DNA from: Nymphaea colorata
Lineage: Eukaryota; Streptophyta; Magnoliopsida; Nymphaeales; Nymphaeaceae
Assembly: GCF_008831285.2 (NCBI RefSeq)
Contig: NC_045138.2
Location: 32,149,934 to 32,213,933, forward strand
Direction: 5' to 3'
DNA length: 64,000 bases
Shown here: in pieces, positions 1-64,000 of the stretch
Position numbering within the stretch: the stretch's first letter is position 1
Layout of the letters: each line of letters starts with the position of its first letter
Position numbers and translations under genes: made by a program
Notes under the pieces: generated by a model
Databases searched by the model: none
Told to the model about the DNA's origin: nothing
The model's input: the letters and a program-made list of their open reading frames with translations, nothing else

Positions 1-2456
1 CCTTCCGCAACTCAGACGTGTTTATCATAATCAGACTGTAGTTAGACAATGTAAAATTATTTATTTTCTCTAAAATTTTCCTTTGATAAATATGTGAAAA
101 TGAAGGTTGTTTTGGGTTTTTTTTAATATATAGTTATGGTTTTGAATTAAGTGTAGAATTAATTTTTAAAAATACAATATATTTGAAAATTTTCAAAAAA
201 AAAAAAGAAATATACTCTCTGGAAGTTTCTTAAAACTTATGCAAATTCTGACAAAAATTGTAAAAATAAAACTGTATCTTTGCAAAATGGAAAATGCAAA
301 TGGTATATGAATTTGATATACGCAAATCCTTTTTCTAAAATTCAACCTCACTGTGAAGGCAGAGTAAGTTAACCATGCCCTTGAATCTAAACATTTGAAA
401 AATGAGAACTTGTCAAACTAAACCACCATTAACTTGTGATATAAGAAGATTAGCCTTCTTTTCTACACAACAATTTGTATGTATTATAGTGTTTTTAAGA
501 TATTAGTTCCGCTATTTAAGCACATTGAAATATCCAATTGTTCCCACGATGAACATGCACTTTTACATATATAGTTGTACAAGGATATTCCGTTATATTA
601 ATAAAAGAGATTGGAGCCTAACTCTCCTCAGGTTTACATAGAAAACATTTTCCTTCAGAAACTTTTGCAAAATTTTGGGCTTTTATTAAAAGTTTCAAAC
701 ATGATACTCTTGAAAATTTTTCTGAATATGCTTAAATTCCCTAAAAAGAATTCATATATATATATTGAATGATGACTCTAGCTTTTGAAAGTCACCCAGT
801 TATCTAATCAGGATTATCTAATATATCATTGATTCACTATGAACAGCTGAGAGAAAAACAAGAAAAAAAAAAGTGGTGGGTATTTTTGTCATCTAATATT
901 AGTTCACTTTCTTCATATGAATGTCATTGGTTATATTGTTAGGTGACTCTACATAACTATAGTCATCATTAAAGTCACTCAACTTACTCATGAATGCCGT
1001 GTGATCCATTGAGATAAACAGTTGAACTAAAAACAATGAGAAAAATATGTAAACTAATACTACATAACGAAAAGACCCATTGCCTTTTCCCCTTTGTTTT
1101 TCTCTCAAACATCCGATCTTAATCATAATGGCCAGTTGAATGGAAAACAGGAAAAATAAAAGGAAAATGATATTTTTTATAATCTAGTATTAGTTTAGAC
1201 ATTTTTCTCATTGTTTTTCTTTAACTCTCCAGCCCAGCCATTGGCAGCCAGCAGCCTTCAATCAAAGATCAGCTGCCCTTAATGAATGAACAGATGGAGA
1301 GGAAACTGACTGACAGCCCTTCATCAATGAAGAAAGAAAGAAGAAACTGGCTGGTTATATTCTTTAAGTTTTCAGGCAGAATCAAACTTTCATCTCAAAC
1401 TGAAATTTAAACAAAACGTAGTCTTATAGTTTCCTTTCGTGTTTTGACAGTTTGAAATTTTGGTTTCAAAATTGAAAATTACTTGTGGGATGGAAAGTGA
1501 ATTCAAATTATAGAGTTCATGAATTAAAACCTTATGTCTTGTGTTCTAAAAAAAAGATTAAGAAAATCCAGAATTCTGAAGTCATAATTCAACCCCTTCA
1601 AGTGGAATCATATTAATCCAGAAATAAGTCTACAATTCTGAAATCAAAATTATTTTATTAATAACAAAAATTCTTTTTTTTTTTTGTTAAGAGAACAATA
1701 TCTCTTAAACTCTACCGTCTCTTGTGAATCAAACGCATCTTGAGAGTTTTTTTTTTCCTTAGCTTTCACTTTTTACCTTGTTGCGGGTGCATGCTTAGCA
1801 CCCCTAACAAATCGAGGCGATCCGACTCAAGTCCAGTCCGTCTGCACCCAAAAGACAGACCGTCACCCCAAAACTGTCAAGCCTAACTAGAACAAAAATC
1901 GATCCAATTTAAATAAGGAAACAATAAGATTGTGTTGGCGCTCTTTTGTAGCAAATCGACCGAACCAAGTTTACCTACATGTAAATGATTGACTCCTGTT
2001 ACAATATACCATCCACGTCGGTTTGCCGATATCCGATCAACTGGAATGTAGCTATAAAACCAAAAAATAGAATTCCGATTCCGGACATTCCTCGATGGAA
2101 GGAAATGAGAATCCGGGTGGTAAGAGAAGAACTACCGCCACGGGCGAGGGGGCTTAGCCCTCATATAACAAAAAAGAAAACCCATTCAATTTGTACAGAA
2201 ATATAGTCAACAATCAGCGCTATGGGTTGCTGTTACTCTCATGGACAAACTATGAACTTTCTCTTAACTACCTTAATTCTCACCTTTCACTATGCCCACC
2301 TATATATTTTGAACACTTGTGAGATCTACTGTTATCTTCGACAAACAACCAACAAACTAGAGCCTCAAAAAAATGAGAACAGCTCTTCTACACCGAGTAA
2401 GAGTCAAATAACCAACTAACAAGCAAAATCTATGAAGTAGCATATGCCTAAGAGAG
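1..2456. other. AT-rich intergenic DNA
   Basis: No gene is supported here. The stretch is AT-rich with short homopolymer runs. A less AT-rich patch at about 1785-2170 differs in composition from its surroundings and may be an old insertion, but I recognise no family. The part nearest 2456 is the 3' flank of the FRIGIDA-like gene on the minus strand and should contain its 3' UTR. The open frames at 899-1126, 1985-2206 and 2222-2419 have no recognisable protein features. Confidence 0.6.
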
Positions 2457-5400
2457 CTAACGGAGATAGGTAGACCCCTGGTAGGAAGGTAGAACAGAGG
2501 TGTAATCATAGCCACTGTAACTTGCTGAAGCAGACACATAAGGAGAGGCAGCAGCAGCACGAGAGGTGGGTACCTCTTCTGGCATGAATGGATAGGAACG
2601 TTGGGACATGGCTGCTGGACTCCGGCTTCCACCAGTGGTTGATTCTGGCAAATACGGGTAGTCGTAACCACTGTAAGCCGACACATAGGCCGCAGAAGGC
2701 TGATGGGCAGGTAAGCTCTGGTCCCGCCAAGTTGATGATGGGTATGCATTAGCATGCCTTCCAGCTTTGGCAGGCGGGAAGGAAGCAGAACCTACACCAC
2801 CACCACTCACCCGGCTCCTCTTGTTCTGCACTTTTGGGGGCCCACTGAACTTCTTCTTGTCTGCCTTGGCTTTCTCCAATTGAGTGACGCGCTTCTTCAG
2901 GCTTTCAGGTGAGAACTCGGCCTCTAGCTTGTGGTCTTCAATGCACTTGATCATGGCCTTGAGAGCATTTATCTCCGAAGAATCATCCTGACCAGCAGGA
3001 AGAAGATCCAATTGCATTAAAGGGCTATCAAGAATATTACCTCAGTTGAAATCCCAATCACATGAATGGACCGTTAGATCTTGAACTTGAAAAGAGGCAA
3101 CCAAAAAATAGCGTTGAAATAGACATTCAAGTCAATTAAGGGAACCAGCCTGGGATCCTAGAGGCTATAATGAACTTTTTACATTGACCAGCCAGAGAAG
3201 CCAACACTCCACCCTAGCAACTTGAGCTACTACAAGAGAATCTATGGAGTTCACTGGCCCACAATCCTTTTGTTAATACACCATACTCCAAACATGCTGG
3301 GCAGTGACTGAGAAACAACTACAGGATTTCCGCAACAACCACAACCCTGAGGCAGGAGTCTCGTGTCAGTTTTTATGTACAATTTGCATACACTTAGGTC
3401 AGCTGCACGTGATATTAAAGAAATTGCATAATGATGCACGTCTACAAAATGTTTATAGTTCTGGAGAAGGGTAATTCATAGGCATAGGCTCGGAACAATG
3501 CCAGATGTAGCTTCAGCAAGGAAGACAACCGAAGCCAAACTTGGAGATCATCCAAGAGGTGAGAAGTTAGAATTTGTTTTGGTACCTAGCAAGATTCCAA
3601 AGACCAACGCCAGTGTCTCATATTCACAAGGCATACAGTTGAAATATCAGCAAGTTAACCATGTAACTTGATCAAATATGTGCACTCGAATCTTCACAAC
3701 CACGTATATCATATGAGAGAGACAGGACTTCAGTATATTTTGTGTAGTGCATAAAAGCTACGTGATCAAAGCATGCTCAGGTGAGCCTGGCAGCCTATGC
3801 TTAGGGCAGCAGGGTGCTGCCTAAGCCAACTAGGCCCCATTGCTTAGGTCGGCCTAATTGTGCCTATGTTATCCCTGCCTGCGCACAGTTACTCATTTGT
3901 CTAAAGTTCCTTCCCCCTCTCCCATTTGTCTTCTAAAAATTTATTAAATTCAGAGATAAGCATCAGCGTGAAAGAGTGCAATCATAAACAACATGTACCA
4001 TAAGTGGCACAACAGCATGAAATCACTTTTTGGGATGCAGAAATGGGTCAAACCCATATTTTACAACAATACCAGTTTGCAGAGATGGCATGAAAGACTA
4101 TAACTTCTAAAGGGCTTCCCAATATCATGAATAGGAATGTCCAAAGTAATCACAAAGCAAACAAACTAAAGATGATATATTTGAAAAGACACATTTAAAA
4201 CTACAAAAATGAGAAAAAAAAAAAGAAGCTGAAAACAGAAACTTTGTCTTTTTTCCGAATCTGTATTGTCTTTTCCCATTTCCAAAGAAACTCCCATATC
4301 TTATTACGTTGACCTTTTCTTAGGCTTCCATATATTTGAACTTTTGAAGCAATCTTAGTTAAACTGTTCATTCCAACAACATATCAGAGGTTTGGCGGAA
4401 TATGGACAAGAAATATTATTATATTTTAATTTGGAAGTCAAGTGTATACATCCCACTGGACCCACTTTTGTTTCGTAATTGACTTGAGAGAGGGGGGAAA
4501 AAAAAAGAATGGGGCCTTCAGGTTTTTATTAAATAATGTGCAGGTAAAAGATCATCATGTTGTAGAGATTATCAAACTACAACGATCAATATGCCAAAAC
4601 GGAAACACAGTTGTGAGTCAATAAACAAGAGATTAAGCAGACTATACTTCAAAAAAAAACTTGGTCAGCCATGCCTTATGACTTGTAGACACAAATGCTT
4701 CTAAGTGCATAAGCATCCCAAAGGTTATTTTCAAATTTCAATTAAAACACAGTCAGAATGTTCCTCTTTTCTTATCTCAGGCTACACAAGCTAGGAAACC
4801 CAGAACAGCAGAAGACACAATTTTGTCCTGCTCTAAAAGGATAAGTAATAACCTGCAAAGACTGATGTTTTCCAAAATGCATTATAGAGCATAAAACCAT
4901 ATTTTAATAATAATATGAATTCCTCCACTTGAACATCATAACAGAAAAGCAGCTAAGAAACATGAAGACAGTAAAGGATCATGAAATGCTAATCATCAAA
5001 GACGGAAAGCCAAAAAAATCAAAAGGGATCATGAGCTAAATAAAACCAGTTTGATTACTTCTCAGCAATTTCAACAGAAACACATTTAAAAGTGATGTAC
5101 AAAATGAGAGAAACAAAAGGGGGAAAAAACCCTTAGGAGTTGCAAGCCAACTTACTGCAGAACCACCCTTTGCAGCCCCATTTGCATTTTTTCTTATGCT
5201 TTTGAGGTAGGCTTTGAGAAGTGGCACTGGGGCGAACTTACTAACTAAATCAGCCTCATGAATAAAATATATAGCATCAATCTCCTTGCCGTTGTTGACC
5301 AATTCTTCAATAATATCTGTCGAAATTAAAAACTGATCAGCTGCACATACAAATGTGCATAGATGTGTGCATGCATATATATATATATATACATATATAC

Positions 5401-6280
5401 ATGTGTGTATATATATATATATACACACACATGTATATATGTATATATATAATGTTATAGAATCACAGAAGCAACACCCAAGATTCCAAGCAGATTGCTT
5501 CCAGAAAGTTACATGCAAGAAAGAGCGGGTTCAATTTGACCAGGTAGAATTAACAACTTTAAGCAGTTGGTTTTGGAAACATTAAGTGAACCTTTTCCAA
5601 ACAAAGTTCTGGAGATCAGATGAATACTAAGCTAGCTAATCTATTGTTCAGTGGCCATGGAAAATTTCTCACCCATTAGACAAAAAATCTCAGCAGAAAA
5701 TGGCCCTTACTCCATTTATTGTAAACCAAAATAGCATCGTTAATGTATAAAAGCAAGAAGCATCACCAGAACAGAAATAGGAGGAGTAGCATCCTAAAGC
5801 TTTTGCAAAAAACAAAAACGTTATCAGAATGAGGACTAAATCAGAAAACAATGATTGTATTAAAGAAATTGGCAGGGAACAAAACACCTTTTTTAGGCCA
5901 GGAGTTTATTACAAAATACTAAGCTATATCTCAAAGGCTCACCTAAGCTTGCACCTAGGCTTGTCTAGACCCTTAGGCTTGACTAATTTCAAAGAATAGC
6001 AGTTCCTATACAACTTGCCACTTGAAAATGCTTTAAGCATCACCTAGGCGCCCAACAGCATATGTTATCTTTCTCTTAAAAACCCAAAGTTGCGTTCTTT
6101 TTTTCCTCATCACTTTTTTCTTCTAATTTTGCATTTTTTTCACTTTTTGTTATTGCAGGTGATTTGCGTTAAGAAAGTGTGTGAGTATATAGTTATACTT
6201 ATACATACAACTATAATTCATATACTCTTACATTTTGGTTATTTTTATGTTATTTTAGGTTCTTAACTCTGATATGTAAT

Positions 6281-6339
<59 letters not shown>

Positions 6340-9166
6340 TGATTGGTAAAACCAAACCACTAGGTCAGGGACAAAAACCAAACCCTTTAAAATAATATTT
6401 ATAGTTTTTTTTTTAATCTGTCACAAATATCGCGTCTTAATCGAAAAAGATGCGTTAAATACACCAAAAATAAGTCAGCCGCATAAAACAGCAATAAAAC
6501 GCTTTTTTTAAATGCCATAATGTTTACGTATTTTTTATGAATTTCTGATTCTTTTTTTTTACATAATTTTCAAGATATTTTAATTTTTTTAAAAATTCAC
6601 TGAGATTTTCCCGAGATATACAACATTGTTGTATTATACCTGAAAATTTTCTCGCCATATAATACCTGTACAGATTATATGTGACAAGATTCTAACCTTA
6701 CCAATATGATCTTAAGGATAGGTTAATGCAAAATATAAATTAAAATGATCATTTTTTGGGTTTAATAGTGTTTTAAATATATATAAGTTGATCATCTTCT
6801 TAATTCTTTTTCTTGTATAAAAGTCAGGTTCACAACAAACAATGTTAACATGAAAGCTGTGATTTTGTTGACGATCTATATTTCCTTTTTCTTTTCCTAA
6901 TAATATTCACACACACACACACACACACACACATAATCTTCTTTTTTTTTTCTTGTTCATTCAAAATTTTAAATTATGGTAGAAATCAGTTTCACAACAA
7001 ACAATGTTAACATAAAAGCTGTGATTTTATTGAGGATCTATGTTTCCTCTTTGTTTTCCTAATAATATTAGTAATTTTCGTTTTTGTTTTAAGATTTTCG
7101 TCTCAAAAATTATAAGTGAAGATTTTAATAGTTGCCATTCAGGAAATGGTAACATTTTACATACCACACACACACATAATCTTCTTTTTTTTTTCTTGTT
7201 CATTCAAAATTTTAAATTATGGTAGAAATCAGTTTCACAACAAACAATGTTAACATAAAAGCTGTGATTTTATTGAGGATCTATGTTTCCTCTTTGTTTT
7301 CCTAATAATATTAGTAATTTTCGTTTTTGTTTTAAGATTTTCGTCTCAAAAATTATAAGTGAAGATTTTAGTAGTTGCCATTCAGGAAATGGTAACATTT
7401 TACATACTTTACAAAATTAAAAGCATTGATATTTACTTGTAAGGTTTCTTCTACGCAATGTAACGTGTAAACATTAATTGTCCAACTTCATTAAATTTAA
7501 CCTTTCAGACTTACAACTATGATTATCATGTTATCAAATGTTTAATGTGTTTGTGTTATGGTGCATTTTTAATTGTTGTGTCGTTATCAGTTGATATTTA
7601 GGCTCTTCACTCAGAAATGCTTTGGTTTTGCTGTTAGTTTTAACAAATACTATTGCATTTTATCGATTCCCCTTTCTAGGGAAGGGATTGATTATGTGCC
7701 TAATCCTGCCTAGTCCCTTCTACGCTCAGATCCACGTAGGTTGTGTCTGCTGCTTTTGACAACAGTGTCTTGTATAACAATTAGGGTTGCATTTGATAAT
7801 TCTACTTTTCCCTTTATACTGCTTAAAAGTGCCTAGTCCAGCCTAGGCACACCTAGGCCCAGGTGGCCACTGATTGTCTCAGCTTCTCCTGGCACTTTTG
7901 ACAACAAAGATATTACGTCAAGATTCAATAAAAACTACAAAATAAGTAAGATAAAAAACAGAAGATAACAAGAAGATAATTTAAGAAATATAGATGTTAC
8001 GTTTAATTTGAAACTTTTAGTATATATGACTGTCAGGAATATTTATGCCCTGGAACAGGGGTCCAGTGGCATGAAATAAGAACCTTGGAGCTTTGCCCCA
8101 GATGACCGCAGCTGATATTGATTTAGAATAAAACGTCAAACTTCAAGGCATCCATCTTAACTAAACATCAAAACTGAATTTTTCAAGCACAGTGGAAGGG
8201 ATCAAATATATGCTTATTCCATATAAGTTCACTGAGACCTGCTTGAGGAAAGCCTCATTGATTGGAAAACTTTGATAATACACAAAGGAGAACGCATGCC
8301 AATTTTACCAAGTAATGAAAAAGCATACCTCCCATTTTCTCCTTGAGACCTAGAGTGATCGCGAGTTTTGGCATGTCCCTTCGAGAAGCAAATGCCACTA
8401 CAAGCTTCTTCAAGTAATCTATTTCAAGCTTATCTACCAGTTTGTAAGCAACTAAAAGTTGCAGAAACATTTGCACCTCAGCAGCGTTTGAAGCCAAACC
8501 ACCATCACTCCCATCGATCTTCTCCTTCCAAGATTGAGCCAGCGACCACGCTCGCTCCTTCACGCTAGTCGCAACTCCCCCTTCAGTGGACAAGGTCCTG
8601 AGCAGCAATCCGCACGCCCACCGCTGGTCGGACAGCCCAACTTTGTCCCCCCGCTTGAACACAAAATCTTCAAGCGCGTGCAGTATGAGGGATGCTGGAT
8701 CAACTGCGTCTCCAATAGCCGGCTGCAACTCCGCCCGGATCGTAGCCAGATCCTTCCTCCTCACTATCAGAAACCTCCAGAGGCTGCTCGCATCCATCTT
8801 ACGGCACAGGAAACGGAGGCTCTTCGCTACATCAGCGTCCTTGGGAACATCCCCAGAATGCTCCTCGATGTCTGACAGCGCCGCCTGCTTCAGCTTCTCG
8901 ACGCGGTCGGTAGCATCCGACTCTTTGGAAGGGAGTGACTCCTCCCTAGTGGCCAGAGATTCCAGGGTCTCCTTTGTGGTAGAGTCAAGGGTCCGAAGTT
9001 TCGAGTCCAGCGTTTCAGACTTCCGCTGCAGCGTCCTCTCGAGGGAGGAAATGTGATTGGAAAGGTCCTTCCAGAAATTGGTGAAGTTCGTGATCTTTAC
9101 CTGCTCCGTCTCGAGGTGGTCGATCGCCTTCTGGAAGGGATCGACATTAATGGCGACAGTGGCCAT
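2457..9166 (-). CDS. FRL4: FRIGIDA-like protein (FRL4 type), 3 exons, 509 aa
   Basis: The coding exons are 9166-8329, 5316-5156 and 2987-2457 (minus strand). The joins read EKMG|DIIEEL and KGGSA|DDSSEI, and phases close exactly (838+161+531 nt). The FRIGIDA family acts in the nucleus; FRIGIDA itself is a scaffold that raises FLC transcription and delays flowering, and FRL members are partners or relatives. Residues 25-100 are helical and coiled-coil-like. The conserved core follows, with FLCRKMD, LWRFL, RWACGLLLRTL and ASRRDMPKLAITLGLKEKMGD. Then comes IKCIEDHKLEAEFSPESLKKRVTQLEK, split here as IKCIEDHKLEAEF (about 345-357) and SPESLKKRVTQLEK, and a basic KRSR patch. The C-terminal tail is rich in Tyr, Ser and Ala. 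The start at 9166 gives the expected N-terminus (MATVAINVDPF). The FRL4 subtype is judged from memory of the family; the family itself is secure. Confidence 0.9.
2988..5155 (-). other. FRL intron 2
   Basis: This intron lies between codons for GGSA and DDSS, with donor GCA|GTAAGT and acceptor TGGTCAG|GAT. It is about 2.2 kb. It contains a CCTAAGC/GCCTA-rich patch near 3783-3880 that belongs to a repeat also seen in intron 1 and in HD16 intron 10. No other gene is visible inside. Confidence 0.8.
3783..3880. repeat. CCTAGGC-type dispersed repeat, copy 1
   Basis: A short stretch rich in GCCTA, TTAGGC and CCTAAGC words. Similar patches occur at 5930-6052, 7676-7895 and 29295-29480. They look like degenerate ends of one old transposon or MITE family. 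I cannot define exact termini or target duplications. Confidence 0.4.
5392..5441. repeat. AT/GT palindrome near splice acceptor
   Basis: Two arms that differ by one GT unit form a near-perfect inverted repeat: CATATATACATGTGTG on the left and its complement on the right, joined by an AT run. On the minus strand it lies about 75-125 nt upstream of FRL exon 2. Confidence 0.8.
5930..6052. repeat. CCTAGGC-type dispersed repeat, copy 2
   Basis: This patch contains CACCTAAGC, CACCTAGGC, CCCTTAGGC and CACCTAGGCGCCC words, as in the copies at 3783, 7676 and 29295. It lies in FRL intron 1. Confidence 0.45.
6284..6339. repeat. (AT)n(GA)n microsatellite
   Basis: An uninterrupted AT dinucleotide run passes directly into a GA run, inside FRL intron 1. 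Confidence 0.95.
6800..7408. repeat. Recent 243-bp tandem duplication with (CA)n junctions
   Basis: The segment at about 6929-7165 is repeated at about 7172-7408. I see only one substitution (AATAGTTGCC versus AGTAGTTGCC) besides a change in CA-repeat length. A more diverged partial third unit precedes it at about 6800-6908. CA tracts sit at the junctions, which suggests slippage or unequal exchange. It is within FRL intron 1. Confidence 0.85.
7676..7895. repeat. CCTAGGC-type dispersed repeat, copy 3
   Basis: This patch contains TGCCTAGTCC, CAGCCTAGGCAC and ACCTAGGCCC words, followed by CACTTTTGACAACAAAG. The same CCTAGGC vocabulary appears at 3783, 5930 and 29295. It may be one end of an old insertion in FRL intron 1. 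Confidence 0.45.
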
Positions 9167-9368
9167 TGGGGAACCTTAGGATCGTATTCTTCCCTCTCTC
9201 TGCCTATAAAGGAATAAGAATAAGACCAGAAACCTTAACTCCTTCCCAGAAACCCTAGCGCTGTGAGGAAATGAACCCCAAATCGGAATTCTGAGGAGCG
9301 CAACCGTTGAATGAAGCCCTAACCACGAACCAACGAGACACCAAGACGACGCCTGAACGAGGGACGCG

Positions 9369-9394
<26 letters not shown>
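9369..9394. repeat. (GA)n microsatellite in probable FRL 5' UTR
   Basis: A GA run about 200 nt upstream of the FRL start codon; on the transcribed strand it reads as CT. Pyrimidine-rich leader tracts are common in plant genes. Confidence 0.85.
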
Positions 9395-9399
<5 letters not shown>

Positions 9400-10605
9400 A
9401 AAGAGAAATGGCGGGGAAGAAAAGCATCCGACAGTCGGTCCTTTCTTGATATGACCGGGTAGGCTTCGAACGGGTCGAGTCCCGAAATCGAGAAACTGCA
9501 GACCCGGACAAATAAACGGCAACGGCATCCGATTTGCGAAGATTAGTTGCGATCCCTTTCGCTACTTTTTCCAAAGCAGAAATCGAAGTTTTTGCATGCA
9601 TATTAAATCCTACTTAATTAATCCTTTTCTGAGCCTTTTTTTCTTATTTTACATTTTTTAATAGAAAAAATTTCCAAAAATATTGTCAAATAAAGACTCC
9701 AAATAACTTGCGAGAAAAGCTAAATAATAAACGTATAATTCAGTTATAATGAATAATATTGGAAAAATAATTGTCACTAACTTTATTGTATGTAATGTTA
9801 AAGAGGTTCCCAGGGTTTATTTGATAGTTTTATGGAAAGCAGGGTGCTCATTAATAAAATCACAAAAGTGGTTGTTTTTTTCCATAACCAATAACCATAA
9901 GCAAATCGTAAGTCTTAAAGTGGAATTTTCTTAAAAAAATATATAACAATATTAGTGATAGGAGACTAGACATATAAACTTAAAAAATAAAAATAAAAAT
10001 TCATTTACAAATATATGGGTATTCCTAAATTCTCCTCATATATTGAATGCTACGGTTTTCTACCCAACCCAATTTAATGTTACAAGTGCCAATGCCATAG
10101 TTTTCATCTAACTACTGATCGGAATTGCTTGTAATTAACAGCAAAAAAAAGATTTTAATTAGCAATCAAAATTGAATTTTGTATGCAATTTTACATTTCT
10201 TCCTAGTGAGAATCCAAATTAAGCATTAATAGCTAATTTAGTTATACGTAATGATTAATGATTAATCTATCTTATCAAATACCATTTGTCTGCTTTAACC
10301 ATCTGAATTTCTATTCAGGAGGTTCATGTTCCATATAAATATGAAAGTTAAATTTCGTCTGATTTTTCTAAAGAACTACCTGTAATTCTAGCGTTAACAA
10401 ATTATCAAATACCGGATGCCTCCAAGGTTGAATCGGCCACATCCGCGCAAGTAGGCTAATTTAGTAACAGACGATCGAAGCCAGTTCGTACGGGGGATTG
10501 CCTGATTCGATATTAACGACATTATCGGGCACCTATTCAATCGGCTGAACAAGGACTTGACGACTTAGTCGAATACCCAAAAACTGCAAAAACGACCAAA
10601 ACTCC

Positions 10606-10608
<3 letters not shown>

Positions 10609-10661
<53 letters not shown>
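10609..10661. repeat. (AT)n microsatellite
   Basis: A run of about 26 AT units followed by a short GA-rich tract. It lies between FRL and AFC. Confidence 0.95.
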
Positions 10662-10663
<2 letters not shown>

Positions 10664-11197
10664 AGAGAGAGAGCGAGGAGAGAGGATAAACATATTGACA
10701 AGTATTGAATTCGACAAGCGCAGAAGCAATTAGATATATGATCGTCGTCGTTACAAAATTTCTCCTGCTAACAGATGGTGGGCGTGCGTACACATTACAG
10801 AGCATTCCTTCGCCAATTTTCTTCTTTTGCACAGGAAACAAGATGTCAACCACCTGCAGTATCATGCTTCTGCTAGTCCACTTTGTTCTTTCGCTGCCTG
10901 AACCGTTCATCATACAATTTACCTGCAACCTTAGCAACACAACGCCGTCTAGTGTAATGGACTAAGCAGATTGCCTTCAAAAATAATTATTCACTCGCCA
11001 TCTTGGACAGTTGCCGAGCTCACTCACCCTTGCCACAAGCAATTCACATGCATGCATATGTATGACCAACTACCTGTGCAAGAGCAACTGGTTGCAGCAG
11101 AACAAATGCCTGCATCAAGAGATTCGACAAGATCGAGTGACCGTCGTGATTTTCACTGAATTTGTGATTGTTCACAGATCCATCACCACATTATTTC

Positions 11198-14100
11198 TCA
11201 TGTAGTGCCCTTAAAGAACGGATGGTTCAGCGCTTCATGAGCTGTCAGTCGCTCAGCTGGGTCAAATGCCAGGAGACCTTGTAATAAGTCTGTCAGCACT
11301 CCACCAGAGTGATCCACATGCTGGCATATCAGATTCTGCACAAGTCCGAAAGCAGGAGCATAAGACAGACTGAAACAATGGTTTCACACTGGGCATCCCA
11401 TTTCCACATTGAAAATGCAGAACACTTGTGAATTATTCTCAGCTGCATACAGGTGGCTGCTTCATTCACATTGTCAAATATAATAAATATAGGACGTACA
11501 TTTGATAGGCATGAACACGGAGTTAACTACAGCCAAAGCTTGCCTTTAAGGAGAAATGAACTTCACCTTCAGTCTGTCAAGTTTCCTGACTGCTCGGATG
11601 CTCTCTCTAGAAACTGCTCCCTCTGGCCAGTTCAACCTTGTCCCTCTTCGAAAATATTTCTCAGCAGATTGACTATAACAGCAAAACATAACACTAAAAT
11701 GTCAACAACAGGGAAGAAAAAACACAGATAGCATCAGTAGCATTGATCGCATTGCACTCCTTCCGCTCTTTTGTCGTTCATTTCCAACCTTGCACAGAAT
11801 TCCTTATAAGGACTTTAGCAACCACATAGTTAGAGCTCAGCTAAATAGACTGAAACCTGAGACATCTTCACTCCCCTAAAAGAAGGTAATGGTACCTCAA
11901 CTACCCAAACAAGGAAACCAGTTGTCCAACACCCCTTTGGACTCCCACGAACAATATAGACTCAGCTATACCGTTAGAAAAAGGATGTGCAAGCAGGTCG
12001 ATCATGGAGAAGAATATTAGACAACAATACTCAGACAAGTACCTAGCTTTCCTAACCATCTGCACAGGCAAGGGACCCAAAACTCTCTCCATCATAGCCA
12101 AATGCTCCAAATTCTCATGAGTTTGAAACAGTGTCTCCCCCTGCAAAAAATTAGCCTTTCAAAACATGTACATTAAAATTTCATGATCCTACAATCCCAA
12201 TCACTGACTTCATTTCAAGCCAATGGAACATATTATACTTACTGAGCAAAGTTCAACGAGTATGCAGCCCACGCTCCAGATATCACATGGATAAGTCCAT
12301 CCCAAGCCTAATAGCAAGAACAAGCTATAAGAGTCACAAAAATATTAACTAAGGTCATGCTCAAATGTATCCAAATGCTTTTACAATATCAAATGGCCCA
12401 TGGCAGCAGCGAAACATTTAGTTCTTTACTTCTTTATAAGGCATGGAATTAAAAGCAAGACATAGCAAAGTGGCATTATGTAGATGATAAACAGACTGCT
12501 TTTTTATTTTTTGGGAGAAAAACACGTGAAAATGTCTCCACAAAATAACTTCTGAAATAAACAGAAAAACAAAAAGCCCACCCACCATTCCCTAAGTTTA
12601 ACAACATATTAGCTCTTTCAAGCTCAGCCCACTAAAAAAAATCACAAGAATTTCCAACTTCCTAGGATTCCAGTTTCCTAGGAAACTAAAAAATGCATGA
12701 TAAGCACCCTCTAGTCTCAGCAAGTTAGTCACATTATGTCTGGAAGAATTTTTAACAAAAGCGAAAAAACTGTAAAATCCAAAAGTAGGAGACTACTCTT
12801 TCCGCTAGGTGGAGAGGAAACAAGTTCACAAAATTAATGAAGTGAAAACAACAACGATGACCAGGATATGCACAAACACGCTTCTAATAACAGCTCTAAG
12901 ATATTCTTTTGAGGACTTAGTTTCTGAACCTTCTGAAACACAACGACATTACGACAGTTTATTCCATCTCACCCAAATAAATAAACTTGATTTTCATTCA
13001 CCCGATCAAATTAACCAGTTTACCTAGAATAACCTCAGGTGCACGGTAATGCCTTGTTGAAACAACAGAGCTATGAGCCTCATTCTCAAAGGTTGTGCTA
13101 CCAAAATCTATCAACTTTATGGCACTCGACTTTGGCAAGTACTTAAAATGCATCTCACCCTGTGAATTCCTCTGTTGCCAAACATCCATTTGTTGGATAA
13201 AAATTACTGAATACCTGAAAAAAGAAAAAACTGCAGGGGTCTTGAAGAACTTATAACATGAAATACCTTTCTGCATGGAAGCTTCACATACTCAGAGGAC
13301 ACAAGAAGTATGTTTTCTGGCTTCAGATCGGTGTGAATTAGGTGTAGATCATGAATATCTGAATAACATGAAAAAGCACTAGTATTAGGTCAGATAACTA
13401 AAACATGATTGTGGATGACACCAAAGAAAATCAAGTAAGCTGCAAGGAAATGGTCATGGGTGCCACAGAATAAAGAAGATCATGGAGATCAGTAAAATAA
13501 AACAAATAAAAATAATAATTGAATCTAATCTACACACATGCAACAGATTCGAGTAGCTGACGCCCAAACTCTCGAACTAGATCAACAGGAAAGGGGCTGT
13601 ATTTATTTCTCCGTAGAAAATCAAATAAGCTGGGCCCAAGCTTTTCACACACCTGATCACATCATCAAAGCTCATCTAAGAACACGTTTTAAACACACAA
13701 TGTACACCATCTGAAACCATGAATTCTCAAATTCAAATTAGTTCTCATAATCTGCATATATATGTTTCAAATTAAATAGACATGTCTCAAAGAGAAATTA
13801 CCCAAGATAACACACAGGATTGACACAATTCAGACTCCGCCAAAAACTAAATTATTTTTTAGCAGCACTCTGTCAATGGCAGTAAAAACTTGAACCACAG
13901 CATTTAAATTAGAATCATAGTTTAGTTTTTTTAGAATTAAAAATGAAAAGTCATACTGCATCTGACATTAGAAAAACAGAGAACTTTTGAACTTACAATT
14001 TTGTAGAAAAGAACAATAACTATATAAGACATGATTAAGAAGTAAATGAAAACCAGAAATTTTGAACAAGGAGGCCAAGATTACAGGCCTGCAATGCCAG

Positions 14101-17100
14101 TTTCCAACACAAAAAAAAAAAAAACTAGGGAAAGCATCTCTGATAAAACAAATATCAGGGTGAAATAAGCAAAAGCTTTATCATGTCCTGTAGGAAGTTG
14201 ATTTACAAGCAAATGGCAAAAAACTAATAGATCACTTCAGCATGAAATACTTACAATACAGATATGATTGCGGTAATCAAACCAATTACGAATTCGTACG
14301 CAGCTGCAATAAGAACCCACAAACATGCAGAGATGAGCATTTGAATGCAGGAAGCCATAACAAAATGAAAATTTCGCATAATATTTCCAAAGCAATTAAA
14401 ATGTACATACTGTAATCCAGTGATATCGTTCTTTGTAAGCCGGTTAAGGACATCAATTTCCACCATAGCAGCATCACGATATTTACGTATGCTTCTCACT
14501 ACCTTGATTGCCACATACTCTCGTGCTTCACGATCCCAGCATTCTAGAACACGACCGAAGGTGCCTATAATTCAAACTTCAAAGGATTACCAGGACAACA
14601 GAAAAAAAAAAATGAAAGGGTGGGTCATGTTAAAATAAGCTTCTCAAACAACCAGAATACTTGCGATTTACCTTCACCAATCTTGCTCAGTATTTTATCT
14701 GCAAGATAGCAGAAAACATCAAAAACCATGCAAAAACATCGATAATAAAGACAACTATACAACTTCGGCAATCTATCAACCAACCAAAAGTGACTAAAAA
14801 GGAGTTCTGTATGATGCCAGTAATGGTATTCGCAACCATAATAATACAAACTAAAATTAGCATAACCACAATCATATGCACAAGGAAAAAAAACCAGTAA
14901 AAGGACAGCACTTAATGCATACATACAGGTGTGCACACACACACAAATGCATTTAGATGCACATGTGTAAACACCTGTACAAAAAGGATTTGTGGATTTG
15001 GATAACCAATATTCAATGAACATCTGACCAGTTCAGCCATTTTTTCCAATCTAACTTCATGGATGAGATCAAACAGCTCAACAATGAACATCTTTAGGTT
15101 TGAAAAAGAATGCCAAAATCTTATGCAACGACTAGATTTTATGACCCTCCAATTCTCAATCTACCATTGAGTTTAAACTTTAAAACCCTCATAAATCTTG
15201 ATCTGTGCATCGGCTTTTCATATTTTTTAACCCTACAGATTTGGGACATCCAAAATCAACGTGAAGTCAGAAAAACAAAAATCAGCCAGACAATCAAAAA
15301 TATTGGTTGGAAACACACAGACACACATAGAATTGTGGAGGTGGAAACTATGCATGCAAGTTGCAGCAATGTAACTGCATAGATATTGCTAAGAATCAGA
15401 AATTGAATCATATTTTCAACATAGGATCAAGGTATTTTCAATTTATCAAGATTTGACATAATATGGGCCCTTGAGTCTCAAATTTCAAGTCTTATAAAAA
15501 CTTATATTCAGTTATGACCGAAGACTCATTCCTGGTACAAAATATATGCATTACATCTGTAAGTTTGATCTCTCTGTGTGTGTGTGTGTATAGCCCACAT
15601 ATGCATGGAGACAGATGCATGTATCTAATGAACCAGAACATGGCTATGTAGGTAGATTCTTACAGATATTAACTTAGCTGCAATTTTGAGAAACAACTCC
15701 AAGGCAACATAATTATGAAATGTTAAATGATAACTTGAAATGTGCAATTACTCATGTGTCTCACAAACATAAACAAGAAAAATACAAATAGCTACAATAG
15801 TGTGAAGAAAACCGCCTTTATATCGAAATGATGAGACACATTATATCACATGAATGGATAAAGCTAAAGCTAAAATGTTCAGTCGGTGGAGGAAAATGGG
15901 TCACAGGACTCATAACCACCAGATTTTGTGATGCATGTCTTCCTATGTTCATGAATACTTCATGATGTCATGATGTCTGGTCTTGCTGTGCTTTCTCATG
16001 TCAACATGGGAAAAATGTGTGAAAATGGAGGGTGCATGTACTGTTTAGACTATGAACATATCAACGGTTCAATGCTCAAGGAACTCTCCTCATTTCACCT
16101 TGTAAAAGTTCAACTTGTAAAAGAGAAAACGGATGGATATGATACAACAATTCTCAGGATAACCCATTTAAGGAGCCAAGATAACACCCTTTCAATCCTT
16201 GAAAGTCTGACCCGAGTGTTTCTTAGAATCTTTACACGATTTCCCAAACAGCCAACAGGTACTTACAAGATAAAACTCAAAAAAATATGCCTCCCGACAA
16301 CAAACTGGAATCTTCTCTTCTTGCTTTCCTATTGCAGTGGAATATCCAATTTCTTGATTCAAATGGCATAGTCACGACTCGGGCATGTGTCACTCAGTGT
16401 TGAGTGTTGCTACCGTTGAAAATAACATGGACGTTTGCCCATCAAAGAAGAGGACACACCCTACCTCCTTTGATCTTCGTTCATAGAGTGGGTCAGGGCA
16501 CAGGTGTTCATCATTCGTATCCACTACGAATGTCTACACGACTCCTTGTTTATCTGGAATTGTACATAAATGCTAATAGAAAATTCTGCCAAATAATCAA
16601 GCATACGATTTCTCCACTTTTTGTACCACAACCACCTACTCAGCCATTATGTATTCCGTGCTATGGGGTTCCTTCATTGTAGATTAAATACTCATATTTC
16701 ATCGCTACCACTCCCTAGGCTAAGCTCCCGACTAATGTGCGTCCTCAGTGTAGGATCAACATCGCCAAGAAACAGAGATCACAAATTCACCACCAGACCA
16801 AGAAAGAAAGAAAGGACGGAAGAGATAAGGGGAAAAAAGGTTCAAGGGGCATACATCTGGGCGTTAAGTTCTCTCCAAGATCAAACACATAATGTCCCTC
16901 TCGATCATCATCCCGCATAGGAGGCGATGCCCTGGAAGAGCCCGCATCTGCCACAGCCAACCGGCAATCCACCCTGCCCCTCTCCCCGTGCTCTACCAAA
17001 CGGCTGACACCCTCAGCTTCCCGACGAGCCTACACAGATCAAAACCATATCAATACCAAAGAAAATAAACCACTTCAAACTTCTTCTCCACTTTCCATAG

Positions 17101-17469
17101 CCCCACAGTATTCAAAAAGAGGAAAATAACTCTAACGAGCCATAACTTGCCGCACACCCTAATTAACCACACAGCTCGGCATGCTTTGTTATCTCGACAA
17201 ACAGGGACAGCATCCAAACAAACAGTAATAAAGAAATGCTAACGCCTAAAAATAAGCAAACCCTAATTCTTCCACCGAGCAACCAATGCTTGCTAAACTT
17301 CCGGCAAGTAAACCATCAGCACAACAACGAGAGATGGGATCATCAAAAATGCGGTGACAATAAAAAACCTAATTTCACTTTAAATAGACCATAAGAGGCG
17401 GACCTGAGAAGGGGGAGAAGGGAGGACGTCCCAGGTGGGTCGAGGCCTCTTCCTCTCACGCCTTTCCAT
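11198..17469 (-). CDS. AFC3: LAMMER (CLK-type) dual-specificity kinase, AFC3-like, 12 exons, 410 aa
   Basis: The coding exons on the minus strand are 17469-17404, 17029-16855, 14698-14672, 14564-14411, 14303-14255, 13652-13538, 13358-13267, 13171-13024, 12307-12243, 12140-12043, 11672-11567 and 11335-11198. Phases agree at every junction. AFC kinases are nuclear enzymes that phosphorylate SR splicing factors. The N-terminus is basic ([14 protein letters not shown]). The kinase domain has glycine-rich loop IGEGTFGRV (87-95), catalytic Lys110 (VAIK), HTDLKPEN (204-211), DFGST (248-252), and the family signature EHLAMMER (309-316) followed by VLGPLP. It ends PFFKGTT. One odd residue is VCEK where the family usually has VFEK. 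The frame is open well upstream of 17469, so a longer N-terminus is possible. I chose 17469 because the protein then matches the usual short AFC3 N-terminus. Confidence 0.92.
14672..14698 (-). other. 27-nt AFC microexon
   Basis: This coding exon adds nine codons' worth of sequence, giving YKILSKIGE with shared codons at both edges. It has acceptor TTGCAG|AT and donor GAAG|GTAAAT. The glycine-rich loop is completed only by joining to the next exon (GTFGRV). Dropping the exon keeps the frame but removes the front of the ATP-binding loop. Confidence 0.85.
14699..16854 (-). other. AFC intron 2
   Basis: The donor is CAGAT|GTATGC after LTPR, and the acceptor is TTGCAG before the 27-nt exon. The intron is about 2.2 kb and AT-rich with short CA/GT runs (about 14936, 15576). 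Open frames on either strand inside it have no recognisable features. Confidence 0.8.
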
Positions 17470-18413
17470 CTCCTTCGCCTTGCTCGCGAGGAATTGGATC
17501 GTTCCTTTCCCTCCTCTTTGTCTCCGTGCTGTCCTAGCGTTGCCTTCTAAGCAGCGCTCCGCCAGAAACACGGAGCCCCGGCGAATTCTTTCAGTCTGAA
17601 ACAAATTTTTCCGGCTCCCGCAGATAAGAAGGAGGAGGGAACAAGTTACTGGATCTGCAGAACCGACCTCTGACCCGAATTTCGTGGACAAGTGGATCGT
17701 CTCCGATTTTGGGTTTAGGAACTAGTTTTTTTTTTTTTTTACCTAAAATTTTACATTGAACCCCAGCTTTTGCCTCTAATTGTGTATAACTCCCATTTTT
17801 TCTAAAATCATATACGTCCAACGTAAAACTTGCTCTGGAATTTGTCTCCATGTATGTTGAAAGGATGTTATATTGTTAACCAGAAGTTGACACATAAAAT
17901 TCTCACAATCTTTCATAATGGACTATCAGATGGAGAACACTTGCTCTTGAAAGATAATACTTATTGCATATTAAAATTAGGTATTGTTGAGAGGTAGGCT
18001 CCCGACCTTTATTATTACCAAATCATAGCATATTTATAAAAAAAAAAAGTTAGGTTTTAGAGTCGAACATGAAATTTACTTCGTTATTAATGTTATGATC
18101 CATACTAAGTCAATAACTTGATATGGCAAATTCCCGATTTGCTTGGCCTACTAAAAGCGAAAAACTAAAAAACAATATTCAAAGAAGTTAATGTCATTGT
18201 CACCGTCACCGCTTTTTTTTTTTTTTTTTTTACTCATATGACATGAAACTTTGATTCACCGAGCAAACATAAAACCCTGAGACTAGTACTCCCACTTGTG
18301 AAACATTTGTCTTCTTTAGGCTTTGAATTGTAGTTTTTGTATTATTTTTATTCAATGATAATATATATATTAGTATTAAAAATGTAGTTTATATTCAAAA
18401 AACAATTTTTTTT

Positions 18414-18510
18414 TTTAATTGGTTTGTACCCGGGCTCGGGTATTGGACGTCGGGCCAACCCAAGCCCGAGTCTTATCCGGCCAGGCCGGCCCGATGCTGA
18501 GGTCTATGTT
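18414..18510. repeat. GGGCTCGGG-rich MITE fragment
   Basis: A short GC-rich block with CCCGGGCTCGGG, GTCGGGCC and GGCCGGCCCG in otherwise AT-rich DNA. The vocabulary matches the elements at 20300 and 21138. It appears to be a truncated copy. Confidence 0.5.
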
Positions 18511-18714
18511 TGCCCACACTAGTCCCACCAACTATGTTTATTCTTTATATCAGGACTTGAAATATTTAATTGTTTATATATGTAGGTCTCCTAAAAACAT
18601 TAAAGTTTTTGAAAAAATGTCACGCCAAGTATAATTTTTTTGGCTCAGCCAATGCTATCAGTTGTTTTGTTTTGCGCTAAAAGCTAATCACCAGTCAACC
18701 CTCCCCACCCACCC

Positions 18715-18856
18715 CAGTGGCGTTGATGTGTGACCAGGCAATTGCCTTGTTTGTGTGTACAATGTCTTACTACATTTTATTTATTTATAACTTGGTGTTT
18801 TTTAAAATTACAAATATTAAATATTAGTGCTCCTTAGTTAGAAATTTCTGGCTCGC
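18715..18856. mobile_element. Possible short non-autonomous hAT remnant
   Basis: It starts CAGTGGCG and contains GGCAATTGCC, and it ends near AGAAATTTCTGGCTCGC, resembling the right end of the full hAT element at 56078-60809. The element at 24730-24952 shares the left-end region. No target duplication is visible, and the right terminus looks damaged. Confidence 0.35.
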
Positions 18857-19356
18857 ATAATCAACCTACTTGGATGAATATTCTGAGCAATTAATTAAAG
18901 GGAAAAAAATGCTATTTTCAGCTCATCAACAACAAGTTAGACATAGACATCCCTTCATATATAATAATTCTAAACAATATTGGCATAATACAAGTAAAGA
19001 TTATTGGGAAACAATAGCATCAAGAGTAAATTTTTTGCACACATGACATATAGTGTTTGCCAAGATATGGGACATGACCAATGCCAATAATGTTTTGGCG
19101 TGAATCGTTAACTAAATTAGTATTTTTTTTTAGTTTAGCATGTTTATGTGGCAAAAAAAAAAAGAATGAACGGCTTTTATAACATCGATTTTTTAATAGT
19201 AGACAAAAATAATGTTTTTCTTAAAACAACTTAAATTGAGACATATTTTACGTTGAATTGGTATTTATGAACACATTAGGATCCACATGCTGCTTAAAAT
19301 ATTTTTAACAATTATTTAAGAGGTTTAGGTTTTGTCACTCACTTAGCATGTGTGTT

Positions 19357-19361
<5 letters not shown>

Positions 19362-19390
<29 letters not shown>
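19362..19390. repeat. (AT)n microsatellite
   Basis: A simple AT dinucleotide run in the intergenic region upstream of HD16. Confidence 0.95.
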
Positions 19391-19394
<4 letters not shown>

Positions 19395-19737
19395 TGAGTG
19401 CACTAACAAAGGTTGAGAAAAAAACGTAAAATGTACATCAATTTTTCCTCATTATTTTCTCTTAATCCTCAATACAAATTAAATGGCTGCGTGACTTTAA
19501 AAGACTATAGTAACCATTCAATTTTATGCATGTATATAATATATATATATATATGTGTGTGTATGGTAATTATAGATTTCAGACCACTCAACATTCATCA
19601 TTGAAATACTTTTTTATATATCAAAACGTACATATATTGTATTAAGAATGTTAATAAGTCAATTTCTCAAATTAACATGCTTCTATAGCAATAAAGAAAC
19701 GAACATTCTAATAACTTATATTTTTTATAATATAACA

Positions 19738-19930
19738 ATGATTTATTAAAAAACAACTTGAACTAAGACGTATTCTGTATTTAGTATATATAAACACATT
19801 AAAACGATAATATGTTGTTTAAAATAACTTTTTTATGATTTATTGAAAAACGACTTGAACTAAGACATATTCTGTATTGAGTATTTATAAACACATTAAA
19901 ACGATAATATGTCGTTTAAAATAACTTTTT
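19738..19930. repeat. 97-bp tandem repeat, two copies
   Basis: Two adjacent copies begin ATGATTTATT at 19738 and 19835 and share ACTTGAACTAAGAC and AACACATTAAAACGATAATA with few differences. A more diverged relative lies at about 19195-19340. The family is unknown. Confidence 0.8.
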
Positions 19931-20299
19931 GCATTAATTTAAGACATCTAGTTCTTGTCCTTAACTGGTATGGGATGTATCGATTTTCCTATCTATATAC
20001 ACACAATTCTGGTAACGGGAGACAACTTAAAAGGCTAAAAGGGTCAAATCGTTACAAACTTTAGGGAGAAAAAGGTGGTTTCTTGTTTTAGGTACTGAGA
20101 AAACGCAATGCATGTAATTAACAAGTTCGTTTTTAAACATGGTGGAGGAAAAGGCCTTTTAGACTTTTAGTCGAAACTGAGTTTTCCTACAACCTTATTT
20201 CACTGATGGAAAAACCGTGTTTGGTTCCTAAACAGGTTTTTAGGTGTCACCCAAACACGGCGTTAGGTCCCAATCATACTTTGGCAAGTCAATGGTAAG

Positions 20300-20600
20300 G
20301 TTGAGCAGCGGGCCGGGCCGCCGTAGATACCTTGCTAGGGCCCAAAAAGAAAAGGCATTGTGTCGGCTGGATCCGGTTGGGCCCGATAAGCCGATGGGCT
20401 TGATAAAATTTGTAATATTTATTTCATTAAGTTATATATATAAATATAATATGTTAGTACTATTAATTATATTTATCTATTATTTTATATTAAAAACATG
20501 TATTTTTAAAAATTTAATTGGGCATGACTCGGGCTCGGGTTTTAATGGTCAAGCCAGGCCAGGGCTAGGGTTTCGGGTGTCGACCGGTCCGAGGAGTTGA
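20300..20600. mobile_element. MITE-like element, GC-rich ends and AT-rich core
   Basis: The ends carry GCGGGCCGGGCC on the left and GACTCGGGCTCGGG on the right, flanking an AT-rich core. The core plus the TTTAATTGGGC junction is repeated in reverse complement in the element at 21138-21472. Exact termini are uncertain. Confidence 0.5.
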
Positions 20601-21091
20601 CGACCTTTATCAAAAAAGCCCCCAACTTTGATCAACAAAAAATATGAGTTGGGTACATGAGAAACAAAGTCATTGAGTTCATGTTCTAATATTGCCAATT
20701 TGTTATCCAAGCTTTTTCCATGGAGATGCATTGGTAAAACTTGGGCAGCTAGAGCCTACCCACATCATGAAAATTATCTATGATAACTTTCTGAAAGTAA
20801 GGAAATCAAGGAGAAGCAATGCAATTAATAGTTGACAACTTATAGATAATGACAGTATAATTGTATCCATGCACACCTATTGTTGTGGTAAATATCATAC
20901 TGATAAGGCAAGAACTTGTCGCCTTCCAAACTTGTGAACCAAAAGAAACTCACGGGATTAATCTGAGTTAGGGTTTATTTGATGCAGTGTAACCTTGATC
21001 AAAACCAGGTTCTCCTCTGCCCGCTAAAACTGAGTCACCAAGTTAAAGTCAAATCCATAAATTGGTATCCCCATTTTCAATAGCACAAATC

Positions 21092-21094
<3 letters not shown>

Positions 21095-21127
<33 letters not shown>
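21095..21127. repeat. (AT)n microsatellite
   Basis: An AT run immediately left of the MITE at 21138. Confidence 0.95.
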
Positions 21128-21132
<5 letters not shown>

Positions 21133-21137
21133 TAAGC

Positions 21138-21472
21138 ATGGGCATCGAGCTGGTCTGGTTTGGCCTGGCTTGATAATGAGTCGGGCCCGAACCAGCCTGA
21201 CATCCAAAACCTTGGCCCAGCTTGACTCGAAAAACCTAAGCTCAAGCCCGGCCCAATTAAATTTAAATATGTATTTTTAAATAAAAAGTCATATAAATAT
21301 AATTAATCATAATACAATATTACATATATATATATAAATTAATAAAAATTTAAAAAACTGATTATCAAGTTGACAGAGACTTATCGGGCCGACCCGGGCC
21401 AGCCTGGGTTCCTATTTTCTGAGCCCGAATAGGGCCGGGTAGTGGGTACCCGACAATAACCCAGCTCGGCGC
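21138..21472. mobile_element. MITE with short inverted ends and TTAAGC flanks
   Basis: The element is bounded by CGAGCTGG near the left end and CCAGCTCG near the right end. TTAAGC flanks it on both sides (21132-21137 and 21473-21478), as a target duplication would. The GC-rich ends and AT-rich core match the element at 20300-20600 in inverted orientation. It has no coding capacity. Confidence 0.55.
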
Positions 21473-22160
21473 TTAAGCTTAATTGAAATCAATGGGTTCA
21501 TTTCTGACACAGAGAGAATCCATTAATTTCAATATATATATATATATATATTGTTTTAAGTCAAATGAAGTTAGCTTTTATGTATGTTTGTCTCTTCATT
21601 ATAAAGAAAGCAAATGATGATCTTAAAATTGACAAATTTAATGTAAATAGAAGAACCATAAAATGATTAAGAATCATTTGTTACATTTGTTCGATAATTC
21701 ACAGAAAGCATAAAGTTTATTTTCTAAAGAAAGTAAATAACAGCTTGCTCATGGATTTGTAAATAATATCACACAACGAGTGAACATGTGACCTCCCATA
21801 AACCATCAATGAAGCTAAGCAAAATATCTTATAAATCAGTTCATATTAGCCCATATAAGGAGTTTTGTGTACTTGTTATTCTAATCAAACCCATGTAAGC
21901 GGTTAAAACGAAGTGTTACTGCGATATTTTCTTTCTAGGATAAACGATCTCGTTGTTTTTACAAGCAAGCGTTCAAGAACTCGTGGTTAAATCAACGAGC
22001 ATCTAAAATTTTCCAGAGACAAACATGCGTAAGATTGTGGTGCTCCGCCTGGTTTGGGTTTGTACGAATGCAAAAGATTTCGATTCGTAAAAGCGTAGAG
22101 AAAAGAGGGAGAGATCTGGATTCAACCATCCATCCGTTGATCTCAGGAAGGACTGCTCCA

Positions 22161-22539
22161 CGCTCCCGCGTTTGTGGGGACACTTGGGGAAAGGTATAAG
22201 TGCCTCACTTTTTTGTGCCTTTCTATTTCATCGTCCAATCTATCCTATCTCCTCCCCCCCTCTCTCTGCAGATTACTGCAGGCTTACAAGCCACCGCCTT
22301 TACCTTGCCTCCCTAAATCTCCATTGCATAAAGAAATTATCTTCCTCCCATCCCCTTCCCCTAGCGATCATCATTTATACGCATATTCCCTTGTATTCTC
22401 ATTCTTTCCCTCTATGTCCGTCACTGGTGTGTTTCTCTAAGAGCCCGTAGCGCAAAAGGCTTCCGATCGTCACAACTGTTTTTCATACGGTTCACCCATC
22501 TCATCAGTTGCCTTCTTTGGAGGTGCTTATCGATCCAAC
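22161..22539 (+). promoter_or_regulatory. Probable HD16 core promoter and 5' UTR exon
   Basis: A strongly pyrimidine-rich stretch (CTCCCCCCTCTCTCTGCAG and similar) lies upstream of HD16, typical of plant leaders. CCAAC|GTATGT at 22539/22540 is a good donor. GTTTGTTCAG at 23552-23561 is a good acceptor just before the start codon. I infer a 5' UTR intron of about 1.0 kb. The transcription start is not determined. Confidence 0.5.
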
Positions 22540-23561
22540 GTATGTCTGGGCGTTAAGTTCGATCTATTTCTGTTGTTTTATCGATCAATAATTGCGTCAA
22601 ACAATAACTTTTTTTGTCAATTATTACCGCTTTGATGTTGAATTTGGTGTATTGGATGATTAACTTTTACAAATTTTGATGTCTGTTTCGTGGGTCGTTA
22701 GAAGAGCTTGGTGCGAAGGACCAGAAGGAGACAAAGAAGATCATCTATTTGTTTTTTCAGTGTCGTTCTTTGCTCCTTTCTGACTATATCATGAATGATA
22801 AAAAGGAGTTTTTTGATCCTCTTTGATGGTTGTTGGCTTTTTTTCCTAGGTGGGTTATGGATGTTTGGTATTCTGTTGGTTCTATGTGTGACATTCACGT
22901 GTTCGATGTGGTTTTGTTTTGCAGACTGAATCATGATTTGGGGACAATCCTTTAGAAGCAAACGAAAAATCTTTTACGAGTTCATTTGATTTAGCTGCTT
23001 GTTGATTACCGTTTTACTGCATACCTCATGTGACAATAAAATTTAAGTCTATGAGCGTTCTTTCCCTTTGTTTGTTGCTCGTTAGCAGCTCTTTGTTGTG
23101 GATGTTGGTTGCAATATCTTAAAATATTATTCCTCGTAGGAGTGTTTTTTTCTTTTTCTCCTCTGCTGAAAGCCTGAAACCGTTGTTGATTTGGATTAAA
23201 CATCTAAAATTGATAGTGGTTCAGTATTCTGCTTTTGCTTCTTATGTTAACTATAATGATCTTAATGCAAAATCGTTACAATGAGTTCCAAGTGTTCGTA
23301 AACATCTGTAATCTTGCCGTCGTGGCTTTTCTGGCAGTTAAGGACAATCAATCTTTTTTCTTTTTTTGTAATGTTTTCTGTTTATCCATGACCAATAACA
23401 GATTTTGTTCGGGATTTTTAGCTATAACTTATATCAAGGCTATCATACTAAGGTGTTGATGCATTTCAATAGCTCGTTCTTGTAGCTTGCCCTTGTTCAT
23501 TCGAGTTGGCATATGAAGGAGTTATTCTTGTTTGATGATTCTAGTTCTATTGTTTGTTCAG
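22540..23561 (+). other. Inferred 5' UTR intron of HD16
   Basis: It runs from donor GTATGT to the acceptor after a polypyrimidine tract (CTATTGTTTGTTCAG). Removing it deletes the in-frame upstream ATG at 23513 and leaves about 74 nt of leader before the ATG at 23636. No gene is seen within it on either strand. Confidence 0.45.
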
Positions 23562-23635
23562 CACGAAATTGGTATACCCTTGAGAAGCCTGAGTACCTGG
23601 GATCAGACTGGGGAAGTGGAATTTTGCATGGGGAC

Positions 23636-26600
23636 ATGACGCCTAGACTGCGAAGTGGAGCGAGGAAGCCTGTAATGAGACAGAAAGGACTCGGTGAACC
23701 AATTCCAGTTTTGGGTGCTCTTGATCCTTCTTCTGTTCCTGCAGCAAACAAACCTACTAGACGGACAGCTGGAAGAGGGAAAAATTGTGATGCTAGTTCC
23801 CCAGGTTTAGGAAAGATTCCTTCGGCGAAAAACATTGGCACAAGACAAAGAGCTGCTGGTCGGGGAAGGGGAGTTAAATTGGCCAACCAGGACGAGGATT
23901 TTCCTGGTCAAGCTGATCGCGTCCAAGGAGTTGGTTTGGATCAGAAAATGGAAGAACGTAGTGCAGATAAGTTAGTAGCTGAGGAGGAAGGAAGCACAGC
24001 CCCATTACCTGAAAGGGTATGAAATTAGTTTACTGCTATCAGTCATTATCTGCAACCTTCCTATTGTTTATCTTCTGGAGAATTAGGTAAATCATAAACA
24101 GTTACAGCAATGTCATGATTTATAGGAAATGAAGCAGTAATTGATTTTATCAGAGAATCTACTTTCTGGTCAATAAAATTGATGGAAGTATCTCTCTTTG
24201 TTTCTGACAATGATATAAAATGGAATTTCTTTGAATTCAAAACTCGTGGATTGTTTGAATTCAAATGTTTCTTTATTGGCTGAACACTAGATGAGACTGT
24301 TGCACCTTGGCCCTGGCTTGGGTGGTAAATTCCATTGGCCAAAGCCTTGGTATTGGATTTTATGGCATAACTGGATTATGGATCTGGTGGTTGCTTGCTT
24401 TCCAACAGCTGCTTAAGGTTATACTAAAGTAAATATAACATTCCTATAACCAATTAGTTGTAGAGGGATATGGTAGGTTCATTTATTTTAAGATTTTTTA
24501 GATTATTACTTTATTAGGTTATTCCATGTGTGTGAAATTTTCTGTCATTGAACTTTTTTCCTCTGGAATTTGAAATCCCGACCTCCATGGTGGATGGTTT
24601 GGTGTGCTTCTCACTCTAAAAAAGTCCACCTCCTTGGATAGTTTGGTCTGCTCCTCATTCTCAAAGCACCTACATGCTGCTGTGCATTTGCTTATCCAAT
24701 TACAACTTCAAAACCATTTGTCTAACCAACAGTGATGAAGGCGCATGTGTGATTGTGTGGGCAATTGCACGTACGGATACACACAAAATGCTTACTTACA
24801 TATTAGTTTTCCATGGCCATTTGCTTATTTACATATTGATGCCGATCAGCCACTTTACTATTTATTTGAAGGGTTTAAGATTTTTGTAGGGTATAAAATA
24901 TGATTGCTATGTGTTAGTGCCTTCCAGTGAGAAATTTTTGGCTCTGCCACTGCCATCCAACAAAGGCAATTTTCTTTCTCATGTCTTCATATGACATCAT
25001 TTTACATGATTAATAGTCTAAGAACTTACCATACATCATGCAAGATGATGAACATGGAAGACAGCAGAACAGTATCAACTCGCTTTGCTTTTGGCTTATC
25101 TTCATGTTTTATCTGTTCTTTATGAAAATTTCATTGTTTTCACTTCAGGTGCAATTTGGAAACTCACCCGTTTATAAGATAGAAAGAAAGTTAGGAAAAG
25201 GTGGCTTTGGTCAAGTTTATGTTGGCAGAAGGGTAAGTGTTGGGACAGATAGAACAGGATCCGAGGCCCAGGAGGTAAGCTTTGGAATGGAATTTTGAAG
25301 TTTGAACTAAGCAGTTCTTTCATCCACCGATTATATGTTCATGTATTGACTCACTATTGATTATTAAAAGGTTGCTTTGAAGTTTGAGCATTGCAAGAGT
25401 AAGGGTTGTAACTACGGTCCTCCTTATGAGTGGCAAGTGTACAGGTAGATTAATTTTTCTAACTTACATAGTTCTTCCTTATTGAAGCATTGGTATTGTT
25501 CATTTGTAGACAAAAGTTTGTCTGGAAGCTTTCCTCTTTTTTTTGTTTTCTTCTCTCTTTCTCGGACTATTATGAAATTTACCTTTTGTTTTTTTATTCT
25601 TCCAGCACTCTTAATGGCTGTTATGGATTGCCTTTGGTCCATCATAAAGGGCGGCAAGGGGATTACTATGTTATGGTAAGTTATTTTCTGATGATCTTCC
25701 AGTGTTGACGAATGCTAGAACCTGCATAAGCAACATAGAGTGGATGTGCATACTGCATGGTGTCTCATATCCAGAGCTTGACAGCCCTGTCAATGGCTTA
25801 CTCTATGCAGACAAAGCCATATTATGATTGATAAGTTACTTTTGGGTGTGACGAGGGGAAAGTTAGCTTGATAAGAAATCAATGAACATTAGCAATGTTT
25901 TTTCATTGTGAACTCCAGGAAAGAAAAAGTATATCAAAGTGCATAAATTGAGCTAATGCTAGTGTGGTCATTGGATTGGGAAATTGTTCATGTTCTTGAT
26001 TGCTTTCACAGTTTATAATGCTTTTCTCACTGGCTAGTAGGTAGCCAGCTGACCTAAGTCACGTGGTTACTTTGGAAACCCTGGGGACTAGTGCTAGTAT
26101 GAAGGTGTGGGTACAGGGACACACCTGTGTCGTGTGTACATTTTACGTTTTTAACAAATTTTTTATTTTTTATTTTTTAAGCAAATTCTGCTGTGTTTGT
26201 TATATTTGTGAGCTGCATACGGACTATGAAATGACATGATTTGAGATACAATCATAAGTTTCATCTTCCAGTTAGGACGAACCAGGACCCCATCAATTCC
26301 AAAACCAACCCTATAGTGCCCTATAGTGACATTCCTTGCACCCTATAATCACATTCCTTCTCTGGTCCATGGTGCGGGGGTGGCTAACGCAAACAAAATT
26401 GGGGCATTTGACCGATTGGCCAGAGAGATCCGTTTGTACCCATCTGTCCCTATATGGAATGATGCTCTTTGTTATGCTGCAACCCATCTTGAGTCTCCAC
26501 GACCTCTTTTCTCCATCCGTGACCCAAGAAGTTGGCTTTGCCAACATCATTAGGGTATCCCCTTTATTCTATGATGACTCCGGCATGGACTGGCTTTTTG

Positions 26601-29600
26601 GAAGCCCATTCCTGTCGTGCTCATGGGTCGGCTGGACTGCCAGTGATCTTCTAAAATTATTGTGCCTATACCCGCATCGTCATACCTGTACCTGGATTTG
26701 TACTTGCACCCATGTGACTTAGCACTTAGCAGCCGACTAGTCTGTGGCCACATAGTCTGTAGGGCCATGGGACGATGGCATAGCTGAGATGAGACCACGG
26801 AATAGCTGGCCGACTAGGTTGACTACTTGCTGCTAGGCCATGAATTATTAGTAGGCCTTTTGGGTAGGGCTGCACGAAGAGTCGAGCCAGCTCAAGCTTG
26901 ACTCGAACTCGACTCGTTTATAAATGAGTCGAGCTCAAGTTCATTTGTATGCTCAAAATGTTAAACAACCCCAATTTGAGTTGTAAGAACTCAACTTGGC
27001 TCAACTACACAATGAATATTGAACTATAAGGAAAAAATAATTAAATGAGTAGCAACTAAACAAGTTAATCGAGTTAAACAAGTTACAAGAAATGAGACAT
27101 GCTTAACATAAACGAGTTAAATAAGTCGAGTTGGAGCTTGACATTGTATTGTCAAGTCGAGCTCGAGCTTGTTTTGTCGAGCTGGATTCAAGTTCAAATC
27201 GAGTTTGAGCTCGAGTTTTTTGAGTCAAATCAAGCTCGAGCTGGCCCAACTCAAGCCCGACTCGGCTCGTGTGAAACCTTACTTTTGGCCTTTGGGTCAG
27301 TTTCATATTTTCTTTTTACTTTTCTTAGCTTTTTGTTGAGAAGATAAATTTCCCTTTCAGAAAGTTTTGAGTTACACATTTATATTTTACGGAGATATGT
27401 ATATCTGTTAAACATACATACAAATAGGTATACAGAAAAAACATATATATTTGTATGCATATGTATACATATGTATATAGTTTATTTGATCCTTGATGAC
27501 ATTTGTATGTCTTTTTTTACTTTTGGCCTTCATGTTGTGTTGTCATATCTTTTATTGATTTTAGTTTGGTTAACCAACTTGAACCAAATAATCCTTCTTA
27601 ATAAGGCCTTGACCGACTTTTGCCCAACTTTCCAGTTTTGACAAATTAGGCTTTCTGCAGGTCATGGACATGCTTGGTCCCAGCCTCTGGGACGTCTGGA
27701 ATTCTTCTAATCAGGCGTATGGATGCATCTGTTTTGTCTCTAGCTTTTCCTTTATTGTCTTGTGCAGTTTTTGCATTCTGAAGGTTTGCTAATATTTGTT
27801 TAGGATGTCAACTGAGATGGTTGCGTGCATAGCTGTTGAGGCAATATCTATATTAGAGAAGCTTCACTTGAAAGGGTATGTTCTGGTCGTGTTTCTTCAT
27901 GGAGGCCATGGAAGAATTTGATGGCCTTCTTTTCTTGCTATTTAGTTGTGCAACATTGTTTTGTTAGTTTCTAATTGTTCTGTCTGCCATGCAGCTTTGT
28001 GCATGGAGATGTTAAACCAGAAAATTTTCTACTTGGTCAGCCTGGGACAGCTGATGAAAAGAAGCTATTTCTGGTTGATCTTGGATTGGGTATGTTAATC
28101 ATCTTGACTTTTGCTAATGCCTTATATTTCTATGGACTAGCTAAAACCAATATACATTTGCATCTGAAGATACTTTATAATAGAGAATTGCCTATTTTCT
28201 TTGAGTGTTTTGCCACTTAATTCAACTTATTTCTTCTTTAGCATCAAGATGGAAGGATACATCATCTGGTCATCATGTTGACTATGATCAAAGGCCTGAT
28301 GTTTTTAGGTGTGTATGTTGGTCTTCAGTTTTTATGGTTTCTCGGGAGTGAGACAATTGACATAAATTGAAATTTGCAGGGGGACAATAAGGTATGCAAG
28401 TGTTCATGCTCATTTAGGTAGGACAGGCAGTAGAAGAGATGACCTTGAATCATTAGCATATACACTAATTTTTCTTCTAAAAGGAAGGCTGCCTTGGCAA
28501 GGTTATATGGTAAGATAACCACTTATATCTATTTTAGATATTTACCTTATTTCTTTGCTGACTTCATTTTCTCCCTTTTGCCTCTAAAACTGCAGGGTGA
28601 TAACAAAAGTTTTCTTGTTTGTAAGAAAAAGATGGCCACCTCACCGGAGATGCTTTGCTGTTTTTGTCCTTTCCCATTTAAGCAATTTCTTGAGATGGTG
28701 ACAAATATGAAATTCGATGAAGAGCCAAACTACCAAAAGCTGATATCACCTTTTGAGCAGATTATTGGATCAGATGCATCATTGAGACCTATCAGGACTG
28801 ATGGAGCTCTTAGGGTCAGTTCTTTTATCATTCTGACATATATGCTGATATTCATGACATGGTGGGGAAGATAAAAAGAAAACAAACTACGCACACACAT
28901 AACTATGGTTTGCTTCATGAATAGGTGGGTGGCATGAGTCCAACTTTGTACCTGTGCTGATGCATGGTTGCTTACGTCACTCCTTGTGTACGTGCTTGGA
29001 ACCATGCCTATATGTAGACATTGGTTATGGTTTTCTCTGTATATCAGTAGATGTGCATGTGTAGGCTGTGTTTTCTCTGTAAGTGTGCATGTGTAGGCTG
29101 TGTTTTTGTGTGGTAAGCCCAGGAAGTTGTAGTGCAATGACTGCTTTTGAGTGTCAGCTAATTGTATCCAAAAGGATGTCATCCCGGAGGCATTCATTGA
29201 AGAGTCAGTTTATAGACAATGGGTCGACTTTGGTTTAACTTTAAATCCATTCTAGGCAACAGTTCAACACATTCTTTTTGTCTGCTCATTGATGATAAGC
29301 TTAGTTGTTAAGGCGTCGCCTAGTGTGAACTAGCCATCAGTCCACATCTCACGCCTAAGTGATGGGCCTAAGTCAGTCATTTAGGTGTGGGGTGTGGGTT
29401 TGGCGCCTAGGCTGTCACCTAGGCACTCTTAGTGGCGCCTAGGCTGGACTGGGCGTTCTGGTGCCTAGTCCATTTGAAAGTTTGGGTGACTTTATCCTCT
29501 GATACTTGATTTGTTTTGCTTCCCAAGACCTGTTATCCCTTGAGTTTAGCTTAATTTTATTGGAGGGAGTCTGATTGATCCAGTGGTTGCAAAAGTTCTG

Positions 29601-32600
29601 TTGAAAACAGAGAATTTTTGCTATAAGTATCTTAGAAAATTACAATTCGTGCAGAAATTAGTTTGCTTACAAGGTCTATCTTTTACCTGAATTGATTGAG
29701 CTAGGATTGTAGGTGTGATTTGAGTTCTGCTAATGTATGCATTAGACAGCTTAAGTCAGAGTCGTGTAGGTGTCTTTTACAGTCTTTCAAATTTGTTCAT
29801 ATTCAGTTGCCATCTACCATAGGTCCAGTTTAGAATGCACATATTTCAAAGTAGGTATTATTTTGGTTATTTTCTGTTTCATGTATATTTTTTAGTGGTC
29901 AGCTTCAGTTCTACAATGAGAAGTCTATCATCTGGTTTAAATTCAATGCATTAACCATATTTTGCTGTTTTATAAGTTGATTTTGACTAGTCCTAACTTG
30001 CTAACATGCTGGCGCACATAAAGCATAAAGGTGACATTTTATAGGAGGGTCACTGTGACCCTGCTTCAGTTCTACAATGTTCATACACAGTATGGAATAT
30101 CTGACTCATAAGATGCACTGTCTTACATGTACAACATCACCAGATATTTTAAAGATTGAAATGATCCATATCCAGTTTTTATAGGAGGGTCACTGTGACC
30201 CTGGTATGCTACCTCTGGACTGTGTCCCACTTGACAAGCTTGTTGGTCACAGACTGCTTATCTGGTAAATTCTGCTGTTAGCAGTAACAACTATTAAATA
30301 GTTGTGCATTGGTGCTTTTACTCAATCTATGGTGAGTGGTGAAATGATCAAGGAATGCATCATTTTTTGGCTTCAATGTGTACGGTCTGCAAAGTGCAAT
30401 TATAGGCAAAGCTATTATGTTCAAGATTCCTTAGATATCCTTATCTTTCTTTACGTTTATTCTTTCTATGCTTTCATGAACATAGATAGGGCAGAAAAGG
30501 AGCCGTCTAGTTGTTGAACTAGAGGATGATGACCAGCCAAAAAAGAAAACACGCTTAGGCACACCAGCCACTCAATGGATCTCAGTTTACAATGCTCGCC
30601 GTGCTATGAAACAAAGGTATGTAATGGACATTTTAGTTATGATTGGGAAGTTCTATTCCTTGCTCTCAACTAGATAAGTGGTGTAGCATTGTGCCTTTGG
30701 AATTCCTATAACTCAAAAATTGGAAAACTGAAGGTAATATAAATCAACTCACTAAAAGGAGCCGAGAATAAGTATTTTTCTTTTTCTTTTTCCTTTCCAT
30801 TTTACATCTGTGGCATGAAAGATGGTTTTTTTGATTGCTGGTTATGATAAATATTTTCTGCTGCTGCATGCTAGTCATGTGCATTGAAAAGTGTTAGGTT
30901 ACTAAAAGTATTAATGTTTGCGTTAGCTTAGATTGTTGATTAGATGTCTTTTAATTCCATGATTTGGCAAAAGAGCTGGTCAAGTTTCTCGGAACATTTT
31001 CCTGCTGAATTGAAGCATGTTTCCTTTCCCGAGCAAGGAAAACATGTTATTCATCTCAGGAGCACGTTGTCAAAATTCATGTTAGGGAACAATGCTCTCT
31101 CACTCTCTCTCTTAACACACCAAGAGAAGAAAACCGAAGAAGACAAGGATTTACGTAGTTCAGAGACAGGGTTATCTTATGTCCAGGGCCATACAAAGTT
31201 TTTTTCACCGCCATAGAAGAATCAAAGAATACAAGAACCACCCCTCATAAACAAGGTGATTAGGGCAAACCCGCAAAAAAATTATATGAACGCCCTTACA
31301 AGCCTATTAATTATGGATCAGGCTTCACATTCCAACCATTCTAACATTAATGCCATCAATTTTTTTAAGTGATTTTTTGCAATGTGAGCATTTTAAGTTT
31401 CATGATTAGTTATAGTCCTTTTTTCCTTCATAAATAGCTCTATTGGCATCAGTGGCAATCATTTATGCGGCAATATAATTTTTCTTAGTAGACTGTACTT
31501 GCTGGTCATCATAAAATTGGTAAAATGGAAAACCTTCTGCATTTATATTACCTTGATTAACACTTCTCTATTTGTACTGTCTCTATCTATACGGGCTTTC
31601 TTCCACATTATGTATTAGATGGCAGTCAAGTACAGCTAAGAAAAAGTTGGTGAGTTAAGAGTGCTTCTAGTGGATGTATGTGTTTTTGTCCCAAAATTCA
31701 TTTGGCCTTGGAAGCAATAGACATTATGAATGGGTGCAAGTGCACTCAGAAGACTTTCTCAAGGTTGATCATAAATATTTCTCCTTTTTTCTTTGGTTCA
31801 TGGTCCAAGGATGGAGAGTGAGGGGCCTTGGACCATGCTTTTCTCAGCAGGCCTTTGCCTCACGTCTTGCAATGGGCTCTTCCTCTTGTATTGCTTCTGT
31901 ATGTGTGAATGTATCGTGAATTTGTGTGAACCATGTCTGATCTACTTTATGACTCAACTCTGAGTGAACATATTACCTGGACCAGACATGGATCTGTTTC
32001 AGATTCACTAGTATGATTGCAAATATGTCAAATATGGTATAATATTTTTTTTCATTTTTGGCTGCACAAGATTCAATCTTCATGTATTCAGCTCTTCCAG
32101 AATTTTGCAGCCCCAATTGATTAGGTTTGCTCAAATCATGTTTGTTTGGATAAGTGCCTGATAGCGATAATAGTGGTTCGGGTTTGGGTTGAATATCCAA
32201 CTGACACAAAAACTGTTTAACTTGGCACTTGGTGTAGAAAAGAGGAACCCAATTTCAGTTAAATTTTTGTTTATCTTGGATACAAACGGGGATACAGTTA
32301 AAAATTCAAATCTGATCAGATTGTTGTATGCAAAGATGTGTACTTAGACCTGAATGCATTGCTTAGAGGATTTGACACCCTTTATCAGAGCTAATGTGCC
32401 GTTTCCTGAATTCTGTTGGAAGAATGAGCATGTTTTTGTTCTTCTTTCCCTAATGGACATACTTATATGTGAGGTTCTTGGTTGGATCCAATCTTATTAT
32501 TTGGAGCCAGATTAAGTTTAATGTTTGGATATTAGAACTGAAAGAAGCCTTAATCTGACTTTTGGTTTGGTTGGATCCATTCAGATTGATTTGGCAAGCA

Positions 32601-34544
32601 GTAGATGTGACCCGAGTCTGACCAGTTTACTTCGCTACTACAGACCTGCATGGAACCAAGTCTGGTTTTATTTGTTGCTGAAAGGATGTAAGACTAGTTA
32701 AATCTTGGAAAGTCTAGCTAGGACTGTCCAAATAAATCTTTTTCATATCATACTTGGGTAAATATAAACCTAGATCAAATATTATCTAAGTAGGCCTGCC
32801 AACCAAATGGGCCTGGATTTCCTCATACTCAGGCGAGATTTGATCTGGATCTGTTTTGATCGAGTCCTTGATGTACCTAGGCTTCTCTTGATCTGAGATT
32901 TCATTTGATGAGGTTTGTTGAGTACACAAGACCCGGCTCTCATTGGACATGTGATTAGATGAACTTAGATCTGATTTAAAATGGGATCCCAATTGAACTC
33001 TAGTGCGTTGGGTCTAGGTCTAAATGCATGTGGTGTAACCATAACTCAAAGTAACTGGATAAGGCAATTTCAATTTTAAGGGCTTGGAAAAAACATTTTG
33101 CTCAGGATATCTAAGCCGCCTGGTGTGGTCTAAAGTCTGAAATAGGAAAGCCTTGGACCATGAGGTTATCAAGTGACCTGTTTGTGAAGACTCTGGACAG
33201 ACTCTGGACAGACAAATAACGTGCTGGTCTCAGCCTGGCTATCATCAGTTTCTATAAAAAATCATTCTCGTGGTCTGCTTATTTCATTTCCACCTTTGGC
33301 TAAGGAAGTTGGGCAGGTCAGGCACTTGCGAAGCTCAGTAGCATGGAGGGCTGCTGGTACCTGGGACTTGCTCCTTTATGCATGTGTTATACACATTCAT
33401 AATCAATTTTGTATTCGCACATGTATTTAAATGTGTTTAAATTTGTGGACCAGAGCTGGTGGAAGTCATTCAGAGAGCAAGATAGAGAGGAGACACCAAG
33501 TAAGGAGGCTAAAAATTTTGAGGGAGTCAACCTCTGACCCAACATCGTATTCTATTTAACAAAAGATGAAAATGGGCCACATCAACTTTTGAATGCACTT
33601 GGCTTGCTTTTAACTTGAGTCAGTTGTGCACCTGTTTTAGAAAGTAGTCTGGTTCGGCTGATTATACCACTCACATTTGCGAAGCCAGGGGCTGCATTGA
33701 AGGCACTAAGTAGAAGCACCTGCACCCATCGATGCTTTTTTTGGCTTGTCTGTGTTATTTAGACTCTTATGGTGACTTCTCATGACTTAGATGAGACATG
33801 AAACTTGGTATGCTTTATTTGTTAACAGCCTTATATGCAAGTCGAATGATGTATCTTATTGTCTAATGCAGGTATCACTATAATGTTGCTGATTCAAGGC
33901 TTCATCAGCATGTAGAGAAAGGAAACGTGGATGGCTTGCTTATTAGCTGTGTAGCTTCTTCATCCAATTTGTGGGCCATTATAATGGATGCAGGAACAAA
34001 CTTTTCTTCTCAAGTTTATGAGCTGTCAGCTCTATTCTTGAACAAGGTTTTTATGGTTATTGTAGAATTCATTTTTTACAATCAGTATTTTTAGTGTTAG
34101 CTACTTAATGTTCTGATTATTTTCTTAACAGGAATGGATTATGGAACAATGGGAAAAAAACTACTACATCAGTGCAATAGCAGGTGCTAACAATGGCTAT
34201 TCCTTGGTTGTGATGTCAAAAGGTTAGCATGAATGCTGAACCCGGATCCATTTTTCTTATTCTGTAATTCTTTTGTTAGTTTGTATGCACTGACTGATGA
34301 ACATATATGCGTGCGGAATGATAAATTTTGCTTGAAATATCACATTTCCCTTTATTAGAACACAAATTTAGTCAGAAATCAACCATTTTGTTGATTGTCG
34401 TCATAAATTGACATTCTCTTGTCAGAGGAGATATCAAAATGGGATGATCAATGATCAATGTCCTTGTATGCAGAGAACTGTCCATTTTTGAGAATAAAGT
34501 GTTTTGTAAAGCTACCCTCTTGGTAATTATCGTCATTATTGTTG

Positions 34545-34585
<41 letters not shown>

Positions 34586-35762
34586 GTATGTATGTATATC
34601 TATATGTGTGTATATGTAGAGTCTTTCTTGTGTCTTATTTTTTTCTGTATTTTATGTTTTTGTTAAGGAACTAGTGCTCTGAGTTGGTTCTATGTTGATG
34701 TTAAGCATTTATTTCTTAAATGCTATACATTTTTATTATCTAGTTGTGCTGTTTGTGTTAAGCATTTAATTGTTAAATGCCTTTTATTTTATCATCTAGT
34801 TGTGCTTTTCTGACTCGGCATTGTACCTTTGTGAGTTTGTGAAGCTCTCAAATGCCAACTTAGTTTACAAGTGTTCTCTTGCCTTTTTGAAATTTCTTAA
34901 CCTCCCATTGTTTGCTTAAAACCAGTGCCTGTGTATGTAGACGAGTTACCAATCTATAAGAACAATGAAATCAATGTCTTCCCAAATGAAGGGACCTTTT
35001 ATTAAACGAAGAACATCGATGTGGACTGGATTGTTTAAGAGTCCAAAGTCATTTGCATTATACGAAGAAAGATATCAACATGCTTTCAACAATTGCCTTG
35101 CCAGTTTTATTGGACATATTGGATTAACAATTTTTTCTTGACCCGTTAACAAGCTTTTGACAAGAAAACTAAATCCACATCCTGGAAAGGAAAGCTGCAT
35201 AAAAAATTTCTGCATCACTTGTTTATATAAGATGTGCCTCTCGTGTTTCCTGAAGCCTGTTATGCATACCCAGGATCTACCATCCAAAAGTCTGCAGAAC
35301 TTGATGTGCCTCCTCGTTCCTGATAAAAGCTTTCAGTCATCTTGGTTTTTACATGGTTCTATGATGAAAAATACCTTCTCATTAGGGTTTTGTGGTGCCT
35401 TATGTTTTTGTGACCCAAATTCTCTTGCTAGTCAAATCTTGTTGCTTGAATCGATTGAACTTGAAGAAAATCTTTACCATACTCTTTTCTGTGAGAGTGC
35501 TAGTGCTGCACCCATGGAAACATTGGCTTTGTAACCAACTGCAGTAAATGGTACAGGAGTGGATGATGGCCATGTGAAATAAGTTTTTACAAAAGTAAGC
35601 TACCATACATAAACTGGTAAGCTAATAAAAAGTTCTAACTGTCGGTCAGAAGGGCTCTTACATCTTACTAAGTAGGTTGACTTGAAACTCCAAGTTGTTG
35701 GTCTGGTTTCAATACCTAGGTTGTGCATCGTTTGCCATTTGGCAATAATGCAGGAACTCTGG

Positions 35763-35796
<34 letters not shown>

Positions 35797-36490
35797 TACC
35801 TTGGTAGGTCCTGCACTGCAAGAACTTGCTGGTTTCCTTCATTATCAGGAAATGGAAAGCATGTGGTTGCTTTGTGCAAGGTGATAAATGCAATGCTTGT
35901 TATGCTAATAGTCCGCTACTTTTCCTGTTGTAGGAACATCGTACACTCAACAATCCTACAAAGTTAGTGACTCTTTTCCTTTCAAATGGATCAGCAAGAA
36001 ATGGAAAGAGGGATTCTTTGTAACTTCCATGACAACTGCTGGAAACCGCTGGGCTGTTGTCATGTCTCGTAGTGCTGGTTATTCTGATCAGGTATATTTT
36101 TGCCAGTTCCCTAGCCGCCCAGATGGAAGGTAAATAAATGTTCACTTATTCTGTTTCTTGAGTTTCAGGTTGTCGAGCTTGACTTCCTATACCCTAGCGA
36201 GGGAATTCATAGAAGATGGGAGAGTGGCTATCGGATAACAGCAACTGCAGCAACATCTGATCAGTCTGCATTTATTCTAAGCATCCCAAAAAAGAGAATA
36301 GCAGATGAGACCCAAGAAACCTTGCGAACTACAGCTTTTCCTGGTATTCATGTCAAGGTATGGTGGCTTTGAGATTCTAAGTTTTGGTGTTTCAACATGG
36401 TGCTTGTATTTATATTCTTAATTGTTCCAGGAGAAATGGTCCAAAAATCTTTACATTGCATCTGTATGTTATGGAAGAACAGTATCCTGA
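23636..36490 (+). CDS. HD16: Casein-kinase-1-like protein HD16/EL1 (AEL/MLK/PPK family), 16 exons, 697 aa
   Basis: The coding exons are 23636-24016, 25149-25274, 25371-25444, 25606-25675, 27661-27716, 27804-27875, 27995-28089, 28242-28308, 28380-28509, 28596-28814, 30486-30616, 33872-34046, 34132-34222, 35934-36091, 36169-36357 and 36431-36490. All phases close (2094 nt). This Ser/Thr kinase family acts in the nucleus. Rice Hd16/EL1 phosphorylates Ghd7 and SLR1, and Arabidopsis members phosphorylate histone H3 and light-signalling proteins. The N-terminus [12 protein letters not shown] is followed by a basic Gly/Arg-rich region. The kinase domain has G-loop GKGGFG (143-148), Lys173 in [12 protein letters not shown] (263-270, HGD rather than HRD) and DLG (288-290), followed by [10 protein letters not shown]. 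The C-terminal half carries a KKKTR basic patch, then the family module [22 protein letters not shown] and ETLRTTAFP. The start at 23636 matches the family's usual MPxLRSGAR beginning. Confidence 0.95.
24730..24952. mobile_element. Small non-autonomous hAT element in HD16 intron 1
   Basis: It begins CAGTGATG and ends TTTTTGGCTCTGCCACTG, like the right end of the autonomous-size hAT at 56078-60809. Flanks CTAACCAA (24722-24729) and CCATCCAA (24953-24960) match at 6 of 8 positions, consistent with an aged 8-bp target duplication. It has no transposase. Confidence 0.5.
25676..27660 (+). other. HD16 intron 4
   Basis: About 2.0 kb between the exons ending DYYVM and beginning VMDMLGP. It contains a TCGAG-rich MITE-like element at about 26873-27284. 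Open frames around 26311-26800 on both strands overlap one another and show no family features. Confidence 0.8.
26873..27284. mobile_element. TCGAGC-rich MITE-like element in HD16 intron 4
   Basis: The outer parts are dense in GTCGAGC, GCTCGAGC and GACTCG words, and the middle is AT-rich. The left end (CACGAAGAGTCGAGCC) and the complement of the right end (CACACGAGCCGAGTCG) resemble each other as inverted ends. Similar TCGAG-rich elements are common in plant introns. Exact termini are uncertain. Confidence 0.5.
29295..29480. repeat. CCTAGGC-type dispersed repeat, copy 4
   Basis: It begins near GTTAAGGCGTCGCCTAG and carries GGCGCCTAGGC, CACCTAGGCAC and GTGCCTAGTCC. This is the clearest copy of the family also found in FRL introns. 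Confidence 0.5.
30046..30202. repeat. Two copies of a palindromic direct repeat
   Basis: AGGGTCACTGTGACCCT, a perfect hairpin-forming palindrome, occurs at 30046-30062 and 30186-30202. Each copy is preceded by TTTTATAGG, so the shared unit is about 27 bp. Both copies are in HD16 intron 10. Confidence 0.8.
30617..33871 (+). other. HD16 intron 11, the longest intron of the gene
   Basis: It is 3.26 kb, with donor CAAAG|GTATGT and acceptor AATGCAG|GTATC. It contains an LTR-like insertion candidate (31080-31346). The part at about 32230-33000 is rich in GGATCC/GATCTG words and may be another degenerate repeat. Small open frames inside have no recognisable features. Confidence 0.8.
31080..31346. 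mobile_element. Possible solo LTR or TRIM-like insertion
   Basis: The segment starts TGTTAGGGAACAATG and ends CCATTCTAACA, giving TG...CA ends with a 6-bp inverted TGTTAG/CTAACA. It contains GGATTTACGTAGTTCAGAG, a phrase I associate with plant Copia-type LTRs. I see no matching 5-bp target duplication. Confidence 0.4.
34546..34581. repeat. (AT)n microsatellite
   Basis: An AT run in HD16 intron 13 (34223-35933). Confidence 0.95.
35764..35794. repeat. (GA)n microsatellite
   Basis: A GA run about 140 nt upstream of HD16 exon 14. Confidence 0.95.
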
Positions 36491-39400
36491 GATTTGTTTC
36501 AGTGACAACATCAAATCAGGTAAGAAACTGATATTTCTGGCAATCTTTTTGTCTTCTCATAAAGCTGTCTGTCTTAATGAATGGCTGTTAAAGGGATGTA
36601 GTATGAGTTAGCCCTCGTGAACAATTCATCTTTGTACTGAAGTAAATATCCAATATCAACGAATCCAAAAAATGTAATCTTTTTCAAGAGAAATCTGAAA
36701 TAGAGAATTCTTCCCCCGTGCTTATCATAGTTGAAGGCTTGAAGCAATTCATCTTATTTTCATGCCAGGGATTGGCTTTAGGATTTCCTTTATCAGCATG
36801 ACTTTCCCGTTCACACTCTTTAGGATCAAATGTTCTCTGGAATCTGGATCGATATATATTCATTTTACCTGCCTTTTGCCTTAGACAAAAGATGACGGTT
36901 TGTATTCTTTGCAAAATGATCCTACTATTGGCAAAAATTTACATCTCAAACCAAACGCATAAATGTAGATGTGTGCGTGCTTAGATGCTGGATACTTTAT
37001 CAGTTGTTTACCCAGAACCCATCTTTGGAACTTCATGAATTCGAATTCATTGTCCTCGGTGAACTTTGTTAAAAGCACTGGCTTCTTGTTTGCGTATTGT
37101 TCTGAGCAGTGTAACTCAAGTTGTGGGGTGCAAGTATGGTTAGGCTGTTCTAAGGGTAGGATCTATGTCATATGGGTGCTTTTAAATGGCTGCCGCACCT
37201 GTGTTGATACTGGTGTTGGTGCTTTTTTTGGGTTCAGCCAACTGAACAGGGCCAAAACTGATTATTTCAAATGTGTACATAACTAAACTATATCTAATAC
37301 AAAAATTTATATCTAAATATAGATAAATGAGGCTACTAAGCAGTTAAATGGCTATGTAACAAATGATTTGTTATACATATATACACACACGTATATACAT
37401 ATATTCACTGCATCTGCATTTACATTTTTTTGAAATTGCTGTATCTGCACCCGCACTCTGCACACCCCGCACCCATGTGAGATAGGTTAGGATTTGGTGT
37501 GTGTGTTTGTGTGAATAATTTAGATCTCGCCCGATGTTGAGAAGGCAAAGTTGCCATTTGTGTCTGAGGACTTGGGCTCATTTGCAAGCCAACCAAAATA
37601 GCACTCAGCGTGTTTCCCTACAAGCATTTGGTATAGCGGTCGAGGGTTACCTGGTTACCTCCAGAGAACTGACCCATTAACGTTGCTGGTCCTTGACTCT
37701 TCGAAAACATAAAAGAAAATCCCAACAACTTGCAAGGAAAAAGACTGCTAATTGATGCAGTAGGTGCCCGCTTTGTTTGACCACAGTGGTCAATTCTGTT
37801 GTCTTATTGACTTGCTGACAGCTCCTCTTCATTATGATTTTGCTGCTGAATGAGAAAATATGCTAAGAGAACTATTTTTTGGCCTTGCGTTCCTTCTGTT
37901 GTTGGACTACCCACTCAACATAGTGCAGTTTTTGCTTTTGGTATCCCTTTTTCAAAAGCAAGGAACTGCTAACCTGTTTGCGTCGTCCAGGTTTTAGATT
38001 TTATGTTGGACTTTTATTAAGGCTGAACTATTTGTTTCAAACACATGGAAAGACGCGACTTCGTTGCATTGCCAGCGACGAAAAACTCTGTAGCTAGTAC
38101 TCCTGCTCCTAAGGTTAACTTTCTAACTTGTGATATATATGGAATGTGGGACCAATCTGCTCCTATGTGATTTAGCATTTGGTAGGATAAATAAGGGTCC
38201 ATCCTGGTGAGTTTTCTGTCCGAATATGGATGTAAATTGTTTGGATTATATAGACCATCGACCCAATTATGGATCCATCCAACTGGATCTGGTAAAAGAA
38301 ATTGGATCCAATTACTACTAAAATTCAGATTTGGTGATCTGTTTCATGGCCCAACTTGGATCCTTCCGACTGGAATTCGATAAACATCCGGCATAATTAC
38401 ATGTAACCGTTGGACCTTTTGTTGTTCACATCCAAACTAAGTCTGAAAAGAATAAAGGTGCGAATGCATTAAAATCTAGACCTGCCCAAATCTGAGCCGT
38501 CTACGTCAAAACTATTTCTGAGCACAATTGACTTTTTTCATGGGTTTAGATGGATTTTGCCAGATTAATAAAAATTTTCCTCTTGTATTGAGACTTTGAC
38601 GTCCTTCATCTTAAAGTTTTAAAGCCGGAGCTTGCAGCAAGGTGGATGTCTCCTGTTCACATATTGGCGTTAGTTTTTTTTGAAAGGAACCACTCGTTTG
38701 TTAGGCAATAATAGAAATCCTTACTTGCCAAAAAGTGGAAATAATTATCCTCTCCCTCTCTCTCTACAGGAGTCTCCCTCTCTCTACAGGAGCCGCGTAT
38801 TGGGTATATTTTTTGTTTGATTTCCTTGGGTGCTATTTTCCTAGTAACATTGAGAATTGGGTTGAAGTTTGTTATTCAGTGGGCTTGGGAGGGCCGGTTG
38901 TCCGCCCCCCACTCTCTGTGTGTTTGTCCAGGTTTTTCAGCTGTTGCATGATGTCTCGATACCGTTTAGTATTTTGTTTAAGAAGAAAAGGATCTTATTA
39001 GGTAAAATGTCTGAAAATATTTGGTGAAAAGCTGATTAGGTCAAAATAATGCTGGAGTACATGTCAATATTTTGAATAGAATAGTATAAGAGTCTTCCAC
39101 TACAACTAAGCTACAGGCCTAGAATGTTTTCAGTTTTGTTATTTAGGCTAAAAGCCTTACTTCTCTCTCTTAGGCCTGCTCAGCTCACCATAGGCTACGG
39201 CAACCCCAGATTCGGCTCCTTGAGTGCATTTTGTGAGCTTGAATGGTGCATCTGGAATAAGCTAAGCTAAGCTAGGCTGTTTGGTTTTCTTTCTCTGACC
39301 CACTGGTTTGCGAGTTCGGAACATATGTCTGTGTGAATCTGATGCTTTTTCAATTAAATTTTATGAATAAAATCACTTCCAAATGATGATCAGAATAGAA

Positions 39401-41130
39401 TTACATTAGCATTCACATCCCAACCAGAATCAAAATTCGATATAATTTAATATCCACTTGCACATGGATGTATACCCATCAATTTGTAAACCCTAGATTC
39501 AATCTAACATGGGTTCTCATAATCTGATTTCTGAATCCAATTCCTAACCTTAATTAGGTCGCACAAAAATCATGTTATCTGGATCTGACCCATATATAAC
39601 CCTAGTTTAGGGCCTCCAAATAATGAGCTAAGCAAGCCAAGCTGGGTTCTGCGTCACTGTTGGTCCTTTGAAGTTGAATTCCTGCACATATTGCGTGTAT
39701 ATGCAATATGTTTGAAGTCAAATAATCTCAGCGATGTTTTTCTCGGGTATTTTTCAACGAAGTTATTCTTCTAGAGTAAATCTGAAGAAAATATTAACAA
39801 TTTAAAAACAATAAAAATTGTAAAAAACCTTAAAAAATTCAAAAAATTAAAAAATATTAAAATCTCAGAAAAAAATCACTATAAATTTGTGATTTTTTCA
39901 TGTTTGGTGAGATTTTTTTTCCTTTTTTCGTTTTTATTTGATTTTTCTGTAAATATCGAAAGATTTTTAAAAAAATCTCGTAATATCTGTGACACTGGTA
40001 CAAACAGTATCTCTCCCCACTTTCCAAACGAATTTGGCAATAAAATAACAAGCTTCTTTATCCATTTACCAGAAATGATATAGACTTTGAGAGTTGATAC
40101 CGATATTTAACAAGGTTGTGTGTCAAAGAGGGCTGCAGAAAAGTAAATTCAGTGTGCAGCAGCACATGGGATAGCCAGTAACTTTGACTGTGCTTCCTGA
40201 GAATCTGAAATCCTCTGAGATGCCACCTACCATTGTCCAGAACACGGCCGAGAATCGATTCCTTCATCGACCAAATCTTATTTCTGAATAGATCTGACAT
40301 CTCTGCCGTCGGTTGATCTCATCCAACTATTCTCAACACAAACTAAAAGATCCACCAGTAGTACATGAACTTAATGTTCATAATTTTACTGGCCATCCAT
40401 CACCAAGGTGTTTGACTAAGATTTTAAGTTTCCCCGAGAATATGATTTAGTGACTTATATGAGCTACCCACATGCCATTAACAACTCAGGATGAAGCTCG
40501 AACTCAGCCTACGCGAAGTCCATTCTTTTCATATGCTATTGCCAGTTTGATTATGCTTTTATCATAAGATTTTCACCATAGCCGATTCAATGTCAAGAGA
40601 AACCCGAAGTTAATTTCGAAAACTATGGTTTCTTCTATTATTTGATTCCTTATTCATAATTTTACATATATTACACCTACTGTGTATATGCCACATTTTT
40701 GGAGAGTCCCTAAGAATGAGATTAGGAATTGGGAATATTAGCATGTGAAATCCTACTTGAGATGCTTTTGCATCTTCCCATACTCATGGTACAGCACAGA
40801 TCCCTTCTGAAAACGGGATCAGAGTTCTTTTTGTCCTGATTTTTTACCATTGAGTTAAAATAAGAAAGGGCACTTTTTGCAATATTATTAATTAAGCTGA
40901 ATTTTAAGTGGTTTATTTTGGCAGCTCTCTTATAAACCAGCACCAATTAACTAAATCTAAATTTTGAAAGAGGAATAGAGACAAACTAAATATAGATTTT
41001 CTTTTTATTTTTTGAAGAAAGGTCTAAACATACTTTCACAGGAGTCAAAATTAGATGCCGGCTGACATGTTTGGCATTTTAATCAAGCATAACGCTGACT
41101 AAGGCACAAAAAGCCAGCGTTTGCGCCCCT
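36491..41130. other. Intergenic DNA downstream of HD16
   Basis: The first part should be the HD16 3' UTR. The rest contains no supported gene. Patches rich in GGATCC/GGATCTG at about 38220-38440 and 39360-39610 look like old degenerate repeats. A short A-rich low-complexity block lies at about 39770-39900. Confidence 0.6.
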
Positions 41131-41137
41131 TGCTGCC

Positions 41138-41146
41138 TATATATAT
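41138..41146 (+). promoter_or_regulatory. TATA box of the small protein gene
   Basis: TATATATAT at this position would place the transcription start at roughly 41165-41175 by the usual plant spacing. That leaves a very short leader before the ATG at 41180 or the one at 41192. Confidence 0.5.
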
Positions 41147-41179
41147 TCACAACCGTTGGCGTCTATCGGAAACTCTCTC

Positions 41180-41575
41180 ATGCTGGACGCGATGGAGTGG
41201 TCTCCCAGCCTAGACAGAGCAAACTCCGTCACCGGAATCCGAAATTGGTGGCAGAGTGACCAGAGAAGTGTCCGACATGGGCACCGGAGCCTGCGGCTCG
41301 GCGCCACGGCCGACGCCTGCTGCGGTTGTTGGAGAGCATCACCACCTAAGATGAAGGGCTGGAGGGTCTTGTGGAGGAGAATTAGGAAGGGAAGGTGCAG
41401 GATCTTCAACTTCTCCAAGTCAGTCTGTGTTGCTTATGATCCTTATACCTATGCCCAGAACTTTGATCATGGGTTTGCGTCGTTGGAGCCGGACAATCTC
41501 AGCCGTTCATTCTCAGCAAGGTTCTCCAGTCGGTCGAGGGATTACCTGGTCAGGATTGATCGAGATTTTGCTTGA
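41180..41575 (+). CDS. Small intronless plant protein of unknown function, about 131 aa
   Basis: The function is unknown. The protein is basic and Ser/Arg-rich. Its middle section (PKMKGWRVLWRRIRKGR) is followed by a motif I recognise from many short plant proteins: VAYDPYTYAQNFDHG, then LEPDNLSRSFSARF near the end. It has no signal peptide or clear membrane segment. The first ATG in the frame is 41180 (MLDAMEW); the second, 41192, is an equally good start given the nearby TATA box. The frame continues open upstream without an ATG. The stop is followed by a CTT-repeat tract. Such proteins often respond to stress or hormones, but nothing here shows that. Confidence 0.75.
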   Translation: MLDAMEWSPSLDRANSVTGIRNWWQSDQRSVRHGHRSLRLGATADACCGCWRASPPKMKGWRVLWRRIRKGRCRIFNFSKSVCVAYDPYTYAQNFDHGFASLEPDNLSRSFSARFSSRSRDYLVRIDRDFA

Positions 41576-43223
41576 GTTTTGTGGCTCCGTTTCTTCCTTC
41601 TTCTTCTTCTTCTTCTTCTCGACTCTGCTAGATCTCTCAGGTGAACTGTACAAAGAAAAAAAAGAAAGTTGAAGTGAGCAGATGCGTGTTACGATGACAA
41701 TTGGTTGTCATTTTTCCCGAGAATGAATAGCGTTTGATAAGTGGGGATATTCTTTGACTGTCTGTTGTCTCTCAAGAGATTTTGACAATTGCTCGTCATT
41801 TTTTTCCGATTAGGAGAGCAATTAGTGTTTGACAGGTAGGAATATTCATATTTATCATTTAGCGTACTTGGGTAGTTGTTTGATAGGCAAAAATACTCTT
41901 CAGCGTGAAACTATGTTTTAAAAAACAAGTTCTGTATGCCCCTCAATGCATATAACAAGTGTGCCCGATGTGAACATATTTACCACACTTCTCCTCTTTT
42001 TTTTCATAATGTGCGAGAGCTGATAAAATAGGAATCTATACTAAAATTTGAGGACAAAAAGTCTCCAATTATAATAACAAACCGCATTTACAATGTGTGA
42101 GAGAGCATAGATAACAAATCCAACCCCTCAATGATAAATAGGGATATCCTAAATAGGCCGAAACCCGTCACCCTTTTCCTTGCCTCGGGTCCAATGAATT
42201 CATTTATGAGGAGGGCCACCTCAGACAATTATTCTTCCACTCAAACTAGCTTTTACCATTTGAGTTGGTGATTTTCACAGTTAATGCAAGCGAGAAAAGA
42301 TATTCAAGCAATCAAACAACCCCTAAAAAAAAGGAAAAGAAAAAAATGTCTACTTTGTAGATATTAGACCTGTGTGGAAGCTTAGATATAAAGCCGGCGA
42401 TGCTCGTTTTAGCGGAGGGCGGTGGGTGTTCGGATCGGACGCAGACAAGCTACTAGGCAACCGTGTTCGGGACATTTAGGTGTTTGCAATAAGGAATTTC
42501 TTTCACCTTTCCATTTTTCATTTTTGTCCTTAAGGAGGTGTTCCTACTCTTTTTAACATTTTTCCCTGTTAGGAATATTTTAATCATTTCATGCGTACCA
42601 ACACTTTCCTTTTTTTTTTTTTTTTTTATTTATTGAGGGTCCGAACCATTGTATGGATGTAAACCGTTTGGATCGGATCCAATGATCCAAAAACAACCGA
42701 GAATCAGATTCATTGAAAGATTTTCTTGGTGGCTTTGGTTTGTGCAGCTCACGTTCACACCTCGTTTGGATTTGGATGACTTTTCTTGGTCTCAAACAGG
42801 CAGCTGTCGCTAACCAGTGATGTTCATAGTTCCGTGTTCATCGCCATATTCTTCCGTGTCTTCAACCATCATCATTATTAGTTTTGGACAAGTATTACTT
42901 GACAACATATTCGTCATCCGAGGGATTGATGCAACGGTGTGAAATGAGGATTGGTTGGTGGTCAATTTTTATTTTGAGTGTCAAGGACCTCAACCTCCTG
43001 TGCTGCAAAAATGAGATCATCGCGCAACTTGAAGCGCAGATGACCCTTGGAGACACCGAAAACATGCCCTGTACCTTGGGAAGATGGGGTTTGAGTGAGA
43101 GTTTTGATTCTCTATTGGGCGGTGTGTGTTCCCCGCTCACCTGGATCACATACTACACCCTTTTGATAAACTGGGACTTCATATAAATTAAATAGGAAAA
43201 CCAATTGATTTTTTTCGTACCCA

Positions 43224-43363
43224 TTAGGTTGCTAACGGCGTTTGATGCACCCATTAAAACCAATTTGAGGTTGCCGTACAAATTTCACCCGATGCACAGG
43301 GCCAATCAAATTTCTAAAAAACCACGTTAAATTCTTTCATGCCATCAAACAGGCCCTAAAATA
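43224..43363. mobile_element. Possible MITE
   Basis: The left part reads TAGGTTGCTAACGGCGTTTGATG, split here as TAGGTTGCTAACGG and CGTTTGATG, and the right part reads CATCAAACAGGCCCTAA. The ends are partly complementary. No target duplication was confirmed. Confidence 0.35.
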
Positions 43364-43610
43364 AAAAGAAAATGTGTCTTGCATGTTTGTAATTTTTGCA
43401 TCCCTAATGCATGAATCAAGTTAGAACTCCCATCTTTGAGACATCTGAATTTGAGGGACAATGGAGATTTTGAACTCATGATTCTTGAATAAGTAGAATC
43501 TGTCGCAATCAAACACTTATCGAGGTTTAGCTGGAATCAAATTCCAGAGAATATAAATGCTAGCGCCATCAAATCAAACTCTACTATTCACAATCTTAAT
43601 GGGTCGTTTG

Positions 43611-43747
43611 GCTGTAGGGATACTATGTGATTATCTCATGATTGCCCCAGAGACTGGGATAGGTTCATTGAACACTAAAATTAGTGTGTCATGAATATGC
43701 TCTAATCATCATATGCTCACATAGTGTCCCTACTATCAAACAACCCC
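43611..43747. mobile_element. MITE with about 30-bp imperfect inverted ends
   Basis: The left end, GGGTCGTTTGGCTGTAGGG then ATACTATGTGA, pairs with the right end, TCACATAGTGTCCCTAC then TATCAAACAACCCC, over about 30 bp with a few mismatches. The element is 137 bp long and non-coding. I see no convincing target duplication. Confidence 0.6.
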
Positions 43748-44370
43748 TACGGCTAAATTTGTTTTCCCTTGGATATCAAATCAATACTGCATGGTTTCAT
43801 AACTCAAATCCATAGAACCGACATCCGCCGCCTAAGCTTCAGTCAACATATCAAGAAAAAAAAATGGAATTGGAAATCCTAATAATTGAAGACAAACTAT
43901 GACCATGAAAAATTGAAGGTGGAAACTCATGGCTAGCCTAATAAGCCAATGGATAAAACTAAAGGACAAAACTCTAGGATTTTTGCCTTCACATGTTGAA
44001 AGGAACAATATATAACTGAGATGACTAGTCCCTATTTGGGTCTTTTTCTTTTTTTTGTTGAGATTTATATTGTGCAATTGACTGAGTGCACATGATTGAA
44101 TGAACATGGGTACAAAAAAACTTTTTCATTTTCTTATTTCATGCTTCCATGAAAAGCAAGTGGATGCAGTGAGACCCCTGTTATCTGATGCAACCCTTCT
44201 ATTTAAAAACTATAGGTTTATTTTAAAGCTTTCTCTGCACAAGATAGTGCACCAAACTGAAGCAAAAGGAATCTTTCATTTTTCTGATTTTATGTGAGAA
44301 GTGATTAGCATTAGGGATGTATAGTTTGTGAGTAGAGGTTGTTCTCAACAAAATTGGGTCTACGAAACCG

Positions 44371-44502
44371 TTCAGTTTGGCAATTGGATCTTGAGTCCAA
44401 AATTAGTAGAAATAAAGCCGCGGGTTTGGTATGAGATCACTCATTTTGGCAATTGGATCTTGACCCTCCAAAATTAATAGAAACAAAGCCATGGAGTTTG
44501 GA
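44371..44502. repeat. About 70-bp tandem duplication
   Basis: TTTGGCAATTGGATCTTGA, AAATTA(G/A)TAGAAA and AAAGCC are repeated in order in two adjacent units that differ at several positions. Confidence 0.7.
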
Positions 44503-46320
44503 TCTTGCCCCATCCATGTCTTTCAAGTCCCATGGGCATCGTCCTTATGCAAGCTAAAGCTAGTGGTACCTTATGCCATCATAAAGGGTTGTTCAGAAAT
44601 AGTAATAAGATGTTACTTTTCTACATATTTGTTCAAAAAATTGAAATTGAAGCAGATTCGCAGTATATTTTTTGAATCGTTCCATTTTTAAGGCAGATAC
44701 ATGAAACAATAACATTCTGTTACTATTCTCAAACCGGCCCTAAAAGACCTCAGACCATTGGACTTCTAAGCCAATTTGGGATGCCCGTGGATCGAGGAGG
44801 AGATAAAGTAGGAAGATCAATATCCAATAAATACTGAAATTCTTGGATCTCCTATTCAGTTGCAACCAAAGTCATCTTCTAAAAAAACAGGGCCAAATGA
44901 TCATGCATGTACTTAGGCGTGGCTTTAGGATCCAATCTTTCCAGAGTTAGAACATTCCGAGTCATCTGGATCTGGATCTTTAAAAACTGAACTCAAATCC
45001 AAATACTAATGCTTTCTTTTTATCAGCTTAGCATTTAAGGCTCAGAATTTGATGAACATGGGATCGTGGGTCCAATTCCCCATGCACGGGCATCCATTGG
45101 GGCAGAAAACTAAGAAAACAGAGAAAGTGCCTACTTGCTTAGCAAATTCAAGCAAGTCAGAACAGTTACGAACGAAACAATTAATTTTTCAAGAGCCCGA
45201 TTCAAAGTCCACACAAAGATTAAGAGCATATGACCAAGTGACACGCTCCTAACAAAGAACAACACAACAATCTTCTTGGTGATACATGTCTACATATATA
45301 ATTGGGTTGTACTTTACAATCTATGCTGCTTTGATTTGTTTTTGTCAAACGCCCATAAATCAATCTTTCTTTGTGTATCTTAACAAAAAACAAACGTTTT
45401 TTTGGATCCCTAAAAGATTTGCTGCGTTCTTTGAGAAGTAGTATAAATAGAGTTTTAGTTGGAAAGAGTTGGATAGATATGGGCTAAGGTAAAGCTATAC
45501 AGTGTCTCGAATCTTTGGGAAATGTGATTTGGGGTAACTCTCAAGTAGATTCTTGCGTAGCTGTGCAATGATAAACTCAAGACAGAGAGTGGAATGGACG
45601 GGAAAAGATTTTTGAGAGGAGTGAAGCCCAAGCTGCAAGATGTTAATTGAAAACATTTTACTTTTGATAAATGACAAACATTAATTGCTATTGTCTTGGC
45701 AATCTTAGCTATTATGTTCTCTTCTTCCATTTAGACATCATATATGTTATTGTGCAGCGAAAAAGGTTCAATGTTTACATCGTTGAAGACTAGAAGATAC
45801 AATCAAGAGTACAGTTGGAAAGCCATTAAAGACTGATAAAATTTTTACAAAATTTAGGTATCTAGGCAAGTGATTTAATTCAACGCCTTCAAGAAGAAGG
45901 ATAACAATATGTTGATACCCAAAAGGCATTTTTTTTTAAACTCAAGTGGGAGAAAGAAATGGAGAAGGATTGGTACTGATTAAGTTTGTTGTCATAGTTC
46001 TTAGATTTTTTTGAAATTGAAACCAAAACTACTAGGAGACGGGCTGGGATTCGTTAGCAGGGTTGTTAGAGTGAGAGGCATGTAGCGCTATCAAGGGCAA
46101 CTGCATGCCAATCTGGTTCTGAAATTTCTCTGCACATGATTCAGATTCAATTTGGCAATGCCCATCCTTCTTGTACTGCAACTGCGAATCCCTTAGTGGA
46201 AGGAGGAAGATAGAGAAGGTAAAAAGAGATGAAAATGAAGCCTTGTCCTACCATTTTCCGGCGAATCACCTCTGCCGCCTTCTAAAGTCACTGATGTCAT
46301 GTTTTGGACGTTCATCCCAA

Positions 46321-46345
46321 ATTTAGATTTCTGGCTCTGCCACTG
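46321..46345. mobile_element. Isolated hAT right-end fragment
   Basis: TTTCTGGCTCTGCCACTG resembles the right terminus of the hAT element at 56078-60809 (TTTCTGGCTCCGCCACTG). No matching left end was found nearby. Confidence 0.35.
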
Positions 46346-46596
46346 AGGAAACGTGCATGAAGCATTTCAACCTCAGGCTGGCTTCAACATGTGCAAAGAA
46401 TTCCATTCTTTCCGTCATTTTAAAGAGAGAGCCTTCGCTTCCTCTTTGATTGCATGGAACAAGGAGAGAAAACAAAAGCCTGTGATATGGAGTTCGGGTT
46501 TATACATCCAGGGTCAGGCCTTGAACTATGAGAATTCTCCAAAGTTTCTAATCATTTAGGGTGTGTTTGTTTCACTGTAGATTTGATATCTGCTGT

Positions 46597-46623
46597 GATC
46601 TAAGATCACTAGGATCTTAGATC
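46597..46623. repeat. Perfect 11-bp hairpin
   Basis: GATCTAAGATC, a 5-nt spacer, and GATCTTAGATC form a perfect stem. It is preceded by GGGTGTGTTTGTTTC at about 46559, which resembles a MITE end. Confidence 0.75.
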
Positions 46624-47754
46624 TGTAAGGTTAGACACCCCCAATCGAGCCTTACGTTAGGCCGTGAATTCAAAATCCGTGCTATTAAGATTTTACAATG
46701 CATACCTTTTAACGATTTGAGATCTGAGGCTCTCAAACACTACGAAAAAGAGAAAAGAAACTTGGTGGAGCGGAGATATGACAAGATTATTATATATTCT
46801 TAGTTACCTGGATTCCACCATTGCCTCCCATTTCGTAGTGAATCTTACCTTTTCTCCATGTTGGGGCAATCATTTAACTTTCCAACAAGCTGGTGGGCTA
46901 AGAATTTCTATCTGTTGTCCTTTGCAGATGCTGGAAGAAAGTGTGAGCATAGTGCTCGAGCGTCCATAGACATGTACAATCATTTTCTTTTTCATTCATT
47001 AGAAAAGAAAGAAAGTTTCATCGAGGATTCAATGTTGCTCTTGTACTCAAAAGAGGGTTCACATGTCTGAACTTGAGATATGAATCAAGACCAGCTTCTC
47101 TGCAGCTTCTGCAGAATGACCTCAAGTTACAGTCTGCCATCTTAGGAATAATAATCTTTTAAAGTAGTCGATCTTGTTCTTGAAAGATGAGAAAACTATA
47201 TATCACAGGTTGGGAGGACTTTGTTTGAACGAATTGCTGTGGGGAACTTAATTTTGTATAAAAACTCGAAAACTAGAGCTACACTGTATCAGAAAATTCA
47301 GAAAATACGTCTATTCTTTACGATTAGGAGGCAAAATGCTAGCACTTAAGGAAAATTACCCAAAACAATATAATGTTTTCATGATCATCATTACCAGTAT
47401 GTATTTTAAATAACCCTTTGAAGAACGGAGAAAATCTCTTGGAGATTCAGTCACTTGATGAGGCCATTATATCTTATAATAACGACCTCGCTTGAGTTCG
47501 CCAGATCCATAAGATTTCATTGGGACCCAACTCAAGAAATCGATGGGGCATGCTGTTAGATATGCTTTGCATCTAGTGGCACTTTGCTGCTTAAGATTGC
47601 TAAATCTATTAGCTCTCGTTGTACCCAACTCAAGAAACCAGTGGGGCATGCTGCTCTCCTGCAGGATTATACATGGCATTTTATTTCATAAATTCTTGAA
47701 GTAGTTGGTTGCATGTAATCTGAGCTCTTCTTTATATATACTTTAATTTTAGAT

Positions 47755-48330
47755 CCTGACCTTGTCGGTGCTGTGTTTGCTGAAACCTTATGCATTCCAT
47801 ACTGATGAAGGAGAGACTATTAAGCATCTATTTTGGGACTGCCCGATTATACAGCATCTATACCAGACATCATGTTATACAATCAAATACTATATCTTCT
47901 AGATCTAAGTAAACTTGTCCTCAAGGTCATTTGGCATTAGGAACAGCGTGTGGGTGTTCTATGATCAGCCCCAAATTTATTCTATGAGGTATTGGTAAGG
48001 AGGCATTCTGTTGTCCGGTACACATCATTACGGGGCCAACATGCTGTTGGTTTAGAAGGAAGCCGCTTACTATGGCATACATGGACTTTCAGACTTGGTG
48101 GAAACTAGTGTGTGCTCAGAATGACGCATTTCACTGCGTGGCATTAAGGTTGACACAAGTCGAATTGCTAAGAAAGTTCTACGTGATGTTGCTTCTCTTA
48201 TCAAAGGACTTCAACCGGCTGTAAGATTCTGCTTCGTACATTTTTGTGCCTTCCTAACTGCCTGCTGAGAGGTCTTCAAATGAAATGTCATGAGATGACT
48301 CTATGCTCTCTTGCTCCAAGGGGCTTAGAG
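47755..48330 (+). mobile_element. LINE (non-LTR retrotransposon) 3' remnant
   Basis: Translation at about 47758 gives a degraded zinc-binding reverse-transcriptase tail: CLLKPYAF, then GETIKHLFWDCP, the usual ETxxHLFxxCP signature. About 200 nt on, a frame reads EKEAAYYGIHGLSDLVETS, which resembles the RNase H module that follows in plant L1-type elements. Frameshifts and stops intervene, and no upstream RT core is visible. Confidence 0.45.
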
Positions 48331-48412
48331 TAGTTGGTCAGGTTGATGGGCAGGTCGTAAACCTGTCATCAGTTAGTTTCTATGGACAATAGCGCTCGCC
48401 CCCCACCCCCCA

Positions 48413-48441
48413 ACACACACACACACACACACACACACACC
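48413..48441. repeat. (CA)n microsatellite
   Basis: A C-rich run passes into a CA dinucleotide run. It falls inside an open frame at 48382-48636 that I do not consider coding. Confidence 0.95.
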
Positions 48442-49406
48442 ATCTTTAAGAGAAGCAACTGGACTTCGATTGATTTCAACCGCAAAATATGCTTCAAGGT
48501 AGATGACTTACACCGTAGACTGAAAAATTTTTCCATGAAATGGGACGAGACAAACTATTATATGGTGAATAACTGCACCTATAAACGTATGGAGTACGGG
48601 TATTGTCACCGATGTGGATGGCAGACCTCTAGTTAGTATGGAGAGCAGGTAGACGCCGGTTCAACTATTGCTTTGAAGGATTCTTTTCGTGGACATTGAA
48701 CTCGCGGCAGCCAAAGCACCTGGTGACACACAAGTGACCTCAAACAGATGAGCAGTCTTTGCAGAACGATGGAAACGTGAAGTTGAAATGCTTTCTGATA
48801 TTAAACAGCCCGGAAAGTTCTTATCGAGCTGCTTGATTCTCAGTTGTGTAATTCAAATATGAACTGAACTGGGCTAAAGGGTGTGTACATAATACCGGCA
48901 TGAAAGTTACTTGTGACCGTGAAACTAACCATCTTTCATGTCGTGTGCAAAGCAGTCACTTTAAAAATAGAAATATTTCGTACATGAAAACACATCAACC
49001 ACGAGGTAAACCCTTGGGTTTTATAACTAGATTGCTCCTATATGATGATTCTTGTTAAAAAATGGCAAGTATAATTCAGAAATAGAGACAGAGAGGGAGG
49101 ACAAATAATTGGTAAGATATATTAAGGGAGAATATTATATTGGTACACTCAACACTGATAACAGACAAGACATGCAGGTGCATGACAAGGTAACAGCCGG
49201 AAATGAAAAAGCCTCGTACGAAATGGGAGGGTACTCATCCTTCTCACTCATTTTAAAAGCCAAGTTTCAGTAAGCGCCATCAATCAGTGCAAAATAAATC
49301 TGGGAGACAATCAGACAACATATAGAAGAAAACATTTCCTTGAATTTGGAAGTTGCCCATTAAAATGAGAGTGAGGCTGTCTTGAGGACGATTGTCTAAA
49401 ATGGAT

Positions 49407-52400
49407 TCACTGTATGACACAGCTGCAACCTCGACCATCATCATCTTCATCCTCCGATTCATTCATTTCACTGGTAGATCAAGAACAAAAAATTAGAAAT
49501 TGGGGGTGCGATCGGTATGTTGATAAACAGGTACAAATATGGTTACAAGATAATGCAAAGTTCTGCAACTCTTATGAGGCTAGGAAATGGATGGAATGGT
49601 TATCTTAGATATTTTGAAAGAAAAAGAATCAAAAGATCACATAAACCAGGTACCAGCATTCTCTATCACGAGATTATATTCTGAAAGTAGGAATTAAAGT
49701 GTGAGGAGTACAATGAGAAGTTGTTGGCCTTTGAGCCAGATGGTGCCTACTTCTAACAGTAAGTTGTCCATGGTAGACACCGAGATGGATTCCACACCAT
49801 GCTGCTTCATGTTAAGAATACTACATTTTAAGAGTCAGCACCCTTCCAATGATGTGTCTTATAATGCTCCAAACGAAAACAAAATTAGCTCGCTTGAAAA
49901 CCCAAAGAAATAGTCATAGAACAACAAAAAACTAAGATAATGAAGCAAGGAAAGCAGCATGCTTCTCCGCAACGACCATATCTGTCTTCTATAAGAAGCA
50001 AGGAGGCAACGCAACACTGAAGAATGACCATAATCTATATTCTACACATACAGAAGAACAAATAATACATCCTGAACCTTGACATGCTCTGACCGTGAAT
50101 TTTGTAACTAGTGCAAGCGGGGCTTGGTCAGAGGCTGTGAAGGAGGCAAAGCATGGTTCACATTGGAGAAGGTACTGCAAATTTATCATATATCTACCCA
50201 ACTTCCACACTGATACCAAAAGGATTATTAACAGTAATACTACACCAAAAAGTTCTAGCAACGCTGCACCTTAGAAAGCCATTTTTCACTTGAACATTAA
50301 CAGAACTGGTATACATAACTTCCAATATATAGAGAGCCATTCAATCTAGACCCATATCTCCACAGGGCCATAAGGATCATGGGATATTACCAGACCCACA
50401 AGGTGTCATGTTCTAGCACAGGATGTGTGCTGGAAATGGAAAACCCTTTACTGCTTCAACCACAACAGACCTAGTACTATATGAAGAAAAATTTCCAAGA
50501 CAGAAAAGCCAGAACAGCGGCGTATCAGAAAGATGGCAGGATCACATACATCAGGAAGAAAATAACTCTTCCATTAGAGAGAGCTGCATAGGATGTTCTG
50601 CTCTTCAACTTCTTGTACTTTAAATTGCTTTCTTGGGTTTTCAAATCTTTTGTGTTTCCCCTTCAAGAGATAAAAATACAGTTGTTCCTTGCAAAACTCA
50701 AACAACAATGGGACTTGCATTATGTAGTTTACAGTAAATCCTTACTTTATTCAATATTCAGCTGCTGGATATATTATCTCAGTGTCCACTGTCCAGTATA
50801 CAACTACCAGTTGCCTCAACTCTCCATTCTACATGAAAAACTACTAAATTTCAGAATTATCTAATAATAGCTTATAAGTAGTCATGCCTAAATTGTAATT
50901 TCAAGTTGAAAAAATGATGAAGTAAAGAGAAATGATCATGTCTTTCAATCAACTTTATTATTTTTGTAACTTTGCGCATCAATATGAACAGTTGATAAAC
51001 CATATTCGTTTACTCCAAGACACTCCAAGGTTTCAAATTTCTGCCCCCCTCTGTTCTTTTGCCTTTTCTGAGTCAGCTCACACCTTCCTATACCGTTCCT
51101 GATGATGTTGTAAACTTTCTATGGAAACAACTATAGACCTGCTTCTTCTCGTGTATCTGGTTTTAGTAAGCAATATCTCATCTCCCTATGCACTGCCTTT
51201 CTTGAACTTTCCTTGGGAAAGTTATGCTTGAATGATGTAAAAGTATGGCAGCCTTAGATGCTGGGAGCAAGAAGGAGGTTGGGGGCTTGGCTTCTTGTTA
51301 GAATGATGTAAAAGGGGGAAAAAAAATGAAAACAAACACGCAAACCTGAAAAAGTTGCATTCAATGCCGCACAATCTTTACCTAGATTACTGTTAAAGCA
51401 AATAGAAGAACAAAAATCTCACAGACTGAAAAAGGGAGCAAAAAATCAAGTTCAGAGTTTGGGAGCCTAGTACGCGAGAAAAGTAAAGAATTCTCTTAAT
51501 CTATTGTATTATAATATTATCTGTCATAAGGCACCCAAAAGTGATGGCAAGACAGGCCAGGCCAGGCCAGGGGTTAAAGTGGGGCAAAGAGCTACATAGC
51601 AGGCAAACAAAGACAACGGTACTTGCTTCTCAAGAGAAAAAAAGAAAGAACAGAACTTATCAAATTTATTTGACAGACTTCACACCCACACTAACATATC
51701 AATTATCATTGGTAAAAAGTATCTTGTTAACAGATAGTCAAGCATTGATGTACAACACATGCTTACCCATAGGTAATGCATGTTCTCTGCAGCTAGTTGA
51801 ATTCTCCCTTTACTAGGTTTATTTTAAATGAATTTTTAGATATCTGTTTTGAAGGCACTATCTGAACCACCATACAAAGTAACAGTTGTCATCATAACTA
51901 AGTCTTGTTCAGCTTTAGAGGTCACATTTTTTGTTTCTCCCCATTTATGGCGACAAGTTCTCCACTCTGCAATACATTATATCACCACCCAGGCACTTTC
52001 TCCATCCAAGCTTTCAAGACTTTTTTCTACTTTCTTAGTTTCTTCCAGTTTAACCATGTTCCGTCCTAAGCAACAGTAACAATGATCTTAGTTATTATTA
52101 TGACCTTTCATTATCCCTTTTAGATCTTCAAAAGTCTTCCTTCATAGATTTAGTTTGCATGATAAAATCCAGTAGTGGTGAATCTATAACCACTTGTAGC
52201 AGGGAACCTCTATAACTTTTTTTTTGTCCGTTAAAAGGAAAAAGCTCACATAAAAAACTCCCATTTAATTGGATTGAACAATGCAAATTTCTGAATATGT
52301 AAATGCCTGTGCACACTGTTTTCTGACCAGCTCGTGAGCTATAGGCTTAATTGACGTTAAAAGTAAACTGAAAACTTATAGAAGCTTTATTGTCTTCTTT

Positions 52401-54079
52401 TGTTCTGTTTCCTCCCTTAGAATATGGTAGAACCTTCTTGCTGCAAGTATTTACTGGAAAGGGTACCCCTTAAAGGTTATTGTGTCCAGTATTTTCATGA
52501 ATTGCATGTGAAAGAGAACCACATCAGACAGGAGATTGTGATCCAAATGTGAAGGGATGCCATTCTTGATTCACAGCTTGCCTCAAAACTGGACAAATTA
52601 CCATTTCTGCCTTTCATTCTCACATGATACACTACCATGACAGAGATGATCATTTACCATTTACAGTAAAAGGAGATTTTCCATCAGCGTGGCTATGATC
52701 TTCGGTTGTTCTCTTAAGAAAATGTACATAAGAGTCCCTAACCCGTCGTGTGCCAAGTAGGATCCCTTTGGTCGAATTGCAGTCTCTGCCGTAGAGCATG
52801 AAAAGTCAAAATTGAGTTCCCGAACAACAAGGGAGTACCTTTGCTCTTTTTCCACATTTCCGATTTCCCAATGGCCCAATGAGATATAAACCCTCAAGCA
52901 TCTGAACCCACAGTCTAATCAGCCTCAAGAACCTTGCCCAAATGCATTCATGTTCCGGTCACTTTCAGCCATTTGACGATCAAGGCAGTTCATCAATCAA
53001 ATCAGTAATAACTAACCGACTGGCAAACAAGCTACAAAATACATCTTGGCCGTCTGAAAAGAACACATAAAACTTCATTGAAATGCTGAAGCGCAAAAGT
53101 TCAAACGGCACCTCTTCCAAAATGAAGATCTAACAGTAGTTCTTCTAGTATCATACAGTAACAAATTACCCCAACTATAACCTCCAACTGGAATTATTCA
53201 ATCCAAGTTCAACCAACTTGTTCTTCAGCTAAGATCACTAAGATATTAGTAGAATTCAGATCCTAAGCTCGCCTTTTCCCACGTTCTATAACAAGAGGAA
53301 TTACTCTAAAAATCAAAACATGTACACATTCGCGACACCCGCATTTTGACTTAAAAGCGGGAGAAGAGATCGAAAATAAGAACATATCAAACGTAAAAAA
53401 TTAGTCAGGTCACCAAAAAATAGACACAATAAGAGCAAAACTCATCCCCGAAGAGACCAAAAATTGGGCACCTTGGTTCGAATTCCCTGATCTCGGTAAG
53501 ATCACGGCCCCAGCCGTCGGTCCACTGAACTTTCCTCTTCGCTGCAGTATCCAACACTGAGCTCTCGTCATTCTCCCCCTCAACTTCCTTAGCAGCAGGA
53601 CCACCACCATCACTCCCACCGGCCGATGGCTTCTTTAGGCTACTCTTTTGAAAAACCTTTACACCCAGTTCGTCAACCCCGTCGGCTGTTCCCGCGATCA
53701 CCCCGGACGGCGAGGTCGATGAGTACTCCTGCTGATGGACGACTGGCTCGACTTTGAGAGGCGAGGGTGGACCATCGAGGCCCGGTGGTGGTGGCCGGCC
53801 AAAGCAAAGAAAGGGCTTGCAAACCCGGCGGGTCTTCGCCCGGTGCTCGGCAGGAGCCAGCGGGTACTCGGCGGTGATCTCCTCCTGTGAAACCAATTGA
53901 TACTGGCGGTTCCAGGGAAGCACTCTCATGGGACTGTCGTCCGTCCAACCCCTCCTCCTCCTCCTCCTACGACGACGACGACCACCACCACCGATCCAGA
54001 AGAGAAGTAAGGCAAGGCCCTTGGAGTACCCGGAAGCTGACGAGGAGATGAACCCTCCTTCCACTGAGATTAGCATCAC
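49407..54079 (-). CDS. Plant protein of unknown function with RKVQWTD-type motif, 2 exons, 223 aa
   Basis: The coding exons are 54079-53472 and 49470-49407 on the minus strand, joined across a 4.0-kb intron. The donor is CCAAG|GTGCCC and the acceptor is CTACCAG|TGAAATG. The function is unknown. The N-terminus is MMLISVEGGFISS followed by a short hydrophobic stretch (KGLALLLFWIG, 20-30). Then come ten arginines (34-43), DDSPMRVLPWNRQYQLVSQEE and KPFLCFGR. The C-terminal motif is KRKVQWTDGWGRDLTEIREFEP. After splicing it continues SEMNESEDEDDDG and ends GCSCVIQ. Without the second exon the frame would read into intron sequence lacking the acidic tail. I recall related plant proteins with the same order of motifs. 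CVIQ fits a CaaX prenylation box. Membrane association by the hydrophobic patch or a lipid is possible. Confidence 0.82.
49471..53471 (-). other. Long intron of the RKVQWTD-type gene
   Basis: This 4.0-kb AT-rich intron contains no recognised transposon and no open frame with family features on either strand. The open frames at 49701-49913, 50423-50623, 51541-51816, 51849-52079 and 52661-52897 show nothing I recognise. Confidence 0.7.
53948..53990. repeat. Coding trinucleotide repeats (Gly4-Arg10)
   Basis: On the coding strand the tract reads (GGT)4(CGT)4(AGG)6, three adjacent trinucleotide runs giving Gly4 then Arg10. Such tracts readily change length between individuals. Confidence 0.9.
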
Positions 54080-54480
54080 CCTGCCTCACATCTGATGTTA
54101 AAACACACATACACACTCTCTCTCTCTGTAGGGATGCTACTCCCAGGAGGTTGCTTCTCTCCCTTTCTCTTGATTAGAGAGAGGATCCAGGAGGGGAAAG
54201 AAGAACGCCACCACCACCAGCAGTCCTGGACAACCAATATTTGAAATTTACAGACAGGAGAGGAGGAGAAAGAGAGAGAGAGGATCTCACCCTCTAGCTA
54301 TAGGCAACAGGGAAGAAGCCAATAGGGAGCAGAGCGGCCCCTCCTCTCTACCTCTCCCCTTCTACCAGGTGGGGTTGGCCAACCACATTAGCAGCGCCAT
54401 GGTGGCTGCAACTGAAAGAGCCATCCACGACTCTTCCTGCACGCCGCCCATCTCACGGCGACAACCCGAAAAAAACAAGG
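54080..54480 (-). promoter_or_regulatory. Probable 5' UTR of the RKVQWTD-type gene
   Basis: A long purine/pyrimidine-biased leader with CT/GA tracts near 54114-54128 and 54255-54285. It contains the 29-codon uORF. The transcription start is not determined, and a leader intron is possible. Confidence 0.45.
54362..54451 (-). CDS. 29-codon upstream ORF in the leader of the RKVQWTD-type gene
   Basis: The ATG is at 54451 and the stop TAG at 54364-54362, about 280 nt upstream of the main ATG on the same strand. The peptide starts MGGVQEESW and ends MWLANPTW, with a short hydrophobic centre rich in Met, Ala and Leu. Its composition is unlike random leader sequence, and it contains four Met and three Trp codons. 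Arabidopsis has conserved-peptide uORFs (I recall CPuORF12-14) ahead of similar-sized unknown proteins, but I cannot confirm that this belongs to that group. If it is translated, it probably lowers or conditions translation of the main frame. Confidence 0.5.
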   Translation of the reverse strand: MGGVQEESWMALSVAATMALLMWLANPTW

Positions 54481-55620
54481 ATATTATGTTAACATCAACC
54501 AAAAGGAAAAGACAGCAGAAAAAACATTAACAACAGATGAAGGGAGTGAGGGAGAAGGCAGGTCACTTCACCGATTTCCACATGATCATCACCCTCCAAG
54601 GAGACCGCCATTAATTGCATTCTCTGCACAAATAGAAGCCCAAGCTTCGTCAAATTAAGTTAAAATATGTTCTCTTTCTTCGAAATTTTACTACAAAAGC
54701 TACAAGTTTCAAGATTGAGAAATAAGTGTTTCCTCCTAAGATCAACAGTGGATGGAATTTGCTTTTTTCTTTTGCTTAATTCGACTGCTACCATCCAGCG
54801 GATTAACATAAATTAGAGAGACAAAGCACCAGAAAGTCAGAAACACGTCACGGAAACAACAAGGGCAGGTTGCTTTCACCAACTTCCACATTATCACAGC
54901 GGCAACGACGTGACCAAGTGCACGCTGTCATCATTTGCTGTCGGCGGAAATTGCCTGAAGGTCGAGAGAGAGCGCACTTATTTTATCACCAAAAGTTTGC
55001 GAAAAGAAGCTTCACCTTTTGGGGAACTAACATAAATATGTTCTTATTCATCAAATATTTCACTTTAATTTTTCAATATACTCCAACCTGCCTCAAGGAG
55101 TTTTATTTGAACTTCCAATGCCCGATACGGATTAGCATCGGTGTCTTTTTTAAACGTAAAAGATACTTTACAATATTGCTTTAAAAATGAAAGGTACATA
55201 GACCTATATTGGAGTAGCCGTACGGATCCATATTAGTGTCTCATAAAAAGTGATATTAGTAACACTAGGTAACTGGCATAGGGGGTTACATGTTCGAGTG
55301 CGTGTGTGGTTCCACATTAGTTGACCTCGTGCTAGAAAACCAGATTAGTTGACCTCGTGCTAGAAAAAAAAACTTCAAAATGTATCAGCATTTCTTATAT
55401 GAGTAGCTTGAAGAGCCGTTTAGGTTTTTGAGTACTTGGAAGACAAAATAATGGTCAGTGATGGGGTTGGCGTGATCAGTCACTATTTTGACTGTCAGCA
55501 ACTATATGTGTTGCAAAGGAAGGTCACGATGTACAAGTTAAAGTACAATAGGGCCGACACCCGAAAGCACTGAAAGTAGAGTTTGTATTATAAGAAACCC
55601 TATACCATAGGGAAACAAAG
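54481..55620. other. Intergenic DNA
   Basis: No gene is supported. A 24-bp direct repeat (ATTAGTTGACCTCGTGCTAG plus AAAA) occurs twice at about 55316-55368. The open frame at 54870-55184 has no recognisable features. Confidence 0.55.
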
Positions 55621-55628
55621 GGTTGGAC

Positions 55629-55815
55629 CGGGGCATAGCCATGATTTTTTTCAGGCCAAACAATTCAACATTTGAATCTGGGTGGAATCAAACTGAACTT
55701 GAATCCAAGCAATATATTGTGCAACTAAAAATTTTCAATTTTTTCAATATAATTTTTTTTTCAATTGACTGGGGTGGGGCCATGGCCCAGACGGCCCCCG
55801 TCCCTCCGCCCCTAG
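55629..55815. mobile_element. Possible short hAT-like element
   Basis: The left side reads GGGGCATAGCCATGATTTTTTT. The right side has GGCCCCCGTCCCTCCGCCCCT. Both resemble ends of plant hAT-type elements of the CAGTGGCGGAGCC kind. The ends are only partly complementary, and the flanks match at about 5 of 8 positions. Confidence 0.3.
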
Positions 55816-57660
55816 GTGAGAGTTTTGTCTCTTTGCTGCACGGTGGGTCTCCTTGGTTCGCTCGAAAAGACTATGTGATGGAAAAAGAGAGGGTTAACAA
55901 ACACAATGGCTTGAACAACAATGGTTTGAACAGCAAGTTGCATGGTGAGGCTAAGAGGGTGGAGCATAGGAGAGAGGAAAGAGGGTTGAAGAAGGGAGAA
56001 ATGAACCAGTTAGGGATGAAGACTAGTAGAAAGAAGAGTTGTAGGGAATGTTCAAAATTTCCAATGATCATTGTGGACAGTAGCGGAGCTATTGTGGGGC
56101 TGGCATGGGCGCCTGCCCACGCTAGCCCAAGATAGCTTCGTGTGAAATGGAGCCTCACGCCCGTGTTGATGCCGGGTTGCCCATGCCAGAAATGGATCGG
56201 GTTCCATGAGCGATCCAGCTTCACAAAGAAACTTAAAACAGTCGGCCCGCCCATTACACCCAAACTCACCGAAACTCAGAAAGGGGAAGGCCGAAGGGGC
56301 GAAGCGCCGAAGCCACAAATGGCGAAGGGCAAGGCCGTAAGGGTGGCGGGCGCCAGATGATTCTTCAAGATGATTGAATCGTTTCTTCTTCAAATGTGTT
56401 GGGTTTTTTTCATTTTTTCCCCCTTTTGATTTTTGTGCTGAAGAACAGAAGAAGCGCCCAGTGGCTAGATCTCGATTGGGCGGCAGCAGCAAGCAGCCGA
56501 CAGGGTGACGAGCGGCAGGTGATTCTTCTTCTTCTTCTTCTTGAATGATTGAAATTTGGATCGTTTCTTCTTCGAATGTGTTGGGTTTTTTTCATTTTCC
56601 CCCCTTCTGATTTTTGTAAGAACAAAAGAAGTGCGCGGTTGCCAGATCTCGATTCTAATTTCCCACATGATCAGTTGGTGGGTGCTTTGTTGAGTTGTTC
56701 CAGACTGGGGGACTCCTGGTATGGTATATCTTCTTAGTTCTCCCTCGTTTTTTTTTTGTTTGTCACTTTATTGCTTTTGTCTAATATGTGATATTCCGTT
56801 AGGGTGTTTTCAGAACACTTTAATCTGTTTTTGCTTTCTATAGATGGAAATGACTTATGATGGAGAAAATGACCTAAAGAAGAGTATCTCTTTTGCTGTT
56901 TTACATAGAGAAAATGTGCCTGCAGCCTACTGACTGTTGTAGTTGAACTCAAACAACGAAGTCTATCTATTCTTGTCCTTGCAAATTTTGTAATTCAAAG
57001 TTCCATAGTATGCCTCCTAAGGATCAAACCGATGCAAGCTCGAGTTGTTTTGTTTTTATCAACTTCATGGTTTCAGTTGGCAAATTCCCATGTGAGATTA
57101 CAAACTAGCCAAATTCATAGTACATAAAGGAAAGTATCGGCATCCGTTTGGTTCATGACAGAGATATTTGATGGTCTTTTCACATTAGCTTGTTTTATCA
57201 TTGGCTCCAATTGAGGAGGATTCGTTATTAGTTCTTAAACTGATGCGACGTTCATCTGGGAGGAGGAAATTTTTCGCTCTTTCTATGCAAGCTCCTTGAT
57301 TCTTCTTTCTTCTATTGATCATCAGTGGTTGTATCAGTACAAAAATTGGAAGTTTGATTTCTTCGCGCCTTTAAATCCTTCTTTCATCTTATTCTTGAGG
57401 ATTCCATGAACATATAGTTAATCTATCCTAGTTTTCATGGTTTGATGAATGTCTTGCCATTCAACATAGTGGAATGAGTGAACCCTTATACAAAATCATT
57501 GCTCTTTAAATATGAGTTCATTGTTGATTCAAACAAAGACCAACTTGCATGTGTTTTGTTTTTGTAATGAACAAGACAATTGATTAACAAAAGATGGCAA
57601 AGTTAAAGACTTTAACGAGAAGTTCTCCAAGATATTAAGCATATTAAGGTATATTGAAGT

Positions 57661-57985
57661 TGCAAATATGATATATGTTTGTTACATGCTTTAGTAGAAG
57701 ATATTTGTTTAGGACAAGAAATAACTGAGACAAGCCAAAAGCCTGCAAATATGATGTATGTTTTTTTACATACTTTAGTAGAAGATATTTGTTTAGGACA
57801 TGAGATAACTGAGACATGACAAAAGTCTGCAAATATGATGTATATTTTTTTATATGCTTGAGTAGAAAATATTTGTTTAGGATAGGAGATAACTGAGACA
57901 AGCCAAAAGTCTACAAATACGATGTATGTGTTTTTATTTTTACATGCTTTAGTAGAAGATAATTAAGACAAACCAAAAACCTGCA
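57661..57985. repeat. 83-84-bp tandem repeat inside the hAT element, about 3.8 copies
   Basis: Units begin T(G/A)CAAATA at 57661, 57744, 57828 and 57912. They share TTAGTAGAAGATATTTG and ATAACTGAGACA. The last unit has an internal deletion. Confidence 0.85.
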
Positions 57986-58133
57986 CTTATGGTGATATTT
58001 TAACCAATGATGCAATTCCTGCATATGTCTCTTGTTGAGAACACTGCCACAAGAAAATTAAAGAAACAAAACTATGAAAACCACATGTTCTTTATATACT
58101 ATTTTATTTTTATTTTATTTTTAATGAATAGGC

Positions 58134-60476
58134 ATGGATAAGTTTGTGGTGAGAATGCCTACATCTGATAAACATTATTCAAAACGAGAAAAATCAAATT
58201 AAGAAAAGAAGGAGAATCAAGTGAAAAGCAAAATGATATAGAATTTGACGAAGCAGAGTTGCCTGCAGATCCTATGCTTCGTCCTTATATGTCAACTTAT
58301 CATCCAAATGTTTAGGAAAGTATTCGCAGAGCTGATCTTCTGTGAGGCTCTTGTCAGCATCGTAATTGTGAATTTTAGCCCAACCATCAAAAGCGAAAGT
58401 TTAATCCAAAATGGTTTGATGAGTATAAGAATTGGTTGGAGTACAGTCCAAGCAAACATAAAGCATATTGTCAATATTGCTACCTTCTGACAAATTTGTT
58501 ACAAAGGCATTTGTGTCTGATAGGTTTAACAATTGGAAAGAGAAGAAGAAATTTGATTTACATATTGGGGGCTCTAACAGTCATTATAATGTAGCACGAA
58601 TGAAGTGTATAAGCTTAATACAACAAAGAAAACATATCAGTCCAATGCTTCATAAGTAAAGTGACCAACAATGACCAACAAAACAATGAACATCAAACTC
58701 ATCTTTGGGCAATTGTCAATGTAATAGGATATTGTTAAGACAAAGATTACCATTTCGAGGGCATGATGAAAGTGAACCCTCTTTCAATAGAAGAAATTTT
58801 ATCGAAATATTGAAATCATTTGCAAAGATTAGTAGCCAAATTAATAAAGTTGTATTGAAGAATGCTCTAGAGAATAACAAGCTCACATCTCCCGATATAC
58901 AAAAAAGATATTATAAGAGTATGTGCAATAGAAACTACAAATGCTATTATGAAAGAAGCTTGGAGATACTTTTTTTTCTCTATTGCTTGATGATTCTCGA
59001 GATATCGATTAAAGAACAAATGACTATTGTATTATGATTTGTTAATGAAAAGGGTCAAGTAGTTGAGTGATTTCTTGCCCTTATACATGTGATTGAGACA
59101 AGTGCCATATCATTAAAAGCAGTGGCAGAAGTAACATTCTGCAAGCATGGATTGAGCATAGCAAGTTTGCACGGACAAGGTTATAATGGAGCAAGCAATA
59201 TGAAATGTGCATTTAATGGACTAAAGACTCTTATATTAAATGAGAATGAGTCTGCATATTATATTCATTGTTTTGCACATCAACTCCAATTGGCACTAGT
59301 TGTTGTTGTTGAATATCATCCAGTAACTGAGTTCTTTTTTGAAATATTATCCAGATTGTCAAATTTTTTCTCTACTTCTTGTAAAAGGTCTGACCTTATT
59401 CGGGAAGCAGAATGCATGAGAATTGCTAAAGCACTTGAGTTAAGTGAACTTCAAACATGACGATGATTAAATCAAGAGATGAGTCTCAAACGACTTGGTG
59501 ATACTTGCTGGAGTTCTCATTATGATGCCTGAGTCAATTTAGTCAACATGTATCCTTCTGTGATTAAGGTATTAGATTTTATTGCAGAAAATATAATTAA
59601 AGGAAAATGAGAGGCACTTGAATTGATATGTACCTTGCGAAATTTTGAATTTATATTTGACTTGCATTTGATGTATAAAGTTTTGGGGGTAACTGACACA
59701 CTTTCACAAGCACTTCAACGAAAAGATCAAGATATTGTAAATGCTATGAATTTAGTTATTGTATAAAAAAGATGCCTTCAAGATTTGAGAGATAATGGTT
59801 GAGACTCTTTTATGAGTGAAATTTCTATATTTTGTAACAAATTTGATATATTTGAGCCTAATTTAGAGGAAATCTATACACCTAAATGACGACCCAGACG
59901 TGTACACGAAAGGATTACATTTTCGCATCATTATCGTATTAAAGTATTTTATGCCGTTATTGATATGCAACTTTAAGAGTTGAACAGTCGTTTCACTGAG
60001 GCAAATACAGAACTTCTTCTTTCAGTGGCATGTTTAAGTCCAAAGAATAACTTTTCTGCTTTTGACAAACATAAGTTGATTAGTCTTGCCGAGTTCTATC
60101 CTAAAGACTTCAATGAAGCAGATTTCTATAGACTTGAAATCAATTAAATGTATATCTTGAAGACATGAAAACCACTGAAGAGTTTTCAAATTTAAAATCT
60201 TTGACTGAGCTATCTGAAATGATGGTAACAACTGGAAAACACATAATATTTCTTCTGGTGTATTTGTTGATTAAATTAGCACTAACTTTACTAGTTGCAA
60301 CTGCAAGTGTTGAGAGAGCATTTTCAGCTATGAACATTATCAAAACTAGACTTCGTAACAAGATGGGAGATGAATGAGTTAATGATGCTTTAGTCACTTA
60401 CATCGAGAAAAACACATTTGATAGTATTAGTGATGAAGCAATCATGCATCGTTTTCAGAATATGAAAAACAAATGA
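58134..60476 (+). pseudogene. hAT transposase (TTF-type zinc finger, hAT dimerisation), degenerate
   Basis: The start MDKFVVRMPT lies just after an acceptor-like AATAG. A TTF-type domain follows (FNPKWFDEYKNWLEYSP, then YCQYCYLL). The catalytic region reads LTSPDIQK, GQGYNGASNMK and YYIHCFAHQLQLAL. The C-terminal dimerisation region reads SVERAFSAMNIIKTRLRNKM. Numerous in-frame stops, and a probable frameshift near 58190, break it. Many stops sit where Arg (CGA), Gln or Trp codons would be expected. It cannot make an active transposase. Confidence 0.88.
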
Positions 60477-60529
60477 GGCCACATGTAATTTTGTACATTA
60501 CTATAGTTTTTTTGACTTGCTTTTTGTGG

Positions 60530-60720
60530 CCAATTGTAAACTTGTTTATAACTATAGTCATTTTATTTACTTTTTTATGCTAATTGTAAATTTGTTCATA
60601 TTCATAGTCATCCAATTGACTATTTTGATGTCATTGGCCAATTGTAATTTTGTCCATAACACTAATGATATGATTTGCTTGTTGGGACCCATTGTAAGTT
60701 TGTTCATAACTATGATTATT
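60530..60720. repeat. Subterminal repeats of the hAT element
   Basis: Four degenerate units of about 54 bp carry ATTGTAA-TTTGTTCATAA-like cores at about 60532, 60586, 60640 and 60690. Subterminal repeats are where hAT transposases usually bind. Confidence 0.6.
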
Positions 60721-61914
60721 TGCTTTATTTTAAAATAACATATATTTTAGTTTGATTATTTTTTTTCACATTAGTGCCCCATAGCCAAAAATTTCTGGCT
60801 CCGCCACTGATTGTGGACATAGAAAATTGAATAACAAAAGAATAAAAAAGTGAGAGAAAATGAGAGAAAGGGAGAGAGAGATTGGAGGGTGAAGAAGTGA
60901 GAAATATAGGGAAAGAAAAAAAATGATGAAGATTATGAGAAAGAAAAAAAAAGTTGACAAACAAAGAAATGAAAAACCAAGTGTTGTAGGGGGATGTACA
61001 AGGAACAAGGAACATATGAAAAGGATGGAGCTTATAAAGGAGCTTCAGGGACATGAAAAAATTTAAAGAAGCTGAGAATGGAGAATTAGGAAGAGTTGCA
61101 CGGATAGAAGGGGAGGATGGAGATGAAAAGGGTGAAGAAGTGGGATTTTGGGATGGAGAAGAAGAAGACCAACGTGAGGATAAGAGGGTACCAATAAAAA
61201 TAATCCATGGTAGGTTCTTTTGAAATATATATAGTTGATATCATGTAGGAAGTGGTTTATTTTGTCTTATTCAGTAAATCACTTAAAAATTATAGACAAT
61301 GACTAGATGATAAATGTGATATAACTTTTCTTATACTTTGTGGTTGTTATGGAGTTGGGCCAGGGGAGGGAGGGGGTTCATTCATGACAATCATGAATAA
61401 TTAACTCAAAGCGAGTTATGCAAATTAGGAAGTAATTTAATTTTGAGTTGGTTAATTTAAAGAAGTCAATAATTTTATGCTCAGTAGAGTAGCGGTGATG
61501 TAAACCAAGAAACATCAAACCAAATAAATCATTATACAAATGATTTGTAGGTCCATTGACAATTATTTACTTTTAAGTTAATATTTATTTAGAAACTTAG
61601 ATAATAATTTATTGTGTCAACAACAACTATCGACATATGATGTTCTACTTGTAATATGTTTCACAAGTGAATCCTTTTAGGTTGTGCATAAAACACTCTA
61701 TTATCTGATCAGTTAAACAATTACTAAAAAGAGCAACTAAGGATGATGCACTTTGGCTAGATTTCAAATAACAACTATTTTGAGGTCTACTTGATGAAGA
61801 AGAATGTTTTGTTGAAGAATGTTTTGATCAACATTTTCTAATTTAGAGATTCTAAGATCACTACGATGGTGAACAATATTCCAAGAATTATGGGTTTAAG
61901 GTAGTATAAAAATT

Positions 61915-62124
61915 GTGCTAAAAAAGACAAGAGATAAGTGTGCAACCCTCCTATGCATGACAATAAGAGAATTCATGATTGTAGACAAGTGCAAGGTGGC
62001 CCAGTTCATTGAAGACATTGAACAAGTGAATTGCCATGCATGGGGTGTCCTTATGCTCGCTCATTTATACACAAATATTTGTAATGGGTTTATGCCATGT
62101 CCACATCTATTTGAATCCAAGTAA
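61915..62124 (+). pseudogene. Plant-mobile-domain-like fragment
   Basis: The frame gives FIEDIEQVNCHAWGVLMLAHL followed by YTNIC. The pattern of aromatic and acidic residues, then AWG...LAHLY, is like the conserved part of plant mobile domain (MAIN-like, transposon-derived) proteins. There is no full domain. A diverged duplicate follows at about 62266-62435. Confidence 0.4.
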
Positions 62125-62435
62125 TTCCCAATGACAAAATTCATGATGATGAAGATCTCGTATATACAAGAGAAATGGTTGGGATGATCTATGTGGGCAC
62201 ATCAATGGAAGCTCATCAAGAAATAAATTATTATTTATTTTCTTGGACTACATAAAACAACAATTCATGATTGTAGATAAGTGCAAGCTGGCCCTGATTC
62301 ATTGAAGACATTGAACAAGTAAATTGCTATGCATGGGGTGCTGCTATGTTCACTTGTACATAAATATTTGTCATGGGTTCATGCTGTCATTTGTTTGTAC
62401 AACCTTCAAATAATTCTCAACAACAAAATTCATAA
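61971..62435. repeat. Duplicated block, about 295-bp period
   Basis: TTCATGATTGTAGA(C/T)AAGTGCAAG through CATTGAAGACATTGAACAAGT and GCATGGGGTG appears at 61971-62110 and again at 62266-62400 with point and indel differences. The first copy keeps an open frame; the second is shifted. Confidence 0.75.
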
Positions 62436-63426
62436 GGCTTGTAGACAAAGAAGAATTTAGGTATGTCATTCTACAAGAAATGGGTGCTCTAAGGCTGAAA
62501 TTAATAACATTTGATAATAAATATAACAATTTGAACATGTAACTTAAATTGTCCAATGTAGTTTGCTACCCATTACACCATTCTATCAACAATGCACTTT
62601 TTGGGTTTCACAAAAGAGAGAGAAAGATTAACAATAAAGTTGTTGAATATATTGGTGTTCTAAGTGCTATAAACAGAAACATGATTGTCATAATAACTTG
62701 TTTGTTCTTTTGATGGGTTGTTCTTGAAAATGACTTGGTTGTTTTTTGCCATTTGTTTTTTTCCATTTTCTTACCAGCAACTTTTTGTGCACTATTCTTT
62801 TTTCTAGTAATTGTAATAATTTCTTAGCTTTCTTTTGATATATGTTGTTATATGTATTAATCTATTGGGTATCTACACTTGGGTGGTGCTTCTTCTGTGG
62901 GTTAAGGGTTGTAAAACCTTTAGAACTCACTTTTATTTTGTGACATTGTTTAGGTGGGTTGTTATAGATTGATGGTCAAGACAACTTTCCTAGTGCATCA
63001 CTTGTTAATTTCTTCTTGTATTTATATGTTTCTTTACTTTTTGATGTCAAATCTACTAAATGCATAAGTTATATATGCATGAGGTTGTAATAAGAAGCTA
63101 TTTGACACTTCTTATCTTCACATTAAGGACTTATGACTTGTATACAATATTTCTATCTTCTATGCTTTGTTCATCTTTCATAATAAGTGACGTAGATAAT
63201 TCTCTAATGTTTCTTAATCAAGTGCTTTTGATATATATTGAATAAATTACCTTTGAAGTAGTATTTTTTTGCATGTATACTTGACTACTTTGTCATTAAT
63301 ATTGTAAGTAACATATGTTTCTTGCCCTTAAAAGATTCTTTGTCCTCCCATACCTGATGATACCTATAGAGATTTGTTTTTTGGATGCCTACTTATATGT
63401 TCTAATTTATAGCAGCTCCATTTTAT

Positions 63427-63645
63427 GCAAATGCAGTTGAGGGGTACACATATTGTGGCTCACATTAATATTTTTATACACAAAATTGTGGGTGTAAGTT
63501 GAAGCATTTCACATTTTCTTTAAGTTCGTTGATAGTCTCCATTGTAAGCCATTCAAATGCAATTGAGGGATGCACATATTGTAGCTCACATTAACATTTT
63601 TATACCCAAAATTGTGGGTGTAAGTTGAAGCATTGGCATTTTTTT
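63427..63645. repeat. About 126-bp duplication
   Basis: AATGCA(G/A)TTGAGGG, GCTCACATTAA and AAAATTGTGGGTGTAAGTTG, in that order, occur at 63427-63512 and 63553-63645. Confidence 0.8.
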
Positions 63646-64000
63646 AAAGCTTATTTTGTTTAAGACCATTAATAAATAATTCATGTTGTTCTAAGAGACA
63701 AAAGATTAATAAAAAACAATCACAATTGACAACGCCATGACTCGAACTCGAATAAACTCATGATTGGGTAATCAGGTCAAAGAGTTGTCCAAACGACTCG
63801 ACTAAGTTAGGTCACAAATTTTTATAATGCATTTTTTCTATAAATAAATTGTTGTGACTTCATGTTTGATCCTTTCATCAACTTACAATGACTAACATAT
63901 AATATGAGTGTTTATGTATAATTAGTAAAATTTATGATATTTCACTATTCAAAAAATAAGAAACTTTAGTATTCATCAACACACAACAAAAAAAGAACAT

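What the first reader, a model, noticed from the sequence alone, without database searches (positions are those of the whole stretch)
54362..54451. Candidate regulatory peptide uORF ahead of an unknown plant gene
A complete 29-codon ORF with a Met/Trp-rich hydrophobic centre lies on the coding strand about 280 nt upstream of the 223-aa gene. Its composition is unlike the simple-sequence leader around it. I recall that Arabidopsis carries conserved-peptide uORFs upstream of unknown proteins of similar size. A conserved peptide here would imply translational control, possibly metabolite-sensing.
Basis: partly seen in the sequence, partly recalled or inferred. Interest (0 to 1): 0.72.

Follow-up and report, generated by a model that had tools for sequence, protein, structure and literature searches.

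The report
Possible regulatory mini-gene before plant gene
A short reading frame sits ahead of a plant gene of unknown function and looks like the small upstream peptides by which plants throttle protein production, a known kind of control, but whether its peptide is conserved or even transcribed could not be tested here.

Summary
The ORF is real, on the minus strand: 54451 to 54362, 29 aa, 285 nt before the main start at 54076. From memory this is the family of Arabidopsis At1g70780/At1g23150, whose conserved-peptide uORF (group HG12) has been in print since 2007. No plant sequences were available, so neither membership nor peptide conservation was tested.

Length is ordinary: 71.5% of shuffled 500-nt leaders hold an ORF as long. 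Composition is not (the only one of 423 window ORFs both as Met/Trp-rich and as hydrophobic, though picked for that); its codon score ranks 2nd of 423, but synonymous codon choice alone only 27th. Four in-frame AUGs, two in strong context, lead into one C-terminus, MALLMWLANPTW. Against: HG12 peptides are 39-51 aa, the transcription start is unknown, and splice-like sites would allow a different uORF or an in-frame fusion to the main protein.

Likely a translated, repressive uORF of a known kind, with a chance ORF as close second. Metabolite sensing has no support here.

The parts
54362..54451 (-). 29-codon uORF, MGGVQEESWMALSVAATMALLMWLANPTW*
   Evidence: ORF list; sequence; chance test; codon score
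54362..54400 (-). C-terminal part of the uORF, MALLMWLANPTW*, from its third in-frame AUG (54400, context GCCACC|AUGG) to the stop; shared by starts at 54451, 54424 and 54400
   Evidence: inventory of upstream ATGs: in-frame ATGs at 54451, 54424, 54400, 54388
54077..54361 (-). 285-nt CT-rich spacer between uORF stop and main ATG; holds two further ATGs in weak context (54110, running out of frame into the main ORF; 54091, ATG-TGA)
53472..54076 (-). main gene, exon 1 (residues 1-201, MLISVEGGFISSSASGYSKGL...EFEP, plus two bases of codon 202)
49471..53471 (-). inferred GT-AG intron of 4001 nt
   Evidence: no transcript data; its donor scores poorly on my approximate scale (-1.7)
49407..49470 (-). 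main gene, inferred last exon (completes S202, then EMNESEDEDDDGRGCSCVIQ*), found with a pattern written from the recalled family ending
54364..54366 (-). possible splice donor overlapping the last sense codon and stop of the uORF (ACCTG|GTAGAAG, cut after 54366)
   Evidence: approximate score 1.6 against -1.7 for the inferred main-gene donor
54080..54082 (-). possible splice acceptor (GAGGCAG|GGTGATG, first exon base 54080) that would join the uORF in frame to the main protein (...NPTWVMLISVEGG...)
   Evidence: score 2.1 against 1.8 for the inferred main-gene acceptor; frame of the fusion
54495..54620 (-). second candidate uORF, 41 aa, 3 nt behind the best-scoring acceptor-like site of 54000-55600 (first exon base 54623); its length falls in the 39-51 aa published for HG12
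54979..54986 (-). TATA-like ATAAAATA followed by a CT-rich run, a possible promoter about 535 nt upstream of the uORF start
   Evidence: a consensus match, not evidence of transcription

Best explanation
The ORF is a translated upstream ORF in the leader of a gene that, by recalled features, belongs to the At1g70780/At1g23150 family. Scanning ribosomes start at one of its in-frame AUGs and finish through the same hydrophobic C-terminus, MALLMWLANPTW-stop. Most ribosomes are thereby kept from the main AUG; the main protein is made by those that leak past or reinitiate across the 285-nt spacer. If the peptide is conserved, it probably slows the ribosome at or near the uORF stop. Shown by sequence: the ORF, the AUG contexts, the spacer. 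Inferred: the spliced gene model, transcription through the ORF, translation, repression, stalling, family membership.
For: Four in-frame ATGs; two (54451, 54400) have a purine at -3 and G at +4, a third (54424) has G at +4 only, the fourth (54388) neither; 54400 is GCCACC|ATGG. A codon score trained on the main gene and a FRIGIDA-like exon ranks it 2 of 423 window ORFs and first of 22 GC-matched ones, and its own frame scores best of six on that stretch, 0.509, next best an antisense frame at 0.405. GC at third positions is 0.76, against 0.59 in the main ORF. The stretch is GC-rich (0.55-0.58) next to 0.30 in the 60 nt just upstream, though 0.52 follows beyond that. A last exon with the ending expected of the recalled family lies downstream in the right phase. 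For HG12, published mean Ka/Ks is 0.25-0.26 for the uORF, and ESUCA lists it as sequence-dependent.
Against: Conservation was not tested. Synonymous codon choice alone is unremarkable: 27th of 423, and 9 of 22 GC-matched ORFs (itself included) score as high. Length is expected by chance. 29 aa does not fit HG12's 39-51 aa. No transcript data: a start downstream of 54451 would remove the ORF's first AUG, one below 54362 the whole ORF. Predicted leader structure is not exceptional (z -1.29; 11 of 100 shuffles fold as well). The inferred main-gene donor scores poorly. Tran et al. 2008 found that the HG12 genes were not reciprocal best hits and likely paralogues.
Confidence: 0.42

Rival explanations
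1. Chance ORF in 5' leader or promoter DNA, without peptide function. If transcribed it lowers translation only as any uORF with a good AUG would.
For: 71.5% of shuffled 500-nt leaders hold an ORF of 29 aa or more; the 900-nt leader holds four such ORFs against 2.3 in the mean shuffle. Synonymous codon choice is unremarkable. A transcription start downstream of it cannot be excluded.
Against: Met+Trp share matched by 0 of 880 shuffled ORFs; codon score 2nd of 423.
Confidence: 0.33
2. The real conserved uORF of this gene is longer or different: either the stretch EESWMAL...NPTW joined by splicing to an upstream ATG exon, or the 41-aa ORF at 54620-54495.
For: HG12 uORFs are 39-51 aa. The 41-aa ORF lies 3 nt behind the best acceptor-like site of the region scored (54623, score 6.0) and its synonymous codon choice ranks 10th of 423, above the 29-aa ORF's 27th.
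Against: The acceptor-like TGCAG|GAAGAG inside the 29-aa ORF scores -0.7. The 41-aa ORF's full codon score is lower, 19th of 423 against 2nd.
Confidence: 0.15
3. Alternative N-terminus: splicing from 54366 to 54080 removes the stop and fuses the ORF in frame to the main protein, adding a hydrophobic N-terminal segment.
For: The junction is in frame and gives ...NPTWVMLISVEGG.... Both sites score above the inferred sites of the main intron.
Against: An in-frame join has a one-in-three chance. The would-be intron is CT-rich and near 50% GC, unlike typical plant introns (general knowledge). No transcripts. Scores are approximate.
Confidence: 0.08

Closest known systems
HG12 conserved-peptide uORF family (Arabidopsis At1g70780, At1g23150; rice LOC_Os02g21920), Hayden and Jorgensen 2007, PMC2075485
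   Same: A short uORF ahead of a plant gene of unknown molecular function. The downstream protein matches the family as I recall it (not compared by any tool).
   Different: 29 aa here against 39-51 aa. The peptide alignment is in a figure that is not held, so the sequences were not compared.
CPuORFs with conserved C-terminus that stall ribosomes at termination, e.g. HG17 CPuORF46/47 (Causier et al. 2022, PMC9305500; abstract and passages seen)
   Same: Possible mode of action: a C-terminal segment acting at or near the stop codon (inference here).
   Different: Different main gene; there supported by mutation of the CPuORF47 C-terminus and PARE data, not tested here. The term HG12 does not occur in that paper's main text.

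Membership tests
HG12 CPuORF family | Main ORF homologous to At1g70780/At1g23150 | not testable with these tools
   No plant protein held. Pfam gives 0 families for the 223-aa reading (E up to 1) and for the 222-aa protein (E up to 0.1). Recognition is from memory; a last exon of the remembered kind was then found.
HG12 CPuORF family | uORF peptide similar to the HG12 peptides, N- and C-termini conserved | not testable with these tools
   The alignment is in Figure 4 of PMC2075485 (legend seen); figures are not held. Full-text searches for peptide fragments found 0 papers.
HG12 CPuORF family | uORF length 39-51 aa in Arabidopsis and rice | tested here: not met
   29 aa if unspliced against Table 6 of PMC2075485. 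A spliced, longer form is not excluded. It is therefore not filed as an HG12 member.
Conserved-peptide uORF in general | Complete ORF upstream of, and not overlapping, the main ORF on the same strand | tested here: met
Conserved-peptide uORF in general | Amino-acid conservation across species, Ka/Ks below 1 | not testable with these tools
   No relative confirmed; the genome search unanswered in 14 of 14 tries.
Conserved-peptide uORF in general | ORF lies in the transcript of the main gene | not testable with these tools
   No transcript data. A TATA-like site upstream at 54986 is only permissive.

The most novel reading that the evidence does not exclude
The uORF's last codon and stop double as a splice donor (TG|GTAG). 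Unspliced, the ORF ends in Trp-stop and represses the main gene. Spliced to 54080, the same peptide becomes an in-frame hydrophobic N-terminus of the main protein. One element would then switch between translational brake and alternative protein targeting.
Probability: 0.05. Interest if true: 0.6.

Novelty: new member of a known kind. Interest (0 to 1): 0.25.

Why it matters
If the peptide is conserved, it adds one more species to a known, little-studied class of plant translational control whose main protein has no known molecular function. Its practical use here is the corrected gene model and a short list of tests; it opens no new class of system.

Tried and rejected
The uORF peptide itself was not used as a query in any collection. 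Pfam: 0 families for the 223-aa reading and the 29-aa peptide and for the 222-aa protein. PDB sequences: 0 hits for exon 1 at E up to 0.1. Rfam at gathering threshold: 0 hits in the window. RNA structure as the working element: z -1.29, 11 of 100 shuffles fold as well, not pursued. A second copy of the gene or peptide in the window: none at E up to 10 beyond the gene's own two exons and the ORF itself. Paper searches by peptide fragments: 0 papers. Three papers looked up by id are not held: Ebina 2015, Hayashi 2017, and PMC6380273. The first two are among the references that ESUCA cites jointly for its list of regulatory groups, so the statement that HG12 acts in a sequence-dependent way rests on one sentence of PMC7106846. 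In one search a second, looser pattern (CxCx[IVL]) gave four matches above 50000 (52081, 53163, 51690, 50052); I dropped them because none is followed by a stop as the recalled ending requires, without checking splice sites. Other groups ahead of unknown proteins (HG4, 9, 17, 20, 22, 24) were set aside only because I recalled the protein as At1g70780-like; this is not a test. No comparison with the At1g70780 sequence was computed.

Full report
What is there. The stretch 54362-54451 is a complete ORF on the minus strand, ATG at 54451 and TAG ending at 54362, encoding MGGVQEESWMALSVAATMALLMWLANPTW. In the one plus-strand frame translated it has stops. The main ATG is at 54076 on the same strand, leaving a 285-nt spacer. 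The spacer is CT-rich and holds two more ATGs in weak contexts, one running out of frame into the main ORF (54110), one followed at once by a stop (54091).

I recognised the start (MLISVEGGFISSSASGYSKGL) and the stretch KRKVQWTDGWGRDLTEIREFEP, from memory, as the plant family of At1g70780/At1g23150, whose members I recall as ending in an acidic stretch followed by CSCVIQ or similar. The 223-aa ORF lacks that ending. I wrote a pattern for it and scanned the minus strand from 53470 to the end of the window in three frames; the full pattern (acidic stretch, CxC, stop) gave one match, at 49457, and a looser one gave four others that I dropped. The match lies behind an acceptor (CTACCAG) in the right phase for a donor at AAG|GTGCCC. 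The spliced gene is 53472-54076 plus 49407-49470, intron 4001 nt, 222 aa, ending EFEPSEMNESEDEDDDGRGCSCVIQ. There is no transcript evidence for it, its donor scores poorly on my approximate scale (-1.7), and the family name remains a recollection: Pfam has no family for the protein, and no plant proteins were available for comparison.

Is the ORF more than chance? By length, no: 71.5% of 1000 dinucleotide shuffles of the 500-nt leader hold an ORF of at least 29 aa, and 94.8% of shuffles of the 900-nt leader do; the real 900 nt hold four, against 2.3 in the mean shuffle. By composition it stands out: 0 of 880 shuffled ORFs of 29-60 aa (0 of 1914 in the 900-nt test) reach its Met+Trp share, and 1.1% (0.8%) its hydrophobic share. 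Of 423 actual ORFs of 25-60 aa in the window, itself included, 1 reaches the Met+Trp share, 11 the hydrophobic share, and only this one both. This is weaker than it sounds, since the ORF was chosen for the property. A codon score trained on the main gene and a FRIGIDA-like exon, with which the choice had nothing to do, puts it 2nd of 423 and first of 22 GC-matched ORFs. But the part of that score due to synonymous choice alone is unremarkable: 27th of 423, and 9 of the 22 GC-matched ORFs reach its value. The signal thus comes mostly from amino-acid content and GC, and is modest.

Start codons. Four ATGs lie in frame within the 29 codons: 54451 (GAG|ATGG) and 54400 (GCCACC|ATGG) have a purine at -3 and G at +4; 54424 (TGG|ATGG) has G at +4 only; 54388 (CTA|ATGT) has neither. 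Starts at the first three all end through MALLMWLANPTW. If the transcript includes the ORF, few scanning ribosomes should pass it unused (inference). That is the architecture of a repressive uORF, and is what I take it to be.

What is known. Hayden and Jorgensen 2007 (PMC2075485; section 5 part 1, sections 7 and 8, and passages seen) define group 12: At1g70780, At1g23150 and LOC_Os02g21920, molecular function unknown, process given as 'systemically primed response to pathogens'; uORF 39-51 aa with length conserved at N- and C-termini; mean pairwise Ka/Ks 0.25/0.26 for the uORF and 0.15/0.09 for the main ORF (yn00/codeml). Jorgensen and Dorantes-Acosta 2012 (PMC3426882, passages) list HG12 as unknown. 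Takahashi et al. 2020 (ESUCA, PMC7106846; passages and section 8) name HG12 among the known sequence-dependent regulatory CPuORFs. Tran et al. 2008 (PMC2527020; abstract, passages and part 1 of 7 of the text) report that the HG12 genes were not reciprocal best hits in their analysis and are likely paralogues. At1g23150 and its CPuORF29 stand in a list of nitrate-responsive genes (PMC3906980, passage), and At1g23150 among genes cold-responsive in the tcf1-1 mutant (PMC4579128, passages). Full-text searches for fragments of this peptide or protein found no paper.

Fit and misfit. But 29 aa is outside the published range, and the peptides could not be compared. Two ways out remain open. The 41-aa ORF at 54620-54495 sits 3 nt behind the best-scoring acceptor-like site of the 1.6 kb scored, has a fitting length, and ranks higher on synonymous choice (10th of 423) though lower on the full codon score (19th). 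Or the ORF is extended by splicing from upstream, though the acceptor-like site inside it scores poorly (-0.7). A third possibility is that the ORF is an alternative first exon: a donor-like site at its last codon and an acceptor-like site 4 nt before the main ATG join in frame.

Verdict. Most likely a translated, repressive uORF of a known kind; second, a chance ORF. Conservation, transcription and family membership are untested. The metabolite-sensing idea has no evidence of its own here. Interest is low to moderate.

Noticed in passing
window 2457-9175, minus strand: Three ORFs match successive parts of Pfam Frigida (PF07899; E 1.2e-46, 1.7e-15, 3.5e-15), together probably one FRIGIDA-like gene split by introns.
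   Followed up: partly
window 54567-54588 and 54875-54896: A 22-nt direct repeat (86% identical) at 308 nt; another pair lies nearby at 371 nt (54663/55034, 78%). Possibly an old duplication upstream of the uORF.
   Followed up: no
window 55312-55367: Two adjacent 28-nt copies, 96% identical.
   Followed up: no
window 53951-53980, minus strand: The main protein carries a run of ten arginines from CGT and AGG triplet repeats near its N-terminus, which I do not recall from the family; possibly a repeat expansion.
   Followed up: no
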